Part shown: in pieces, positions 1 through 64,000 of the stretch | Position numbering within the stretch: position 1 is the stretch's first letter | How the letters are laid out: each line of letters opens with the position of its first letter | Source: a virus | Direction: 5' to 3' (one strand) | Length of the DNA stretch: 64,000 nt | IMG/VR virus record: IMGVR_UViG_3300027841_000073 | Span: 1-64,000 of that record | Position numbers and translations under genes: made by a program | The notes under the pieces: model-generated | Seen by the model: only the letters and a program-made list of their open reading frames with translations | Databases searched by the model: none | Told to the model about the DNA's origin: nothing

Positions 1-1560
1 AGGTAAGCCTAATTGATTTTCACAACGCCATATAACTTCGCCATCCTGAATAGTTTCCCCTATTATAATAGGCCAAATTGGTTCACTCGCTCCTGAATTT
101 CCTTTTGTATCCGTAGTTGTATAAGCACTAACATCAGCTTGATAAATAAAATTATTAGGTATCGAAGGCATTACATATTGTCCTGAATCAACATACATAT
201 TTGGATACCATAAATTAGTAGTATGATCTTTTACATATGTCAATTCAACTACTGCCGGAGATATATCATGCCCATTAGTAGCAGTTACATTCGCTAAAAT
301 TTCCCTTAGTATTTTCTTATAATCATTTCTACCACGAATTAATTTTTTAGTTTCATGGAATAAAGGTGCATTTATTTTTATGGAATCTATATCCTCTGGT
401 TCTGCATATTCATTTAAGGATATATAATTTGTAATCTCTCCATAGAAAAAAGACAAAGCAGAAGGGGAGAATTGAATATCTTCTAATTGAATATAGGCTA
501 TTTTTAAAACATCATTAGTATCATAAGGATATAAGGAATAAATATTTTCATTTGTGCATACCCATGTAATTTCATTATCTACTATTTCCGTTCCTACATC
601 CATACTCCATATGGGTTCATTTGTACCTGAATTTGCTATGCCTACTGTTGTACTTCTATAATATAAATTAGTAAATTCTAACCCTACATTTTCCCATGTA
701 ATACCACCATCAACAACAGTAGCTCCTAAAGTTTCAGGCCAAATTGGTTCTGTAGTATTACTACCGCTTACTTTAGCAATTACTTTATACCTATAACCAT
801 TGGAAACAGTAGGTACAACTTGATCATTTATTTTATAAATAGTAGAAGCTCTCCATGAAAAATTAGGAGTAATATATTCGCTTTCGGAGTAACTACTATT
901 GGATACCCACAAATCAGGTGGATATTTATTAAGGTACAAAACATCAACACTATTCAATGAATTGGTAAGAACAATATATTTGTCTTCTGTTAGTTTTAAT
1001 ATAAAATTATCAGTAGGTACTTCATTATCATTAACATATAAAATAAAATCTTCACTTACTTTTGGTTTTATAAATCGAAATGTATTTATATTACGGGAAG
1101 GTATTACTTGTTCTTCCGTTTCTATATTACCCATTACTATTTCAAATGATTTTGGAACTTCAAATTCCAAAGCTACATCTTCAAAAGCTACAAGATCATA
1201 ACCAGATACACTACCTACGATATCAAATTTATTAAAAGATATGGTTTGATCCGGCATGACTGTTAAATACAAATGAGCATTTTTTCCCCTGAATACGGGA
1301 TAACCTTTGTCTTGTGCATTTGCGACTACACTACTTCTAATTAAAGCATCCATCATATAATTTTCACGGCGAGCTATTAAATTATGATAAGCTATATAAG
1401 TAGCAACTGCCGCAAAAAGTTCTTCAATAGTAGTACCAGTAGCTATTTCATAAAAACTTTTCCATCGTGCATATTCAGGTTTTGCCCTTACATATGTACG
1501 TATGTCATTTAAAATATCTTCATAGGATATGGATTCTACATTTATAAGGCCAGTACTCAT
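1..1560 (-). CDS. Baseplate wedge protein, gp6/J-like (partial)
   Basis: The reading frame is open from the ATG at 1560 to the window edge, so the C-terminus is missing. The N-terminal part reads as a baseplate J/gp6-type wedge protein: an early helix-rich segment with ARRENYMMDALIRSSV and a following GYPVFRGKNAHL stretch. The rest is long and beta-rich, with repeated W/EPIW-containing segments (TTEPIWPETLG, TNEPIWSMDVG, ASEPIWPIIIG) that look like small carbohydrate-binding-type repeats. It overlaps the gp25-like gene by 4 nt, the usual gp25-J neighbour pair. Such proteins link the baseplate hub to the periphery. The family call rests on position and the N-terminal pattern. Confidence 0.65.
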   Translation of the reverse strand, partial: MSTGLINVESISYEDILNDIRTYVRAKPEYARWKSFYEIATGTTIEELFAAVATYIAYHNLIARRENYMMDALIRSSVVANAQDKGYPVFRGKNAHLYLTVMPDQTISFNKFDIVGSVSGYDLVAFEDVALEFEVPKSFEIVMGNIETEEQVIPSRNINTFRFIKPKVSEDFILYVNDNEVPTDNFILKLTEDKYIVLTNSLNSVDVLYLNKYPPDLWVSNSSYSESEYITPNFSWRASTIYKINDQVVPTVSNGYRYKVIAKVSGSNTTEPIWPETLGATVVDGGITWENVGLEFTNLYYRSTTVGIANSGTNEPIWSMDVGTEIVDNEITWVCTNENIYSLYPYDTNDVLKIAYIQLEDIQFSPSALSFFYGEITNYISLNEYAEPEDIDSIKINAPLFHETKKLIRGRNDYKKILREILANVTATNGHDISPAVVELTYVKDHTTNLWYPNMYVDSGQYVMPSIPNNFIYQADVSAYTTTDTKGNSGASEPIWPIIIGETIQDGEVIWRCENQLGLP

Positions 1561-1931
1561 TGAGATACCTCACCACTTATAAAAAGTTCTTCATTCCATC
1601 CTTCAATTATGAAATATACTTGTATTTCATACCTATAATCATCGTAAATAGGTGTTACATTAGTACCTGCATAATTTAAAGTAACTTCTGGCAACCATGT
1701 TTCAAAAGCACTAATTATCATTTGATATATTTGTAAAGCATTTTCATCTGTTGCCAATTCAAAAAGTAATTCGTCCAATGGTAAACCAACAGTAGGTTGA
1801 AAAGGTCTTTCCCCTAATCCTGTATTAAGTAAATTATAAATAAAAGAATATATAGCTTCTATATTATCCACTAATGGCTTATTAAAAGGGTCAATAGCAT
1901 TTAAATCAGAATATAAAATTGCTGTTGCCAT
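1557..1931 (-). CDS. Baseplate wedge protein, gp25-like
   Basis: A 124-residue protein starting MATAILYSDLNAI. The start at 1931 has a GGTGAGGT SD and overlaps the stop of the upstream gene (TAATG); a longer in-frame start at 1988 would run deep into the PAAR-like gene and is less likely. The layout is that of gp25/gpW-like wedge proteins: an N-terminal helix with DNIEAIYSFIYNLLNTGLGERPFQP, a short middle with ETWLPEV, and a C-terminal strand pair with YEIQVYFII. The signature ERPFQPTVG is typical of the family (GERPF...G). It would nucleate sheath assembly at the baseplate. Confidence 0.8.
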   Translation of the reverse strand: MATAILYSDLNAIDPFNKPLVDNIEAIYSFIYNLLNTGLGERPFQPTVGLPLDELLFELATDENALQIYQMIISAFETWLPEVTLNYAGTNVTPIYDDYRYEIQVYFIIEGWNEELFISGEVSQ

Positions 1932-2254
1932 TAGTAATCTGACCTCACCGATTGTTTTGAAGATACACACATTAATAAACAACCACAACCAGTAGTTAAT
2001 GCAAAATCATTTTGTCTTGTAGTAAATTTTTCTTCTGAAAAATTCTTTTTACTTCCTTTATAAGGATAAGCAGTAGAACAATGTGGACAACTATGAACTA
2101 TATAAGGAATCATTTGTTTTCCAGTAGGTGACATTTCAGCCCGTACACTTTTAGCACCATTTATCATTACACCTACTACATTATGAGGACAACAAGGTAA
2201 ACCATGATTAGTAACACCTGTCCATATACTTAATACAGAAGTTTCACCTGACAT
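1931..2254 (-). CDS. PAAR-like spike-tip protein
   Basis: A 107-residue protein with the arrangement H-G-L-P-CC-P-H, a glycine turn, NGAKSVRAE, then HSCPHC near residue 55 and a Cys-rich C-terminus (TTGCGCLLMC). Regularly spaced Cys and His and the loop NGAKSV resemble PAAR proteins, which cap the tail spike and often bind a metal ion. Position supports this: it lies between the hub/spike genes and gp25. It could alternatively be another small metal-binding baseplate protein. Confidence 0.6.
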   Translation of the reverse strand: MSGETSVLSIWTGVTNHGLPCCPHNVVGVMINGAKSVRAEMSPTGKQMIPYIVHSCPHCSTAYPYKGSKKNFSEEKFTTRQNDFALTTGCGCLLMCVSSKQSVRSDY

Positions 2255-2533
2255 TTATTCACCTATTATCTTTTCTATTTTTTCAATAAGGGCAAATCTT
2301 TGTTCCATTCTTGCTGTAATATCCACAAACCTAAATAACTCAATAATTTTTTCAGCTTTTTTCTTATCAATTTTATATCTATTCATTAAATTATACGTTA
2401 CATTTTTCTTATTATCAATAAGTTCACTTTCTAATTTACTTTTCATTTCTTCATATATCATTGCTTGATCGCTCATAGCTAACATTTTCCTACGTTTTAA
2501 TATGAATTGTTTTTCTTTAATTGTAATTTTCAT
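2255..2533 (-). CDS. Tagged small protein (MKITIKEKQFILKRRK leader)
   Basis: A 92-residue protein that begins with the shared tag MKITIKEKQFILKRRK, followed by MLA. The rest is almost entirely charged helix (EEMKSKLESELIDNKKN, KKAEKIIELFRFVD) with no recognised fold. This is the only tagged gene found inside the baseplate cluster, more than 21 kb from the main group. It sits between the 258-residue virion protein and the PAAR-like gene. The tag suggests it enters the virion; its function is unknown. Confidence 0.75.
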   Translation of the reverse strand: MKITIKEKQFILKRRKMLAMSDQAMIYEEMKSKLESELIDNKKNVTYNLMNRYKIDKKKAEKIIELFRFVDITARMEQRFALIEKIEKIIGE

Positions 2534-2542
2534 TATTACTCC

Positions 2543-3319
2543 TTATAAACTATCCAGATATTCTTGCCACGTCATAATAGAAGTCGGGTCCGTCCAATCC
2601 GGGTCTTCTTCCATACTTGCTAATGCAGGGGGTTTAGCAGGATCAGTAGGATCAATCATAAAATCTTTTCCATATACTAATCCATTACCATCTAAATCTT
2701 CATTACCTTGATATTCACTTACTAATGCCGCAAATGCAGGGGGTGGAGTAGGCGGAGTACCACCTAAATTTGGAGCATGACCACATTCCCCTAAACCATT
2801 ATTAGCATTTTTGTCCCATACTCTACATGCTTCTCTTACACAAAAAGTAGTTGTATCCGTAACAGCAATTGATTGTACTACATATTTATGACTACCATAA
2901 GGATCAGGTTCACCAACAGGGAACATTTGTCTAATAGTATCACCCGGTTTATAAACATGATTTGGTTGCCATTCAGGGTAAAGAATAAATGGTTGGTTGT
3001 ATTGTAATTCCCATTGTATTTCATTATCACTTACTGTTGGAGTAGGGCCGGGAGTAGTACCTTGTGGAAACCAACTAGGCGGCATACTACCAGATTCCCC
3101 ACCTTCTTTAGCATAAAATATCCCACTTTCCCTTGGATCAAAAATTACATATCCAACAGGATCAGTAGGGGGTGCGCCGGAAGAAACCCATGCTGAACCA
3201 TTCCATGATTCCCATTCATAAGTAGAACCTGTCCAAAGCATCCGCCAAGTAAATCCACCAATTACTATTAATGATTTAAATTTAAAATACCCTTTATGAG
3301 GGCAAAGAAAACCCGGCAT
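2543..3319 (-). CDS. Putative virion protein with aromatic beta repeats
   Basis: A 258-residue protein, rich in Trp, Gly and Pro. Two segments, YEWESWNGSAWVSSG and EWQPNHVYKPGDTIRQM, look like short carbohydrate-binding or fibre-attachment modules. A Pro-rich linker (GGTPPTPPPAF) precedes an acidic C-terminus. Residues DLDGNGLVYGKDF could form a calcium-binding-type loop. It abuts the spike gene (stop and start share the 3319 region) and is probably a baseplate accessory protein. No family is recognised with confidence. Confidence 0.6.
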   Translation of the reverse strand: MPGFLCPHKGYFKFKSLIVIGGFTWRMLWTGSTYEWESWNGSAWVSSGAPPTDPVGYVIFDPRESGIFYAKEGGESGSMPPSWFPQGTTPGPTPTVSDNEIQWELQYNQPFILYPEWQPNHVYKPGDTIRQMFPVGEPDPYGSHKYVVQSIAVTDTTTFCVREACRVWDKNANNGLGECGHAPNLGGTPPTPPPAFAALVSEYQGNEDLDGNGLVYGKDFMIDPTDPAKPPALASMEEDPDWTDPTSIMTWQEYLDSL

Positions 3320-4350
3320 TATGAATCTCCTTTCAAACTATTCGCTTCACTTTCCAACTTAGCTTTTACTTCTTCCCCTCTACTTTTTAAATTTTCAGCT
3401 AATGTTTTTAATTCATTTAGTTTGGATGTTAAATTACTTATTTCACTTTCCAAATCAGCGATGCCACTTTCTAAATTACTCATATCCGGGGGAGTAGGTG
3501 GAACAGCGGGAATAGGTGTAGGGGGTGCTTGATTATGAGCTATTAAAGTACCCATATGTGCTATTAAACCACTTGACAATATACCTTGAACAGAACATTT
3601 TATAAAGTGTGCGCCACCTACTTGTTCTGCTAAATTACCAGCACTAACAAAAAATATATTTGCACCCATGCAGGATAAGTTTGCACTTGCATTTATATTT
3701 ACATTAGCTCCCGCACTTAAACTATAAATAGCACCTACGTTTATATTGTCATTCGCAGAAACATCCCTACTATAATTAGTACATTTCAGATTATAATTTT
3801 CACCCACTTGTATATTAAAATTTTTAGCGATATTCAAATTATAATCTTCCCCTATATCGTGTGTTAAACTTTTAGGATGTACTATTACTAAATTCCCTTC
3901 TTTATCAATTCTTATTACTAACCCACTTACATGATAATATTCTGCATACTGTTCTTTTTTATTTACTCTATAAAAGGAAACTGTAGAATCAACGAAACCA
4001 TAACTTTCGGGGTAGTCTTCATCGAATATATCTTGCTTTGTATTGCTATTTTTAAAAAAGCCTTTGTAAACTGGAAAATAAACATTGTCTTTATTTGGAA
4101 AATAAACAGTAATAAGGCTGTTTACTTCTGGTATTATTGTATTACTTAAATCCGGTCTACCACCTAAAGAACTAATGCCTTGTGGATAACACCATGGCAA
4201 TTTTTCAATGTCATCCGATTCTAATATTTTTGGTATTTTAACTTTTATTCTGCATAATTTTTCAGGGTCATCGTTTTTTACTACTATACCACGAAAATCA
4301 CCTTCTAAATTATTTTCTCTTTTAAAATATTCAATGGCTTTTAGAAGCAT
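3319..4350 (-). CDS. Baseplate spike protein, gp5/gpV-like
   Basis: A 343-residue protein. Residues ~15-110 resemble the OB-fold of tail spike proteins (GDFRGIVVKNDDPEKLCRIK, then PKILESDD and ITVYFPNKDN). Residues ~150-250 are a run of short beta repeats of the type NFNIQVGENYNL / NVNINASANL that would build the needle-like triple beta-helix. A Pro-rich stretch follows. The last ~55 residues are a heptad coiled coil (NLESGIADLESEIS...), unusual at the tip of a spike. It follows the hub gene directly. A GTATATGTATTT promoter candidate lies 26 nt upstream of the start. Confidence 0.75.
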   Translation of the reverse strand: MLLKAIEYFKRENNLEGDFRGIVVKNDDPEKLCRIKVKIPKILESDDIEKLPWCYPQGISSLGGRPDLSNTIIPEVNSLITVYFPNKDNVYFPVYKGFFKNSNTKQDIFDEDYPESYGFVDSTVSFYRVNKKEQYAEYYHVSGLVIRIDKEGNLVIVHPKSLTHDIGEDYNLNIAKNFNIQVGENYNLKCTNYSRDVSANDNINVGAIYSLSAGANVNINASANLSCMGANIFFVSAGNLAEQVGGAHFIKCSVQGILSSGLIAHMGTLIAHNQAPPTPIPAVPPTPPDMSNLESGIADLESEISNLTSKLNELKTLAENLKSRGEEVKAKLESEANSLKGDS

Positions 4351-4376
4351 TAAAAATTATTCCTTTTACTATTTAA

Positions 4377-4388
4377 AAATACATATAC
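4377..4388 (-). promoter_or_regulatory. Late-promoter candidate GTATATGTATTT
   Basis: On the minus strand this reads GTATATGTATTT, identical at five places in the window, each upstream of a minus-strand gene. Here it lies between the hub and spike genes, 26 nt before the spike ATG. It resembles the short AT-rich -10-like late promoters of T4-type phages only in general character. Confidence 0.45.
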
Positions 4389-4389
4389 C

Positions 4390-5541
4390 TTAGTACAAAT
4401 CACCTTTGATACTATTCATTGATTCCCTATATAATTTGCATGTTGTTAGCAATTGGCTATTTTGAATAACCCTACTAACTAACCCAACTATATAAGGACC
4501 GCTAGGAAATTCTAAAGCTTCTACACCTTCCCCTACAGCTACCGAATCTGAAAAATGAATCAAATCATAAATACTTATTTCATTCATAATGGATGGAAAA
4601 CTTACTTCAATGCTTTCAGAAGAAAATAAAGATAATCCTGCAATATTTCTTATATACGCTTCAAAATACTTGTCATGTATATTAGCAATGGATGTACCAA
4701 TAGGTAATCCCCTGTTTATATTTATTCGTCTACTTAAAGCATTTGTCATCGCCATCAATGGTTTTATTTCTTCACTTGTAAAATACATTGAATCATTTTG
4801 TAATGTATAAATAGGCTTTATTCTGTTATAACCTACCCAACAATTTATAAAACCACTTTTGGATTTTAAATAATAATTACCGGATATGGGTATTGTCTTA
4901 TCATCAATGGTATCCGTTTTCAAAAATTTATAATCGTAATTATCTACTTTATCCGTTATTAATTTTTTGAAATCCCGTAATATGAATTGTCCATTACTAT
5001 TTATTCCTGCCCCATAAAAGGAACTAGGGTCATAAGAATGAAGTAAAACTTCATCAATAAACCTTTTACCTGTTATGTAAGGTTGAATCCAATACTGTTC
5101 ATCTTTTGATTCTGTTACATTTGCATCAGGTAATGGTTTGGGGAAATATTTTTTAGCTTGTTCAATTACTACTTCTATACCTGATTTTTTATCGGTTATA
5201 GTTGTATACGGGTTTGTAATATATTCAATACAAGAATACAAACCAGATGCTTTTATAGCGAATTGATTGACACCTAAAAAGTCATGTTGTTTTGAAGTAA
5301 TTATTAATTTAGTATCTATTAAATTTTCTTCATCCTTGCCATAAGTAATTTCTAAATCATAACCTTCGTGGAATACTTCTAAAAGTTCCTTGTCTTTTGT
5401 TATAAATTCTATTTCCCATACAGGTAGTACATTCCCTGCTTCTTCAATGACAACAAAACTCAATAAATCTTGTGTTTCAATAAAATCTTTTTTACCACCT
5501 ATGGAAAAGATATATACGAATTGAGAATCTACTTTTACCAT
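4390..5541 (-). CDS. Baseplate hub protein, gp27/gpD-like
   Basis: A 383-residue protein. The N-terminus (SQFVYIFSIGGKKDFIE, then VVIEEAGNVLPVWEIEF and YDLEITYGKDEENLIDTKL) is the pattern of hub proteins of the gp27/gpD class, which form the ring that receives the spike. The C-terminus has PSIMNEISIYDLIHFSD followed by PYIVGLVSRVIQNSQL, matching the beta-barrel that ends these proteins. It sits between the LysM-like protein and the spike, which is the standard order. The family call is by pattern and position. Confidence 0.7.
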   Translation of the reverse strand: MVKVDSQFVYIFSIGGKKDFIETQDLLSFVVIEEAGNVLPVWEIEFITKDKELLEVFHEGYDLEITYGKDEENLIDTKLIITSKQHDFLGVNQFAIKASGLYSCIEYITNPYTTITDKKSGIEVVIEQAKKYFPKPLPDANVTESKDEQYWIQPYITGKRFIDEVLLHSYDPSSFYGAGINSNGQFILRDFKKLITDKVDNYDYKFLKTDTIDDKTIPISGNYYLKSKSGFINCWVGYNRIKPIYTLQNDSMYFTSEEIKPLMAMTNALSRRININRGLPIGTSIANIHDKYFEAYIRNIAGLSLFSSESIEVSFPSIMNEISIYDLIHFSDSVAVGEGVEALEFPSGPYIVGLVSRVIQNSQLLTTCKLYRESMNSIKGDLY

Positions 5542-5542
5542 A

Positions 5543-5890
5543 TCAACCTTCTACCTGTGTTTGTTTCGCTTTTAAACTGAAATATAATTCTTCCAAACTG
5601 TCAATGGATGGATAATTTATTTCATTACCTATGTATATTTCATCGAAGGAACGCAAATCATTATAAATCATTAGTATTTTCCATAGACCTGTATTACTAT
5701 ATATTTTATATGAAATTAATTCAGGTTTAAAACTTTCATTTGTTACTTTGAAAACACCTTTAATGGGCAAGGATTTAATTTTATATATGAAATAAGATGA
5801 AAGTACATCATATCCATTTTCGATAAACTCCATGAATTTATCGAAATCATATCTTGGTTTTGAATCCTTGTCTAAGTTTATATAAAACAT
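5543..5890 (-). CDS. Small baseplate protein, gp53/LysM-like
   Basis: A 115-residue protein whose C-terminal half carries the pattern seen in gp53 and LysM-type baseplate proteins: ISYKIYSNTGLWKILMIYN followed by EIYIGNEINYPSIDSLEEL. This matches the helix 'I-x-x-x-I-Y-x-N-x-x-L-W-x-x-L-M-x-x-N' and the 'G-x-x-I-x-x-P' turn. It lies between the 209-residue tail protein and the hub gene, where phages such as P2 and Mu-like relatives also place a LysM protein. It probably joins hub and tube or wedge. Confidence 0.65.
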   Translation of the reverse strand: MFYINLDKDSKPRYDFDKFMEFIENGYDVLSSYFIYKIKSLPIKGVFKVTNESFKPELISYKIYSNTGLWKILMIYNDLRSFDEIYIGNEINYPSIDSLEELYFSLKAKQTQVEG

Positions 5891-5900
5891 AAATTGTCCT

Positions 5901-6530
5901 TTATGAGAAATAACTTAAAAATTGGGGTGCGCTTAATAATCTGTAAGGTGCAAAAGATATAGTACCAATAGCATATAAAGGATGCCCATTTTGATTACAT
6001 AAAGTAGATAACCTAAATGATGCTGATTTTAGTACTTGATTAGGGGCGCGAAACCATCTACCTATTGATACTGCGAATTTACCACCACCTGCATCTTTTG
6101 TAAGAAGACTATAACCCCAAGGGGCTTTCATTGTTGTACCACTCCATGACTTAGGCATTGTACCCTCTAAAAACTTTTTAGCATATTCTCTTACGTCTTC
6201 CCCTCTTATGGAAACAAAAGTTAATTCTAAACTAAATTCCGGCCTTTCACTACCAGACCATGATAGAGTAGTTTCTAAAGGAGACATTACTTTTGTTTGA
6301 GTAGCGGCAGTAGCCATTTTCATAATTGATTTACCTTTATTACCTGCAATAGCCCCTACTGCCATTTCAGCTAAAGATTCTTCCAATAATGAATTATAAG
6401 TAGCAGTACCCGAAACATCAAAAGTATCAGAAGTCATAAAAGCAGTAACAGGCCCGGTAGGTAAAGCAAACCTGATAGTTAAATCAGGATTTTTCATTAT
6501 TTTATCTATGTATAAAAATGGTTCAGACAT
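5901..6530 (-). CDS. Tail/baseplate structural protein (tube-end candidate)
   Basis: A 209-residue protein located directly downstream of the tape measure and upstream of the LysM-like gene. It has a beta-rich composition (SFRLSTLCNQNGHPLYAIG, TISFAPYRLLS) with one small-residue helix near residues 45-80. Genes in this slot encode proteins that cap or start the tail tube on the baseplate (gp48/gp54 role in T4). I do not recognise the sequence itself, so the role is inferred from position. Confidence 0.5.
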   Translation of the reverse strand: MSEPFLYIDKIMKNPDLTIRFALPTGPVTAFMTSDTFDVSGTATYNSLLEESLAEMAVGAIAGNKGKSIMKMATAATQTKVMSPLETTLSWSGSERPEFSLELTFVSIRGEDVREYAKKFLEGTMPKSWSGTTMKAPWGYSLLTKDAGGGKFAVSIGRWFRAPNQVLKSASFRLSTLCNQNGHPLYAIGTISFAPYRLLSAPQFLSYFS

Positions 6531-6535
6531 AATTT

Positions 6536-9019
6536 TTACCCCATAATAGTTCTAAGTAATTCTGTATTCGCTTCATCAATAGTAGTTTTTTTAGTAACAG
6601 GTGTAGTAGAAACAGGTACATTTTTAGAATTATTTATAATAGTAGGGGGAGGAACATTTATTACTGGTTGTTGCTGTTCCCCTATTGCTCTTTCCCCTTC
6701 TTTAATAAATGAAGTAGGAGTAGGTGATGGTGTAGGTTTAATTTCAGCAATAGCCGGTTCTGTTAAAGAAGACTTAAATTCTTCTCTTTTACTTTTTATT
6801 TCTTCAGGTGTTCCAAATTGATCTATTTTTAAAAGTTCTTCTGATGTTTTTGCTTTTTTCATTTTTTCAATTGCTTCATTGTATGTATCTAATAATTCTA
6901 TTTCATAATCATCTGTTTCCCCTTTAGCTTTTCTATCTATTATATCTTGTCTTTCCTCCCATGCTAAAGATTTTTTAATATAAGTATCTTTTGCTTTTTC
7001 AAAATCACCTTCTGGTAAACTTTTACTAATACCTACTTTAGGCTGTTCTATCATTTCTGTTGCTTTTGGTTGTTCGATAATTTCCTCTTTAGGTATCTCT
7101 ATTTTGGGTTCTTTTATTGTTTCTTTTTCTGGTATTATAGCTTTTTTACCATATATGTATAGCTTATCTGTTTTTAATTTTTTAGAAATTTCAGCCGTAG
7201 CCATTAATTCAGCTTTACGCCTTGCATTTAATATATCTTTAGGACTATCCGATACAGGAGTATAATAAACAGTAGCAGATTCTAAGTTGCCTTTATCATC
7301 CCTTGCATTTAAAGTAATACCAAATTTTTCCGATGGTTTTTTTGTTTCAACAATGGCTTTTGGTTTTTCTTCTAATTTTTCAGGCAAATTTTCAGTTACT
7401 TTAGATGGTACTACTGGTTTAGGTGTTTCTACTGGTTTAGGTATTTCTACTGGTTTAGGTATTTCTACTGGTTTAGGTATTTCTACTGGTTTAGGTATTT
7501 CTACTGGTTTAGGTATTTCTGTTACTGGTATTTCATTTCCAAAAATATCTCTTTTGGGTTTAATTTCTTCTACTGGTTTAGATTCTGGTTTCGGTTCATA
7601 AGATTCTAATTTTGGTTTTTCTTCACTTACTTCTTCTGGCATTACTTCTGTTGCTTTTCTTTTTTGCTCTATTTCATATTGCAATCTTTTTTGGAGTTGG
7701 GCTTTTCTTTTTTCTAAATCTTCTATTTCTTTTTCATCTTCATCACTAATAAAGGTTTCACCTTTTTTCTTAATTAATTGATCTTGCATTGCATCTATAT
7801 TTTTTTGTAATTTTTCTGTATCTTTAAAATCCTCCGCACTACCTAACCCTTCCGTACCAGTTAAAGGTTGTGTTTTATCTCCACCATGAAACCATTCAAA
7901 CATTTTCTCCCCTAAAGTCTTTCCACCGAAAGCTTTAGTCATTTGATTATTTAACCATGACCCCGCCATATACCCCGCCGCACCCGCACCTACTACTAAA
8001 CCCGCACTACCTAAAAGTTTTCCTACTCCCCCTTTTAGTAATCCTGTTACAGGTGTTTTAAAAAAACTACCAAGTATTCCAGTAGACTTCTTATTTTGTT
8101 CTCCTAAATCTTTACCTAATCCATCTATATTTTCATTTATTGCATCAGACGCCATTTGTGTAGCATCAGTAATTCCATTTATAAGTTTTTCATCCCTTGC
8201 ATCTTCTCTTAATTCCTGTTGTAATTTTTTAGCACTTGCATCTTCCATACTGTCTTTTGCATTGTCCGCGCCTTCCCTTGTATTTTCCTCTATTTGTTTT
8301 AGTACATTTTCATTTCCCACTTCCTCTACTTCATCTTCTTCACCTACTTCACCTACTTCACCATTTTCTTTTTTAGGTTGTTTTTGTTCAAATGCTTTTG
8401 TTTTTTCTTTTGTTTGTTCCCCCCATTGCTTAGATTTACCCAATAACTTATTACCTAATGCTTCAATAATGGGTAATTCTGTTGATTGTAATTTTGTACC
8501 TATACTTTGAAATTTACTACCTACTACTTGTCTACCTATTTCACCAATACCACCTTTTAAACCATAAGCTCCCATCATTTTTAATGATCTACCTACATTT
8601 TTTAAACTAAATAAATCTTTATCAAGTTTAAGTGAATCTGTTACTGATTTTTTGTCATCCCCGTAATCTTCATCTTCTTCATCTTCTTTACCCTTACCTT
8701 TTGATTTGTCTTTACCTTTACCTTTTTCTTTACTTTGTTTATTAGTTTCGGTTACTCCTTTTTCAGTACCTTTAGTATCTTTGGCTATGTTAGGTAAAAA
8801 TTTTACAATACTTTCTTTTATATCCATTATATAATTAGATATACTACTAAACATCCCTTTTATATCATCAGCTAAATCAAATACGGGCTTTTTACCACTA
8901 TTAGGGGCTAACCCTAATCTGGAAGCCCGCATATTAGGATCACTAATATCAGGCATATTTATACCACCAATTTGTTCTGCTTTACCAGATTCTAAATCAG
9001 GATAATAATCTAAAGGCAT
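6536..9019 (-). CDS. Tape-measure protein candidate
   Basis: An 827-residue protein in the tape-measure slot after the tube genes. It is mostly charged helix and low-complexity sequence with one hydrophobic, glycine-rich segment near residues 330-365 (GGVGKLLGSAGLVVGAGAAG) that fits the membrane-insertion segment of tape measures. Residues ~75-110 are a Lys/Asp/Glu run. A stretch of six tandem PKPVEI-type hexapeptides lies near residue 500-535. The length would fit a tail of moderate length. Low complexity makes the call dependent on position and the hydrophobic segment; the start is the ATG that follows the small 9020-9118 ORF without a gap. Confidence 0.6.
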   Translation of the reverse strand: MPLDYYPDLESGKAEQIGGINMPDISDPNMRASRLGLAPNSGKKPVFDLADDIKGMFSSISNYIMDIKESIVKFLPNIAKDTKGTEKGVTETNKQSKEKGKGKDKSKGKGKEDEEDEDYGDDKKSVTDSLKLDKDLFSLKNVGRSLKMMGAYGLKGGIGEIGRQVVGSKFQSIGTKLQSTELPIIEALGNKLLGKSKQWGEQTKEKTKAFEQKQPKKENGEVGEVGEEDEVEEVGNENVLKQIEENTREGADNAKDSMEDASAKKLQQELREDARDEKLINGITDATQMASDAINENIDGLGKDLGEQNKKSTGILGSFFKTPVTGLLKGGVGKLLGSAGLVVGAGAAGYMAGSWLNNQMTKAFGGKTLGEKMFEWFHGGDKTQPLTGTEGLGSAEDFKDTEKLQKNIDAMQDQLIKKKGETFISDEDEKEIEDLEKRKAQLQKRLQYEIEQKRKATEVMPEEVSEEKPKLESYEPKPESKPVEEIKPKRDIFGNEIPVTEIPKPVEIPKPVEIPKPVEIPKPVEIPKPVETPKPVVPSKVTENLPEKLEEKPKAIVETKKPSEKFGITLNARDDKGNLESATVYYTPVSDSPKDILNARRKAELMATAEISKKLKTDKLYIYGKKAIIPEKETIKEPKIEIPKEEIIEQPKATEMIEQPKVGISKSLPEGDFEKAKDTYIKKSLAWEERQDIIDRKAKGETDDYEIELLDTYNEAIEKMKKAKTSEELLKIDQFGTPEEIKSKREEFKSSLTEPAIAEIKPTPSPTPTSFIKEGERAIGEQQQPVINVPPPTIINNSKNVPVSTTPVTKKTTIDEANTELLRTIMG
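7413..7520. repeat. Six tandem 18-bp units in the tape-measure gene
   Basis: Six head-to-tail copies of an 18-bp unit (plus-strand ACTGGTTTAGGTATTTCT; the first copy differs by one base). In the gene on the minus strand they encode PKPVEI repeats, expected to form an extended proline-rich rod. Near identity at DNA level indicates recent expansion and likely length variation among relatives. Confidence 0.9.
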
Positions 9020-9118
9020 TTATTTACCTCTTTGTTTACGGATTATAGATTCAATATATTCACATTGACGTATTACATATCCATAATCCAAATAACCTAT
9101 GTGAAATAAATCAATCAT
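9020..9118 (-). CDS. Short ORF, possible frameshift extension of the chaperone-slot gene
   Basis: Too short for routine gene calling: 32 codons from ATG 9118, ending at the TAA that touches the tape-measure ATG. The same frame is open further upstream, overlapping the last ~50 nt of the 320-residue gene. Its translation is smooth (AKYGMIDLFHIGYLDYGYVI...KQRGK). SD support for ATG 9118 is weak. Chaperone genes before tape measures are commonly extended by ribosomal frameshifting, and here a +1 shift would be required; CCCTTTC near 9170 is a possible slip site. It is either a tiny gene or the tail of a frameshift product. Confidence 0.4.
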   Translation of the reverse strand: MIDLFHIGYLDYGYVIRQCEYIESIIRKQRGK

Positions 9119-9125
9119 TCCATAT

Positions 9126-10088
9126 TTAGCCAAAATTAATTCTATCTTCAATAGTTCCCCTATATCCACGAAAGGGTATTATTATGGACTCACCCCCTGA
9201 AAGTCCTATGTATATTGTATTACCACAAATAGTATTTTTATTGGTAGTACATTTAATTTTTAAAGGGCTTAAACGATGTCCTAACAAGCTATCGACTTGC
9301 TCCAATAAAGTAATATCTTCATCTACATTTACATTACTAAATAAATCATAAGCTTCCCTAAAAGGTAAAGATACACAATGACCTGCAAGTATTGATATTT
9401 TATCTTTTACTTTATTACCTTCCCCATCCAATATGTATTCCCCTTTTTCGTCTTTTAAGTAGAATAAGTCATTTTTCAAAATCTTCATAAAAGTATCAAT
9501 AGTAATAGTAGAAAATTTCTGTTTACCAATAGTGTAAAAATCAATTTCAATAGGCAAAGACTTTATTTTATCAAGATCCAAATCATCAAAAGTTAAATCA
9601 GAAAACCCAAATCTATGAACATTTGTTTCCTTGCATTTATTACAGTAGTAAGGTACGGAGTAAATTGGTGCAGGTAAAGAAGACATTTTTCTAAGTACAT
9701 TGATATACATAAAATCAAATAAAGATAATTGCCGTTTATCAAAATTTTCTGTCTCTATACCTTGAAGCATTAACTCATACTGATAATCTAAAGGCAATTT
9801 TGAATCGGATAGTGTCTTTATTATTCTATACGGATATGTGGAAGCTATTATTCTACTACCTTTTGGATATGGTAAATAATGAGTAGGAATATCTCCAATT
9901 AAAAATTTTGAAGTTTGATCCTTTAGTAATTCAATTTTACTTGCAAGATTACTAATAAACTCTTCATTGAATTTCAAATTTAAAAAATCATTTTTTTCAA
10001 TGCTTTTACTTTCTTTCTTTTTAGCTACTGGATTACCTTTTAACGTTAATCCATTAATATCTTTTTTATTTTTGATTTCAAAACTCAT
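9126..10088 (-). CDS. Zinc-motif protein in the tail-chaperone/hub-assembly slot
   Basis: A 320-residue protein between the tube genes and the tape measure. Cys pairs at YYCNKCKETN (residue ~150) and near the C-terminus (KCTTNKNTICGN) suggest a zinc ribbon split by a helical segment. T4 gp26-type hub-assembly proteins have similar Cys motifs, and in P2/Mu-like order this slot holds the tail assembly chaperone. Either role is possible. It has its own SD (AAGGAGGAAACG region) downstream of a terminator, so it may have a separate transcript. Confidence 0.5.
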   Translation of the reverse strand: MSFEIKNKKDINGLTLKGNPVAKKKESKSIEKNDFLNLKFNEEFISNLASKIELLKDQTSKFLIGDIPTHYLPYPKGSRIIASTYPYRIIKTLSDSKLPLDYQYELMLQGIETENFDKRQLSLFDFMYINVLRKMSSLPAPIYSVPYYCNKCKETNVHRFGFSDLTFDDLDLDKIKSLPIEIDFYTIGKQKFSTITIDTFMKILKNDLFYLKDEKGEYILDGEGNKVKDKISILAGHCVSLPFREAYDLFSNVNVDEDITLLEQVDSLLGHRLSPLKIKCTTNKNTICGNTIYIGLSGGESIIIPFRGYRGTIEDRINFG

Positions 10089-10111
10089 ACGTTTCCTCCT
10101 TGTCTAAATTA

Positions 10112-10146
10112 AAATACCCCACCCTACATATTAGGGCAGGGTATTT
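10112..10146 (-). terminator. Hairpin terminator after the tube gene
   Basis: On the minus strand, AAATACCC-TG-CCCT pairs with AGGG-TG-GGGTATTT around a 7-nt loop; the two central U-G and G-U pairs are only possible in minus-strand RNA. It is followed by a T-rich stretch. It lies between the 161-residue tube-like gene and the chaperone-slot gene and would trim tube and sheath messages from the rest of the tail operon. Confidence 0.65.
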
Positions 10147-10170
10147 GAAGTTTAATAAACGTAAACTATT

Positions 10171-10656
10171 TTATAATTCACCGGCAATAACAAACTCTAA
10201 TTGAGAACTATGATTACCACTTTCTGAATTACCACTATAATTTAAAGCCCCTTGTGGAAAAACTAAATACCCTTTTATTTCTAATATCGCATTTCTATTT
10301 TTTAATTTAGCAATATGCAATTCTCTTACAGCTTTATCCAATGTTAATGCATAATATCCATTACCACTTATCTCTTTTACCCATTGCTTAATCCAATTTT
10401 GAACATTTAAATTTATGTCATCAATAAAATTCAATGTTATTACTTTTAAAGCACTTGTTTTTTCTGGTACAGCAAAAGGTAAAGAAGGTGTTTCAAAAGT
10501 TTTACTTTGAAAAGCATATATAGGTTCTTCAACAGTAGTAGCAGGGAACCACTCTTTAAATGGGTAAGGTGCTGATGGGATTTTTATATCCCATAACCAA
10601 CTTTTACTCCATTCAATCTTACGTAAATCTTCAACATTTTTAAGCCAGATTCCCAT
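10171..10656 (-). CDS. Tail tube protein, gp19-like (second copy)
   Basis: A 161-residue protein with features of the gp19 tube fold: IEWSKSWLWDIKIPSAPYPF at the start, then EEPIYAFQSKTFETPSLPF, ALKVITLNFIDDINLNVQNW, and a final strand set QLEFVIAGEL. It overlaps the 189-residue tube-like gene by one base. Two tube-fold proteins in tandem suggest one is the main tube and the other a tube-initiator or terminal ring. Assignment between them cannot be made here. Confidence 0.65.
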   Translation of the reverse strand: MGIWLKNVEDLRKIEWSKSWLWDIKIPSAPYPFKEWFPATTVEEPIYAFQSKTFETPSLPFAVPEKTSALKVITLNFIDDINLNVQNWIKQWVKEISGNGYYALTLDKAVRELHIAKLKNRNAILEIKGYLVFPQGALNYSGNSESGNHSSQLEFVIAGEL

Positions 10657-11225
10657 TAAAAATTATTTACTCCAAAAGCATCACGATTAGTAATTGAGTA
10701 TTCATTAAAATAATCATACTTCAAAGTGAATACTGGTTTTTGTGGATCAGCTTCATTTCCAAGTTCCGCACCCGGATCACCTAATTCCATTAAAACACCA
10801 ATTAACTTATAACCCCATCTTGCTTTATCAACATTATCAAGTAATGTAATTGTTAATTCAGCCTCTAGTAAATCTTTATCAGCGGTTGTACCTTCACCAC
10901 CGTTTTCTGTACGCCAAATATGCTCACGCCAATCATGTTGAAAACTGATAACTTTATTATTAACTGTTTCGAAGCATGTTAAAGTAATGGTATCATCATA
11001 TTCCCCTTTACCATGCTGGTTTACTCTACTACCTCTAATTCCAATTTGAGTCATGGCAACAGTTAATTTGGGAGTACCAATACTTTCAGCACGAAAATTT
11101 ATATCCTCTGAATTATAGTTTCCACCTAAAACAGCGGGTAATTTAGTGAATTGAACTGCCCATCTATGCAGTTGTGTAAACTGCCCTAAACTTCTAATGT
11201 TTTCAACAGTAGGTCTTAAAGCCAT
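10656..11225 (-). CDS. Tail tube protein, gp19-like (first copy)
   Basis: A 189-residue protein directly after the sheath gene, the usual place of the tube gene. Residues ~20-60 (HRWAVQFTKLPAV, then RAESIGTPKLTVAMTQIGIRG) and the middle (DTITLTCFETVNNKVISFQH, KARWGYKLIGVLMELGDPG) match the strand order of gp19-type tube proteins. A strong SD precedes ATG 11225. A stable hairpin separates it from the sheath gene, which may allow different expression levels. Confidence 0.75.
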   Translation of the reverse strand: MALRPTVENIRSLGQFTQLHRWAVQFTKLPAVLGGNYNSEDINFRAESIGTPKLTVAMTQIGIRGSRVNQHGKGEYDDTITLTCFETVNNKVISFQHDWREHIWRTENGGEGTTADKDLLEAELTITLLDNVDKARWGYKLIGVLMELGDPGAELGNEADPQKPVFTLKYDYFNEYSITNRDAFGVNNF

Positions 11226-11244
11226 ATTATTCCTCCTTGTTTTT

Positions 11245-11274
11245 AAGGCTTGCGTATATTACAACGCAAGCCTT
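11245..11274. terminator. Stable hairpin between sheath and tube genes
   Basis: A perfect 11-bp stem, AAGGCTTGCGT with ACGCAAGCCTT, around an 8-nt loop. On the minus strand, the coding direction, no T-tract follows, so it may act as a message-stability or processing element rather than a terminator. On the plus strand a T-rich run follows. Confidence 0.55.
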
Positions 11275-11286
11275 TTAATTTTTATA

Positions 11287-14200
11287 TCAACCCAATGATA
11301 ATGATGCACCAGTACGAGTAATAATAGTAGTAAAAGGAATTTCTTCAATAGACTTAGTAGGCTGAACAAACAACCATACATTAAGTCTATTTGCATCAAT
11401 ATCTTCATTACTATTATTTGCTTCATCACATTGTGCTCGGAAATCATATACCCCTAAACGTGATTTGATATTTTGCATATAGGAATTAATTCCTTGCTCA
11501 ATCAATTTACGGGTAGAAGCATCATTTTCAAAAGTATTCAAATCAAACAGGAAAGTATCAAGGAAAGCCGCAATAGCAGGTTCAATAACAATAAGTAGTA
11601 ATCTTACATTAATTCTATCATCCGAAGCAGGTATAGCTAATAAGGTTTTTTGTCCCCAAATTCTAATACCACGACCGGGATAGAAATCAATTGGATTAAT
11701 ACCATTGTCATAAAGTACATCTTGATCCCCTTCCAGATATTCACGGGCAACGCCAAGCACATTAAGTATGCCGCGTTTTTCACCGGCAGGTGGATACCAA
11801 ATTTCATAATTACTTGCAGTTTCAGAAATAGCACTACCAACATACCCATCAGGCGGAACATACATATCTCTTGCATTATATTTATCCGTAATAAGTAAAT
11901 GCGGAGTGTATAATGCCGCATATGAAGTATTTGCATTAAGTTCTTCTTTACGATATGCAACTACTTCATTGAGATAATCATTACTAATTTCATCTTCCAA
12001 AGGACAACTTAAAACAGCAAAGCAATCCTTACGTGTTTCACATAAAGTAATCAAACCTTGTTTTTGATAAGAAGGTGTAGCCCAACCACCATCAAGCAGC
12101 AAAGTAACTTGTGAAGCACGTTTATTATAAAATAAATCCAATGCTAATAATTGGTGTGCATCGCTTACGGTATCTCCATCACTACCATTAGCAAGTTGAA
12201 GAATTACGTCTTGATCCTTTGGCAGAATTGAAGAATCAATAGCGGTATTATTAATACCTCTAATGTAATTACTTCTTTGCAGTACAGTTTCAACATAAAT
12301 GGAATTACCATATCCATCTTTTGCATCTTTATCTCTACTGCAAAGATAAGCTGTTTCAGGCTGATAAACAGTACCATCACCTGTTTCAGTTTTCTTCCAT
12401 ACGTAAATAAGGAAAGCACCGGGAACTTTTACAGTATCCGCCGCTTCCTGTTGGCTTAATGTCCAATCTTCGGGATCACCATACGGATAGTGTAATGTAG
12501 TAATGTAAATATCCCTGTTCCAACGTCCTTGATTACTACCATAAATGAGTAAACATTTACGTTCAAGTCCAAGCAATTCTTGGTTTTCATAATTGAGAAT
12601 TGTATGAACTCCAGTACCAGAATCGTTGATTTGAATTGCAACACCTAATTTAGCGGCATTAATACTTGTCGCTAATTTGATTTGATTTGTTGTTGAAAGT
12701 TTAATTACGTAGTAATCCACACCAGAATTTAAACCGGCAGGAAGTGTACCAGTAGAGGTTAATCTAACATCATCAGTTGTTGCAATCCATTCATAGAAAG
12801 TAGCGGACACATTTAAAATGTCATTCGATAAATCACCATCTAAATCAGAAATAGATTCTTTCTCGGTAAAAGTAATTGTATGCACCCCTGTTCCTGTATT
12901 AATAATATCAATAGCAGAACCACCAATACTTCTTGCTAATTGAATTTCAGTACCAGTACCGGGGATAGTATAAAAACTAACGCCTACTCCATCACTACCT
13001 TGTTGCGTAACAACAATATCAAACCCTGTATCAACATCAGCGGCATCAGTACAATTACCAGTAGCAACAACTTCTACTTCAACAAGGGAACCAGTAGGAG
13101 AAGCACTAAAAGTAGTACCAGCGCCACCAACAGCATGAATGGCTGTTGCTACTTTTGTAGCTACTTGTGTAGCTGTTTCACCGGCAAGTAAAGCAACAGG
13201 GATAGGTGTTCCACCCGGAGCAGGATCAATACCCGTAGGATCAACACCTTGTGCAGAAACCGAAGTAGTAACAGGAGAAGTACCATCCGTTGCATCAGTA
13301 CAAGCACCCACCACAACATGAGTACAAGTAACAGTATTAGTACCACCCGCTGACGCACTAAATACAACACCCGCACCACCGACAGCATGTAAAGCTGTTG
13401 CAATTTTACCGGCAACATCAATAGCACTATCACCTGTAACAACATCAACAGGACCAATGGAAGTGCCACCGGGGGCAGGGTCAACACCAACACTATCCTT
13501 GGTAAACCACAAATAGTAAGATGTAGTAGTGGAATCTATGGTAAAGTATTCCCCACCTGCAAAAGTAGTAGCATCAGTACAAAGGATAGATGTAATTTCA
13601 TTTATAGCACCTACTGTAAACCAAACATAATAATTAACAAGTGTATCGGAAATATTAAAGTATTCACCACCTGCTAATGTACTTTCACCATAACAAGTAA
13701 TTTCAAAAAGTTCGGATAAAGCTAATCCTTTTGGCAATGTTCCTGTAGTCGTTAAATTGACAATGTTATTAAGTGTAACAGCATCAAAGAAATTAGCTGT
13801 TACTGTCAATTCATCGGTTACAGCATTAGCGGTAAAAGCAGATGTATCCGCTTTATCCATTAAAGTACCAACAACATCCGTACCCGGAGTAGATAATTCA
13901 ATATACACACCAAGATTTGCATTAACCAAACTATCAGCTAATTTAATTTGGCTTTCACCCACAACTTTTATAACGTAATAATCAGTAGCAGGAAGTAAAT
14001 CAGTTCCAGTAGCATCTTTAGGATAAACAGTAGCGGCAATCTGAATCCTATCCCCTGTTACTGACATATTATTAAATTCATCGGAACAAATAAAAGCATC
14101 CCTATCCATTAAAACAGTAAAAGCAGAACTAAGTCCAGTAAGTTTACCATCACTACTATCCAAATCATAAGAGGATGGGAGACTCATACCATATTCTACT

Positions 14201-14823
14201 TCACCGTTGGAATTAGTACCAATAAGATTTAATGTAGTATCTCCAGAACCATTATCGGTAAATTCTACATAAATACCATTTTCAGCATCTTCTTTACTGG
14301 CCGCCAATTGAATCTGTCTGTTTTCTTCATCAAAGACAATCACATAGTAAGTTGTCAATAATGATAAACCAGTAGGTAATACACCTGTAGTAGTCAATTG
14401 AATTTTTTCAGCGGTGGCTACCATATCAAAAAAGGTATCCGCTATTTCAATTTCTTCTGTTGTACCTGTTGGAAATGTCAATGTACTAGTACCAAAATCA
14501 GGTACAACAATTGCTAAAGATAAAGGGGTATCTTGAGCAAGGAAACAACCACCATAAAGAGGATTATTAGCAGAACGCACCATCCATACTTTATTTGTAT
14601 TTTGTGCTACTGCTAATGCAGAAAAATATGCTTCCGTATAATCCACTTTAATAGTTTGATCCGGGGTATAATACTTTAAAATATCAGCTTCCCCATTTAC
14701 TAATCTTTTAGTATTTACTTCCCCTTTAGCGAATGGGCCTATAATACCTACATACAAACCGGGAAATGAAGGAACTCTTGTATCAAGTTTCCATTCCCTA
14801 ATAATAACTTGCGCTCTTGCCAT
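11287..14823 (-). CDS. Tail sheath protein with large beta-repeat insertion
   Basis: A 1178-residue protein, far longer than common sheaths (about 400-700). Residues 1-~95 (SFPGLYVGIIGPFAKGEV...) and ~745-1178 (DGDTVSDAHQLLALD, then the C-terminal KLIEQGINSYMQNIKSRLG) carry the sheath signature. Between them lies a ~650-residue insert made of repeats. One type has LTTTGTLPxGL, YYVI and IQLAxS landmarks. A second type is a nearly duplicated ~75-residue unit centred on DPAPGGTS/TP and IATALHAVGGAG. The insert would project from the outside of the tail. ATG 14823 has a clear SD (GGAGG). Confidence 0.85.
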   Translation of the reverse strand: MARAQVIIREWKLDTRVPSFPGLYVGIIGPFAKGEVNTKRLVNGEADILKYYTPDQTIKVDYTEAYFSALAVAQNTNKVWMVRSANNPLYGGCFLAQDTPLSLAIVVPDFGTSTLTFPTGTTEEIEIADTFFDMVATAEKIQLTTTGVLPTGLSLLTTYYVIVFDEENRQIQLAASKEDAENGIYVEFTDNGSGDTTLNLIGTNSNGEVEYGMSLPSSYDLDSSDGKLTGLSSAFTVLMDRDAFICSDEFNNMSVTGDRIQIAATVYPKDATGTDLLPATDYYVIKVVGESQIKLADSLVNANLGVYIELSTPGTDVVGTLMDKADTSAFTANAVTDELTVTANFFDAVTLNNIVNLTTTGTLPKGLALSELFEITCYGESTLAGGEYFNISDTLVNYYVWFTVGAINEITSILCTDATTFAGGEYFTIDSTTTSYYLWFTKDSVGVDPAPGGTSIGPVDVVTGDSAIDVAGKIATALHAVGGAGVVFSASAGGTNTVTCTHVVVGACTDATDGTSPVTTSVSAQGVDPTGIDPAPGGTPIPVALLAGETATQVATKVATAIHAVGGAGTTFSASPTGSLVEVEVVATGNCTDAADVDTGFDIVVTQQGSDGVGVSFYTIPGTGTEIQLARSIGGSAIDIINTGTGVHTITFTEKESISDLDGDLSNDILNVSATFYEWIATTDDVRLTSTGTLPAGLNSGVDYYVIKLSTTNQIKLATSINAAKLGVAIQINDSGTGVHTILNYENQELLGLERKCLLIYGSNQGRWNRDIYITTLHYPYGDPEDWTLSQQEAADTVKVPGAFLIYVWKKTETGDGTVYQPETAYLCSRDKDAKDGYGNSIYVETVLQRSNYIRGINNTAIDSSILPKDQDVILQLANGSDGDTVSDAHQLLALDLFYNKRASQVTLLLDGGWATPSYQKQGLITLCETRKDCFAVLSCPLEDEISNDYLNEVVAYRKEELNANTSYAALYTPHLLITDKYNARDMYVPPDGYVGSAISETASNYEIWYPPAGEKRGILNVLGVAREYLEGDQDVLYDNGINPIDFYPGRGIRIWGQKTLLAIPASDDRINVRLLLIVIEPAIAAFLDTFLFDLNTFENDASTRKLIEQGINSYMQNIKSRLGVYDFRAQCDEANNSNEDIDANRLNVWLFVQPTKSIEEIPFTTIITRTGASLSLG

Positions 14824-14844
14824 TTTATGCCTCCATATTTTTGA

Positions 14845-15009
14845 TTAACGGATAATCTTAGCTTTAGTTAAATCCAAACCTTCAATTTTATTTTCTATAA
14901 ATTCCTTATTTGTTTTTTTGAAGGATGGTATAACAATCATTTTTCCTTCATACGTAAAACGAATCGGCCCATTAAATTTGTTTAAAATTGCTACCTTGTT
15001 CTCGTTCAT
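14845..15009 (-). CDS. Small conserved-looking protein, 54 residues
   Basis: Runs from ATG 15009 (MNENKVAILNKF...) to TAA. A textbook SD (AAAAAGGAGA) sits 8 nt upstream and a GTATATGTATTT promoter candidate begins 20 nt upstream, so it is very likely a real gene. Charged, about half strand, half helix: PIRFTYEGKMIVIPSF then KKTNKEFIENKIEGLDL. It lies just ahead of the sheath in the same transcript. Function unknown. Confidence 0.75.
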   Translation of the reverse strand: MNENKVAILNKFNGPIRFTYEGKMIVIPSFKKTNKEFIENKIEGLDLTKAKIIR

Positions 15010-15029
15010 GTTTTTAATCTCCTTTTTGA

Positions 15030-15041
15030 AAATACATATAC
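15030..15041 (-). promoter_or_regulatory. Late-promoter candidate GTATATGTATTT
   Basis: Second exact copy of the minus-strand motif, 20 nt before the 54-residue gene that leads the sheath-tube transcript. This is a sensible place for a strong late promoter. Confidence 0.5.
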
Positions 15042-15044
15042 CTT

Positions 15045-18000
15045 TTATTGTTTGAATTTCTTTTCAAGTATATCTACTTTTAAGTTAAAATCCAATTCAT
15101 TTTTTATTACTATTTTATTTACTTTTAAAGTTTTAGTCAATTCTTTGCTTTCATTTTTGAATTCATTTACATTTTTCAATATATTTATTAATACTGAATC
15201 CTTCTTGAATTTATACATTTTCAATTCAGCAATGATACTTTTTATTACTTTTTCTTTCATTGCAGGTATCCATAATTCAATTACATCACCGATTAATACA
15301 GGAATAATATACAACTGATCCGTTATCCAATTTTTCCTATGTACTTGGTATATTTCTTTCCTGAACAGGATAGATGATCTAAGTATGGCATTTAAGGGCT
15401 TATTTATTTCTTCGAACAGTTCCATTAAAACATCTTTATTCTTTTCGGTCATTACAAATTTTTTACTTTTTAACAGCTTATAAAATAGTACTAATTTTGA
15501 TTTAGTAGCTATCGTTCTATACATTTCAAATTTATCGTAACCTAAAGGCTTTGCAAGTTTAAGTATTTCACTTTCACTATCAGGTTCATATTCTATACCT
15601 ATACCTAAATTACCTGCAAAAATTAAAGTCTTTAAATCAGTAGAAGATTGTAAAGATGGTTCTTTACTTTTCTTTATAAGTTTATCCGGGGTATCAATTG
15701 TAGGTGTAGGTTCAGTTATTTCATCCGCATATTTTTTACGCATTTTCATTAACCATCTATACATATCTATATGATGATTTTTTATTTTATTGGAAGGTCT
15801 ACCACCTTGTGTAAACCAAGTTTTTCTTTCTTCATCATAAATATATTCAGGTGTATCCAATTTTCTTTTACCATCTTGATAAATGGGATACACATTACCG
15901 TCATACTCCAATCTAAAATGATCAGGGAAAGTATCTTTAATAAAGTAGTATTCCCCAATATCTTTTTTGGATTTTTTTACTTTTTCTTTTAATTTATCCA
16001 ATATATCTTTTTTCAATACTTTTTTAGGTTCTACTTCTGGCTCTATTTCTGGTTCAACAGTTTTACTTTTCTTACCAAAATTAAAGCCTAATTCAGTTAA
16101 AGCCTTAATGAATTTTTTATAGGCTTTTGGATTTTTAGCTATATAGGAACTTGCTCTACCAGTAGGTGTAATAAAAGTACCATTAGAATAAACCAGTTTT
16201 AATTCTTCGGAATCGGTTCTCGGTAAATATTGATAAATTTCACCATTAGGATAAACATGGTAGTAAAGCATTATATTACCAGTAGGGTGTTTTACTTTCT
16301 TAAAAATTTTACCTTGATCTTTATCTTTACCTTCTTTTACTCTGGCTTTATTTACTTGTTCTTCTTTTTCTTTTAAATGTTCCGGTAAATCACCTTGGTA
16401 TCCTAAATTATAAAGTGCTTCCTCTATTTTTGATAAAAGTAAATCAAGTTTTGGCACTTTAGCTCTTGTAACTTTTTTACCAGTTTCTTTATCCCTGATG
16501 ACTCCAATTAATTTCTCTTTGTTGTACCTGTAAAACCAAGCAAAATCCTTGAACTCTTTTGCATCTTTATCCCATGTAGCTATATTACCTTTTATATCAA
16601 CCTTTGCTTTTAAACCCCCGATAGTAATAATAGCAGTTTTTAATTGTTTAATTTTCGATTTTTCAATTATTGGTTCTACTTTTTCTTTACCTTTACTCTT
16701 GAATTTATAACCCAATGTCTTTAATGCACGATCAAGTTTATCAAAAGCTTTATCATCCGTTTTAAAATAAATTTTACGGAATGTTTTTAACCCTAACCAA
16801 TCTGGTTCTTTATAAATGGCTAATAAACCACCATCATTTATTGTAAGTAATCTATCATCTACATTTAGTTTATGTAAATTATAAGCTACTTTATTTCCTT
16901 TTTGTTCTTTAACTACTGCGTATTCATTACTACCAATTTGTAATCTCACATAAGGTATACTAAATCCTGTTAAATCTTCATAATCTTTTTTAATTGCTTT
17001 ATCACCAACAACACCAATTTTTGTACCCGGTAAAGTTACCGTTTGCCCTTTTCTATCACCTTCCAGTATTTTTACTAATACGGTAAACTCCCCACTATCT
17101 ATCATATTACCAGTTTTATTTCCAAGTTCATCCAACTCCGGTTCTTTAATTTGTTTTATTTTAGTAATAATACCTTTACCAAATTCAGTAATACATTCAT
17201 ACATTATTAGTTTGGAATAATCATTATCAACTTCTTCTAAAACATCTTTTAAAACTCTACCATCTTCTTTTGGTATGTCTAAGCCTTCGGGCCATGGAAC
17301 TTCCATGGTATCCGTACCTTTCATAGTTTCGCCTGTTGTTTTTATTTCTACCCATTTAGTAGCATCGGGATCTTCATCATTTTTCTTTTGCCATTCATCA
17401 TTTTCCACTTTTCTAAAAGCCTGTAATGATCTTTCTTCTACTGCTTTAAAAGAAGACATAATTATTGTATAAGGTATATCATTACGAATTTCTTGTCCTG
17501 TTAATGGATCAATTTTTACAGGGTTCCTTAAAAAATCCAAGCTAGCTTTTAATTCAGGCAATTTTCTAAATTCTTCTGGTATTTGTTCCATAGTTATAAT
17601 ACCAGAAAGAACAGAATTTTTCTGCATGTTACGCATTACACGTCTTACTTTTAAAACATCAAGAGTCTTATCAACTAAAATCCAATCAATTGTTACTAAT
17701 TCTCTTTGTTTCTTTAATTCACCTGTTTCTTTATCTCTACCCGCAGGTCTATAAATTCGTGCTACTACTTGGTCAACAGCACCACTACTCCAAGGTATAT
17801 CCAACCTAATCATTCTACTTGCAACTTGTAAATTATGTCCTTCCGTTAGACTTTCATCGGACCCTACTAATATTTTTATATTAGCATCTTTTTTAAACCT
17901 TTCTAAATTTTTAACCATACCCCCGGAATAAACAATAGCCATTTTCTTATAATTATCAGGAAGCCCCTTCATTATATCTTGTAGTACTTTTCCTTTATAT

Positions 18001-20699
18001 CTTTGGAGTATCAATACTTTTTCATTAGGTGTTTTTGCAAAATGTTCATCAAGTATTTCTATAATCTTACTTAATTTTGGCGGACGTTTATCATTAATAG
18101 ATAATAAATTAGATAAAGGAGAAGTAGAAGGATCAATTAAAAATCTTTGTATAGGCTGTAATCTTGCTAAATACCAATCGTGAATTTCTTCATCCGGGTT
18201 TTCTTCCATATATCTATTAAGTTCTTCTTTATCTTCAGGGGAAGCCGACTCTAAACTATTTAAAGTTTTTTCTACAATATCATAATACACTTTCATTTGT
18301 GCTTCATTCATTTCAACCGAATGAAATTTATCTTCGATTTTTGGTAAAATCCAAAACCAATCTTTTCTACTATATGTTATATTACCTAATTGAGATATAT
18401 CCCTTAATACTTCTTCATAAGCACCATCTTTAAGAGTATTTGAATACCCCCCTCTTTTACCCGGAAGACAATATTTTTTTCTAAAATCTTTTTCATTACC
18501 TAAAACAGAAGGATCAAGAAAACCAATTTGTCCTACTAAATCCAAACCCCTTGTAGGGGCTAAAGTACCAGTAGCAATACGTCTAATTTTAATTCCAGAA
18601 CGTAAAGCGTAACAAGCTTGTGTTCTTTGGGAAGATTGTTTCTTTATTTTATGAGCTTCGTCAAGTCCAATATAATCCCATTTATAATTACTTAAAAAAT
18701 TGACATAGGGGAATACATGAGTATTAACACCACCTATTTTAAACTTATTTGATTTTTTAGTTATCCAACTATAAGTAGTAACGAATATGGTATTAGGAGG
18801 GGCAGAATTTATTTTAGCACCTAATACTTCATCTAATTTTTTAATAACATCATCATCACTAACATCTTTTGGGAATTTTCCTACCCAACTATCTTCCGTA
18901 TCACTACTTAGTATCATACAATTCATTTTCATTTTAGAAAAATTACGAATTTCATTAAACCAGTTAGTAGTTAAACTATCAGGTATAACCAACAAAGGTT
19001 TTAATATTTCCCCTTTACTTAATTTATTTACCATATCCGCCAAAAGCATGAGCGTCTTTCCCCCACCTGTGGCCACCGAAAGTATTGCAGTATCACCGGC
19101 AAGATTTAATTTGGAAATAGCTTCTGCTTGATGGGGAAAATAAGTTATACTTGGATCAAGATTATCAGGAACAACTGGTAAATCATCAATAGTAGCAGAA
19201 TTTAATTTTTCAATCTGTTCTTTAATTTCCGTTTCCAATGCACCTATTTTACCTACTAATTCTTCTCCTAATTTGAATATAGCAATAGTAGAATAACGAC
19301 GTAAAGGATCAGCTATTATTTTATACCCTTCTCTTGCATTTAAAAGTATATCGCTTGCGGCTTTAAATAATTTTCTTGCTTTATCTTCCCCTAAATACCT
19401 TTCAAAACGTAATATTAAATTTTGTAATGACTTAGCAGAATAAGCATTCATTACATTGTATTCATCTTCTGCTATTCCTGCTTTGGATAAAGCTATTTTA
19501 AATATTTCATCAAAACTTTTATTAATATCCAAAGTACCACGTTTCTGTAAAATGGAATCGTATTCGGCTTTGGCAGTATTATATTTTGCTCTATTAGTTA
19601 ATTCAATAGCCCCACTAATCAAAAATATAGAAGGTATGCCCTCTTTATTTACATAAGAAAGTAACCCTTGATCCACATTCCAATAAATGATGTCTGATTT
19701 AAATTCCAGTTTTTCTATGTCAAAAGTTTTAGTAGTAACATCATAAGAATCTTCAATTTGTTTCTCAATTATATTTCTTCTGTCAATTTTAGGTAAATAT
19801 ATAACAGCATTATTACGTAGCTTTACTATTATGTTGTCCAATTGATTTTTATTTTTAGTAGTAATTTTTTTGGGATTAAAGTAAGGTGTTAAACCTGTTT
19901 TATGTAATCCTTCTTTAGCCCATCCTACTAATGTTTGTGCAATTTTAAATTCTTTTATGGAACTGTTATCACATAATTCTAAAGTTTCAGAAGTATTAAA
20001 ATAAATAGTTATTTTTAAATCCACTAAACCTTGCGTTTGGGATTGAACCCCTTCATATTGAAGCTTATCTAATTCATTTAATAATTTTTCAGTATGGGGT
20101 TCCAATATTTCCATCATCCTACTTGCGGCGGCATCATCTTTAGCAGTAGAAGTCCATTCACGTTCATCTTCATTAAAAGTAAAAATTAGATTACCTTTTT
20201 TAGCTTTACCTCCTTCAGCTTTCTTGTAAATATTACCTTCTTTATCAAGATAGTACCTAATGTAATTCATTTCAAATGGATACAATCTTGATTTTCTTTT
20301 TTCCGCACCCGGTAAACCTAATGCTGTACTTCTTGAGGTAATATTAATATTTATATTTTTATAATTAATTGATCTTTCATCACCATCTAAAAATTGAGGA
20401 CCAGAATAAGAAATAATTTTTATAGGTTCCTTATTTATAAAGGAAACAATACAAGAATTATCATTTTTTATATCTATATTTTTTAAATCATACTCTACTT
20501 CCGCAAATTTTATCATGGCATTTGCGCCACCAAATTGTGCTACTATTTCTGGATTTACTTCTTTACTACCTTTTATTAAGAAAGAATTAAAAATCTTAGA
20601 CAAATTACTAGGTACTATTTTTTCAACAGTAGTTTCCTTTACAGGTTTAGCCCCCACAAATGTTCTTGCATAAGGTCTGATACCATTAATATTAAACAT
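15045..20699 (-). CDS. Giant SNF2-type helicase with C-terminal repeat modules
   Basis: An 1884-residue protein. Residues ~520-1010 form a superfamily-2 SNF2-like engine: Walker A ATGGGKT near 543, DEAH near 685, TGTLAPTR, and C-terminal motifs GHNLQVASRMIRLDIPWSSG and VVARIYRPAGRD. The N-terminal ~500 residues are unrecognised. The C-terminal ~700 residues contain several related modules, each with a G-x-I/L-Y turn and a helix like KLDRALKTLGYKF or KFIKALTELGFNF. A similar module begins the metalloprotease at 50015-51613. Its place in the late virion operon suggests it may be carried in the particle, as P1 DarB-type helicases are, but that is inference. Confidence 0.8.
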   Translation of the reverse strand: MFNINGIRPYARTFVGAKPVKETTVEKIVPSNLSKIFNSFLIKGSKEVNPEIVAQFGGANAMIKFAEVEYDLKNIDIKNDNSCIVSFINKEPIKIISYSGPQFLDGDERSINYKNININITSRSTALGLPGAEKRKSRLYPFEMNYIRYYLDKEGNIYKKAEGGKAKKGNLIFTFNEDEREWTSTAKDDAAASRMMEILEPHTEKLLNELDKLQYEGVQSQTQGLVDLKITIYFNTSETLELCDNSSIKEFKIAQTLVGWAKEGLHKTGLTPYFNPKKITTKNKNQLDNIIVKLRNNAVIYLPKIDRRNIIEKQIEDSYDVTTKTFDIEKLEFKSDIIYWNVDQGLLSYVNKEGIPSIFLISGAIELTNRAKYNTAKAEYDSILQKRGTLDINKSFDEIFKIALSKAGIAEDEYNVMNAYSAKSLQNLILRFERYLGEDKARKLFKAASDILLNAREGYKIIADPLRRYSTIAIFKLGEELVGKIGALETEIKEQIEKLNSATIDDLPVVPDNLDPSITYFPHQAEAISKLNLAGDTAILSVATGGGKTLMLLADMVNKLSKGEILKPLLVIPDSLTTNWFNEIRNFSKMKMNCMILSSDTEDSWVGKFPKDVSDDDVIKKLDEVLGAKINSAPPNTIFVTTYSWITKKSNKFKIGGVNTHVFPYVNFLSNYKWDYIGLDEAHKIKKQSSQRTQACYALRSGIKIRRIATGTLAPTRGLDLVGQIGFLDPSVLGNEKDFRKKYCLPGKRGGYSNTLKDGAYEEVLRDISQLGNITYSRKDWFWILPKIEDKFHSVEMNEAQMKVYYDIVEKTLNSLESASPEDKEELNRYMEENPDEEIHDWYLARLQPIQRFLIDPSTSPLSNLLSINDKRPPKLSKIIEILDEHFAKTPNEKVLILQRYKGKVLQDIMKGLPDNYKKMAIVYSGGMVKNLERFKKDANIKILVGSDESLTEGHNLQVASRMIRLDIPWSSGAVDQVVARIYRPAGRDKETGELKKQRELVTIDWILVDKTLDVLKVRRVMRNMQKNSVLSGIITMEQIPEEFRKLPELKASLDFLRNPVKIDPLTGQEIRNDIPYTIIMSSFKAVEERSLQAFRKVENDEWQKKNDEDPDATKWVEIKTTGETMKGTDTMEVPWPEGLDIPKEDGRVLKDVLEEVDNDYSKLIMYECITEFGKGIITKIKQIKEPELDELGNKTGNMIDSGEFTVLVKILEGDRKGQTVTLPGTKIGVVGDKAIKKDYEDLTGFSIPYVRLQIGSNEYAVVKEQKGNKVAYNLHKLNVDDRLLTINDGGLLAIYKEPDWLGLKTFRKIYFKTDDKAFDKLDRALKTLGYKFKSKGKEKVEPIIEKSKIKQLKTAIITIGGLKAKVDIKGNIATWDKDAKEFKDFAWFYRYNKEKLIGVIRDKETGKKVTRAKVPKLDLLLSKIEEALYNLGYQGDLPEHLKEKEEQVNKARVKEGKDKDQGKIFKKVKHPTGNIMLYYHVYPNGEIYQYLPRTDSEELKLVYSNGTFITPTGRASSYIAKNPKAYKKFIKALTELGFNFGKKSKTVEPEIEPEVEPKKVLKKDILDKLKEKVKKSKKDIGEYYFIKDTFPDHFRLEYDGNVYPIYQDGKRKLDTPEYIYDEERKTWFTQGGRPSNKIKNHHIDMYRWLMKMRKKYADEITEPTPTIDTPDKLIKKSKEPSLQSSTDLKTLIFAGNLGIGIEYEPDSESEILKLAKPLGYDKFEMYRTIATKSKLVLFYKLLKSKKFVMTEKNKDVLMELFEEINKPLNAILRSSILFRKEIYQVHRKNWITDQLYIIPVLIGDVIELWIPAMKEKVIKSIIAELKMYKFKKDSVLINILKNVNEFKNESKELTKTLKVNKIVIKNELDFNLKVDILEKKFKQ

Positions 20700-20710
20700 G
20701 CTTTGCTCCT

Positions 20711-21163
20711 TTATAGAATAACGTCCTTTTTGAAAGGCTTTATTTTATTTTTTAAACAAATATCATAAAAATATACTATTGCTACTGCCCATTTAGCTTT
20801 AGTATTATTACCATAGGATTCCATTTTTGATTTTACTTTTTTTTGCTGTACTACTTTGTCCCATACAGGTCTAGCTTTATTGGTAATCCCTACTGGATAC
20901 AAACCTATATTAGGTTCCGCTATTCCTAAGATTCTATATAAAAATACATTGTCTATCGCCTGTTTATCCCCACTATAAGTCATTACATAATTTTTAAAAG
21001 TAGCAATTAGTCTCTTTATTCTGTTTTCAGTAGTATCATTTACATGCAATGTGTCAATGGTATTGCTTATTACTTTAAATTTGTTATATAGAAAATCTTT
21101 AGGGATATTGCTATAATAATTTGTTTCATTTATAGCTTTATCGAAAAAGGTATTCAATTTCAT
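20711..21163 (-). CDS. Unrecognised 150-residue protein
   Basis: Mostly helical and basic, with no motif I recognise. It contains a conserved-looking middle GIAEPNIGLYPVGITNKARP and ends on a Lys-rich tail. It overlaps the upstream gene by 4 nt and is followed by the helicase after 11 nt, so the three genes are translationally linked. A virion or head-tail joining role would fit the location but nothing in the sequence shows it. Confidence 0.7.
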   Translation of the reverse strand: MKLNTFFDKAINETNYYSNIPKDFLYNKFKVISNTIDTLHVNDTTENRIKRLIATFKNYVMTYSGDKQAIDNVFLYRILGIAEPNIGLYPVGITNKARPVWDKVVQQKKVKSKMESYGNNTKAKWAVAIVYFYDICLKNKIKPFKKDVIL

Positions 21164-21714
21164 TTTTTCTTTTTGCCTTTCATAGTACTATTCACGGAAA
21201 CTGTAATCCTGTTTTCCATATCCCCTATCAAAGTAATAGTAGAAGATTGGTATAATTTTAATATGTCATCGATTATTCTTTGTACCTCTCTCCTTTGTGC
21301 TGAATCGCTTATTTTTAATGGTAACTGTTCTTTTGTTTGCAATAATGAATTGGAAAGTTTGGATACATATATTTTTAAAGCATTGGTAACTGTATCGTTA
21401 AGATTCTTGATTATCAAAACAGCATCGACAGAAGTATCTAATTGATCAATCAAACTGCGTATTTCTGAAATAATAGCCGTAACGGAATAAGACGTTTGTT
21501 TTTCAGTACCATTCTTATACCGTTTAACGGCAATGGGTAACAATTCCTTTACAAGAATTTCCAAAGTATGTTTTAAAGTATCCTTACTACGTAACTTGTT
21601 TTTTCTTGTTTTTAATTTACCGTCCTTATACTCTTTGTTTAAATGTAGTACTTCTGCATGTCGTTTTTCAATTGTGGAAATGCGTCGTTTCTTTACGGGT
21701 TTCATTCTACCCAC
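21160..21714 (-). CDS. Unrecognised basic helical protein, 184 residues
   Basis: The N-terminus is strongly basic (MGRMKPVKKRR, KTRKNKLRSK) and the body is long helices with Ser/Leu/Asp heptads (EIRSLIDQLDTSVDAVLIIK). The C-terminus ends in KGKKKK. Basic ends with a helical core suggest nucleic-acid or scaffold contact. Overlaps both neighbours by a few bases. No family recognised. Confidence 0.7.
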   Translation of the reverse strand: MGRMKPVKKRRISTIEKRHAEVLHLNKEYKDGKLKTRKNKLRSKDTLKHTLEILVKELLPIAVKRYKNGTEKQTSYSVTAIISEIRSLIDQLDTSVDAVLIIKNLNDTVTNALKIYVSKLSNSLLQTKEQLPLKISDSAQRREVQRIIDDILKLYQSSTITLIGDMENRITVSVNSTMKGKKKK

Positions 21715-22669
21715 GTCTTATATTAGCAAGGTCATTTACTTGCAATACTTTATTTTTGAATCTGTTAAAATCATCATGGACAAGAAATTGGCCTACTATA
21801 ACAGGACTCATACCACTTTCCACAAGTTTAGTACTTACTTTATCGGAAGTAATACCTTTAGTTCTCATAGCCTCTACTTCTTTTTTAAGTTCATAGTAAA
21901 ACAATTCAGTATTATTGGAATTAGCAAGTATTTTTTTAATGAAAAATTTTAAAGAGTCACTTACTACTTCCGCTTTCATTATTTTATGACAGTTAGGGCA
22001 TACTGTTTTATCGCTGAATACTTCTGCATGAGAACATTGAGGACATACCATATATTTTTTATTTTCTTCTTTCAAACCAATATTAGGGGGTACTACATTA
22101 TCCATCCTTATTCCCATATCTTCCAAATGTAAATCAGGTATTTCACTTTGAAGTTGTTTAATGGCATCCAAAGTATTACTACTTATTTTCTTACTTTCAA
22201 TGGGAGTCATTATTTCATCAACTTCTTTTATAGTAGCAGTAGAAAAATTATTTTTAGCATTTACATATTCACAACATGCTTTTATATGGGCATTAATAGC
22301 ATTTACTTTTTTTGTATCTTGATCATTCATTCGAGAATAATTAATTAGAGCTTGTATAACAGCTAAAGGTTGATTTGTAATTATGATTCTATGGATAAAA
22401 TGACTATTAGGTACTTTTTCAAAGTTAGTATTTTCAGCACAACATAAAATCTTAGGTATTTTGGTAAGTACTTCTTGCATATCCTTTGTATTACTGGTAA
22501 CTACAGACGATGCATATTTATAAGCATCCTTCCAACCTTTTTTATATTTCTTATAATGCTGTTCTGCTATATCCGCTAATGCTTGTTCATGTATGGCATG
22601 TATTTCAAAAATTACCTCATTGGGTAATTTATTTTTTTCAGCACTTGCAATGATATCAATCATTGTCAT
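21707..22669 (-). CDS. Zinc-ribbon protein, 320 residues
   Basis: Helical N-terminal ~200 residues, then a clear zinc ribbon: MVCPQCSHAEVFSDKTVCPNC around residues 213-233 (CPxC-x12-CPxC). The remaining ~85 residues are helical. The combination is reminiscent of phage proteins that bind nucleic acid or polymerase, but the ribbon alone is not diagnostic. It shares overlaps with both neighbours in a compact four-gene block upstream of the helicase gene. Confidence 0.7.
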   Translation of the reverse strand: MTMIDIIASAEKNKLPNEVIFEIHAIHEQALADIAEQHYKKYKKGWKDAYKYASSVVTSNTKDMQEVLTKIPKILCCAENTNFEKVPNSHFIHRIIITNQPLAVIQALINYSRMNDQDTKKVNAINAHIKACCEYVNAKNNFSTATIKEVDEIMTPIESKKISSNTLDAIKQLQSEIPDLHLEDMGIRMDNVVPPNIGLKEENKKYMVCPQCSHAEVFSDKTVCPNCHKIMKAEVVSDSLKFFIKKILANSNNTELFYYELKKEVEAMRTKGITSDKVSTKLVESGMSPVIVGQFLVHDDFNRFKNKVLQVNDLANIRRG

Positions 22670-23123
22670 TCTCCTTTAATAAATCTTTATTTAAATCTTC
22701 GGAATAGACTATGCTTTCATTTAAAAAATTATTAGTAAATATAGGAATTAAAAAGGGCTTATAAACAAGATAAATTTTCAAAAGTAAATGATCTTCCAAG
22801 TACTCGTATTCTTCATCGATTAATTTCATTTTTAAATTTTTTTCAAGTTTATTAGCCCTTTTTTCCTTACCTTCAAAGTTCCATGCTTCTACTGCTAAAT
22901 CTCTTATTACAGTAGGGACTCTTTTGATTATATAATCCTTATATTTTTCATAATCAGTTTTCAACTGTTTTTCTACTTCTGTATCATATTTTTCTGAATC
23001 TTGAATATCAATAAACAAACCTTCATATTTAGGTATAAGGTCTACTTCTACCTTTAATAAATGAAGGTTGTTTTCTACTAATTCTTCGATTAATGATATT
23101 CTAAAATACGTAATTTTTTTCAT
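22656..23123 (-). CDS. Unrecognised 155-residue protein
   Basis: Acidic and helical, with a run EVEKQLKTDYEKYKDYIIKR and a hydrophobic stretch LLLKIYLVYKPFLIPIF near residues 113-129 that may be an amphipathic or membrane-contacting helix. It begins immediately after the stop of the lysine-rich gene and overlaps the zinc-ribbon gene. No function can be assigned. Confidence 0.7.
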   Translation of the reverse strand: MKKITYFRISLIEELVENNLHLLKVEVDLIPKYEGLFIDIQDSEKYDTEVEKQLKTDYEKYKDYIIKRVPTVIRDLAVEAWNFEGKEKRANKLEKNLKMKLIDEEYEYLEDHLLLKIYLVYKPFLIPIFTNNFLNESIVYSEDLNKDLLKENDND

Positions 23124-23414
23124 TTACTTTTTAGCTTTCTTCTTGGCTTCGGCTTCCTTTTTCTTTTTAGCTCTTTCTTTTTCCTTGGCTTTCTTGGCTT
23201 TTTCAGCTTCCTTTTTCTTTTTTGCTTTTTCCTTATCCTTCATTTTCTTATCTCTAATTTTTTGCTTTTTAGCTTGTGCTTCTTTTTGCTTCTTACGTTT
23301 TTCCTTAATCTTTGCTAACTCTTTTTTCTTTTGGTCCGTTGTTTTTTTAAGACTCGACTTCTTCTTGGTATCAGCTTTAATCTTTTTCCCGGTTTTCTTT
23401 TTTCCATTAGCCAT
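23124..23414 (-). CDS. Very lysine-rich helical protein (nucleoid-like candidate)
   Basis: 96 residues of which roughly half are lysine, with Ala, Glu and Arg filling the rest (KKKKEAEKAKKAKEKERAKK). It would form one long, highly charged helix, like the C-terminal tails of bacterial HU/H1-type proteins. It follows the tagged group and precedes the helicase block, so a role in DNA condensation inside the capsid is plausible. Low complexity means homology cannot be judged by eye. Confidence 0.65.
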   Translation of the reverse strand: MANGKKKTGKKIKADTKKKSSLKKTTDQKKKELAKIKEKRKKQKEAQAKKQKIRDKKMKDKEKAKKKKEAEKAKKAKEKERAKKKKEAEAKKKAKK

Positions 23415-23493
23415 GTCCTTTTTCTCCTTTTGTTTACGTTTCAGTTCTACTACTAAAAAGTACCCATCCTATACAGGTACATACAAAATTATA

Positions 23494-23730
23494 TTATTTT
23501 TTCTTAGAAGCTCTACTCTTTAATACTTTTAAATAACCTTCATAGTCACTAATACTATTATCTAATTTTTTCAAAACATTGAACATTTTTTTAAGTTTTT
23601 CTTTATCTTCCCCGCTTTTTTTAGCGGCAAGATATTTATCTTCCAATACTTTATATTTTTCATTTAAACCCTTTATTTTATCTGTTAATTTATCTATTTT
23701 ATCTTTAGAACTACCCTTACCCTCTTCTTG
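23494..23730 (-). other. In-frame coding extension after the TAA of the tandem-tag gene (copy 1)
   Basis: Directly after the TAA of the 23731-23940 gene, the same frame stays open for 78 sense codons and then ends with TAA. It encodes a Lys/Glu-rich coiled coil (DKIDKLTDKIKGLNEKYKVL...KSRASKKK). There is no ATG with an SD near its beginning; the first in-frame ATG is ~47 codons in. The second paralog has the same arrangement, which argues against a chance mutation in one copy. Readthrough, re-initiation or parallel decay remain open. Confidence 0.55.
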
Positions 23731-23940
23731 TTATTTACCATGTTTTTGAGCATGTTTACTATGGGGATGTTCTTTTATATATGCTTTTTGTTTTGAAGTA
23801 GGCAAATCATCTAACCAATCAGCATTGACCATCCTACGTTTCAAAATCAATGCTTTCTCTTTAGCGGTAATTTGAAAATTACCTAAAGACTTTTTCCTAC
23901 GTTTTAGGATCAATGCTTTTTCTTGTGCTGTAATCTTCAT
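23731..23940 (-). CDS. Tandem-tag protein, copy 1
   Basis: 69 residues to the first stop. Two tags in a row: MKITAQEKALILKRRK, a short linker SLGNF, then QITAKEKALILKRRM. After VNA comes ADWLDDLPTSKQKAYIKEHP-x-SK, a compact motif shared with the paralog at 24605-24802. SD and leader match other tagged genes. A second tag copy suggests duplication of the tag or two docking sites. The in-frame extension after the stop is listed separately. Confidence 0.75.
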   Translation of the reverse strand: MKITAQEKALILKRRKKSLGNFQITAKEKALILKRRMVNADWLDDLPTSKQKAYIKEHPHSKHAQKHGK

Positions 23941-23997
23941 TTGTTTTTCTCCATTATATTAATTCAAAAGTAACTTTCAATATAGATACAAAGACTA

Positions 23998-24234
23998 CTA
24001 AAAAGTTAATCCTTTAAGAGAATTAAGAGCAGTTTTATAAATATTTTCGTACATATCCCTATCTTTTTTATCATTAGGTGTCATAGTATATTTTAAACCT
24101 ACTTTTTTCATAATTACTATATAGGCTTTCCATGCGGCATTTGCGGCATTTGTAGCTATAGTCTCTGGATTAAACCCTGCTTTTACTTGTCTACGTTTTA
24201 GGATCAATTGTTTTTCTTGTGCTGTAATCTTCAT
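23998..24234 (-). CDS. Tagged protein, 78 residues
   Basis: Starts with the canonical tag MKITAQEKQLILKRRQ, then VKA before a helical body (PETIATNAANAAWKAYIVIM, KDRDMYENIYKTALNSLKG). Its leader (GGGGAATTGAAATGAAGATT) is nearly the same as those of the tagged genes at 30262 and 32237, down to the bases before the ATG. No fold recognised; a small virion-cargo protein by the tag. Confidence 0.75.
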   Translation of the reverse strand: MKITAQEKQLILKRRQVKAGFNPETIATNAANAAWKAYIVIMKKVGLKYTMTPNDKKDRDMYENIYKTALNSLKGLTF

Positions 24235-24259
24235 TTCAATTCCCCTTTAAATATTTATG

Positions 24260-24604
24260 TTATTTTTTATTTTTACTAACTAATTCTTTATACGTTTCAA
24301 CTTTCTTTTTATAAGCATCTTTTATATCTTTTATTTTTTGTGTCTTATCCTTAATATCTCTTTCTAACTTTAGTTTATCACTACTCCACCCTTCATCTTT
24401 TACTTTATCATATTTTTCTTTTAAATCTGTTAATTCATCTATATTTTGATGTAAAAAATTTTTAATTGATTTTAACTCATGTTTAGCACTATATAATTCT
24501 TTTTTTAATGGGGGAGCTTTACTATATTTTTCATAATCTTTTAAACTTTTTTCACTTCTTTTTTTATGTTTTTCCACAAGTTCAGATTTATCTATTTTTT
24601 TAGC
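24260..24604 (-). other. In-frame coding extension after the TAA of the tandem-tag gene (copy 2)
   Basis: After the TAA of the 24605-24802 gene the frame stays open for 114 sense codons. The product would be a Lys/Glu-rich coiled coil (LKKELYSAKHELKSIKNF, KLERDIKDKTQKIKDIKDAY). A GTG at 24577 could start it but has no SD. It has the same order and kind of sequence as the extension of copy 1, while the actual residues have diverged, which suggests selection kept the frame open. Confidence 0.6.
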
Positions 24605-24802
24605 TTATTTAGCACGCTTACTATCAGGATGTTCTTTTATATACCTCTCTTGAGCATCCATACTTAAATCATCAAACCAATCAGCATTAACTTTTCTGCG
24701 TTTCAAAATAAGTTGTTTTTCTTTAGCGGTAATTTGAAAATTACCTAAAGACTTTTCCCTACGTTTCAGAATAAGTTGTTTTTCCATAGCTGTAATCTTC
24801 AT
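24605..24802 (-). CDS. Tandem-tag protein, copy 2
   Basis: 65 residues to the first stop: MKITAMEKQLILKRRE, linker SLGNF, second tag QITAKEKQLILKRRK, VNA, then ADWFDDLSMDAQERYIKEHP-x-SK. A clear paralog of the gene at 23731-23940, with identical linker and the same W-x-DDL...Q-x-x-YIKEHP-x-SK body. Also followed by an in-frame open extension past the TAA. Function unknown. Confidence 0.75.
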   Translation of the reverse strand: MKITAMEKQLILKRREKSLGNFQITAKEKQLILKRRKVNADWFDDLSMDAQERYIKEHPDSKRAK

Positions 24803-24825
24803 TTGTTTTCTCCCTTATAATTAAA

Positions 24826-25587
24826 TTAGTCTTTCATTTGATTGGATAAATCCTTGCCAAGGTAAAAAGACTGATAATCCATTACTCTCTTTTTACGGTC
24901 CTTGGTATCCGCACCTTCTTCTGTAATTTCAAGAATAGCGGCTGGCGGACGTTCAAAAGTATTACCAGTACCCTTATCCTTGACAATGCGTGTTCCATCA
25001 GGAGTAACATTGACAACAGTACCAAACCCAACAGTATTATCAGGTCTAATATAACGTACTTTGTCATTACTTAAAGCAAAAGTAGAAAGAACTATTTCAG
25101 AAGTTTGACGGGTTTTAGGTCCAACACTTACACTAGCCGTCATTTGATTAATGTAATTTTCAATACCATCATCCTGTAAGCGAACAAGGAATGACTTACC
25201 ATCTACTTCTTCTACACCCCATTGAACACCAAGATTCTTGTCAAGATAACGATTTTCAGAAAGGGCAATATACCCTTGTGCAATCGCTTCCTGTAAAGGT
25301 TTACGCTGTTTATTAGACACAACCAAAAAGCTGACAATCGGATACGGCATAGTATCATGGTATCCAATACTTTCAGGCTTAACCCTAAAAGAAGAGTTAC
25401 CTTGGACAATAGCCCAATTACGTAAATCTTCATAAGTAGGTTCTTTACCTGCATAAGTAGCAGTAACACGTACAGCACCTTCCGCAATCTTGCTATAATT
25501 TACTACTTGAATATCGCGTCTGCAAGGGGCCGCACCAACTTTTTCACTCACTCTTGCCAAAATACGATCACCAATACTTGTTTTCAT
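24826..25587 (-). CDS. Putative virion structural protein, 253 residues
   Basis: Untagged. Its composition differs from its neighbours: more Gly, Val and Arg, fewer Lys runs, like structural proteins of this genome. Landmarks are SIGDRILARVSEKVG at the start, YEDLRNWAIVQGNSSFRVKP, and a Thr/Gly-rich strand region VGFGTVVNVTPDGTRIVKD. A strong SD (GGGAGGAAAG) suggests high expression. Possibly a head or neck component; I do not recognise the family. Confidence 0.65.
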   Translation of the reverse strand: MKTSIGDRILARVSEKVGAAPCRRDIQVVNYSKIAEGAVRVTATYAGKEPTYEDLRNWAIVQGNSSFRVKPESIGYHDTMPYPIVSFLVVSNKQRKPLQEAIAQGYIALSENRYLDKNLGVQWGVEEVDGKSFLVRLQDDGIENYINQMTASVSVGPKTRQTSEIVLSTFALSNDKVRYIRPDNTVGFGTVVNVTPDGTRIVKDKGTGNTFERPPAAILEITEEGADTKDRKKRVMDYQSFYLGKDLSNQMKD

Positions 25588-25608
25588 TTTTCTTTCCTCC
25601 CTGTTAAA

Positions 25609-25911
25609 TTAATCGTTACCGATTTTCAATTTAAGTTTATCTATTGTTTCAATTGCAAGATGCATATCTTTTTCCAATTTTGTTCTTTGTTGAATGATGG
25701 GTTTCATCAAATTTTGAATTTGTTTTAGTAAATCTTCATGGAACTTTGTTTGAGCAAACTTATTTGCTTTATCCATAAGTTTAGTAAATTGATCTAACCC
25801 ATGGATTGACTGACTCAATAAAGCATTGTATTCCCCAATATCATTACTTTCATTTGAATGAATTTTACGCCTTTTTAAAATTAGTTGTTTTTCTTGTGCT
25901 GTAATCTTCAT
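25609..25911 (-). CDS. Tagged helical protein, 100 residues
   Basis: Begins MKITAQEKQLILKRRK, then IHS before a body of long amphipathic helices (HGLDQFTKLMDKANKFAQTK, QRTKLEKDMHLAIETIDKL). Predicted to be a helical bundle or coiled coil. Strong tag match, otherwise unrecognised. Stands alone between the 253-residue structural gene and three further tagged genes. Confidence 0.75.
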   Translation of the reverse strand: MKITAQEKQLILKRRKIHSNESNDIGEYNALLSQSIHGLDQFTKLMDKANKFAQTKFHEDLLKQIQNLMKPIIQQRTKLEKDMHLAIETIDKLKLKIGND

Positions 25912-25972
25912 TCGTTTTATCCTTTATAAATAGCTAAATCCTAATATAGTATTACAAGTACAAAAATTATTG

Positions 25973-26308
25973 TTAAAGTTTTTCAATAGAGAATAAAGTT
26001 TTATTTTTCTTAAATTGAATATATTTACCTTCTTTAATTACTTTTACTTTATCAAATTCATCTAAAGTAATATCAAAAATACCACTTGGTAATTTCATAA
26101 TAAGTTGTAATTCCCCTGCATCCCCTTCAATTTTAAATTTACCTTGTACTTCTACAGTAAAGTATAAAGGATCATTACTTTCAAATAAAAATCTTACAGG
26201 AACATTTTCAAAAGATTCTATTATTTTTCTACCTTTACTTTTATCATCCTCTGCTACTGCTTTCCTATGATTTAAAATAAAATTTGCTTCTGCTTTAGTA
26301 ATCTTCAT
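25973..26308 (-). CDS. Tagged beta-rich protein, 111 residues
   Basis: The tag is a divergent form, MKITKAEANFILNHRKAVA, keeping KIT, E, IL and the basic pair. The body is strand-rich with alternating hydrophobics (PVRFLFESNDPLYFTVEVQG, ELQLIMKLPSGIFDITLDEF). It could be a small beta-sandwich or PH-like domain. Unrecognised; the tag implies membership of the cargo set. Confidence 0.7.
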   Translation of the reverse strand: MKITKAEANFILNHRKAVAEDDKSKGRKIIESFENVPVRFLFESNDPLYFTVEVQGKFKIEGDAGELQLIMKLPSGIFDITLDEFDKVKVIKEGKYIQFKKNKTLFSIEKL

Positions 26309-26320
26309 TCGTTTTCTCCT

Positions 26321-26677
26321 TTATAAATAGGTATCCAGACCCGTTACATCCGTAAATACTTTTTGCAAATCATCCGCATAAATACCTTCCTGCTTTTTTA
26401 CTATTTTAAAATCGAATTTTTTTACTTTATAAAAAGCCATACCATATGTATCGGAAGGTGTAAGAATTATTTTAACATGGTTAATACCTTTTGGATTCTT
26501 TCCTATTTTAAAACTTAAACTTCCATCACTATCAAAAACTAAATTTTTTGCACCTGTCATAGTGATGAATTTATTACCACCCAATTGTTGTAAAATAGTA
26601 TTAGCAATTTGTCTTGCATCTGCTACTATCTTACGTCTTTTTAAAACATATTGTTTTTCTTGTACTGTAATTTTCAT
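26321..26677 (-). CDS. Tagged protein with a mobile-element-type domain (MTGAKN motif)
   Basis: Tag MKITVQEKQYVLKRRK, then IVA. The body has QQLGGNKFITMTGAKN, then LSFKIGKNPKG, VKIILTPSDTYGMAFYKVK and GIYADDLQKVFTDVTGLDTYL. This order (GGNKF-x-MTGAKN, a short beta sheet, a helix ending TGL) is one I recall from small proteins on phages and conjugative elements of unknown function. The fused tag is the feature of note. Function unknown. Confidence 0.7.
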   Translation of the reverse strand: MKITVQEKQYVLKRRKIVADARQIANTILQQLGGNKFITMTGAKNLVFDSDGSLSFKIGKNPKGINHVKIILTPSDTYGMAFYKVKKFDFKIVKKQEGIYADDLQKVFTDVTGLDTYL

Positions 26678-26678
26678 T

Positions 26679-27002
26679 TTATATATTCTTTTTAAAGTAT
26701 TTTTCTAATTCTTCATTAGCTCCTGTAATTTCCTTATTAATGGTATCTAAATTATCTTCTATTAAATTAGAATTTTTTTGAAGAGATTTAATAGCTTCTT
26801 TAATTGTTTGATACGTATTATCCATTAATTCATCTTTTATCTTTACTAATAATTGTGCTAACCTTTCTACTTTGGTATCAAAATCTGAATAATATAATTC
26901 CTTTACAATTTTCAACATCAATTTATGATTTGCTAAAACATCTTCAGCTTTTACTTCCCTACGTTTTAAAATCAAGGCTTTTTCTTGTGCTGTGATTTTC
27001 AT
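26679..27002 (-). CDS. Tagged helical protein, 107 residues
   Basis: Tag MKITAQEKALILKRRE, then VKA. The body is acidic and helical (MLKIVKELYYSDFDTKVERL, LIEDNLDTINKEITGANEEL). A GTATATGTATTT promoter candidate begins 20 nt upstream, so this is the first gene of a transcript that may cover the next several tagged genes. No fold recognised. Confidence 0.75.
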   Translation of the reverse strand: MKITAQEKALILKRREVKAEDVLANHKLMLKIVKELYYSDFDTKVERLAQLLVKIKDELMDNTYQTIKEAIKSLQKNSNLIEDNLDTINKEITGANEELEKYFKKNI

Positions 27003-27022
27003 TTGTTTCTCCTTTTTTGTAT

Positions 27023-27034
27023 AAATACATATAC
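27023..27034 (-). promoter_or_regulatory. Late-promoter candidate GTATATGTATTT
   Basis: Third exact copy on the minus strand, 20 nt ahead of the tagged gene at 26679-27002. The spacing to the ATG is the same as at 15030. Confidence 0.5.
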
Positions 27035-27042
27035 TATTTTAA

Positions 27043-28077
27043 TTAACCGACAGCCCTTACTAATCTGCGATTTCTGTGAATATACATACCAGTAGGTCCA
27101 ACACCACTTGTTGTAACACCTACTCTACCAAGAATTTCAGCGCGTAAAGCACTACGTTTTGCCTTTGGTAAATGTTCATTCAAGTAATCTTGTATTCTAC
27201 CTAATTCACTTTCAATAGGTCCGGTTCTATCATAATCCAAACTTACGGCTTGCCCTGAATACGCAAAAGCTAAATCAGTTTCCAACATGAATTGTGAATT
27301 AAGTAAATACCAAATACCCGCAAAGAAAATAAAAGGTTCCAATATAGTAGGAACACCTGTTAATCTATAAGAAGTAACTGGATACCAACCATTGATTACA
27401 TCCATGCCGCCAAATAAAGCAAAGTTGATATCACTATCCAAGTACATTTGCGGTTCATTCATTTTCTTTATAATTCTATCCACAAAAAATCGTATTCTCG
27501 TTAAGTATTTCAACATTCTTACAGGGGCTATTATTAAATTTTGATAATAATCCTGTAAATCCGTTTTCCATATTAAAGTATGTTCTTCTGTTCTCAAATA
27601 AGTAGAACTTATATCACAAGACAATTGTGTTCCTAAACGATGATCTACTATATCAACATCAATGCCTTCCAATATCAATTTGTCACTTACATATAAATTA
27701 CAAATAGCATCGGAAGGACGTTGTGGAATAATTAATCTTGCATGGTAATCACTACCTGAAATTGCAAACTTACTCAATTCTCTTTGATATATTTCATCCT
27801 CTGTCAAATCAGGATCAACTACATCAAAATACATTGTCTTTTTTATATCACCATAATACCAAGTAATACTCCATTCTAAATCAGCGGTTGACGATGGTGC
27901 ATTTACTGGAATAGTAGCTTTTACTTCATACCAATGATCCTGATATTGAGGCGTACCCGTACCCGCTAAGAAAGTTTGATTAGTAGGAGTCTTGATAACA
28001 AACTCCGGTTCTGTTCCAAGACTTTCTTCAAAGTAAATTGAATATGTGTATTCCTTACTTTTTACAACAGGAGTCAT
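27043..28077 (-). CDS. Putative head-tail or virion structural protein, 344 residues
   Basis: Untagged. The N-terminal ~100 residues look like an Ig-like beta domain (EYTYSIYFEESLGTEPEFVI, LEWSITWYYGDIKKTMYFDV). The C-terminal part is helix-rich with RIRFFVDRIIKKMNEPQMYL and FIFFAGIWYLLNSQFMLETD, followed by DYDRTGPIESELGRIQDYLN. The second half resembles head-completion or neck proteins in general layout, but I cannot name a family. Confidence 0.6.
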   Translation of the reverse strand: MTPVVKSKEYTYSIYFEESLGTEPEFVIKTPTNQTFLAGTGTPQYQDHWYEVKATIPVNAPSSTADLEWSITWYYGDIKKTMYFDVVDPDLTEDEIYQRELSKFAISGSDYHARLIIPQRPSDAICNLYVSDKLILEGIDVDIVDHRLGTQLSCDISSTYLRTEEHTLIWKTDLQDYYQNLIIAPVRMLKYLTRIRFFVDRIIKKMNEPQMYLDSDINFALFGGMDVINGWYPVTSYRLTGVPTILEPFIFFAGIWYLLNSQFMLETDLAFAYSGQAVSLDYDRTGPIESELGRIQDYLNEHLPKAKRSALRAEILGRVGVTTSGVGPTGMYIHRNRRLVRAVG

Positions 28078-28088
28078 TTAATTTCCTT

Positions 28089-28427
28089 TTAATTTAAATC
28101 TACTTTTATTTGAGTACGATTCTTATATTCAAATTTAATAGAAGTACTGCCTGTATCAGAACCACCAGAACCACCTATTAAAGTAGTATTAAGAAGATTA
28201 AAATAAACTTCATCCCTTTTTTCTGCTATTACTTTTACAACTTTAGCTCCAACATATTTTATTTTACCTTGTAAAGTTACCTGACCTGTTTTAGGTACAA
28301 CCATTTCTATAAATGCATTTTTCCCATCATTTTCTTTAAAAAATTTTTCAATCGGGTTATCTTGTGCTGTTACTTTCTTTTGTCGATGTTTTAATATGAG
28401 TTGTTTCTCTTGCGCTGTTATTTTCAT
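28089..28427 (-). CDS. Tagged beta-rich protein, 112 residues
   Basis: Tag MKITAQEKQLILKHRQ, then KKVTA. The body is a likely small beta-barrel (FIEMVVPKTGQVTLQGKIKY, AKVVKVIAEKRDEVYFNLLN) with a Gly/Ser loop GGSGGSDTGSTS. The KIKYVGAKVVKV run resembles an SH3- or OB-like strand pattern. Function unknown. Confidence 0.75.
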   Translation of the reverse strand: MKITAQEKQLILKHRQKKVTAQDNPIEKFFKENDGKNAFIEMVVPKTGQVTLQGKIKYVGAKVVKVIAEKRDEVYFNLLNTTLIGGSGGSDTGSTSIKFEYKNRTQIKVDLN

Positions 28428-28428
28428 T

Positions 28429-28548
28429 TTAGTTTCCTTTTGGGTAATTATATTTTGCGTAAATTCGCAAACAGTAATCTACAATCCCATGAACAGATTT
28501 TTCAAATTTATATTTAAATTTTATAAATTTATTTTTTAAACACTTCAT
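28429..28548 (-). CDS. Possible 39-residue basic peptide
   Basis: ATG 28548 begins two bases after the TGA of the upstream tagged gene begins. It encodes MKCLKNKFIKFKYKFEKSV..., very basic and aromatic. The longer version of this frame would overlap the upstream gene by 80 nt and is less likely. SD support is weak (GGA). Doubtful. Confidence 0.3.
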   Translation of the reverse strand: MKCLKNKFIKFKYKFEKSVHGIVDYCLRIYAKYNYPKGN

Positions 28549-28549
28549 T

Positions 28550-29056
28550 TCAATTGTCCAAATATTCTTTGAGCCATTTTTTAGCTTGCGTAATTTTACG
28601 TGTATTAAACCTTGTAAATTCTTCGCCATTTAAAAATACTAAATAGATACCCTCTTTCGGTTCAAAAAATAAATCATATTTATTACCTTTATATTTAACA
28701 CTACCTTCTCTTACTGCTTTATCATATAGTTTTTGTACCTTGTCCAATAATTGTTTTTCATCCATTATATTTGATATTACTTTTCTACGTTTCAGAATGA
28801 ATTGTTTTTCTTGTGAAGTAATTTTAAAAGACATAATTTGGTTCCTTCTTATTTCACGTATAGCATCATTATAAACCAATTGAAGTGGTAAGGGAATAAT
28901 AGGTTCTGTATTTGTATACAAATATTGATTTACTAATTTTTGCAATTGAAATTCTTTAGATGAATCGAGACTATAATTATAAGATATCTTTTTTACTATT
29001 TTTTCAATAGTAGCTTCATCCAAATTTAAATTTTCTTGAGCAATTGCTTTATCCAT
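28550..29056 (-). CDS. Protein with internal tag, 168 residues
   Basis: The tag FKITSQEKQFILKRRK begins at residue ~77, not at the N-terminus. An internal ATG at 28834 (MSFKITS...) has its own SD (AGAAGGA, 8-9 nt away), so a 94-residue tagged form is likely made. The upstream 74 residues (LDEATIEKIVKKISYNYSLD...) are in frame and helical and have a separate start at 29056. After the tag, a small alpha/beta domain follows (KYDLFFEPKEGIYLVFLNGE, QAKKWLKEYLDN). The long form may be a fusion or two overlapping genes. Confidence 0.65.
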   Translation of the reverse strand: MDKAIAQENLNLDEATIEKIVKKISYNYSLDSSKEFQLQKLVNQYLYTNTEPIIPLPLQLVYNDAIREIRRNQIMSFKITSQEKQFILKRRKVISNIMDEKQLLDKVQKLYDKAVREGSVKYKGNKYDLFFEPKEGIYLVFLNGEEFTRFNTRKITQAKKWLKEYLDN

Positions 29057-29062
29057 ATTTCT

Positions 29063-29599
29063 TTATAAATTGTAACTTTTTAAAACTTGATCCCATTCAC
29101 GTACAAACATGGTAATCGTTTTTGAAGTTACATTACCCGCACTAGGATTTTCTCTGTCTCGTTTAAACTCTTTTCCATAAATAGCATCTAAAGCTTTATT
29201 ACGTAAATCAACATCAAAGGTTTCATCCCCTTTGAATAAATGTACTTCAACATAACCGGCTTTACCACTAAAACTTTTATATTTTGCACTTTTGAGATTA
29301 AGTTTTTTAGTTAGTAAACGTAATCGTTTTACAATATCTTTTTGTTCATCCGTAGCACTCTGTATTTTACGCAATTTTAATATATATCTTTTTTCACTTG
29401 CTGTAATTTTGAACATACTATCTCCTTTAGCCAAACTGACATTTAATACTTTTTTGAAAAGAGATTTTACTCCATCCCAATCATTAGCTTTAATGTAGTT
29501 TTCCATAAGGGAAATATATTTTTCATCGGCTTTCTGGTAGAACTTCACCATTTCCTCAAAACCTATATTTCCCTTATAGGATAAAGAAGTAATTTTCAT
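29063..29599 (-). CDS. Protein with internal tag, 178 residues
   Basis: The tag FKITASEKRYILKLRK begins at residue 63. Its ATG (29416) is preceded by a near-perfect SD, AAAGGAGATAGT, strong evidence for internal initiation. The upstream in-frame 61 residues (GFEEMVKFYQKADEKYISLM, DWDGVKSLFKKVLNVSLAKG) form a helical domain starting MKITSLSYKG, itself echoing the first tag residues. The tagged part has a beta-rich C-terminus (KAGYVEVHLFKGDETFDVDL). Whether one or two products are made is not visible. Confidence 0.65.
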   Translation of the reverse strand: MKITSLSYKGNIGFEEMVKFYQKADEKYISLMENYIKANDWDGVKSLFKKVLNVSLAKGDSMFKITASEKRYILKLRKIQSATDEQKDIVKRLRLLTKKLNLKSAKYKSFSGKAGYVEVHLFKGDETFDVDLRNKALDAIYGKEFKRDRENPSAGNVTSKTITMFVREWDQVLKSYNL

Positions 29600-30246
29600 T
29601 AAACAATTTCAGCAACAAATGTAATTACTCTAACAACCATATCGCTGATAGTAACATCAAAATCGGTTGTTAATGTAATTTTGTCATTAACTGCATTAGG
29701 AGCAAACCCTAATGGAGTAGCATGTTCCCACGAATTAACAGTAGTATTAGCGGCAACAGCAATGCCATCCACTATTTCATCAACAGCAATTGTTTTTCGC
29801 CCTGCATCCAAAGTAGTAGCACCGCCACCCGGAGCGGTAAGTACTTTAACAATAGCACCCACAAGATAAGAATTTGCTTTCACCAAATTAGCAACAGAAT
29901 CCACACCCAATGAACCATCGCCAACAGCAATAGTAATATCCTCACTATATGCTTTAATGGTAAAATTAAACCCTAATTTAGTAACATTTACAGAGGGGAA
30001 ACTTCTGGCAAGGTCTTCTACTTCCCCTGTATCCGAAAGGGTTGCACTATCGGAAGTAATGTTTACTAAACCTTTATCTACAGCCGCATCCAATTGTTCC
30101 TTTTCTTCTTTCGGCATTCTCAAATACTGTTCATCGGTAATTGACATTCCCGCATTAGTAAGTTGAACGCCATTGATAAAAAGAACCATGGAACCACTAC
30201 GTCCTAAACCTGCAATCGCCGCTTTGTCCAACATAATGTGTAGCAT
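29599..30246 (-). CDS. Decoration/head-fibre type protein, 215 residues
   Basis: Untagged. The C-terminal ~120 residues are closely related to those of the 306-residue protein at 40203-41123: VGDGSLGVDSVANLVKANSYL, LTAPGGGATTLDAGRKTIAV, NSWEHATPLGFAPNAVNDKI, and TLTTDFDVTISDM. The N-terminal parts also share INGVQLTNAGMSITDEQYL versus INDKEITEAGVNFTDSEFL. Small, Gly/Ala/Val-rich and beta-rich, with a strong SD, it fits an abundant capsid decoration protein. This is a family call by composition only. Confidence 0.6.
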   Translation of the reverse strand: MLHIMLDKAAIAGLGRSGSMVLFINGVQLTNAGMSITDEQYLRMPKEEKEQLDAAVDKGLVNITSDSATLSDTGEVEDLARSFPSVNVTKLGFNFTIKAYSEDITIAVGDGSLGVDSVANLVKANSYLVGAIVKVLTAPGGGATTLDAGRKTIAVDEIVDGIAVAANTTVNSWEHATPLGFAPNAVNDKITLTTDFDVTISDMVVRVITFVAEIV

Positions 30247-30261
30247 GATTTTTACTCCTTT

Positions 30262-30615
30262 TTAATTAAGTTCATTTCTGTTCATGTAAAAACCAATAAT
30301 ATAAGTATCTCGTTTGTTTGTGGTAGCTAAAAAGAAGTCTTTAGCACTTTTAATCTTACTTCTAATTTGTTGCTCTGTTTTTTTAAGAGTAACATCAAAC
30401 CATATTTGAAAGCTATCATCTTGTATAACTAATTGTATATCAATCATTTTGTCTTGCTTGTTTAAAGCTTCGGATTTAACATTTATAAATTCTACTCCCC
30501 CTTTTAAAGTAGACCCTCCTAATTTTTTAACCATTGCTTCATACAAATTAGTATTTTCAGCTTTTACTTGTCTACGTTTCAGAATCAATTGTTTTTCTTG
30601 TGCTGTAATCTTCAT
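30262..30615 (-). CDS. Tagged protein, 117 residues
   Basis: Tag MKITAQEKQLILKRRQ, then VKA. The body has NLYEAMVKKLGGSTLKGGVE and later strands (IDIQLVIQDDSFQIWFDVTL), ending in ATTNKRDTYIIGFYMNR. The start 'EAMVKKLGG' resembles the 'TILQQLGG' start of the tagged gene at 26321. The leader before the ATG matches that of the 23998 and 32237 genes. Unknown function. Confidence 0.75.
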   Translation of the reverse strand: MKITAQEKQLILKRRQVKAENTNLYEAMVKKLGGSTLKGGVEFINVKSEALNKQDKMIDIQLVIQDDSFQIWFDVTLKKTEQQIRSKIKSAKDFFLATTNKRDTYIIGFYMNRNELN

Positions 30616-30616
30616 T

Positions 30617-30931
30617 TCAATTCTCCTTTGTGATTTCTAAGTTAAGGTTCATTTGGTACTGATTACCAAGATTAGTTACTACTTTTACTTTTATTGTGTA
30701 AGGGGAATAAGCATAATCCCCCCCTTCTTGAATTTTAAAGATTATTTTAGCATCTTCCACTTTCTTAAATTCATCATCAATCATTATATTGGATACATCA
30801 TTATTACTTTTATCGAACACTTCCACATAAGAATCTAAAGTCAATTTTTCACCAGTAGCCATTTCCTTTATGAAATCACAAGTAATAGCCAATTTTTCAT
30901 AATTGTATTTAACTATATTATTCGATGCCAT
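30617..30931 (-). CDS. Unrecognised 104-residue protein (start chosen at 30931)
   Basis: The frame is open up to 31030, but a GTATATGTATTT promoter candidate at 30983-30994 and an SD (GGAG, 9 nt away) both point to ATG 30931, giving MASNNIVKYNYEKL.... The upstream start overlaps the previous gene by 4 nt and remains possible for readthrough transcripts. The body is beta-rich (LTLDSYVEVFDKSNNDVSNI, TIKVKVVTNLGNQYQMNLNL). A small virion or decoration protein is a guess. Confidence 0.6.
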   Translation of the reverse strand: MASNNIVKYNYEKLAITCDFIKEMATGEKLTLDSYVEVFDKSNNDVSNIMIDDEFKKVEDAKIIFKIQEGGDYAYSPYTIKVKVVTNLGNQYQMNLNLEITKEN

Positions 30932-30982
30932 GGCATTTACTCCATACAATTCATTGAATATTCTTTTTATTTGTTTTCGTGT

Positions 30983-30994
30983 AAATACATATAC
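30983..30994 (-). promoter_or_regulatory. Late-promoter candidate GTATATGTATTT
   Basis: Fourth exact copy on the minus strand, 51 nt before ATG 30931. It falls inside the longer alternative reading frame of that gene, which argues for the shorter start. Confidence 0.45.
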
Positions 30995-31026
30995 ATTTGT
31001 AGTATAATAATTAAAAGATATTTTTC

Positions 31027-32223
31027 TCATACATACCTCTTTACTGGTATTACCTTACGTGGTTTACCTTTTCCTTTATCGACTGCAAATTTTTTATAGA
31101 AAGTCATGGTAATTTTTACAACTTTTTCCTTCCCACCTTTCCAGAATTTTTCATTTAAAATTTTATAATCCGCTTTATAACCTAATACATTTTTAGCTTT
31201 TCCACCTTTGGGAATAAACAAATTTCTAAGCATAGCAAGTTTTTCATGGTATTTGCTTTCGTCTACATTACTAATGCTTATTACTTTTCCATCTTTTATA
31301 ATCGCTAAATCCTTAAATGGGTAATAAGCAGTAACAACAGGGTTGTAATTATTTACATCCAGTTTTATTAATTGTGAATCTTTTTCAATAATGGCTTTAG
31401 CATCTTTGCGTACTTTTAACAGATTGTCCTTACCTCTGTTTTTTACAAATACCCCTAATCCATAATAATCAAAATTCGATACTACATCATCAATAGCTTT
31501 TTCAACATTATCCCTTGCTACTAAAATACTACTTTTGAAAGGGGGTTCCGGTATTACATCGGTAAATACATTGAGCATTATGGTGGAGTAATCACCATCC
31601 GCAATGCGTAACCATTGAGAAAGTACAACATATATAGTAGTTCTGCTAAAAGATTTTTGCTCTTTCTCTTTTAGATTAGCATTTAATTCAAGATAGTACA
31701 TAAAATATAATTTCTCATTAGTAAAATCCCCACTTTTACCAATATAAGAAACCTTACTACTTTTATCGACTTTAAATTTTGAAATATCCAATTTACTATT
31801 GGCATCCCCCACTAAACCATCGAATAATTTATCCCCTACTATTTTCATGTCTTTTGACATTTTATTTTTAGCGATTACATTCAATGTTTGTTGCAATGAT
31901 TCATAAGCATCTAGAATATAATTTTGGTTAAGCTGAACCATTTTGCGGGACATATCCAACTGTTTAGGCATATTAGTAGAAGTATAAAAATCATCCAAGC
32001 GTTTTGATAATTCAGCTATATCCGAACTCAATTTTTTATGATTACCTAATTTATCAAAAATCTGCTTGATTTGTGGAATAGAAAATTGTTTTAATTTCTT
32101 AGCCCCTAAAGCGAATTTGTTTATTCGCTTGACAGCCTCTTTGAAATCTTCCACTTGTTTTTTTAATTGAGGAAGTACATCTTCAATTTGCTGAATCTGT
32201 TTTTCAATGTCTTTATTAGGCAT
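31027..32223 (-). CDS. Coiled-coil protein of unknown function, 398 residues
   Basis: The first ~130 residues are helical with heptads (IEKQIQQIEDVLPQLKKQVE, IAELSKRLDDFYTSTNMPKQ). The C-terminal ~250 residues are mixed alpha/beta (LYFMYYLELNANLKEKEQKS, FSRTTIYVVLSQWLRIADGD, KVVKITMTFYKKFAVDKGKG). Untagged but lying among tagged genes, 13 nt after the tagged gene at 32237. No catalytic motif is visible. Confidence 0.7.
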   Translation of the reverse strand: MPNKDIEKQIQQIEDVLPQLKKQVEDFKEAVKRINKFALGAKKLKQFSIPQIKQIFDKLGNHKKLSSDIAELSKRLDDFYTSTNMPKQLDMSRKMVQLNQNYILDAYESLQQTLNVIAKNKMSKDMKIVGDKLFDGLVGDANSKLDISKFKVDKSSKVSYIGKSGDFTNEKLYFMYYLELNANLKEKEQKSFSRTTIYVVLSQWLRIADGDYSTIMLNVFTDVIPEPPFKSSILVARDNVEKAIDDVVSNFDYYGLGVFVKNRGKDNLLKVRKDAKAIIEKDSQLIKLDVNNYNPVVTAYYPFKDLAIIKDGKVISISNVDESKYHEKLAMLRNLFIPKGGKAKNVLGYKADYKILNEKFWKGGKEKVVKITMTFYKKFAVDKGKGKPRKVIPVKRYV

Positions 32224-32236
32224 GACGTTTACCCTT

Positions 32237-32521
32237 CTATTTGATTTTATCTTGCAAAGAATTTATGAATTTATATATAAGAACTCTTTGCTGTTCACCG
32301 AGTTTACTAATTTGTTTTACCATTTGCATTATCTCACTATCCTTGCTTTTTTCAGCCATTTTATATAGCATCAAATAAGTAGAATTGATATCATTATTAT
32401 TTATTTTTGCTTCTAATTCATCAACCATTTTTTTAATTGGTACAATATAAGCTTTATCAGATAAAGCAAAAGTTTTACGTTTATTTAAAATCAATGCTTT
32501 TTCTTTTGCTGTAATCTTCAT
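32237..32521 (-). CDS. Tagged helical protein, 94 residues
   Basis: Tag MKITAKEKALILNKRK, then TFA. The body is helices (DKAYIVPIKKMVDELEAKIN, MVKQISKLGEQQRVLIYKFI). It resembles the small tagged protein at 2255-2533 in length and character: both continue with A/L-MSDQA or ALSDKA after the tag. So these two may be paralogs beyond the tag. Confidence 0.75.
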   Translation of the reverse strand: MKITAKEKALILNKRKTFALSDKAYIVPIKKMVDELEAKINNNDINSTYLMLYKMAEKSKDSEIMQMVKQISKLGEQQRVLIYKFINSLQDKIK

Positions 32522-32576
32522 TTCAATTCTCCTTTTTGATGTTAGCTAATACATAAACTTAAACATTATAAATCCT

Positions 32577-33563
32577 TTATGGTTCGATTGCAAAATAAAA
32601 TAAAGGTTTAATTATATTAGGATTATAAACTACTAATTGTAAATCCTTAACTAATAATGCTTGTTTATTTTTACCAAATAATTTTTTTACTACATCTTTA
32701 AAATGTTTTGATTGTTCTCCCATATCTTCCCCGGCTACTTTCTCTAACTCAATTCTAAGTTTACCTCCATTAGTATTTTCTTTTGTATCTGCAAAATCCA
32801 TAGCATCAATTTCAATAATATATTTAGGATCAATTTTTACACCAAATACATAATCACCATATCTTCTTGCAAAAGAAAGTTCTGGAGCAAAATAAACCCC
32901 TAAACCCCAATTACTCATACCAAAATATTTAGTCTGTTTTTTAAATTTAATATTTGGTGATAAAAAATGAATCCTGTTAATTTTTCCTTTATTAAATAAG
33001 TCTACTACTTCTTTTGGCAGAACTTTTAATTTTTCTTGAGTTTCTTTATCATCTTTATTTATTTTTAAAATTATACCGCGTGTAAAATTACTGGCAAAAA
33101 GTAATTCTTTTTGAGTACATCTATAATAGGTATCATTGGATATAGCTTTAATCCTATATTTTAATATGAGTTGTTTTTCTTGTGCTGTAATCTTGAACAT
33201 AGCTGTTACCTTTGGCTTTCTATACATTTTATAGGATGATAATCTAAAGTCCTTGTTCCTACCTTTATTTTCATAAAAGCCAAACTGCTTATAAAACTTT
33301 ACTAATCTGTTTCTAGAAGTAGTACCTTTACGATCATCCTTTAAGGCAGGTGTTAATTCTACCATTTTATTGTTTTGATCCGCATAGTCAGTAATACTCT
33401 TTATTATTTCAGAACCAATACCTTGTTTTCTATTTTCTTTTGGTACTACAATGTTATCAATTATAATACTATTATCTCTTTTGTTATCCACAAGATATAA
33501 GTTTAAACCCTTTACTTTATCCCGCCAATACTTCTCTATTTGTTCTATACTGGTAAATTTCAT
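32577..33563 (-). CDS. GNAT acetyltransferase - tag - ART-like fusion
   Basis: 328 residues in three parts. Residues ~20-115 look like a GNAT N-acetyltransferase: IDNIVVPKENRKQGIGSEII has the acetyl-CoA loop pattern (R/Q-x-x-G-x-G), and LVKFYKQFGFYE is the usual terminal motif. The tag FKITAQEKQLILKYR starts at residue 123; its ATG at 33200 has an SD-like AAAGGTAA. Residues ~140-328 contain GLGVYFAPELSFARRYGDYV, the pattern of PARP/ART-fold enzymes (G-x-G-x-Y-F-A...A-x-x-Y). It may yield a full fusion plus a tagged ART alone. The ART call is moderate. Confidence 0.65.
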   Translation of the reverse strand: MKFTSIEQIEKYWRDKVKGLNLYLVDNKRDNSIIIDNIVVPKENRKQGIGSEIIKSITDYADQNNKMVELTPALKDDRKGTTSRNRLVKFYKQFGFYENKGRNKDFRLSSYKMYRKPKVTAMFKITAQEKQLILKYRIKAISNDTYYRCTQKELLFASNFTRGIILKINKDDKETQEKLKVLPKEVVDLFNKGKINRIHFLSPNIKFKKQTKYFGMSNWGLGVYFAPELSFARRYGDYVFGVKIDPKYIIEIDAMDFADTKENTNGGKLRIELEKVAGEDMGEQSKHFKDVVKKLFGKNKQALLVKDLQLVVYNPNIIKPLFYFAIEP

Positions 33564-34813
33564 ATTTTTTCACCTAAATCTTTTACTTCTAATACTGCTT
33601 CAGGTGGAACTCGATATTCACGTTCACCGGGGAAGTACTCTATATTATCACTTGATATATCTACTTTCGCTTTTATAATGCCAATATCTTTAATATTTAC
33701 TTTATGAAATTGAGTAAGCATACGTTTATCAACTTCCACCATTACAGGATTACTTCTGATCTTACTCATTGTTAAATAATAATTGAAATATTTTATCAAT
33801 TGGATTAAATTTTCAGGTTCACTATCCCTATATAGAGAACCATATCTTGTAGGTTCAGGTAAATCAATTTTTTCACGTTTATACCAATCTTTAATTGTTT
33901 CCCATTTCAATTTGTTTTGTACTATCATAGCTACTTCTTTAAAGTACCTTGCTATATCGTGGGCTATGGCTAAATCATGGGTAAATGAAATCAGTTTACC
34001 ACTACCACCCCCTAAATAACCTAAACCTGTCATATGTTCCGGTTTAACTTTACTAAATCCATTTTTAAGAATTTCAGTTTTATACATAGTAGCATGGTAT
34101 AATACTTCTACTTTTTCACTTTTGGGTTTTTTCTCCCTACCCATTTCAGCATTCCATAAAAATTCTCTGTATACCAATTGTTCTTTTGCTTTGTTTTCTA
34201 CTTTCAACAGAAAATCAAGTATTTTGTTCAAGAAGTTTTTCAGTATTATAAAGAACCTGTATAACTCCAAACCTTGTTTATAGGAATCAGAATAGTCATC
34301 GTTTTTTTCAATACCTTTTTCGTAGGTTTCAATCGCATACTCAATTCTTTCTTTATGTTCTATAAACTGTTTTTCTAATTCTTCTTTGTCTCTCTTTATA
34401 TTCTCAAATAATCGACTACTACTTAAATTTATTGAATAGCCAAATAATTTATGCAAATAAGGCCAATCAATTTTTTCATCTTTAGGTTGAAGTAAATTAA
34501 GTATGCTTTGAAAATCCCCTTTTACTTTATCAAGCCCATCATATTTTTCATTAAGTAATTCGAATATACTTTTAACATCAACAGGTTCATACTTACTATT
34601 AAAAAAGTCATGCATTGCATCTTCTACAGCATCATTGGATTTACTTATTTCATTATACGTATTCTGTAATTGTTCTGCTTCTTTTAATAAAACATCTACT
34701 TCTTTCATTCTACTTTTGAAATAGGGAATCCATGCCCGAATAGGGGTTGCTATTTTAGCAATGGCTTTTCGCCTGTTGAATATGAATTGTTTTTCTTCTT
34801 TAGTAATCAGCAT
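33560..34813 (-). CDS. Tagged ADP-ribosyltransferase-like protein, 417 residues
   Basis: A divergent tag MLITKEEKQFIFNRRKAIA opens the protein. Residues ~20-230 are long helices (RMKEVDVLLKEAEQLQNTY, KDEKIDWPYLHKLFGYSINL). Residues ~237-417 hold VEVLYHATMYKTEILKNGF, SGKLISFTHDLAIAHDIARY and EREYRVPPEAVLEV, in the order His, Ser-Phe-Thr, Glu expected of ART-fold toxins (H-[Y/S]-E). It overlaps both neighbours by 1-4 nt. Substrate unknown. By the tag, a candidate injected host modifier. Confidence 0.6.
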   Translation of the reverse strand: MLITKEEKQFIFNRRKAIAKIATPIRAWIPYFKSRMKEVDVLLKEAEQLQNTYNEISKSNDAVEDAMHDFFNSKYEPVDVKSIFELLNEKYDGLDKVKGDFQSILNLLQPKDEKIDWPYLHKLFGYSINLSSSRLFENIKRDKEELEKQFIEHKERIEYAIETYEKGIEKNDDYSDSYKQGLELYRFFIILKNFLNKILDFLLKVENKAKEQLVYREFLWNAEMGREKKPKSEKVEVLYHATMYKTEILKNGFSKVKPEHMTGLGYLGGGSGKLISFTHDLAIAHDIARYFKEVAMIVQNKLKWETIKDWYKREKIDLPEPTRYGSLYRDSEPENLIQLIKYFNYYLTMSKIRSNPVMVEVDKRMLTQFHKVNIKDIGIIKAKVDISSDNIEYFPGEREYRVPPEAVLEVKDLGEKI

Positions 34814-35685
34814 TATTTTCTACCTTTATATGGTTCAAAGTCTGTACGATATATATTAAAATCTGTACCACCTTTTTGCCATCTTATTTCATAGAATTGA
34901 TAATCATTTGTATCAGACTCATATAATCTTTTTAATCTTGGATATGAATCCAAAGCATAGGTATCTGTCCTACCTTCAAAAAATTTCATTTGTTTTAATA
35001 CATCATCCTTATTACTTAAATTACTTTTTCGTTTATTAAGAATAACCCCTACTATACCTGTATCAATATTCTTTACTTTTGCACCTATATCCGTTTCACC
35101 CGCTAATGACGGATCAACTTCAAAAATTTTATCTGTATCGAATACTACTATTTGGTTACTGTCAAAACTCCTACCTATTGTTTTACCTTTGTAATAAATA
35201 GCATCGAATTTCTTTTTAAGGTTTTCTGTCATTATTCTTGTTTGCTCTACTCTGTTATCGAAACTTTGCCTTGAAAGCATTGGATCAAATCCATATTCCA
35301 TCCACCATTTAGTAAAAGTATTTACACTTTGATAATTGATTTGTTCAAGCCTTGGTACATTTAAGTAGTACATCTTTGCACCCTTTAAACTACCCCTACC
35401 ATACATCTTTGCTACATTTTTACTCGTTGTAAAATAAATACCAAAACCCATTAAATGAACGGGCATCTTTTCAGAATCTTTACCAGTAAACCCATTTCTG
35501 ATTAAACCTTCTCCGGGTAATCCTTCAAAAATTTTAAACCCTTCTTCTTTTATATTTTTCAATCGTTCCTGTTCCGTACCATGCCAAACAGGTCCAAAGT
35601 AATGTTTATCAATAGCTTCTTGTTGTGAAATCTTTTTTACATTTGCAAGAATATATGATTTATCTTGCGCTGTTATCTTGAACAT
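34813..35685 (-). CDS. Tagged PARP-like ADP-ribosyltransferase, 290 residues
   Basis: Short tag variant MFKITAQDKSYILANVKK, without the usual RR. Residues 33-50 read VWHGTEQERLKNIKEEGF (the H-G-T motif), residues 80-96 GFGIYFTTSKNVAKMYG (G-x-G-I-Y-F, the Tyr motif), and residues ~177-190 NQIVVFDTDKIFEV, where the third motif usually lies. The three are in the right order and spacing for the PARP/DTX fold. The C-terminal ~95 residues are a separate small domain. Likely transfers ADP-ribose to a host target. Confidence 0.7.
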   Translation of the reverse strand: MFKITAQDKSYILANVKKISQQEAIDKHYFGPVWHGTEQERLKNIKEEGFKIFEGLPGEGLIRNGFTGKDSEKMPVHLMGFGIYFTTSKNVAKMYGRGSLKGAKMYYLNVPRLEQINYQSVNTFTKWWMEYGFDPMLSRQSFDNRVEQTRIMTENLKKKFDAIYYKGKTIGRSFDSNQIVVFDTDKIFEVDPSLAGETDIGAKVKNIDTGIVGVILNKRKSNLSNKDDVLKQMKFFEGRTDTYALDSYPRLKRLYESDTNDYQFYEIRWQKGGTDFNIYRTDFEPYKGRK

Positions 35686-35694
35686 GTTTGCCTC

Positions 35695-36099
35695 TTATCT
35701 ATTAATATTAATTTCAATTTCCAAACTTATTATTTGTTCATTTACTTCTTGTATCTTTTTATTTACATCTTCATAATCTTTATTAAGATTTGCATCATTA
35801 GGATATCTTAAAAGCAGTTCTCTTAAACGTAGTCTGTATTCTACTAATTCATATTTTTTGATATAGAGTCTACTTATAGCCTCTTGCTTTTGATTTTGCT
35901 TGGATTGCTCTATTCTATAATTTTCCACTTGTTGAAATTGCTTTACTGTTTCTTCCCTGAATGTTTCAAGCCCTGCAATAATAAGTTCCTTGTCCTTGGC
36001 ATACACTTCTTTTTGAAGATAAATATTATTCAAGCCCCATACTATACTTAACAAGCCCCCTATGAGTACAACAACACTCGCTGTCTTTTTAAAATTCAT
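35695..36099 (-). CDS. Inner-membrane spanin-like protein
   Basis: 134 residues from ATG 36099 with a strong SD (AGGAGG); a longer in-frame start at 36207 would run through the overlapping holin-like gene. Residues ~7-24 (ASVVVLIGGLLSIVWGLN) form one transmembrane helix, followed by ~105 residues of charged coiled coil. This is the layout of an Rz-like i-spanin. Its 4-nt overlap with a two-TM protein supports a lysis cassette. No partner o-spanin was seen nearby. Confidence 0.55.
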   Translation of the reverse strand: MNFKKTASVVVLIGGLLSIVWGLNNIYLQKEVYAKDKELIIAGLETFREETVKQFQQVENYRIEQSKQNQKQEAISRLYIKKYELVEYRLRLRELLLRYPNDANLNKDYEDVNKKIQEVNEQIISLEIEININR

Positions 36100-36287
36100 T
36101 TTTTCCTCCTTAATATAAACAGATAAACAAGTATCCCATACACATAAGTAAAAGGCTGAAAAATAAAAGTAGGTAAAAAAATGAACATACCTACCATTAC
36201 TTTCCAAGGCATCTGAATAGAATGAAATCTATTATGATACTCATTTATAGAGTTTGGAAATTTTAAAGTCATTTTTGAATTGAACAT
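36096..36287 (-). CDS. Holin-like small membrane protein
   Basis: 63 residues. Hydrophobic segments around residues 30-45 (VMVGMFIFLPTFIFQPF) and 47-59 (YVYGILVYLFIL) end in a basic tail LRRKK, fitting a small two-TM holin or antiholin. An excellent SD (AAAAAGGAG) precedes ATG 36287 even though the start lies inside the end of the GNAT gene (47-nt overlap). Followed with 4-nt overlap by the spanin-like gene. Confidence 0.5.
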   Translation of the reverse strand: MFNSKMTLKFPNSINEYHNRFHSIQMPWKVMVGMFIFLPTFIFQPFTYVYGILVYLFILRRKK

Positions 36288-36816
36288 TGGTAAACTCCTT
36301 TTTAAGAAGTATTGTCATTTTTTCCAATGCTTTTTTCATGATGCTACTTTCCAATAAAGCATGTTGTTTTACCTTTGTTATGTTTTTTCTATTAATGGTA
36401 TTCACTATGCTTTTATAATAATATTTCATGAATGTACTGGAATAACCTTTGCCGCGATACGGGTAAAATACTTCTACATAGGTTATAGCAGTATAAAATT
36501 CATTACCCGTTATCCTATGGTCTATTCTTGCACCACCTACTATTGTATTGTTGTCAATAAACCAGTTTGTTTTTTCAGCACCATCCATATAAGATTGAAT
36601 ATACTTGTTATCTTTTTTAACTGCAATTCTACTTTTCAATTGGTTATTGTAAGTAAACGTGTAAAATATAACATCGTCTTTTTGTTTATTCAAAAAGTCA
36701 TTTACTTTTTTGTAAAATACTTTATCATCCAATTTGTCTCTGTTCAAATGGAAATGTGTTTTGGTATTTGTCTTTTTCTTTATCACTTCCAGTAGAATAG
36801 CATTACTAATTTTCAT
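36241..36816 (-). CDS. GNAT-type acetyltransferase
   Basis: 191 residues from the ATG right after the kinase-like gene's stop (MKISNAILLEVIKKK...); the longer frame to 36894 overlaps that gene and is unlikely. The C-terminal half has TYVEVFYPYRGKGYSSTFMK, matching the GNAT acetyl-CoA loop (R-G-K-G-x-x), followed by the expected helix YYYKSIVNTINRK. The preceding strands (DVIFYTFTYNNQLKSRIAVK) fit the fold. No full tag, but it begins MKIS. May acetylate a host or phage target. Confidence 0.6.
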   Translation of the reverse strand: MKISNAILLEVIKKKTNTKTHFHLNRDKLDDKVFYKKVNDFLNKQKDDVIFYTFTYNNQLKSRIAVKKDNKYIQSYMDGAEKTNWFIDNNTIVGGARIDHRITGNEFYTAITYVEVFYPYRGKGYSSTFMKYYYKSIVNTINRKNITKVKQHALLESSIMKKALEKMTILLKKEFTNVQFKNDFKISKLYK

Positions 36817-36817
36817 T

Positions 36818-37444
36818 TTAGTATCCATAGTCGATAAGTACAAGACGGTTAAGGAAAATACCCCAACTGGAAGGACGAATAAAATCACCCCCAAAACCTA
36901 TACTAGGAGTATCAGGGGAATTCTTTTTTCCATCTAAATACACATTAGCTAAACCTTTTTCACCACCCCAATCCCAATTACCTAATTCCTGCCACTTTTC
37001 GTCAGCAAGTAATTCCATTCTACTAAGATGATTAAAACGATAATCATCTATGAATACTTCTTTTATACCTATGGCATTTTTCATGGCTTGACTGAATTTT
37101 TTCAACGGTTTTGCATAGGCCATAATAAGAATTTTACAATCGTCACTTAATGCATATACAGGGCATAAAATTTTAGGGCTACCCATTATCCTGTAAACGT
37201 CATCTTGTCTTACATTTTGGTCTTCACCTAATTCATTTAAAGCCCTTTTTACTACAAAGTTTCTATTCTTTAATTTGAAAATATATACTTCTCTGCCTTT
37301 ACCCCTGCCTACTGGTTTACCAAATTTTGCAATGAAATCCTTTTGGGTTTTACCTTGCATTGAATCAGCTAATTCTTTAAAGGGTTTTAATATCCCTCTA
37401 CGTGCAAGTATAAATTGTTTTTCACTCGCTGTTATCTTGAACAT
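36818..37444 (-). CDS. Tagged protein-kinase-like protein
   Basis: 208 residues from ATG 37444 (SD AAAGGAAG). Tag MFKITASEKQFILARRG. Residues 43-53 KPVGRGKGREV look like the kinase glycine loop, and NFVVKRA has the strand-3 lysine near residue 66. A hinge-like stretch KILIMAYAKPLKKFSQAM follows. The very C-terminal LIDYGY resembles the D-[FY]-G metal-binding motif. No HRD-type catalytic loop is obvious, and the lobe after DYG is missing, so it may be a minimal or inactive kinase. T4-like phages encode related small kinase-like proteins. Confidence 0.55.
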   Translation of the reverse strand: MFKITASEKQFILARRGILKPFKELADSMQGKTQKDFIAKFGKPVGRGKGREVYIFKLKNRNFVVKRALNELGEDQNVRQDDVYRIMGSPKILCPVYALSDDCKILIMAYAKPLKKFSQAMKNAIGIKEVFIDDYRFNHLSRMELLADEKWQELGNWDWGGEKGLANVYLDGKKNSPDTPSIGFGGDFIRPSSWGIFLNRLVLIDYGY

Positions 37445-37513
37445 CTTTTTCTTCCTTTGGTTCATGTAAAGAATATAATGTTTTTAGTAGTACTCTCCAT
37501 ATAAAAGAAAACA

Positions 37514-37921
37514 TTAAAACTCCTTATATAATTCTTTGAATTGAGGATCATCAGGAAATACATTTGCAATGTTGTGTTTCATATTACCTGAAAAAATAGC
37601 GATATGAGAAATAGTAAGCATTACAGGATATACTTTACCTTCTTTATCAATACCTAATATGGCTTTCTTGGCATAAGTAAGTAGATTAGGCTTACTCAAT
37701 TTACCAGTATTAGGGTCTACTGTAACTCTGGAAACAGTTTCTTTATTCCCCTTTCGTACTACTTCAAAAATAGCTTTAGTCTTTTTAAATCCAAATGGGT
37801 AATCATCTACTTCATAATGATTCTTTTCAAATTTAGCAAAGTCAGGTACAATACCACTACCAGATAATGCTTGCCTACGTTTAAGAATAAGTTGTTTTTC
37901 TTTTGCAGTAATTTTGAACAT
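37514..37921 (-). CDS. Tagged protein, 135 residues
   Basis: Tag MFKITAKEKQLILKRRQ, then ALS. The body is mixed alpha/beta: YPFGFKKTKAIFEVVRKGNK, TVSRVTVDPNTGKLSKPNLL, and IDKEGKVYPVMLTISHIAIF. The DPNTGKL and DKEGKVYPV turns resemble repeated small beta modules. No catalytic motif visible. Located between the kinase-like and an ART-like tagged gene. Confidence 0.75.
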   Translation of the reverse strand: MFKITAKEKQLILKRRQALSGSGIVPDFAKFEKNHYEVDDYPFGFKKTKAIFEVVRKGNKETVSRVTVDPNTGKLSKPNLLTYAKKAILGIDKEGKVYPVMLTISHIAIFSGNMKHNIANVFPDDPQFKELYKEF

Positions 37922-37931
37922 AACATTCTCC

Positions 37932-38453
37932 TTATAATAAAGTAATGTCTTTTTTATTTATTTTTACGCCAGCATCAACTATTACTTCTTGTTCTTTTAA
38001 AGCAGAATCATAATTTAATTCATCCAAACCTACACCACCTGTAAATAATATAAAATTATAAATATCCATAATAATTTTATTAGGTATTTTCTTTTTTAAT
38101 AGTACTTTAATACCTTTACCTTTAGTGAAATTATATTTAGGATCATCAATAAATTTTAAAGCTATCTTTTTATCTTTTGTCCATGACGTTATATTTTTAA
38201 ATACAATTCCCTTATCTAATTGGTCTATAAAAGATTGATCTACTGTCATACCTCTATATAAAACACCATCATATTTAGTAAACATATTAGGTATATCATT
38301 TTTTACTTTTTTTATATATTCTGCGTTTTTTTGCTCACTCTTAAAAAGCCAAGCATCAAGATTTTCCATAAATTTTGGATCATTCATTATATTAGATAGT
38401 ACCATTCTACGTTTAAAAATAAATTCTTTTTCTTTCGCAGTAATTTTAAACAT
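37932..38453 (-). CDS. Tagged arginine-type ADP-ribosyltransferase (R-S-E)
   Basis: 173 residues. Tag MFKITAKEKEFIFKRRM, then VLS. The catalytic pattern of R-S-E mono-ARTs is complete: VLYRGMT with Arg67, FKNITSWTKDKKIAL with Ser90, and KEQEVIVDAG with the E-x-E pair at Glu154/Glu156. This is the class of T4 Alt/ModA and bacterial exoenzymes. Very compact: the domain fills residues ~60-165. The best-supported effector in the tagged set. Arginine is the likely acceptor, as is usual for E-x-E enzymes. Confidence 0.75.
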   Translation of the reverse strand: MFKITAKEKEFIFKRRMVLSNIMNDPKFMENLDAWLFKSEQKNAEYIKKVKNDIPNMFTKYDGVLYRGMTVDQSFIDQLDKGIVFKNITSWTKDKKIALKFIDDPKYNFTKGKGIKVLLKKKIPNKIIMDIYNFILFTGGVGLDELNYDSALKEQEVIVDAGVKINKKDITLL

Positions 38454-38471
38454 GTTACCCCCCTTTTTTTA

Positions 38472-39188
38472 CTAATCTATATTATCCGAAAATGTTTGGG
38501 GGTCACTATCTATTAGATAAAAAGTAATATCACTAGCATCAAATTTTACATCAGGTATTTTTTTCCATGTAAAACCACCACCTTTTTCATATACAGACCA
38601 ATGGATATCAATACTATATACACCTTCAATAAAAACAGCTATTACATAAACGTGTTGTTCATGACTACTACTAACAGTAGTAGCAAGAATTCCTACATCA
38701 TTTAACAAACTTGCTATTGCGTCTGCTATAAAATGACAGATACCGCCCCTTGCATAAGTATCTTCATTTGATTCATCCCATTTATCATACTCTTTTTGAG
38801 CCAAATGTGCAAACTTTGATGCCATTCCTTTAGCACGGGAAACAGGTAGTAATTTATGACGATCACCTTCATCATCAATATAATACCCTTCATCTTCTTC
38901 ATCATAATAACTTTTACCTTGTAGTATTTTCCGTCTACTTAAAATATATTGTTTTTCTTGTGCTGTAATTTTAAAATTAGCTTCCATTAAATGCTCTAAA
39001 GGTACTCTTAAAGTATTTTTAACATCCTTTGGATTACTTGATACTTCTGCATATCGTTTATCCATTTTTACAACATATAATTTTCCTTTACCTTTTGTTA
39101 ACATTTTTCTAAGTACTGGTACATCAAGTGGATGTATTGATTTGTCTAATATTAACCCCGGTTTAACATAATCTTTTTCTTTAATCAT
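38472..39188 (-). CDS. Protein with internal tag and Cys-His-Asp hydrolase candidate domain
   Basis: 238 residues from ATG 39188 (SD AAAGGA). Residues 1-67 are a small beta domain (KPGLILD..., GKGKLYVVKMDKRYAEVS). The tag NFKITAQEKQYILSRRK starts near residue 71, preceded by Met68 with only a weak SD. Then Cys151 in RGGICHFIADAIASLL, His179 in EQHVYVIAVF and Asp194 in YSIDIHW line up as a papain/transglutaminase-like C-H-D triad. It could be a protease, deamidase or transglutaminase. The domain length (~150) fits a small member. Confidence 0.5.
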   Translation of the reverse strand: MIKEKDYVKPGLILDKSIHPLDVPVLRKMLTKGKGKLYVVKMDKRYAEVSSNPKDVKNTLRVPLEHLMEANFKITAQEKQYILSRRKILQGKSYYDEEDEGYYIDDEGDRHKLLPVSRAKGMASKFAHLAQKEYDKWDESNEDTYARGGICHFIADAIASLLNDVGILATTVSSSHEQHVYVIAVFIEGVYSIDIHWSVYEKGGGFTWKKIPDVKFDASDITFYLIDSDPQTFSDNID

Positions 39189-39189
39189 T

Positions 39190-40143
39190 CTATTTGTTCC
39201 TTTCATTACCAATGGCGTCACCATAAGCCAATGTTAATGGAAGTAGAGTATCAATAGGTAAATCAATTTTTAAAACTTGTACTTTCATATTAGGATCAAT
39301 TAAAACACCTGCTAAAAATCTATGATGCCCGTCAATAATATAATTATCATTTGAGCATATAAAGATACTTTTAGTAGTAAGAAAATCAGTACTTCCTTTT
39401 GCACCGAATTTAGCAGTATCCTTCATCGCTTTATCGAAGTAAATCTGTTTTTGAATTGGCCTTAAATCACCTACTTTAACACGATCAATCTTTATTTTTA
39501 TAATATCATCAGTTTCATCTTTTGCACCATCATAAATTCGTAATCCTTTTTTTAACCATTCAACTGCTTCCTTACCTTTCAAACCTTCTGGAAAGGGGTC
39601 TTTTTGTGTTTCAGGACTATATGGTGCATTAATGTCAATAGTACCTTGCTTTAACCTTTCCTGAAAAAGTTTTACATCGCTTGTATTAATAACCGGCATA
39701 TCTTTTCTTTGAGCGTAACCAAGTTTAGCCAGATTTTTTGCAATATTATAATTCTTGTCAAAATTAGGTATTTCCTGTTCTAATACTTTACCATTTTCAC
39801 TAAAAAGATTTTCAGCATATTCTCTTGCCGTCTTTAAATCTGTTTTTACTAATTCCAATTTACCTGCTTCTTGTGCTACATGTTGTGCTATTGCTATTCT
39901 TCTACTAATAATGAATTGTCTTTCTTCTTTGGTAAGTTGCATACTATAACTCCCCTCAATAGAATTTTTTAATATGTACTTATCTGCATCTTCTATATCA
40001 AAATATAATTTAGATTTTTCTTCATTTATACCTTTCCAATATACTTTACCATTTTGTATTTTGGTTATTATACATTTTAAAGGTTTACGATTTTCACCCA
40101 ACCATTTACTATGCGTAAATATCATTCCTTTTTTAAGTTCCAT
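39190..40143 (-). CDS. ParB/sulfiredoxin-fold protein with internal tag
   Basis: 317 residues. Residues 1-67 are a small beta domain (KPLKCIITKIQNGKVYWKGI). A tag variant QLTKEERQFIISRRIAIA follows Met68, whose ATG at 39942 has a strong SD (GAGGGGAG), so a separate tagged form is likely. The C-terminal half has KIDRVKVGDLRPIQ and YIIDGHHRFLAGVL, the D-G-H-H-R signature of ParB-like nuclease/Srx folds. Such domains bind NTPs or cut DNA. The 67-residue prefix resembles that of the next gene in length and position. Confidence 0.6.
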   Translation of the reverse strand: MELKKGMIFTHSKWLGENRKPLKCIITKIQNGKVYWKGINEEKSKLYFDIEDADKYILKNSIEGSYSMQLTKEERQFIISRRIAIAQHVAQEAGKLELVKTDLKTAREYAENLFSENGKVLEQEIPNFDKNYNIAKNLAKLGYAQRKDMPVINTSDVKLFQERLKQGTIDINAPYSPETQKDPFPEGLKGKEAVEWLKKGLRIYDGAKDETDDIIKIKIDRVKVGDLRPIQKQIYFDKAMKDTAKFGAKGSTDFLTTKSIFICSNDNYIIDGHHRFLAGVLIDPNMKVQVLKIDLPIDTLLPLTLAYGDAIGNERNK

Positions 40144-40152
40144 TTCTTTTTA

Positions 40153-40182
40153 AATAGGGGTAGTAGAAATACTACCCCTATT
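40153..40182 (-). terminator. Hairpin terminator after the decoration gene
   Basis: A perfect 12-bp stem (AATAGGGGTAGT with ACTACCCCTATT) around a 6-nt loop, in the gap between the 306-residue decoration-type gene and the ParB-like gene. Followed on the minus strand by TTAAAAAG, so the T-tract is poor. Probably attenuates readthrough from the highly expressed gene. Confidence 0.6.
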
Positions 40183-40202
40183 ACTCCTATTATGTTTAAA
40201 TG

Positions 40203-41123
40203 TTAATTAACAGCTTCGGCAACCAGAACAGAAACATTAACAAGCATATCACTAACGGTAACATTAGCATCGGTAGTAAGTGTTAAAGTATCAGCGGTAA
40301 CATTGTGAACAAATGCAACCGGAACCGCATGAAGCCAAGAATTAGTTTTGGTATCAAGCGCAACAGCAATACCGTCAGCCAATTCATCAACCGCAATTAA
40401 AGTACGTCCAACATCAAGAGTAGTAGCACCACCACCCGGAGCTTGTCTTACATGAACAAAAGCACAAACCAGAACACTAGCGGCGGGAACAAGGTTAGCA
40501 AGAGTAGCAACCCCGGCCATACCTGCGCCAACAGCAATCGTTACTGTTTCTTCATAAAAATTCAATTTAAAATTACTACCAAAAACACTAGTCAATTCCA
40601 TAAGTAAACCGGAAAGTGCGCCCAAAGGTGCTTTTACATCCCCCGTAGTAGCTTCAACATCGGTATTAGCTATAATACTTCCTGCGGGAGCGGTAACATC
40701 ACCAGTAGTAGCTTCAACATTACCATTAGCAATTACATCCCCTAAAGTAGCAACAACATCACCAGTAGTAGCTTCGACATTTGCACCACTAATATCACCA
40801 GTAACGCCAGCATTGCCACCAATAAGAGCATCGTTAGTAACATTCAAATCGGTAAAATTACCTACTGGTACAGTACCCCCCGTCATGCTTTCCATGGAAC
40901 TTAAATCAGTAATGGGAGAACCATCGGAAAGAACAACAACAAAACCTTTAGCTAATAAAGTTTCCAATTCCAATTTGTCTTCGGGGGAAATGTTAAGAAA
41001 TTCAGAATCAGTAAAATTGACACCTGCTTCTGTAATTTCCTTGTCATTAATAGCAACAGACAAATTAGCATTTGCACCTAAAGCCGCATTAATCGCACTA
41101 GTGTTCAAAGAAATTGTAATCAT
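40203..41123 (-). CDS. Decoration/head-fibre protein with GDV repeats, 306 residues
   Basis: A paralog of the 215-residue protein at 29599-30246. Residues ~85-185 carry an insert of repeats around VEATTGDV (three close copies: EATTGDVVATLGDVIANGN, EATTGDVTAPAGSIIANTD, EATTGDVKAPLGAL), a sequence type that builds triple beta-helical fibres. The C-terminal ~120 residues match the paralog (APGGGATTLDVGR, NSWLHAVPVAFVHN, TLTTDANVTVSDM). It would be a trimeric head fibre or decoration protein. Flanked by a strong SD and a terminator. Confidence 0.65.
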   Translation of the reverse strand: MITISLNTSAINAALGANANLSVAINDKEITEAGVNFTDSEFLNISPEDKLELETLLAKGFVVVLSDGSPITDLSSMESMTGGTVPVGNFTDLNVTNDALIGGNAGVTGDISGANVEATTGDVVATLGDVIANGNVEATTGDVTAPAGSIIANTDVEATTGDVKAPLGALSGLLMELTSVFGSNFKLNFYEETVTIAVGAGMAGVATLANLVPAASVLVCAFVHVRQAPGGGATTLDVGRTLIAVDELADGIAVALDTKTNSWLHAVPVAFVHNVTADTLTLTTDANVTVSDMLVNVSVLVAEAVN

Positions 41124-41137
41124 GTTGTTCTCCTTTT

Positions 41138-41317
41138 TTATTGTAAGTAAGAAAATTTGATATCCTTGGATACATTTATTCTGTATGTATCGTAAGAATC
41201 ATCCCTTGAAGAAAATATCCTATTGATTAAACTTTTCTGAAAATTACTTAATTTTTCGCATTCACCCATACACTTCGGAAACCCTTTTCGATTACACTTT
41301 TTACATACTGCTTGCAT
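41138..41317 (-). CDS. Cys-rich small protein, 59 residues
   Basis: ATG 41317 with SD (AAAGGA, 8 nt). Four Cys in the first 20 residues (AVCKKCNRKGFPKCMGECEK) suggest one zinc site; the rest is hydrophilic. It ends 15 nt before the decoration gene start, so it is in the same transcript. Function unknown. Confidence 0.65.
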   Translation of the reverse strand: MQAVCKKCNRKGFPKCMGECEKLSNFQKSLINRIFSSRDDSYDTYRINVSKDIKFSYLQ

Positions 41318-41329
41318 GTAAGCATCCTT

Positions 41330-49914: not shown

Positions 49915-49944
49915 ATCAATCCCCTTATTAGATTGAAATTATAT

Positions 49945-50012
49945 AAAAAGAGAGTAATTCAAATTGAATAAGGCAATATGAAAAAGGGAGCTAACCTCTG
50001 TCCTCTCTTTTT
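49945..50012 (-). repeat. 10-bp inverted repeat flanking the end of the metalloprotease gene
   Basis: AAAAAGAGAG (49945-49954) pairs with CTCTCTTTTT (50003-50012) around a ~48-nt loop. On the minus strand the distal arm ends in TTTTTATAT, so it may work as a long-loop terminator between the metalloprotease and homing endonuclease genes. Confidence 0.4.
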
Positions 50013-50014
50013 AA

Positions 50015-51613
50015 CTACTTAGTTATAATAGTGCTAAAATTTTTATATATAGCCTTTGCTAATATATCCGATTGCTGAATTTCAAATTTTTTGCCCATTG
50101 CTTTTACTGAAAGCAAGGCAGAAGGAGTTTCATAAAAATGAGTAAGAGCGTATAATTCATCATGAATTCTAAAATTATTTCGCCATACTCTAAACCATAA
50201 TCTTATTTGATTTGAATCGATTTCTTTATTGGGCATAAAATACATTTTCAACCATTTTTTTACTACTTCTGGTTTAATATCATAAGGGTTTGGATATTTA
50301 TCTATATTTAGTATTTGAAGTATATTATCTTTTAACCATTTTTTCAATTTGGATTTTACAGGAACAAATCTGTAATGCAATACTTCATGTACTAATGTTT
50401 TAGATGCTTCATCAAAAGTAGCTACATTTAGTAATTCATTATACCTTATAGCAATACCATCGGAGTATTCCCAATAAACACCTAAACTACCCATGGAGTT
50501 TATGGTTATTTTTTCAGTACGGGCATAATATAAAACTGCATCCCCCATATATTTGTCTTTCACATAAGTACGAATAGTATCCAATAAATTTATTAAATTT
50601 TGTTTACAAGTATCATGGAGTTTTGTATCAAAATTTTTTGGATCAATAACTATATCGTAATCCTGTTTTAATGTTTGTTTAGCTTCTTGATCATCTTTTA
50701 ACCAAAAATGAATTTGTTCGGGGGGTATGGCTTTAGGGTTATTAGTATCGACTGCCCGACCTACTATATGATCCCCTGTTGCATCTACTTCAATAAGGGC
50801 ATCGGGATTTATATCGTATCTTACTAATATTTTGCTTTGTACTATTTTACCTATCCTTTCAAGAATAAAATCATTTATTACTCTTTCAATAGTCCCTATT
50901 AAATATTTACCATATTCTTGTGTAATTATTCTTTCCCCTACTTTCCAATTCCATTGTTTTCCTCTGAATTGTCCACCTTTTCTTGTTTCTTCCAAATGTT
51001 TTATTTCTAATTGTTTATACAATGTATCCGCAAAATGTTTAATAGCACTTTCCGAAGTTTCAAAGTTACCAATAAGGGTTTCCAACTTACTACCTTTCAT
51101 TTGTTGAACAACCCATGTATTATTCGGTAATGGTTTCACATATGCAGAAAATTTCTTTTTACCAATTTGAACATTGACAATGAAATAATCAAGATGTTTC
51201 ATTTTACTAATCTTGATATCTTTTCTATCAATAAACTCCTTATCTTCTTTTAATTTTTTAATATCTCTTTTTTCTTTTACTTCATTTATTTTTTGCTCTT
51301 GTTGTTTTTCTTCTATTTGCTCTTTAATATTTTCTGTTTCTTCATCTATTTTTGGTTCTACCTTTTTTTCAGGTATTTTTTCTTCCTTTGGTTTGTTCCT
51401 TTCCATTTCTTCCAATTGCTTAATAGCTTTTATAACTTTGGAATGAATAGGCCAAATTGATTCAGTTTCCTCACCATCATCAGTAAACCAAAGGTGATCA
51501 GAGTAATAAAACTTACGTTTACCTATACTGCCATCAGAATTCACTTTAAACAATTCCCCTTTATAGTTTAAAGCATACTCATTTTTACCTAATTTAATTT
51601 TTATTATGTTCAT
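50015..51613 (-). CDS. HExxH metalloprotease-type protein, 532 residues
   Basis: From ATG 51613 (SD TAGGTG); GTG 51622 is the alternative. Residues 1-70 (KLGKNEYALNYKGELFKVNS, then SDHLWFTDDGEE) form a small module resembling those in the C-terminus of the giant helicase. A Glu/Lys-rich linker follows (residues ~75-135). TLVHEVLHYRFV carries the HExxH zinc motif near residue 415, with flanking helices. It is first after the strand switch and has a GTATATGTATTT promoter candidate 53 nt upstream. Probably a virion-associated zinc protease; its substrate is not visible. Confidence 0.65.
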   Translation of the reverse strand: MNIIKIKLGKNEYALNYKGELFKVNSDGSIGKRKFYYSDHLWFTDDGEETESIWPIHSKVIKAIKQLEEMERNKPKEEKIPEKKVEPKIDEETENIKEQIEEKQQEQKINEVKEKRDIKKLKEDKEFIDRKDIKISKMKHLDYFIVNVQIGKKKFSAYVKPLPNNTWVVQQMKGSKLETLIGNFETSESAIKHFADTLYKQLEIKHLEETRKGGQFRGKQWNWKVGERIITQEYGKYLIGTIERVINDFILERIGKIVQSKILVRYDINPDALIEVDATGDHIVGRAVDTNNPKAIPPEQIHFWLKDDQEAKQTLKQDYDIVIDPKNFDTKLHDTCKQNLINLLDTIRTYVKDKYMGDAVLYYARTEKITINSMGSLGVYWEYSDGIAIRYNELLNVATFDEASKTLVHEVLHYRFVPVKSKLKKWLKDNILQILNIDKYPNPYDIKPEVVKKWLKMYFMPNKEIDSNQIRLWFRVWRNNFRIHDELYALTHFYETPSALLSVKAMGKKFEIQQSDILAKAIYKNFSTIITK

Positions 51614-51640
51614 AATAAACACCTATATTGTTAATATTGA

Positions 51641-51651
51641 AAAAGTGTTAA
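51641..51651 (+). promoter_or_regulatory. AAAAGTGTTAA motif, intergenic copy 1
   Basis: Exact 11-mer found eight times in the right arm, seven on the plus strand and one on the minus strand. Here it lies 45 nt ahead of the RuvC-like gene in the divergent region, a promoter or operator position. Confidence 0.4.
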
Positions 51652-51666
51652 GAGTATTTAATTTTA

Positions 51667-51678
51667 AAATACATATAC
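51667..51678 (-). promoter_or_regulatory. Late-promoter candidate GTATATGTATTT
   Basis: Fifth exact copy, directed towards the metalloprotease gene on the minus strand, in the divergent region between the left and right arms. A plus-strand gene starts on the other side. Confidence 0.45.
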
Positions 51679-51695
51679 CTAAATTAAGGAATAAA

Positions 51696-52202
51696 ATGAT
51701 ACTATCAATTGATCCAGGCATGAAAACATTCGCATTAGCCTATATAAAAGACAATAAACCTATATATTTTTGCTATAATCCATATATTTCTAAACTGCAA
51801 ATAAATATAGATTCGATTAATTCATTTTATAAAATAGCAAAACTTTATATAAAACCAGTAGACAAAGTAATAATTGAAAGGTATGTTGCACGTAGAATTA
51901 CAAGAGGCATAAGTCCTGAAAAAATGAATATGTCTATTTTTTGTTTTGTATTTGCTTGTCTTCAAATGAACAAGCAAATTTCCCCTTTAACAAATTCATG
52001 GAAACGAATGCTAAAAGTAAATGGTAAAAGTGTTAAGTATGATTTAGTAATAGAGTATTTTAAAAAATTGGGTTACTTGCTAAAGGATAAACATTTTGCA
52101 GACTGCATGTTGATGCATCATGTAATTGAAAAAAACAATCTAAGTATTTTACAAAGTGGATTACCAATTTACAAAAAACTTAAAGAAAGAAAAGTAATAT
52201 GA
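51696..52202 (+). CDS. RuvC-like Holliday junction resolvase
   Basis: 168 residues from ATG 51696 (SD AAGGAAT); a longer in-frame start at 51606 overlaps the divergent promoter region. MILSIDPGMKTFALAY gives the first RuvC-fold aspartate, KVIIERYVARR the glutamate, and DKHFADCMLMHHV the late Asp/His pair. The order matches RNase H-fold resolvases of the RuvC/A22 type found in large phages and poxviruses, which resolve branched DNA before packaging. First gene of the plus-strand cluster. Confidence 0.7.
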   Translation: MILSIDPGMKTFALAYIKDNKPIYFCYNPYISKLQINIDSINSFYKIAKLYIKPVDKVIIERYVARRITRGISPEKMNMSIFCFVFACLQMNKQISPLTNSWKRMLKVNGKSVKYDLVIEYFKKLGYLLKDKHFADCMLMHHVIEKNNLSILQSGLPIYKKLKERKVI

Positions 52203-52366
52203 AAGATGGATGGATAAGGAATGAAAAAGGATGGTACACTAAGGAGGAAGTAGGTGGGGTTTGTAAAGAGAAAACAGGATGGTTTTTCTACCCTAAAGAT
52301 TCCAATGAAAATGTAGGACCATTTAAAACACTCAAACAATTACAAAATAAATTAAAGGTTTACTAA
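52199..52366 (+). CDS. Small aromatic protein, 55 residues
   Basis: ATG 52199 overlaps the TGA of the resolvase gene (ATGA), and its TAA is directly followed by the ATG of the next gene. MKDGWIRNEKGWYTKEEVGG then GWFFYPKDSNENVGPFKTLK. W-Y/F-rich beta strands and a G-P-F-x-T-L helix start suggest a small DNA- or protein-binding domain. Function unknown. Confidence 0.7.
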   Translation: MKDGWIRNEKGWYTKEEVGGVCKEKTGWFFYPKDSNENVGPFKTLKQLQNKLKVY

Positions 52367-53146
52367 ATGGATGAATATAGCTCACTTCAAGAACTCTCGC
52401 TCAAAGCTATTTTTAGTATTAGCAAACAAGGTAAATGTTTATTGCATGATTTCTGTTATGATAATTGGATTGATTGTGAAGGGGAAAGACACCCCTTTTG
52501 CATTTTAGAAACAAAGCTACATAAAAATGAAATAAGTAATGAATTGAAAGAAAAGTTATTAAATGAAAACATAATAAAAATATTACTTTCTTTACAATCA
52601 AAATTGTTAATAGATGATATACAATACCCAAAAGTAAAAATGATTGAATCAGTAGAAAATTTCATTTGTCCTTATTTCAGAAAAAGTGTTAAAGATTGTA
52701 GTTTAAAAATATGTCAGTATAACTCCCCTGTTATAATTGGGACATCGTGTATATTAAGTATGAAACCAAGACTTAAATCACGTATCCCAATTTCACATAT
52801 AATGATTACGAAAGACATACCTAAAAAAAGATTACTTAAATTGATTTTTGGGATTACCGTAGGTAAAAAATGGGATGCTTTAGAAATTTTAATAAAGGAA
52901 AATATTAATAAAGTTGAAACTTGTAAAAATTGTGGCTATATAAAAGAAGAATGTATTAAAAATGAAAAAGAATGTAGCAAACGTAAAAAATTGCTTCAAT
53001 GCATAGAAAATGAATGTATGATACCGGATCATTTGTTAAAGTATCCGATGATTATTGTGTTAATAAGTTCATATAAATTTTTTGGTGAATTTTTTAACTT
53101 TTTATTCTCGAAGAAAATCATTAACCATTATTTAAAAGGAGATTAG
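52367..53146 (+). CDS. Cys-rich protein, 259 residues
   Basis: Many Cys arranged in clusters: LLHDFCYDNWIDCEG, VENFICPYFRKSVKDCSLKI, VETCKNCGYIKEECIKNEKE and LLQCIENECMIPD. At least two could bind zinc. The C-terminus is hydrophobic (MIIVLISSYKFFGEFFNFLF), maybe a membrane or packing helix. No family recognised. Packed between the 55-residue gene and the next gene in one operon. Confidence 0.6.
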   Translation: MDEYSSLQELSLKAIFSISKQGKCLLHDFCYDNWIDCEGERHPFCILETKLHKNEISNELKEKLLNENIIKILLSLQSKLLIDDIQYPKVKMIESVENFICPYFRKSVKDCSLKICQYNSPVIIGTSCILSMKPRLKSRIPISHIMITKDIPKKRLLKLIFGITVGKKWDALEILIKENINKVETCKNCGYIKEECIKNEKECSKRKKLLQCIENECMIPDHLLKYPMIIVLISSYKFFGEFFNFLFSKKIINHYLKGD

Positions 53147-53148
53147 CT

Positions 53149-53772
53149 ATGACTGAAACAGCAATTAAAAAAGAAGACATTACAGAAGACAACCTTAACC
53201 TTGATGTACTTATTGAAAACAAACTTCCTATTTTTATATTGAATAGGTCCGAACCAAGAGGCGATGTTACTATTCAATACTTTCGAGCAAATGGTGATCC
53301 TGATTTAATTCTTATTCCTAAAACGTGGATTCCCATTGATATTTCAAAACAAGCAAGTCATAAAACATTAATGGATTGTGATGATCTTAGACGCAATATC
53401 AGAAATGGAATGTTGGAATTGATACCTCCAAGTAAAGGTGAAAAAATAATGGAGGATACTGATGCAATAGAAGAATATGAACGTATTACCATTAGTAAGT
53501 TTGCGGCTTATGGTAAAAAATCTGGTAAAGATGATAGCTCCTCTACTTTTGTAAAAGAACTTTCTGATACTACTAAAATCAATATTCGTATTCAGGATAT
53601 AATGAGTAGAAGTATAAGCGATCAGGAAAAGTACCAATTGCTTAGATCCGAAGAAGATTTACTCACCAAGGAAGATATACGATTTATTCTTTCCAAAGTA
53701 GAGTCTGATGGTAAACTTAAAAAATGGGCTTCCGATTTGTATGAAACCAAATTGAAGAAGAAAAATAAGTAG
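53149..53772 (+). CDS. Unrecognised protein, 207 residues
   Basis: Soluble, mixed alpha/beta. DVTIQYFRANGDPDLILIPK suggests a small beta-sheet, then acidic helices (EKIMEDTDAIEEYERITISK, YQLLRSEEDLLTKEDIRFIL). A strong SD (AAAAGGAGAT) precedes the start. The bidirectional hairpin after its stop closes the plus-strand operon that began at the resolvase. Confidence 0.6.
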   Translation: MTETAIKKEDITEDNLNLDVLIENKLPIFILNRSEPRGDVTIQYFRANGDPDLILIPKTWIPIDISKQASHKTLMDCDDLRRNIRNGMLELIPPSKGEKIMEDTDAIEEYERITISKFAAYGKKSGKDDSSSTFVKELSDTTKINIRIQDIMSRSISDQEKYQLLRSEEDLLTKEDIRFILSKVESDGKLKKWASDLYETKLKKKNK

Positions 53773-53785
53773 TATTTAAAAACAA

Positions 53786-53820
53786 TAATGGCGTGTAGCT
53801 TTCATTAGTACACGCCATTA
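53786..53820. terminator. Bidirectional terminator at a convergent junction
   Basis: A perfect 12-bp stem TAATGGCGTGTA / TACACGCCATTA around an 11-nt loop, between the plus-strand 207-residue gene and the minus-strand 166-residue gene. T-rich sequence flanks it on both sides, consistent with use in both directions. Confidence 0.75.
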
Positions 53821-54321
53821 CTATTTTCTTAGATTGTTTCTTCTACGTTTTGAAACAGTACAAGTATGTAAATTTTCATTTTCAAGTCTATCGAATATAT
53901 CACATAATTGAGTAGTAATTTCTTTATGTAAATAAGTAAACCAATTTACATCATGTCTTTTTTTAATTGTCCTATGTATAAAATTGTAATCTGATTTTGA
54001 ATCTAAACAAGAACCATGCCTATTGGCAAAGGTACATTTATAGCAATACTTATGTACTATGCAAAAAGGACAAAGAAATCCAGAATTAAAATTATAGATG
54101 GAAGGTTCGGTACTAAAAGCAGTATAAAATAATTCATGCTCAAAAGATTTAAATATTCTTAATAATCTACTATATGATAAAGCCAATACTTCTTTTCTAT
54201 CTTCTCTCCCATAGAATGCTATTCTTGATGGGTAGCATAATTCTATAAAAGATTTATGCTTCCATTGCATAAATCCATCTATTAACTCTATCATTACTTT
54301 TTTATAGTATATGATGTTCAT
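53821..54321 (-). CDS. Unrecognised Cys-containing protein, 166 residues
   Basis: Helical, basic C-terminus (TVSKRRRNNLRK), with a Cys cluster CPFCIVHKYCYKCTFANRHG that is likely a zinc site. Translationally coupled to the HUH-Rep-like gene (4-nt overlap), so the pair probably works together, perhaps as a cofactor for DNA nicking or replication. No family recognised. Confidence 0.6.
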   Translation of the reverse strand: MNIIYYKKVMIELIDGFMQWKHKSFIELCYPSRIAFYGREDRKEVLALSYSRLLRIFKSFEHELFYTAFSTEPSIYNFNSGFLCPFCIVHKYCYKCTFANRHGSCLDSKSDYNFIHRTIKKRHDVNWFTYLHKEITTQLCDIFDRLENENLHTCTVSKRRRNNLRK

Positions 54322-55940
54322 GTTTTGTATAGATATCGCCTGTTGGCCTTTTGGAATAAATAATCGTAATTGTTTACCAGTATGGGTTCCATTGGCATTA
54401 GTGCGCCGCAGGATACTTTTTCGTGTATCCTGAATTTCTTGATTTCATAAGAGCTATGCAGTTTTACTTTGAATATTAAATCGTGTTTTTCCATATATTC
54501 TTCATCTGGTAGAAAAAATCTTCTATTGAGTAGCATTTTAACAGTTTGGTAATACTTAGTCTTTACTACTCCCGATATGGATAACCCATCCAGATTTAAA
54601 GCCGTAATGCAAAACCACGATTCTACATCATAAAATTTAAACTCATTCTGTAATTTACACGCTATGGTCTGCATTTCTTTGAAGTTTTTATATCGTACAT
54701 GTAGCTTGAAAACCGTATTGTAATGTTTTAACCATTTTACTTTTTTATTACCTACTAATTTAAAAAGAGATTTATGTTTTTCCCAAACTGTCTTTTTAAG
54801 TATCATATTTATGCTACTGGTATTCAATGTTTTCGTATTACCTACTAATCGTCTAATTACTTCTAACATGCCTAATCGCTTTAAATTCTTGAACATGTAT
54901 TTATTGGGAAAGTGTTTTTTAATACGACAATTCAAATGAGTATATTCCACGGTCATATAGCGTAGATTTCTTGGGTTATCAGGTAGGAATATACTCAAAA
55001 CATAATTTTTGAAAATAAAGTAGTTTTTGTAATTATCATTTTCAAAGAAAGCATCGAAGTATAAAGCCCCTTCTTTACCTTGATGTTTATCCGTATGATA
55101 AACGAGTATGGCCGCATTACATTTGAAATGTAGTTTCTCACTTTTAAGTAGGTGTTTAAAACCCTCAATTTGACCACAAAATTTATCCCCTTGAAATTTG
55201 AAAGTAATTCTACTTCTTGGAAAGAATAATTCTTCATTGTTTAATTGATTTATGATTTCTTTTGGTATTTTACTATGTATGAAATCCGTATTTACTCTTA
55301 ATCCATAATACATAAATTTGCATCGTGGCGAAGTAGGTATTTCAAAATTACTCTTATATAAATTCAAAATTACTTTTTCATTATTCCAAAGGTCTTTACG
55401 GTCAACATTATATTCTTTCGCTATTGGTTTACCAAAGTAGCCTGTCTGGTATTCGATATTCGGTATGGAATGATAGCTGTAATGGATTCGATACTTTTTT
55501 CTACCCAATTTGAATTTTAATTGATCCGTAAATTCAAATATCTCTTTAGGGGAAGAAAATATGTAACAATGAAAATGGTAACGCTTATCCTGTCCTACAT
55601 CCCTGTATAAAAAGTAAGTATTAACTACGGGATAAATTTCTCTCATTTTTCTTTCAATTCTATTTTGAATCTTGATTGCCTTTTTGTCAGTTTTGGGTTT
55701 CGGTAAATAAACAATGGAAAGTAGGTAATTGAATACCCCTCTTGATTTTCGCATCGTTTTATTTACTGTATACATTTGAAAGTAAGTTTCTTGTTTGTCC
55801 CATATAAAAGGTATTCTTATGTAATCAAATTTCCTTTTAATGGGAAGTAAATCAAGAGTATCTACTAAACAATCGTCAATCCATGTACGCGGATCAGATT
55901 CATCCGCTATTCCCCTGTACTTTTCATTAAAACGTATCAT
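54318..55940 (-). CDS. HUH-type Rep-like endonuclease candidate
   Basis: 540 residues from ATG 55940 (SD AAAGGTGGG). Residues 119-128 KRYHFHCYIF contain a His-Phe-His (HUH) motif on a strand, and residues 164-178 YQTGYFGKPIAKEYN contain Y-F-G-K, the Y-x-x-K form of the catalytic motif, in the expected order. A strand before them (NTYFLYRDVG) may be the first Rep motif. The C-terminal ~350 residues are basic and unrecognised. HUH Reps nick origins of small replicons, so one in a large tailed phage is unusual. Moderate certainty. Confidence 0.45.
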   Translation of the reverse strand: MIRFNEKYRGIADESDPRTWIDDCLVDTLDLLPIKRKFDYIRIPFIWDKQETYFQMYTVNKTMRKSRGVFNYLLSIVYLPKPKTDKKAIKIQNRIERKMREIYPVVNTYFLYRDVGQDKRYHFHCYIFSSPKEIFEFTDQLKFKLGRKKYRIHYSYHSIPNIEYQTGYFGKPIAKEYNVDRKDLWNNEKVILNLYKSNFEIPTSPRCKFMYYGLRVNTDFIHSKIPKEIINQLNNEELFFPRSRITFKFQGDKFCGQIEGFKHLLKSEKLHFKCNAAILVYHTDKHQGKEGALYFDAFFENDNYKNYFIFKNYVLSIFLPDNPRNLRYMTVEYTHLNCRIKKHFPNKYMFKNLKRLGMLEVIRRLVGNTKTLNTSSINMILKKTVWEKHKSLFKLVGNKKVKWLKHYNTVFKLHVRYKNFKEMQTIACKLQNEFKFYDVESWFCITALNLDGLSISGVVKTKYYQTVKMLLNRRFFLPDEEYMEKHDLIFKVKLHSSYEIKKFRIHEKVSCGALMPMEPILVNNYDYLFQKANRRYLYKT

Positions 55941-55977
55941 ATTTCCCACCTTTCAAAATGAAAAACGCATAAAACCC

Positions 55978-55988
55978 TTAACACTTTT
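55978..55988 (-). promoter_or_regulatory. AAAAGTGTTAA motif, minus-strand copy
   Basis: On the minus strand this reads AAAAGTGTTAA, 37 nt before ATG 55940 of the HUH-like gene. The only minus-strand copy noticed in the right arm, and it lies upstream of its only minus-strand transcript. Confidence 0.4.
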
Positions 55989-56077
55989 TCCATTTCTTCG
56001 ATGCTACTAAGAATTAAACCCTAAATTTCATATTGTCCCCGAATATCGAAGTAGTATGGTTTTTTCTTACTAGTTTT

Positions 56078-56088
56078 AAAAGTGTTAA
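56078..56088 (+). promoter_or_regulatory. AAAAGTGTTAA motif, intergenic copy 2
   Basis: Plus-strand copy in the divergent region upstream of the PD-(D/E)XK gene, followed by AAACATATATGCC. Confidence 0.4.
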
Positions 56089-56271
56089 AAACATATATGC
56101 CAGAAACGATTAAAAACGATTATCCCTATATATGTTATAAACATAAAAAACCGAAAGGGACACCGTATATATTATATCCACATTAGTTGTTAGAGGGAGG
56201 AGAGAGGTAGTCTGTATCGCCCATCGAAAAAAAATCAAAATAATTACTTTAGTAGAAAGGATACTAATTTT

Positions 56272-56784
56272 ATGAATAGTAATGAAATGAAAACAAAAGT
56301 ATTACACCATTACCGATTCAAGAAACGCTACTTGTATATCGCTACTGAAGTAGGTAGTTTTAACAGCGACATACTTTTAGATAATGGTAAGGAAATTCTG
56401 GAAGTAGAGATTAAAAATAGTAGGCAGGACATACTAAATGAAAGTAAGAAAAAGAAACATATGATTTATAAAAATGGTAATAAATACATGCCGAATAAAT
56501 TCTACTTCGGTATCCCTGAAAATCTTTATCAAGTATGTTTAGATAATCTAATCAATTCTGATTACGGTATCATTATCATATATGATAAGGATTTTAGAAT
56601 GACAAGAAAAGGCAAGACGGTTAGGAAAGAAAAATATGTTAAGGTTATAAAGAAAGCAAAAGTGTTAACTAAACTATATTCAGATACTTTGCATCATGAT
56701 ATTGTTATGCGATGTAGTTCTGAATTAATCAGACTTAGAATGTTATTTGACAAACATTTAAGTAATTTAAAAAGGAGAAAGTAA
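56272..56784 (+). CDS. PD-(D/E)XK nuclease-like protein
   Basis: 170 residues. VGSFNSDILLDNGKEILEVE then IKNSRQDI gives the D...E-x-E-I-K core of PD-(D/E)XK enzymes (Asp, then E-V-E-I-K). The preceding TEVGSF... Glu and the following helix suit the fold. A small restriction- or repair-type nuclease is likely; target unknown. Starts after the divergent region with SD AAAGGATA and is coupled to the YkgJ-like gene. Confidence 0.6.
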   Translation: MNSNEMKTKVLHHYRFKKRYLYIATEVGSFNSDILLDNGKEILEVEIKNSRQDILNESKKKKHMIYKNGNKYMPNKFYFGIPENLYQVCLDNLINSDYGIIIIYDKDFRMTRKGKTVRKEKYVKVIKKAKVLTKLYSDTLHHDIVMRCSSELIRLRMLFDKHLSNLKRRK

Positions 56785-57347
56785 TGAATAAATTATCTGC
56801 AAACAATCCTAATGAACTTATATCATTAATAGGTAATAAATTAAAAGAAAGTCAAGAACCTTATTCTTCGGAGAAAGCAATAAAGAAGTATAAAGAAAAA
56901 CAACAACAAAAAAGAGATAATTTAAAAAATGGAAATGAATGTACTTGCAGTAAAAGAGATATTTATAATTCCAAAATCTATGATGATGAAGTAAGAGGGA
57001 TTAATTCTTACATGCTTTGTAATAATTGTAATGGTATAGTCTGGATTGAAAAAAAGAAAAAGGAATTTAATATTTGTTTAAATTGTTTCAGGCATTGTTG
57101 TGAAGTAACTAAATGTAAGTATCTTACTAAAGAAATGGAATGTAGTATTTATGAAGAAAGGCCGGAAGCATGTAAACTTTTCCCTTTTTATTTTAATCCA
57201 TATAAAGTAAAAGTAGAAGCATTACGTTCTTGTTGTCAATGGCAGTATTTTGAAAATGAGTATAACAAGTTATCAGAAGAAGATCGTAAAAAATTTGATG
57301 AAAGAGTAATTAATCATATTAAAGAAATATTAAAAGAATTAGAATAA
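56784..57347 (+). CDS. YkgJ-like Cys-cluster protein
   Basis: 187 residues. The C-terminal half has CLNCFRHCCEVTKCKYLTKE, MECSIYEERPEACKLFPFY and ALRSCCQWQY, matching the YkgJ-type CxxCxxxCC...C-x-IYE-x-RP-x-x-C pattern thought to bind Zn or an Fe-S cluster. The N-terminal part is charged helix with another Cys pair (ECTCSKRD, CNNCNGIVW). Widely found in bacteria; role unclear. Overlaps the nuclease stop by one base. Confidence 0.7.
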   Translation: MNKLSANNPNELISLIGNKLKESQEPYSSEKAIKKYKEKQQQKRDNLKNGNECTCSKRDIYNSKIYDDEVRGINSYMLCNNCNGIVWIEKKKKEFNICLNCFRHCCEVTKCKYLTKEMECSIYEERPEACKLFPFYFNPYKVKVEALRSCCQWQYFENEYNKLSEEDRKKFDERVINHIKEILKELE

Positions 57348-57348
57348 T

Positions 57349-57837
57349 ATGATGAAAGTAGAAAAAATAAATAATTGTATATTTGATAAAAGTAAAAATT
57401 ATCGTTATGTTTTAAAAAGTAGTATTAGTAACAATGAAAAAGTAATTTCTTTTATTGGTTTAAATCCTTCCATTGCCGATGAATATAAGGATGATAATAC
57501 TGTTAGACGATGTAAGTATTTTGCGAAAAAATTTGATTTTGGACATATACATATGCTGAACATATTTTCAATTATTGGTACTGATCCAATTATTTTAAAA
57601 AGTGTTAATAGAAATAAAGTCATTGGCAAATTAAATGATTATTATATTGAAAAATATGTTAAGGAAAGCGATCTAATTGTTTTAGCTTGTGGCAATGGTG
57701 GATTGATTCATAACAGGGTTTATGAAATACTGGAATTAATTAATAGTACAATTTATTGTTTTGGTACTACTAAAAATAATATGCCTAAACATCCTCTCTA
57801 TTTAAAAAATAATACTACTTTAAAAGTATTTCCTTAA
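57349..57837 (+). CDS. DUF1643 family protein
   Basis: 162 residues. Matches the DUF1643 layout closely: RYVLKSS..., SFIGLNPSIADEYKDDNTVR, RCKYFAKKFDFGHIHMLNIF, then a nucleotide-like LIVLACGNGG and CFGTTKNNMPKHPLYL at the end. The family is common in phages and prophages, and its function is not established. Two overlapping ATGs (57349, 57352) are possible starts. Confidence 0.8.
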   Translation: MMKVEKINNCIFDKSKNYRYVLKSSISNNEKVISFIGLNPSIADEYKDDNTVRRCKYFAKKFDFGHIHMLNIFSIIGTDPIILKSVNRNKVIGKLNDYYIEKYVKESDLIVLACGNGGLIHNRVYEILELINSTIYCFGTTKNNMPKHPLYLKNNTTLKVFP

Positions 57838-57844
57838 AAAGGTT

Positions 57845-57974
57845 GCATTGTAAATTCATCTCACCGTGTTCCCAATCGGAAAGTTTACGGGTTACAATGC
57901 GTAAAAAAAATCCGTAAACCTCCATTCTCCTCTACGTTACAGGGTTTGGTAGGGTAATTGGGAAACACCCTGTG
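57845..57974 (+). ncRNA. Structured non-coding RNA candidate upstream of tRNA-Met
   Basis: ~130 nt with no ORF but four strong helices: GCATTGTAA (57845) with TTACAATGC (57892); GTTTACGG (57883) with CCGTAAAC (57912), which interleaves with the first as in a pseudoknot; GTGTTCCCAAT (57866) with ATTGGGAAACAC (57957, one bulge); and ACAGGGT (57939) with ACCCTGT (57967), which competes with the previous helix. It ends just before the tRNA. No known class recognised; could be a processing, stability or regulatory RNA. Confidence 0.5.
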
Positions 57975-57986
57975 TACTTTTTATGT

Positions 57987-58063
57987 GGACCTTTAGCTCA
58001 AATGGTTAGAGCGGCAGACTCATAATCTGAAGGTTTCAGGTTCAAGTCCTGAAAGGTCCACCA
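57987..58063 (+). tRNA. tRNA-Met (anticodon CAT)
   Basis: 77 nt including encoded CCA. Acceptor GGACCTT/AAGGTCC pairs fully, the D arm reads AGCTCAAATGGTTAGAGC, the anticodon loop CTCATAA gives CAT, and the T loop is GGTTCAAGTCC. The D arm and loop match elongator Met tRNA. A tRNA-Ile with a modified C34 is possible. Confidence 0.9.
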
Positions 58064-58086
58064 TTTAAAAATAGAAAGGAGTAAAA

Positions 58087-58536
58087 ATGAATTTAACTTT
58101 GATGATAGGAATTCCGGGATGCGGTAAAAGTACTTATGTAAATGAATATTTTTATGATACTCAAATTATATGTTTGGATGATATACGTTTGGCATTAGGT
58201 AGTATTTATGACGATAAAACAGAATTGTTTGCAAGGGCAACGGCAAATACAATTATTAGAGCAAATATGTTAAGAGGAAATGATATAGTAGTGGATGCTA
58301 CTAATTTACAAATACCTATAATGGAAAACTATCGCAAAATGTGTAATGAATTTAATTATTGCATGTATGGTAGATTTTTTAATACTCCAAAAACCATATG
58401 TTATGAAAGGCGTGTTAAAAAAGGTTTTCCTGAAAATGTATTTTCGAGAATGTATGATGATTATGAAAAATTGTTAAAAGAGGATAGTTGGAAAAAATTA
58501 TTCGATGAAATTCAAATTGCATTTACTCATTGCTGA
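58087..58536 (+). CDS. P-loop kinase (polynucleotide-kinase-like)
   Basis: 149 residues. Walker A GIPGCGKST near residues 8-16, then ICLDDIRLALG and a long helix, IVVDATNLQIPIMENYRK (a catalytic Asp region in PNK-type kinases) and YERRVKKGFPENVFSRMYDD as lid. This is the AAA_33/PNK-kinase family, small enough to be the kinase domain alone. It may phosphorylate nucleic acid 5' ends or small molecules, perhaps in tRNA repair near the phage tRNAs. Confidence 0.75.
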   Translation: MNLTLMIGIPGCGKSTYVNEYFYDTQIICLDDIRLALGSIYDDKTELFARATANTIIRANMLRGNDIVVDATNLQIPIMENYRKMCNEFNYCMYGRFFNTPKTICYERRVKKGFPENVFSRMYDDYEKLLKEDSWKKLFDEIQIAFTHC

Positions 58537-58547
58537 AAGGGAATAAA

Positions 58548-59096
58548 ATGTATATACCAAAATACATGTTTCTTACAAAAGGAGTAGGAGTAAATAAAGA
58601 AAAATTAGCATCGTTTGAAAACGCTCTTTACCATGCTAAAATTTCTCATTTGAATTTAGTACAAGTATCATCTATATTTCCACCGCATTGTTGCATATTA
58701 CAAAAAGAAGAAGGATTGAAAAAATTACATGATGGAATGATTACGCATTGTGTAATGGCAAGGGAACAAACAAGTGAACATGATCGTAGAGTAGTAGCAA
58801 GTATTGGTTTAGCTTTACCGGCTGAAAAAGGTAAGTATGGTTATTTATCAGAACATCATGGATTTGGACAGACTGAAAAAGAAGCAGGGGATTATGCGGA
58901 AGATTTAGCGGCATCTATGTTGGCTAATACTTTAGGGATAGAGTTTGACCCTGATAAGGATTATGATTCAAGACGTGAAATTTATGAAATGTCCGGCAAG
59001 ATAGTAAATTCAGAAAGCATTTGTCAATCCTCTTTGGGTATAAAAAATATGTGGGTTACTGTTTTATCGGCGGCTATTTTTATAAAAGGAGAATAG
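58548..59096 (+). CDS. Pyruvoyl-dependent arginine decarboxylase
   Basis: 182 residues from ATG 58548 (SD GAAAGGGAATAAA). LVQVSSIFPPHC holds the Ser-Ser self-cleavage site that creates the pyruvoyl group in PvlArgDC enzymes. ASIGLALPAEKGKYGYLSEH and DYAEDLAASMLANTLGIEFD match the family core. It makes agmatine from arginine, the first step to polyamines. An enzyme of this kind in a phage would be an auxiliary metabolic gene. Confidence 0.85.
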   Translation: MYIPKYMFLTKGVGVNKEKLASFENALYHAKISHLNLVQVSSIFPPHCCILQKEEGLKKLHDGMITHCVMAREQTSEHDRRVVASIGLALPAEKGKYGYLSEHHGFGQTEKEAGDYAEDLAASMLANTLGIEFDPDKDYDSRREIYEMSGKIVNSESICQSSLGIKNMWVTVLSAAIFIKGE

Positions 59097-59098
59097 CA

Positions 59099-59839
59099 AT
59101 GAAAATAAAAACTTTAAGAGACTTATATACTACAATTCCAACAGTTAAAGAACTTAGTAGAATTGTGTCTTTTAAAATGGGGGAACATGCAAACAATTGT
59201 TTCTGTTATGCGGGAAACATGGGTTCTCAATATTGTACTTTACAAACAAGAATGCTAATAGAGGCAATATCAATACCTTTGTGGAAAAGATTTCCTGAAA
59301 GAGTAGATAGAAGATTATCCATAGGGGATGGCTGTTCTTTTGATGGTACTACTGCTACTGGTCATGCTTCCCATGCAAGCGGTACTAAAGTAGATTTCAA
59401 TTATTTTACTTTTAAATATAATCGTACTCAATATATACCTTATTGGATGGATCAATCAAGGTCTAAGGAAAAAGGTTATTCCATGTTTCAAAAAGAAATT
59501 ATTCATATATGGAATAATCCACAAAAAGGTAGAAGTCTTATACAAGGTGTATTTGATTGGGAAAGAAATTTTTTCTTTTTTGCATGGGTAATAGAAGCAC
59601 TTCCAACTACTACTGTATTGGTTTCTAACGGAATTAAAAATGTGTTAAGGAATCAAGCATCAAAAAAATATCCTGAACTTTGGAATCAAATAGAAAAGAA
59701 TATACAAGGGGATGATAACCCGGATTGGAATCATCATTTACATTGTCATACAAATTTTGGTTCTCTTGATATTCCAAATGGAATAGAAATAGATTGGGAT
59801 AAAAAACTTTCATGGTTGACTACTTGTAAGGAAATTTAA
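59099..59839 (+). CDS. LAS-type murein peptidase candidate (MepA/M15-like)
   Basis: 246 residues from ATG 59099 with SD AGGAG; upstream frame overlaps the decarboxylase gene. GHASHASGTKVDFNYF has the H-x-x-S/G-x-x-x-D pattern, and WNHHLHCHTNFGS gives an H-x-H-x-H near the C-terminus, as in LAS peptidases that cut peptidoglycan crosslinks (MepA, M15). No signal peptide. It could be the endolysin, though it lies outside the late lysis pair and next to metabolic genes. Confidence 0.5.
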   Translation: MKIKTLRDLYTTIPTVKELSRIVSFKMGEHANNCFCYAGNMGSQYCTLQTRMLIEAISIPLWKRFPERVDRRLSIGDGCSFDGTTATGHASHASGTKVDFNYFTFKYNRTQYIPYWMDQSRSKEKGYSMFQKEIIHIWNNPQKGRSLIQGVFDWERNFFFFAWVIEALPTTTVLVSNGIKNVLRNQASKKYPELWNQIEKNIQGDDNPDWNHHLHCHTNFGSLDIPNGIEIDWDKKLSWLTTCKEI

Positions 59840-59874
59840 ACCTATTACCAGAAAAAGTATAAGGAGGTAGAAAA

Positions 59875-60234
59875 ATGAAACGTAATAGTGTATGTATTAG
59901 TAAGGGTATGTATAAGTTTTTGAAAGACTATGGTATAAAAGTGTATTTTAAAAATCATGTTATAACAGAAACAGCAAACGAAAGGAGTTTAGTAACAGAA
60001 TACAATTGGGAATTTGAAAATGAAAGCATTGGTTCAATAATAAATCCTAAAGGTAAAGTCATTCATGTATTGAAAAAGTATAAATTAAGAAGTGGAAAAT
60101 ATGTTAAGGAATTCATTCAAGGTAAAATAGAAAGTGAAGATTTGTATTTTATAGCATTAAAGTATGCTGATAATGGGGTTAGAGTAAAAGATTCTTTATG
60201 GAATAATGAAAAAATAAAATTTTTTGAAAGGTAA
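59875..60234 (+). CDS. Unrecognised protein, 119 residues
   Basis: A strong SD (AAGGAGG) precedes the start. Basic and strand-rich (KVYFKNHVITETANERSLVT, KGKVIHVLKKYKLRSGKYVK), ending in a short helix. The pattern could be a small nucleic-acid-binding domain. No family recognised. Confidence 0.65.
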   Translation: MKRNSVCISKGMYKFLKDYGIKVYFKNHVITETANERSLVTEYNWEFENESIGSIINPKGKVIHVLKKYKLRSGKYVKEFIQGKIESEDLYFIALKYADNGVRVKDSLWNNEKIKFFER

Positions 60235-60239
60235 AATGT

Positions 60240-60383
60240 ATGGCTATGAGTGAAGAAGTTAAAAAAATAGTTTATGATTGGCTTAATCCTACTAAAAAAT
60301 GTAAAGAAGATTGTCATATTTTTAGATGGTATGGTACTGCTATTAACCAAAAACATGGTAAAGTAGTATGTTTATGTGGTAAG
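60240..60383 (+). CDS. Small protein, 47 residues
   Basis: ATG 60240, with SD AAAGG, follows the previous stop by 5 nt. MAMSEEVKKIVYDWLNPTKK, then KCKEDCHIFRWYGTAI, with two Cys and a His that might form half of a metal site. Fits the tight operon but is too short for a firm call. Confidence 0.5.
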
Positions 60384-60393
60384 GAGGTTATAT

Positions 60394-60591
60394 ATGAAAA
60401 CTAATGCCGCTGTTGTGGATCAAGAATTACATATTATAATGTTTAAAGTAGAGGATTCTTTAGCAGAAGGTATTGAACATTACAGGGCATCCGATAAAAA
60501 GTTTTTGGATAATGTGATAGATGTAGTATCAGCTTTAATGGATGAAGGGGAAGTACTATTGGTACATTCTAAAAATGCTATAGATACTTAA
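60394..60591 (+). CDS. Unrecognised small protein, 65 residues
   Basis: ATG 60394 follows an AAGGAGG SD; the upstream in-frame start overlaps the previous gene. Acidic (HIIMFKVEDSLAEGIEHYRA, DVVSALMDEGEVLLVH), predicted alpha/beta. Function unknown. Confidence 0.6.
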   Translation: MKTNAAVVDQELHIIMFKVEDSLAEGIEHYRASDKKFLDNVIDVVSALMDEGEVLLVHSKNAIDT

Positions 60592-60600
60592 TGAGGTAGT

Positions 60601-61038
60601 ATGTTTAATAAAATTAAAAATCTATTCAAAAAACCAGTAGCAAAAAAATGGAGGTATGAAGAAATGACAATGCGTGAAATGTCTGATTATGAATTATCAC
60701 AAGTAGTAGGTCAAGCAGGTGGGTTATTTCTTACAGATTCATTTGGATTTACAGTAGGGGAAGAAGTAACCAATGAAGAATTGCGTAATCTTATAAATAG
60801 TAATCTGTCTGAATTAAATAATTTAGGTAATCCAGTTGCTATATTAAATGTGTATATGGCAATGGCAAAAGTAATGAGTGCAGAACAGGTAAATGAATTT
60901 ACTAAAATAATGATAGAACAAATGTTCAAGGGGGCATTGCAGGAAATAAAAAATTTATGTGAGATAGCAGGCTTGAAAATGACAGTTCATAATTATAGTG
61001 TAAATGTAACGGGTAATTTTAAAGTGGAATTTCATTGA
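60601..61038 (+). CDS. Unrecognised protein, 145 residues
   Basis: Begins with a basic amphipathic helix (MFNKIKNLFKKPVAKKWR) and continues as acidic helices (SQVVGQAGGLFLTDSFGFTV, MAMAKVMSAEQVNEFTKIMI), ending with a beta strand. The stop overlaps the ATG of the Tad2-like gene. No family recognised. Confidence 0.6.
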   Translation: MFNKIKNLFKKPVAKKWRYEEMTMREMSDYELSQVVGQAGGLFLTDSFGFTVGEEVTNEELRNLINSNLSELNNLGNPVAILNVYMAMAKVMSAEQVNEFTKIMIEQMFKGALQEIKNLCEIAGLKMTVHNYSVNVTGNFKVEFH

Positions 61039-61250
61039 TGAATATAATTGAAGTAGTAGAAAATATAAAAGAGAATGATAAGATTAAACGTAATAAGTGG
61101 GGTAATAATTTTCTTAAAGCAAGAAAAGACCCTTACGGTGGTTTGTATTTTTTGATGTGTTCTACTGAAACATCTTATGAAACTTCTTATGCATTTAAAG
61201 TAGATGATCTCATAGCTAATGATTGGGAGGTTATAAATGGAAATACTTAA
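61038..61250 (+). CDS. Tad2/DUF2829-like protein (anti-Thoeris candidate)
   Basis: 70 residues. MNIIEVVENIKENDKIKRNK-W then GGLYFLMCSTETSYETSYAF and VDDLIANDWEVING. This fits the short DUF2829 pattern: an N-terminal helix ending in R-x-x-W, a middle beta region, and a closing D-L-x-A-x-D-W-E-V. Members act as Tad2 proteins, which sequester the signal molecule of Thoeris defence. The middle is somewhat divergent, so the call is moderate. Confidence 0.55.
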   Translation: MNIIEVVENIKENDKIKRNKWGNNFLKARKDPYGGLYFLMCSTETSYETSYAFKVDDLIANDWEVINGNT

Positions 61251-61512
61251 CCATGATATATCCAAATTGAAGTTTCCCGCTGTTTTTAGAAAACCAATAG
61301 ATGATGAAAAAGCTTTATTTAAAAGAGAGTATGTTGTAGAAGTATATGGTATTTTAATGGATAACGAATTAGAATATTGGGGATGTACTATTTTATTTAT
61401 AAAAGTATTTAATTATTTTAATGGTGTATGCCATTCAAATTCAATTATTGAAATGGTTACTTTGGATTATTTTAATAAAAATTTTAATGATTACATTTTA
61501 AAGGAGGTTTAA
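61237..61512 (+). CDS. Unrecognised protein, 91 residues
   Basis: Overlaps the Tad2-like gene by 14 nt, with SD GGGAGG inside it. Strand-rich and aromatic (FKREYVVEVYGILMDNELEY, CTILFIKVFNYFNGVCHSNS). Possibly another small counter-defence or host-modulating protein by neighbourhood. No family recognised. Confidence 0.6.
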   Translation: MEILNHDISKLKFPAVFRKPIDDEKALFKREYVVEVYGILMDNELEYWGCTILFIKVFNYFNGVCHSNSIIEMVTLDYFNKNFNDYILKEV

Positions 61513-61848
61513 ATGGATGTTAAAGATGTAGTAGAAGATGAAAAAGGATTTGCGGGTAGAGTTTTGGAACAAAAAGAAAAAATGGAAAAACAAAAAGTGT
61601 TAATTGTAGGAGATAATGCTATACCAGAAATTAAATCTGATATTGCTGTTATTACAGATGATGGAGTAATGGAAAGAAAAGAAATTGAAGAAAAAGCGAA
61701 AGAGATTGAAGTACCAAATAAATTTGAATCACGAAAGCATAAGCCTACTTTTACAAAAAAATACGTAAGTAAGGATAAGAAAAAAACAAAGAAAAAGATA
61801 TCAGTAGCAAGTAGAAATAAAAACAGAAAACTAAAAAAAGGTAAATAA
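61513..61848 (+). CDS. Charged, probably disordered protein, 111 residues
   Basis: Begins right after the previous stop, with SD AAGGAGG. An acidic N-terminal half (EVEDEKGFAGRVLEQ-like charges, IPEIKSDIAVITDDGVMERK) and a very basic C-terminus (KKTKKKISVASRNKNRKLKK). Likely flexible; nucleic-acid binding through the tail is plausible. Contains a copy of AAAAGTGTTAA in its codons (QKVLIV). Confidence 0.55.
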   Translation: MDVKDVVEDEKGFAGRVLEQKEKMEKQKVLIVGDNAIPEIKSDIAVITDDGVMERKEIEEKAKEIEVPNKFESRKHKPTFTKKYVSKDKKKTKKKISVASRNKNRKLKKGK

Positions 61849-61849
61849 A

Positions 61850-62062
61850 ATGTGTGAAGATGATATAGTAAAGGAGGTAGTAAAGTTTAAATGCCAAAGA
61901 GCCTTAATTCTAAAATCATTGCGATTACAATTAGGGATTTCTGCATTTAGATTAGCAAAAAGAATTAATAAAAAAGTAATGGATATTTATAGGATTGAAG
62001 GTAGTAAATTAATTACTGATGAAGAACTTGAAAAATTTTTAACTGGATTGAGATTGATTTAA
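61850..62062 (+). CDS. Small helix-turn-helix protein
   Basis: 70 residues. ALILKSLRLQLGISAFRLAK then RINKKVMDIYRIEGS has the XRE/Cro-type helix-turn-helix layout (L-R-x-x-x-G-I-S...A-x-x-x-x-x...I-x-x-I-E). Its small size suggests a phage regulator of the early region. It precedes the tRNA-Leu gene. Confidence 0.6.
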   Translation: MCEDDIVKEVVKFKCQRALILKSLRLQLGISAFRLAKRINKKVMDIYRIEGSKLITDEELEKFLTGLRLI

Positions 62063-62069
62063 ACTATGT

Positions 62070-62156
62070 GCGGAAGTGGCGGAATAGGCAGACGCAAGAG
62101 ACTTAAAATCTCTCGGTCGTATGATCGTATGGGTTCAAGTCCCATCTTCCGCACCA
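62070..62156 (+). tRNA. tRNA-Leu (anticodon TAA)
   Basis: 87 nt with encoded CCA. Acceptor GCGGAAG/CTTCCGC, D arm with GGCAGACGC, anticodon stem GAGA/TCTC with loop CTTAAAA (TAA), a long variable arm, T arm ATGGG-TTCAAGT-CCCAT. A class II tRNA of leucine type. TTA is a very frequent codon in this AT-rich genome. Confidence 0.9.
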
Positions 62157-62186
62157 TTTTCAAATAAATATAAAAAGGAGAATAAC

Positions 62187-62414
62187 ATGAACGGTAGAAT
62201 TTCAAAATTTTTGCGTAGACAAAATATTCCCGGAATAGTAATAGAGAAAAATTTATATCCTATTCATGGTCCTTTAGTAGAAAGTAATGAAGGATATTAT
62301 TTTAAAAATTCACCTTTTAGTTCTAACGTAGAAAAAATGCTTAGACGTTTTTGGACAACATTAAGCCCAAAACAAAAAAAGCAATTTAAAAAAGAAGTAG
62401 TGAAAGGAGAATAA
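62187..62414 (+). CDS. Small basic protein, 75 residues
   Basis: ATG 62187 with SD AAAAGGAG; the frame's upstream start falls inside the tRNA. MNGRISKFLRRQNIPGIVIE, ending in a helix (KMLRRFWTTLSPKQKKQFKK). Ends 5 nt before the reductase gene, so it is probably co-expressed. Function unknown. Confidence 0.6.
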   Translation: MNGRISKFLRRQNIPGIVIEKNLYPIHGPLVESNEGYYFKNSPFSSNVEKMLRRFWTTLSPKQKKQFKKEVVKGE

Positions 62415-62419
62415 ATATA

Positions 62420-64000
62420 ATGCTTACTGAAAATGCAGAGAAAATTTTAAATAAAAGATATTATGAACGTGATGAATCTAATAATGTAATAGAAGATTGG
62501 TCTAAACTTTGTCATAGAGTATCCAATGCCCTTGCTTCCGTAGAAAATAAAGAAGAACAAGAGTATTGGAGTAGTAAATTTTATGATTTAATGCATAATT
62601 TGGATTTTTTACCCAATTCCCCCGCTTTAAGAAATTTAAAAGTAGGTAAAAAAGGAATGGGTAGTGCATGTTTAACGGGTGATACTATTATACATACTTT
62701 AAAAGGGGAATTTACAATTAGGGATTTAGCAAAAAAATCAAATAGAAATTTTTTAGTTTATAGTTGTGACAATGGTAGGTTACGCATAGGTAAGGCTTTT
62801 AATCCAAGATTAACCAAAAAAAATGCAAAAGTTTATGAAATAACTTTATCTGTTGTTAATGATATTAAATTTTCTAATAGCATAAAAAGAATTTCCAATA
62901 GTAATGTTGTTAAAAATGGTGAATGCAAAATAAAATTAACTGCCGATCATCTGGTTATGATGCGGGATGGTTCGTATAAACGAGTAGATGAAATTAAAAT
63001 TAATGATTCTGTAATGCCATTTAATCACGCATATTATCATGATAGACTTGAAATTTACAAAAATATTAATTCTGATAGAATAGATGCTTCACGTTTTGCA
63101 TATGAAGAATTTACAAATAATAAAATAGAAAAAGGTTTTATTATTCATCATATAAATAAAAACCATAAAGATAATAGACCTAAAAATTTAAAGAAAATGA
63201 GTAAGACAGAGCATAATTCTTATCATGCTAAAGTACATAATGCTATGTTTACCGAATCAGGAAGAAGAAAAATATCAAAGTTAATGCAAGGTAATTGCAG
63301 AGCTAAAGGTTGTATAAGATCTAAAGATTTTAAGGAAGCTTTAAGTAAAAATAATGGTATGAAAAATAAGGAAACTGTTAATAAAGCTATTTTTACAAAG
63401 GTATTTAAAGTATTAGATGATATGAAAAGTAATGGTTTGGATTTTACAAAATTTAATTACAATAAATATAAACCGCAAAGAGTATCGAGTATAAGCACAC
63501 TTATAAAAAATGGTCGTATAAAATCTTTTAATAACCTAGTTAACTTGTATAATAATTACATACCTGATAATCATAAAGTTATTAGTATTAAATATGTTGG
63601 GAAAGAAGATGTTTATGATTTATCAGTTGAAAAATATCATAATTTTGCGGCTAATGGTATTTTTATTCATAACTGTTTTGTTTTACCTATTGAAGATAGT
63701 CGAGATAGTATTTTTACAACTTTAAAAGATATGGTGGATGTTCAAGCTTTTGGTGGTGGTTGTGGAACCAATTTTAGTACTCTTAGACCTAAAGGGTATA
63801 AAATCAAAACTACTAATGGTAAATCAAGCGGTCCTATTTCCTTTATTTCAATTTTTGATTATGTACTTGGTAATGTTATACAACAAGGTGGTGTAAGACA
63901 TGGGGCAAGCATGGGTATTTTAAATATTAATCATCCTGATATAGAAGAATTTATTACTTGCAAAAATATCGAAGGAGTTTTATCCCACTTTAATTTATCA
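62420..64000 (+). CDS. Class II (B12-dependent) ribonucleotide reductase, intein-containing, partial
   Basis: ATG 62420 with SD GAAAGGAG; open to the window end (527 codons, C-terminus missing). The N-extein has LPNSPALRNLKVGKKGMGSA, and the C-extein restarts CFVLPIEDSRDS, restoring the S-A-C-F-V-L-P active-site strand of adenosylcobalamin-dependent reductases. QAFGGGCGTNFSTLRPKG and GGVRHGASMGILNINHPD confirm the family. It would supply deoxynucleotides for replication, using B12 from the host. No ATP-cone is seen at the N-terminus. Confidence 0.85.
   Translation, partial: MLTENAEKILNKRYYERDESNNVIEDWSKLCHRVSNALASVENKEEQEYWSSKFYDLMHNLDFLPNSPALRNLKVGKKGMGSACLTGDTIIHTLKGEFTIRDLAKKSNRNFLVYSCDNGRLRIGKAFNPRLTKKNAKVYEITLSVVNDIKFSNSIKRISNSNVVKNGECKIKLTADHLVMMRDGSYKRVDEIKINDSVMPFNHAYYHDRLEIYKNINSDRIDASRFAYEEFTNNKIEKGFIIHHINKNHKDNRPKNLKKMSKTEHNSYHAKVHNAMFTESGRRKISKLMQGNCRAKGCIRSKDFKEALSKNNGMKNKETVNKAIFTKVFKVLDDMKSNGLDFTKFNYNKYKPQRVSSISTLIKNGRIKSFNNLVNLYNNYIPDNHKVISIKYVGKEDVYDLSVEKYHNFAANGIFIHNCFVLPIEDSRDSIFTTLKDMVDVQAFGGGCGTNFSTLRPKGYKIKTTNGKSSGPISFISIFDYVLGNVIQQGGVRHGASMGILNINHPDIEEFITCKNIEGVLSHFNLS
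62669..63673 (+). mobile_element. Intein with HNH nuclease in the ribonucleotide reductase
   Basis: 335 codons, in frame. Begins CLTGDTIIHT, has KLTADHLVMMRDGSYKRVDE as the B-block, a HNH-like region IIHHINKNHKDNRPKNLKKM then TEHNSYH, and closes VEKYHNFAANGIFIHN before Cys +1. Inserted exactly before the conserved active-site Cys. The second intein of the window; its nuclease part resembles that of the AAA+ intein in pattern. Confidence 0.85.

Follow-up and report, generated by a model that had tools for sequence, protein, structure and literature searches.

In the RNA phage Qbeta, a leaky in-frame stop at the coat/A1 locus yields mostly a short protein, together with small amounts of a virion protein that is extended at its C-terminus. 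The readthrough that yields A1 uses UGA. In-frame stops inside phage genes are also described for crAss-like phages of genetic code 15, in which reassigned TAG is read as Gln (PMC9523058). In E. coli, UAA is the most accurate stop, with a mean readthrough of ~0.01-0.05% in a reporter library (PMC11126739), and UAAU is held to be the most efficient bacterial termination signal (PMC5289835). In-frame stop hopping has been seen with synthetic E. coli constructs but, according to a recoding review, has no known natural case (PMC5009743).

Here, two neighbouring genes of an uncultivated tailed phage each have a protein body stranded behind an in-frame UAA. This double case is real and unusual. Readthrough of both genes would give the same outcome as in Qbeta, a main short and a minor extended product; unlike in Qbeta, the stop is UAA, the phage is a tailed dsDNA phage, two tag proteins are involved and the readthrough is putative. 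The genes resemble those of stop-reassigned crAss-like phages in having in-frame stops, but the stop is TAA instead of TAG, only two genes are affected, and TAA is otherwise a normal stop. Low-level UAA readthrough of both genes is the leading reading, with a probability of roughly 0.45, and is favoured over recent nonsense mutation. If true, it would be a case of readthrough at UAA in a tailed DNA phage, with one design in two neighbouring genes, and it would point to a new way of weakening UAA termination; gene callers would lose the body in proteins built this way. Should the stops instead be recent mutations, the locus has simply two truncated genes of an ordinary sort.

Layout of the two interrupted genes

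The IMG/VR record (IMGVR_UViG_3300027841_000073) has 73,712 bases and is A+T-rich, with 30% GC. The window, which is the whole stretch analysed, covers its positions 1 to 64,000. Searches of IMG/VR, GTDB genomes and INPHARED with two neighbouring/marker proteins, the 65-aa paralog, three tag patterns and the module patterns found no close relatives, only distant module-bearing phages. The features of the window that concern the two genes and their setting are the following.

10656-11225: tail tube
11287-14823: sheath
15045-20699: SNF2-type helicase, 1884 aa
23494-23730, minus strand: paralog 1 extension, 78 in-frame codons and then TAA; Lys/Glu-rich, predicted two-helix hairpin
23731-23733, minus strand: in-frame TAA of paralog 1, context AAA-TAA-CAA
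23731-23940, minus strand: paralog 1 short ORF, 69 codons; two KITAxEKxLILKRR tags, module W-L-DDL..YIKEHPHSKHA, then TAA; SD GGAG upstream
23998-24234, minus strand: single-tag gene between both paralogs, uninterrupted, 78 aa
24260-24604, minus strand: paralog 2 extension, 114 in-frame codons and then TAA; Lys/Glu-rich, predicted helical hairpin
24605-24607, minus strand: in-frame TAA of paralog 2, context AAA-TAA-GCT
24605-24802, minus strand: paralog 2 short ORF, 65 codons; two tags, module W-F-DDL..YIKEHPDSKRA, then TAA; SD GGGAG upstream

The two short ORFs and their extensions are as the initial annotation had described them, including the tags, the W-x-DDL...YIKEHPxSK motif, the codons CAA and GCT after the stops, and the length of both open stretches. 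Close by, the gene at 23124-23414 on the minus strand encodes a 96-aa protein composed almost wholly of Lys, Ala and Glu. Its TAA directly abuts the ATG of 22656-23123, which has no SD.

Coding signal and predicted fold of the extensions

The two extensions are clearly genuine protein-coding sequence. In a codon model trained on 49 window genes, the extensions have in-frame coding scores per codon of 0.55 and 0.545. Known gene pieces have a median of 0.46 (5-95% range, 0.22-0.68), and the value for off-frame pieces is -0.17. Both remaining forward frames are dense in stops, with 8 and 19 (27 in total) in the paralog 1 extension and 13 and 27 (40 in total) in the paralog 2 extension. Among 20,000 random sequences with matched first-order composition, not one was open over the extension length. 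These three results bear out the earlier judgement that chance is unlikely to have kept the extensions open.

In both extensions, the coding signal starts at the first codon 3' of TAA. A scan for ATG, GTG and TTG found no SD-supported start in either extension, as had been noted before. The first candidates, both without SD, are a TTG 29 codons into the paralog 1 extension and a GTG 10 codons into that of paralog 2. In paralog 1, the coding score is 0.62-0.72 across codons 66-104, and the signal precedes the first TTG by 28 codons. Since no start codon accounts for the coding signal of paralog 1, readthrough or in-frame bypass is the simplest route to the extension.

The bodies could also be separate cistrons, translated from an SD-less non-AUG start by ribosomes that terminate at TAA (translational coupling). 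The gene at 22656-23123 provides a precedent in the same genome, as it starts at TAAATG without SD. The in-frame string AAAATAGATAAAT near the start of both extensions and the GTG of paralog 2, 10 codons past the stop, are also consistent with such a start. Nevertheless, the extension of paralog 1 scores as coding over its first 28 codons, which contain no ATG, GTG or TTG, SD is absent in both extensions, and all other downstream genes have ATG, GTG or TTG within ~12 codons of the stop. Thus, translational coupling is improbable.

On the gene strand of the record, the two paralogs are the only unexplained cases of a stop followed by an open frame, long open frames opposite genes or in gene-poor stretches being left out as shadow frames. 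Other gene-strand stops with a long open frame beyond have an ordinary start within ~12 codons, nearly all with SD. Both cases are also the only two module-bearing genes in the genome.

An error of assembly or sequencing, or a mixed-strain consensus, is conceivable for an uncultivated IMG/VR record. It would require two independent substitutions at similar places in frames that are otherwise intact, and we regard it as very improbable. The probability that this phage reads TAA as sense is close to nil. The two open extensions are all that speaks for it, whereas TAA ends 45 of the 71 curated genes, usually just ahead of an SD and the next start. Genome-wide recoding of TAA is refuted by this count, and TAA is a normal stop elsewhere, in agreement with the initial annotation.

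AlphaFold models were made from single sequences of the read-through proteins, with TAA taken as Lys. Both extensions are predicted with confidence to be helical hairpins, formed by residues 78-109 and 113-146 in paralog 1 and by residues 98-134 and 141-179 in paralog 2, with pLDDT of ~85-96 across most of both hairpins. The read-through proteins had no match above cut-off in PHROGs and Pfam, the structure search with the paralog 2 model gave no match at E<=0.001, and tblastn of the paralog 2 extension against INPHARED found no relative.

The two extensions had been described as diverged in sequence yet open. Their openness stands, but there is no significant protein similarity between them from which divergence could be read, and they may be unrelated bodies, to judge from this comparison. 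At the protein level, homology of the two extensions is not significant. The shared in-frame 13-base string near the start (AAAATAGATAAAT) is only suggestive, with p of ~0.008 in the first 60 nt and 0.2 over the whole extension.

The module in other phages and the origin of the stops

Profile and pattern searches found the W..DL..YIKEHPxSK module in IMG/VR records, Burkholderia phages BcepSauron/Saruman, phage NCTB, Pseudomonas phage HRDY3, and Rhizobium phage RHEph12. Two INPHARED matches (L061 and L062) were left out because they lie in another frame than the annotated gene. Both paralogs fit the module pattern W..[LM][ST]....Y.KEHP.SK.A. That the W-x-DDL...YIKEHPxSK stretch of the paralogs is part of a module shared with other large phages is a new finding of this analysis. 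BcepSauron_075, NCTB BN7874_233, HRDY3 XDJ15077.1, and IMG/VR records with W[FW]xxLS..YxKEHPxSKYAK are like the paralogs in having the module near the N-terminus, usually behind a short tag-like leader. HRDY3 XDJ15077.1, of 102 aa, consists of the module and a helical-looking body. Unlike both paralogs, these proteins of large phages have no stop between module and body.

In 19 ORFs with an N-terminal or internal module, roughly 75-540 codons follow without a stop, and a stop at the module/body border was seen in none of the distant relatives. Both paralogs depart from this arrangement, with TAA 4 and 8 codons past the module. Because the module elsewhere runs uninterrupted into the body, the extensions occupy the normal body position. 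Based on this position and the confident hairpin folds, each locus appears to be one gene for tag, module and coiled coil, broken by an in-frame TAA.

Two other arrangements of the module were observed. In Xanthomonas phage PhiXhv-16 (L060, 1501-1605), an HPxSK-type module stands at the C-terminus of a topoisomerase, suggesting that the module is usable at either protein end. In BcepSauron (L010, 2992-4722), a 576-aa protein adjoining the tail tube has three module copies, the first of them behind an N-terminal ITA-type tag.

For the interrupted genes, we infer that ribosomes reach the body from the upstream start, that they do so by readthrough, and that virions contain the proteins. Each locus would encode N-terminal tag repeats, then the short module W..DL..YIKEHPxSK and lastly a body in the form of a coiled-coil hairpin, with UAA at the module/body junction. 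Most ribosomes would stop at UAA and release a tag-module peptide of 65-69 residues. A few would continue in frame beyond UAA, either through near-cognate readthrough or by hopping in frame, and their product, a minor form of 148-180 residues, would include the hairpin. It is a more tentative proposal that such readthrough is programmed in this dsDNA tailed phage and sets the ratio of the bare tag-module peptide to the minor hairpin form, which would make the pair a counterpart of known leaky-stop virion proteins at the tightest of the stop codons.

Programmed readthrough had been suggested in the initial annotation, and the evidence on it is divided. The coding signal from the stop onward, the lack of an SD start, the body position of the extensions, the uniqueness of the two cases in the genome, the openness of the frames relative to neutral decay, and the predicted hairpins argue for it. 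The contexts are mildly in favour. The +4 base is C in paralog 1 and G in paralog 2, and C or G is rarer at the TAA stops of the phage itself (8/45). Both stops are preceded by AAA, which is the last codon in 6 of 55 genes. On the other side are the tight UAA termination in E. coli, the unlike contexts of the two stops, with differing +4 bases, their positions relative to the motif, which differ by 4 codons, and the uninterrupted distant relatives. No stable RNA structure was found 3' of either stop (z of 0.75, 1.05, -0.76, and -1.26), and the record has no suppressor tRNA or tmRNA. Compared with known readthrough genes, the loci have in-frame coding sequence directly 3' of the stop and an extension with no standard start of its own, but neither a leaky context (UAA-C and UAA-G) nor a 3' stimulatory structure. 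The combination expected for stop reassignment, a stop frequent inside genes and a suppressor tRNA, is absent.

Alternatively, two recent nonsense mutations, independent or aided by recombination between the paralogs, may have truncated continuous genes and left the extensions as fresh pseudogene tails; the short tag-module peptide may then be neutral or favoured. A continuous ancestor is likely, since all module relatives are uninterrupted, and the Lys-rich codons are one step off TAA. The paralogs also exchange sequence, as indicated by an identical stretch of 37 bases in the tag region. The sequence beside the stops, however, is without recent exchange between the paralogs. Moreover, the only two such genes would each need an event of their own, in both cases no more than 8 codons from where the module ends, and no other similarly broken gene was found on the record. 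Random mutation would rarely hit just the two module-bearing genes, which counts for readthrough.

The time over which the frames could have stayed open was also considered. Between the two paralogs, the short ORFs show dN of 0.18 and dS of ~0.76 (NG86, 62 codons). Under neutral decay, 49 nonsense hits are expected per substitution per site over both extensions. The chance that both frames are still open is P 0.007 at 0.1 substitutions per site and P 0.086 at ~0.05, and the open frames are thus compatible with recent nonsense mutations up to the latter value. Taken together, recent nonsense mutation is the main rival reading and somewhat unlikely.

If the stop predated the duplication and the extensions were untranslated, both frames would be closed by nonsense mutation. 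The alignment around the stops can be read as one common stop plus a 12-base insertion or as two events that occurred separately, so that an ancient stop common to the paralogs is possible; the stops are not equidistant from the motif (8 versus 4 codons past HPxS). Such an ancient shared stop, if real, would prove selection on the extensions.

The shared tag

The tag KITAxEKxxILKRR is carried by ~20 otherwise unrelated window genes, mostly at the N-terminus. Its copies are as follows.

Minus strand, tag copies: 2490-2530, 23834-23937, 24191-24231, 24696-24799, 25868-25908, 26635-26674, 26959-26999
Minus strand, further tag copies: 28785-28825, 30572-30612, 37875-37915, 38407-38447, 46053-46093, 48028-48068, and others

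No contig in IMG/VR or GTDB matched the tag patterns. Short N-terminal tags common to many otherwise unrelated proteins are likewise found in the T4 CTS and in the internal head proteins of SPN3US and phiKZ; the propeptides of SPN3US head proteins have been described (PMC10052503). The capsid-targeting propeptides of T4, SPN3US, and phiKZ are unrelated in sequence to the tag of this phage, for which a targeting role is putative. Sharing of one short tag by many unrelated proteins is what would be expected of a signal directing cargo to the prohead. The tag looks like a virion-targeting signal, and both paralog proteins are probably packaged in the virion, judging only from the tags they share with other genes. 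A [VI]x[AS] step often comes directly behind the tag and could be a protease site.

In the minus-strand gene at 48434-49096, unlike in the other genes, the tag is apparently C-terminal, with KITSSEKQFILKRR ~20 codons ahead of the stop. The gene at 43920-45734, also on the minus strand, encodes an AAA+ ATPase that has the tag and is interrupted by an intein containing an HNH endonuclease (Pfam Intein_splicing, AAA, and HNH_3).
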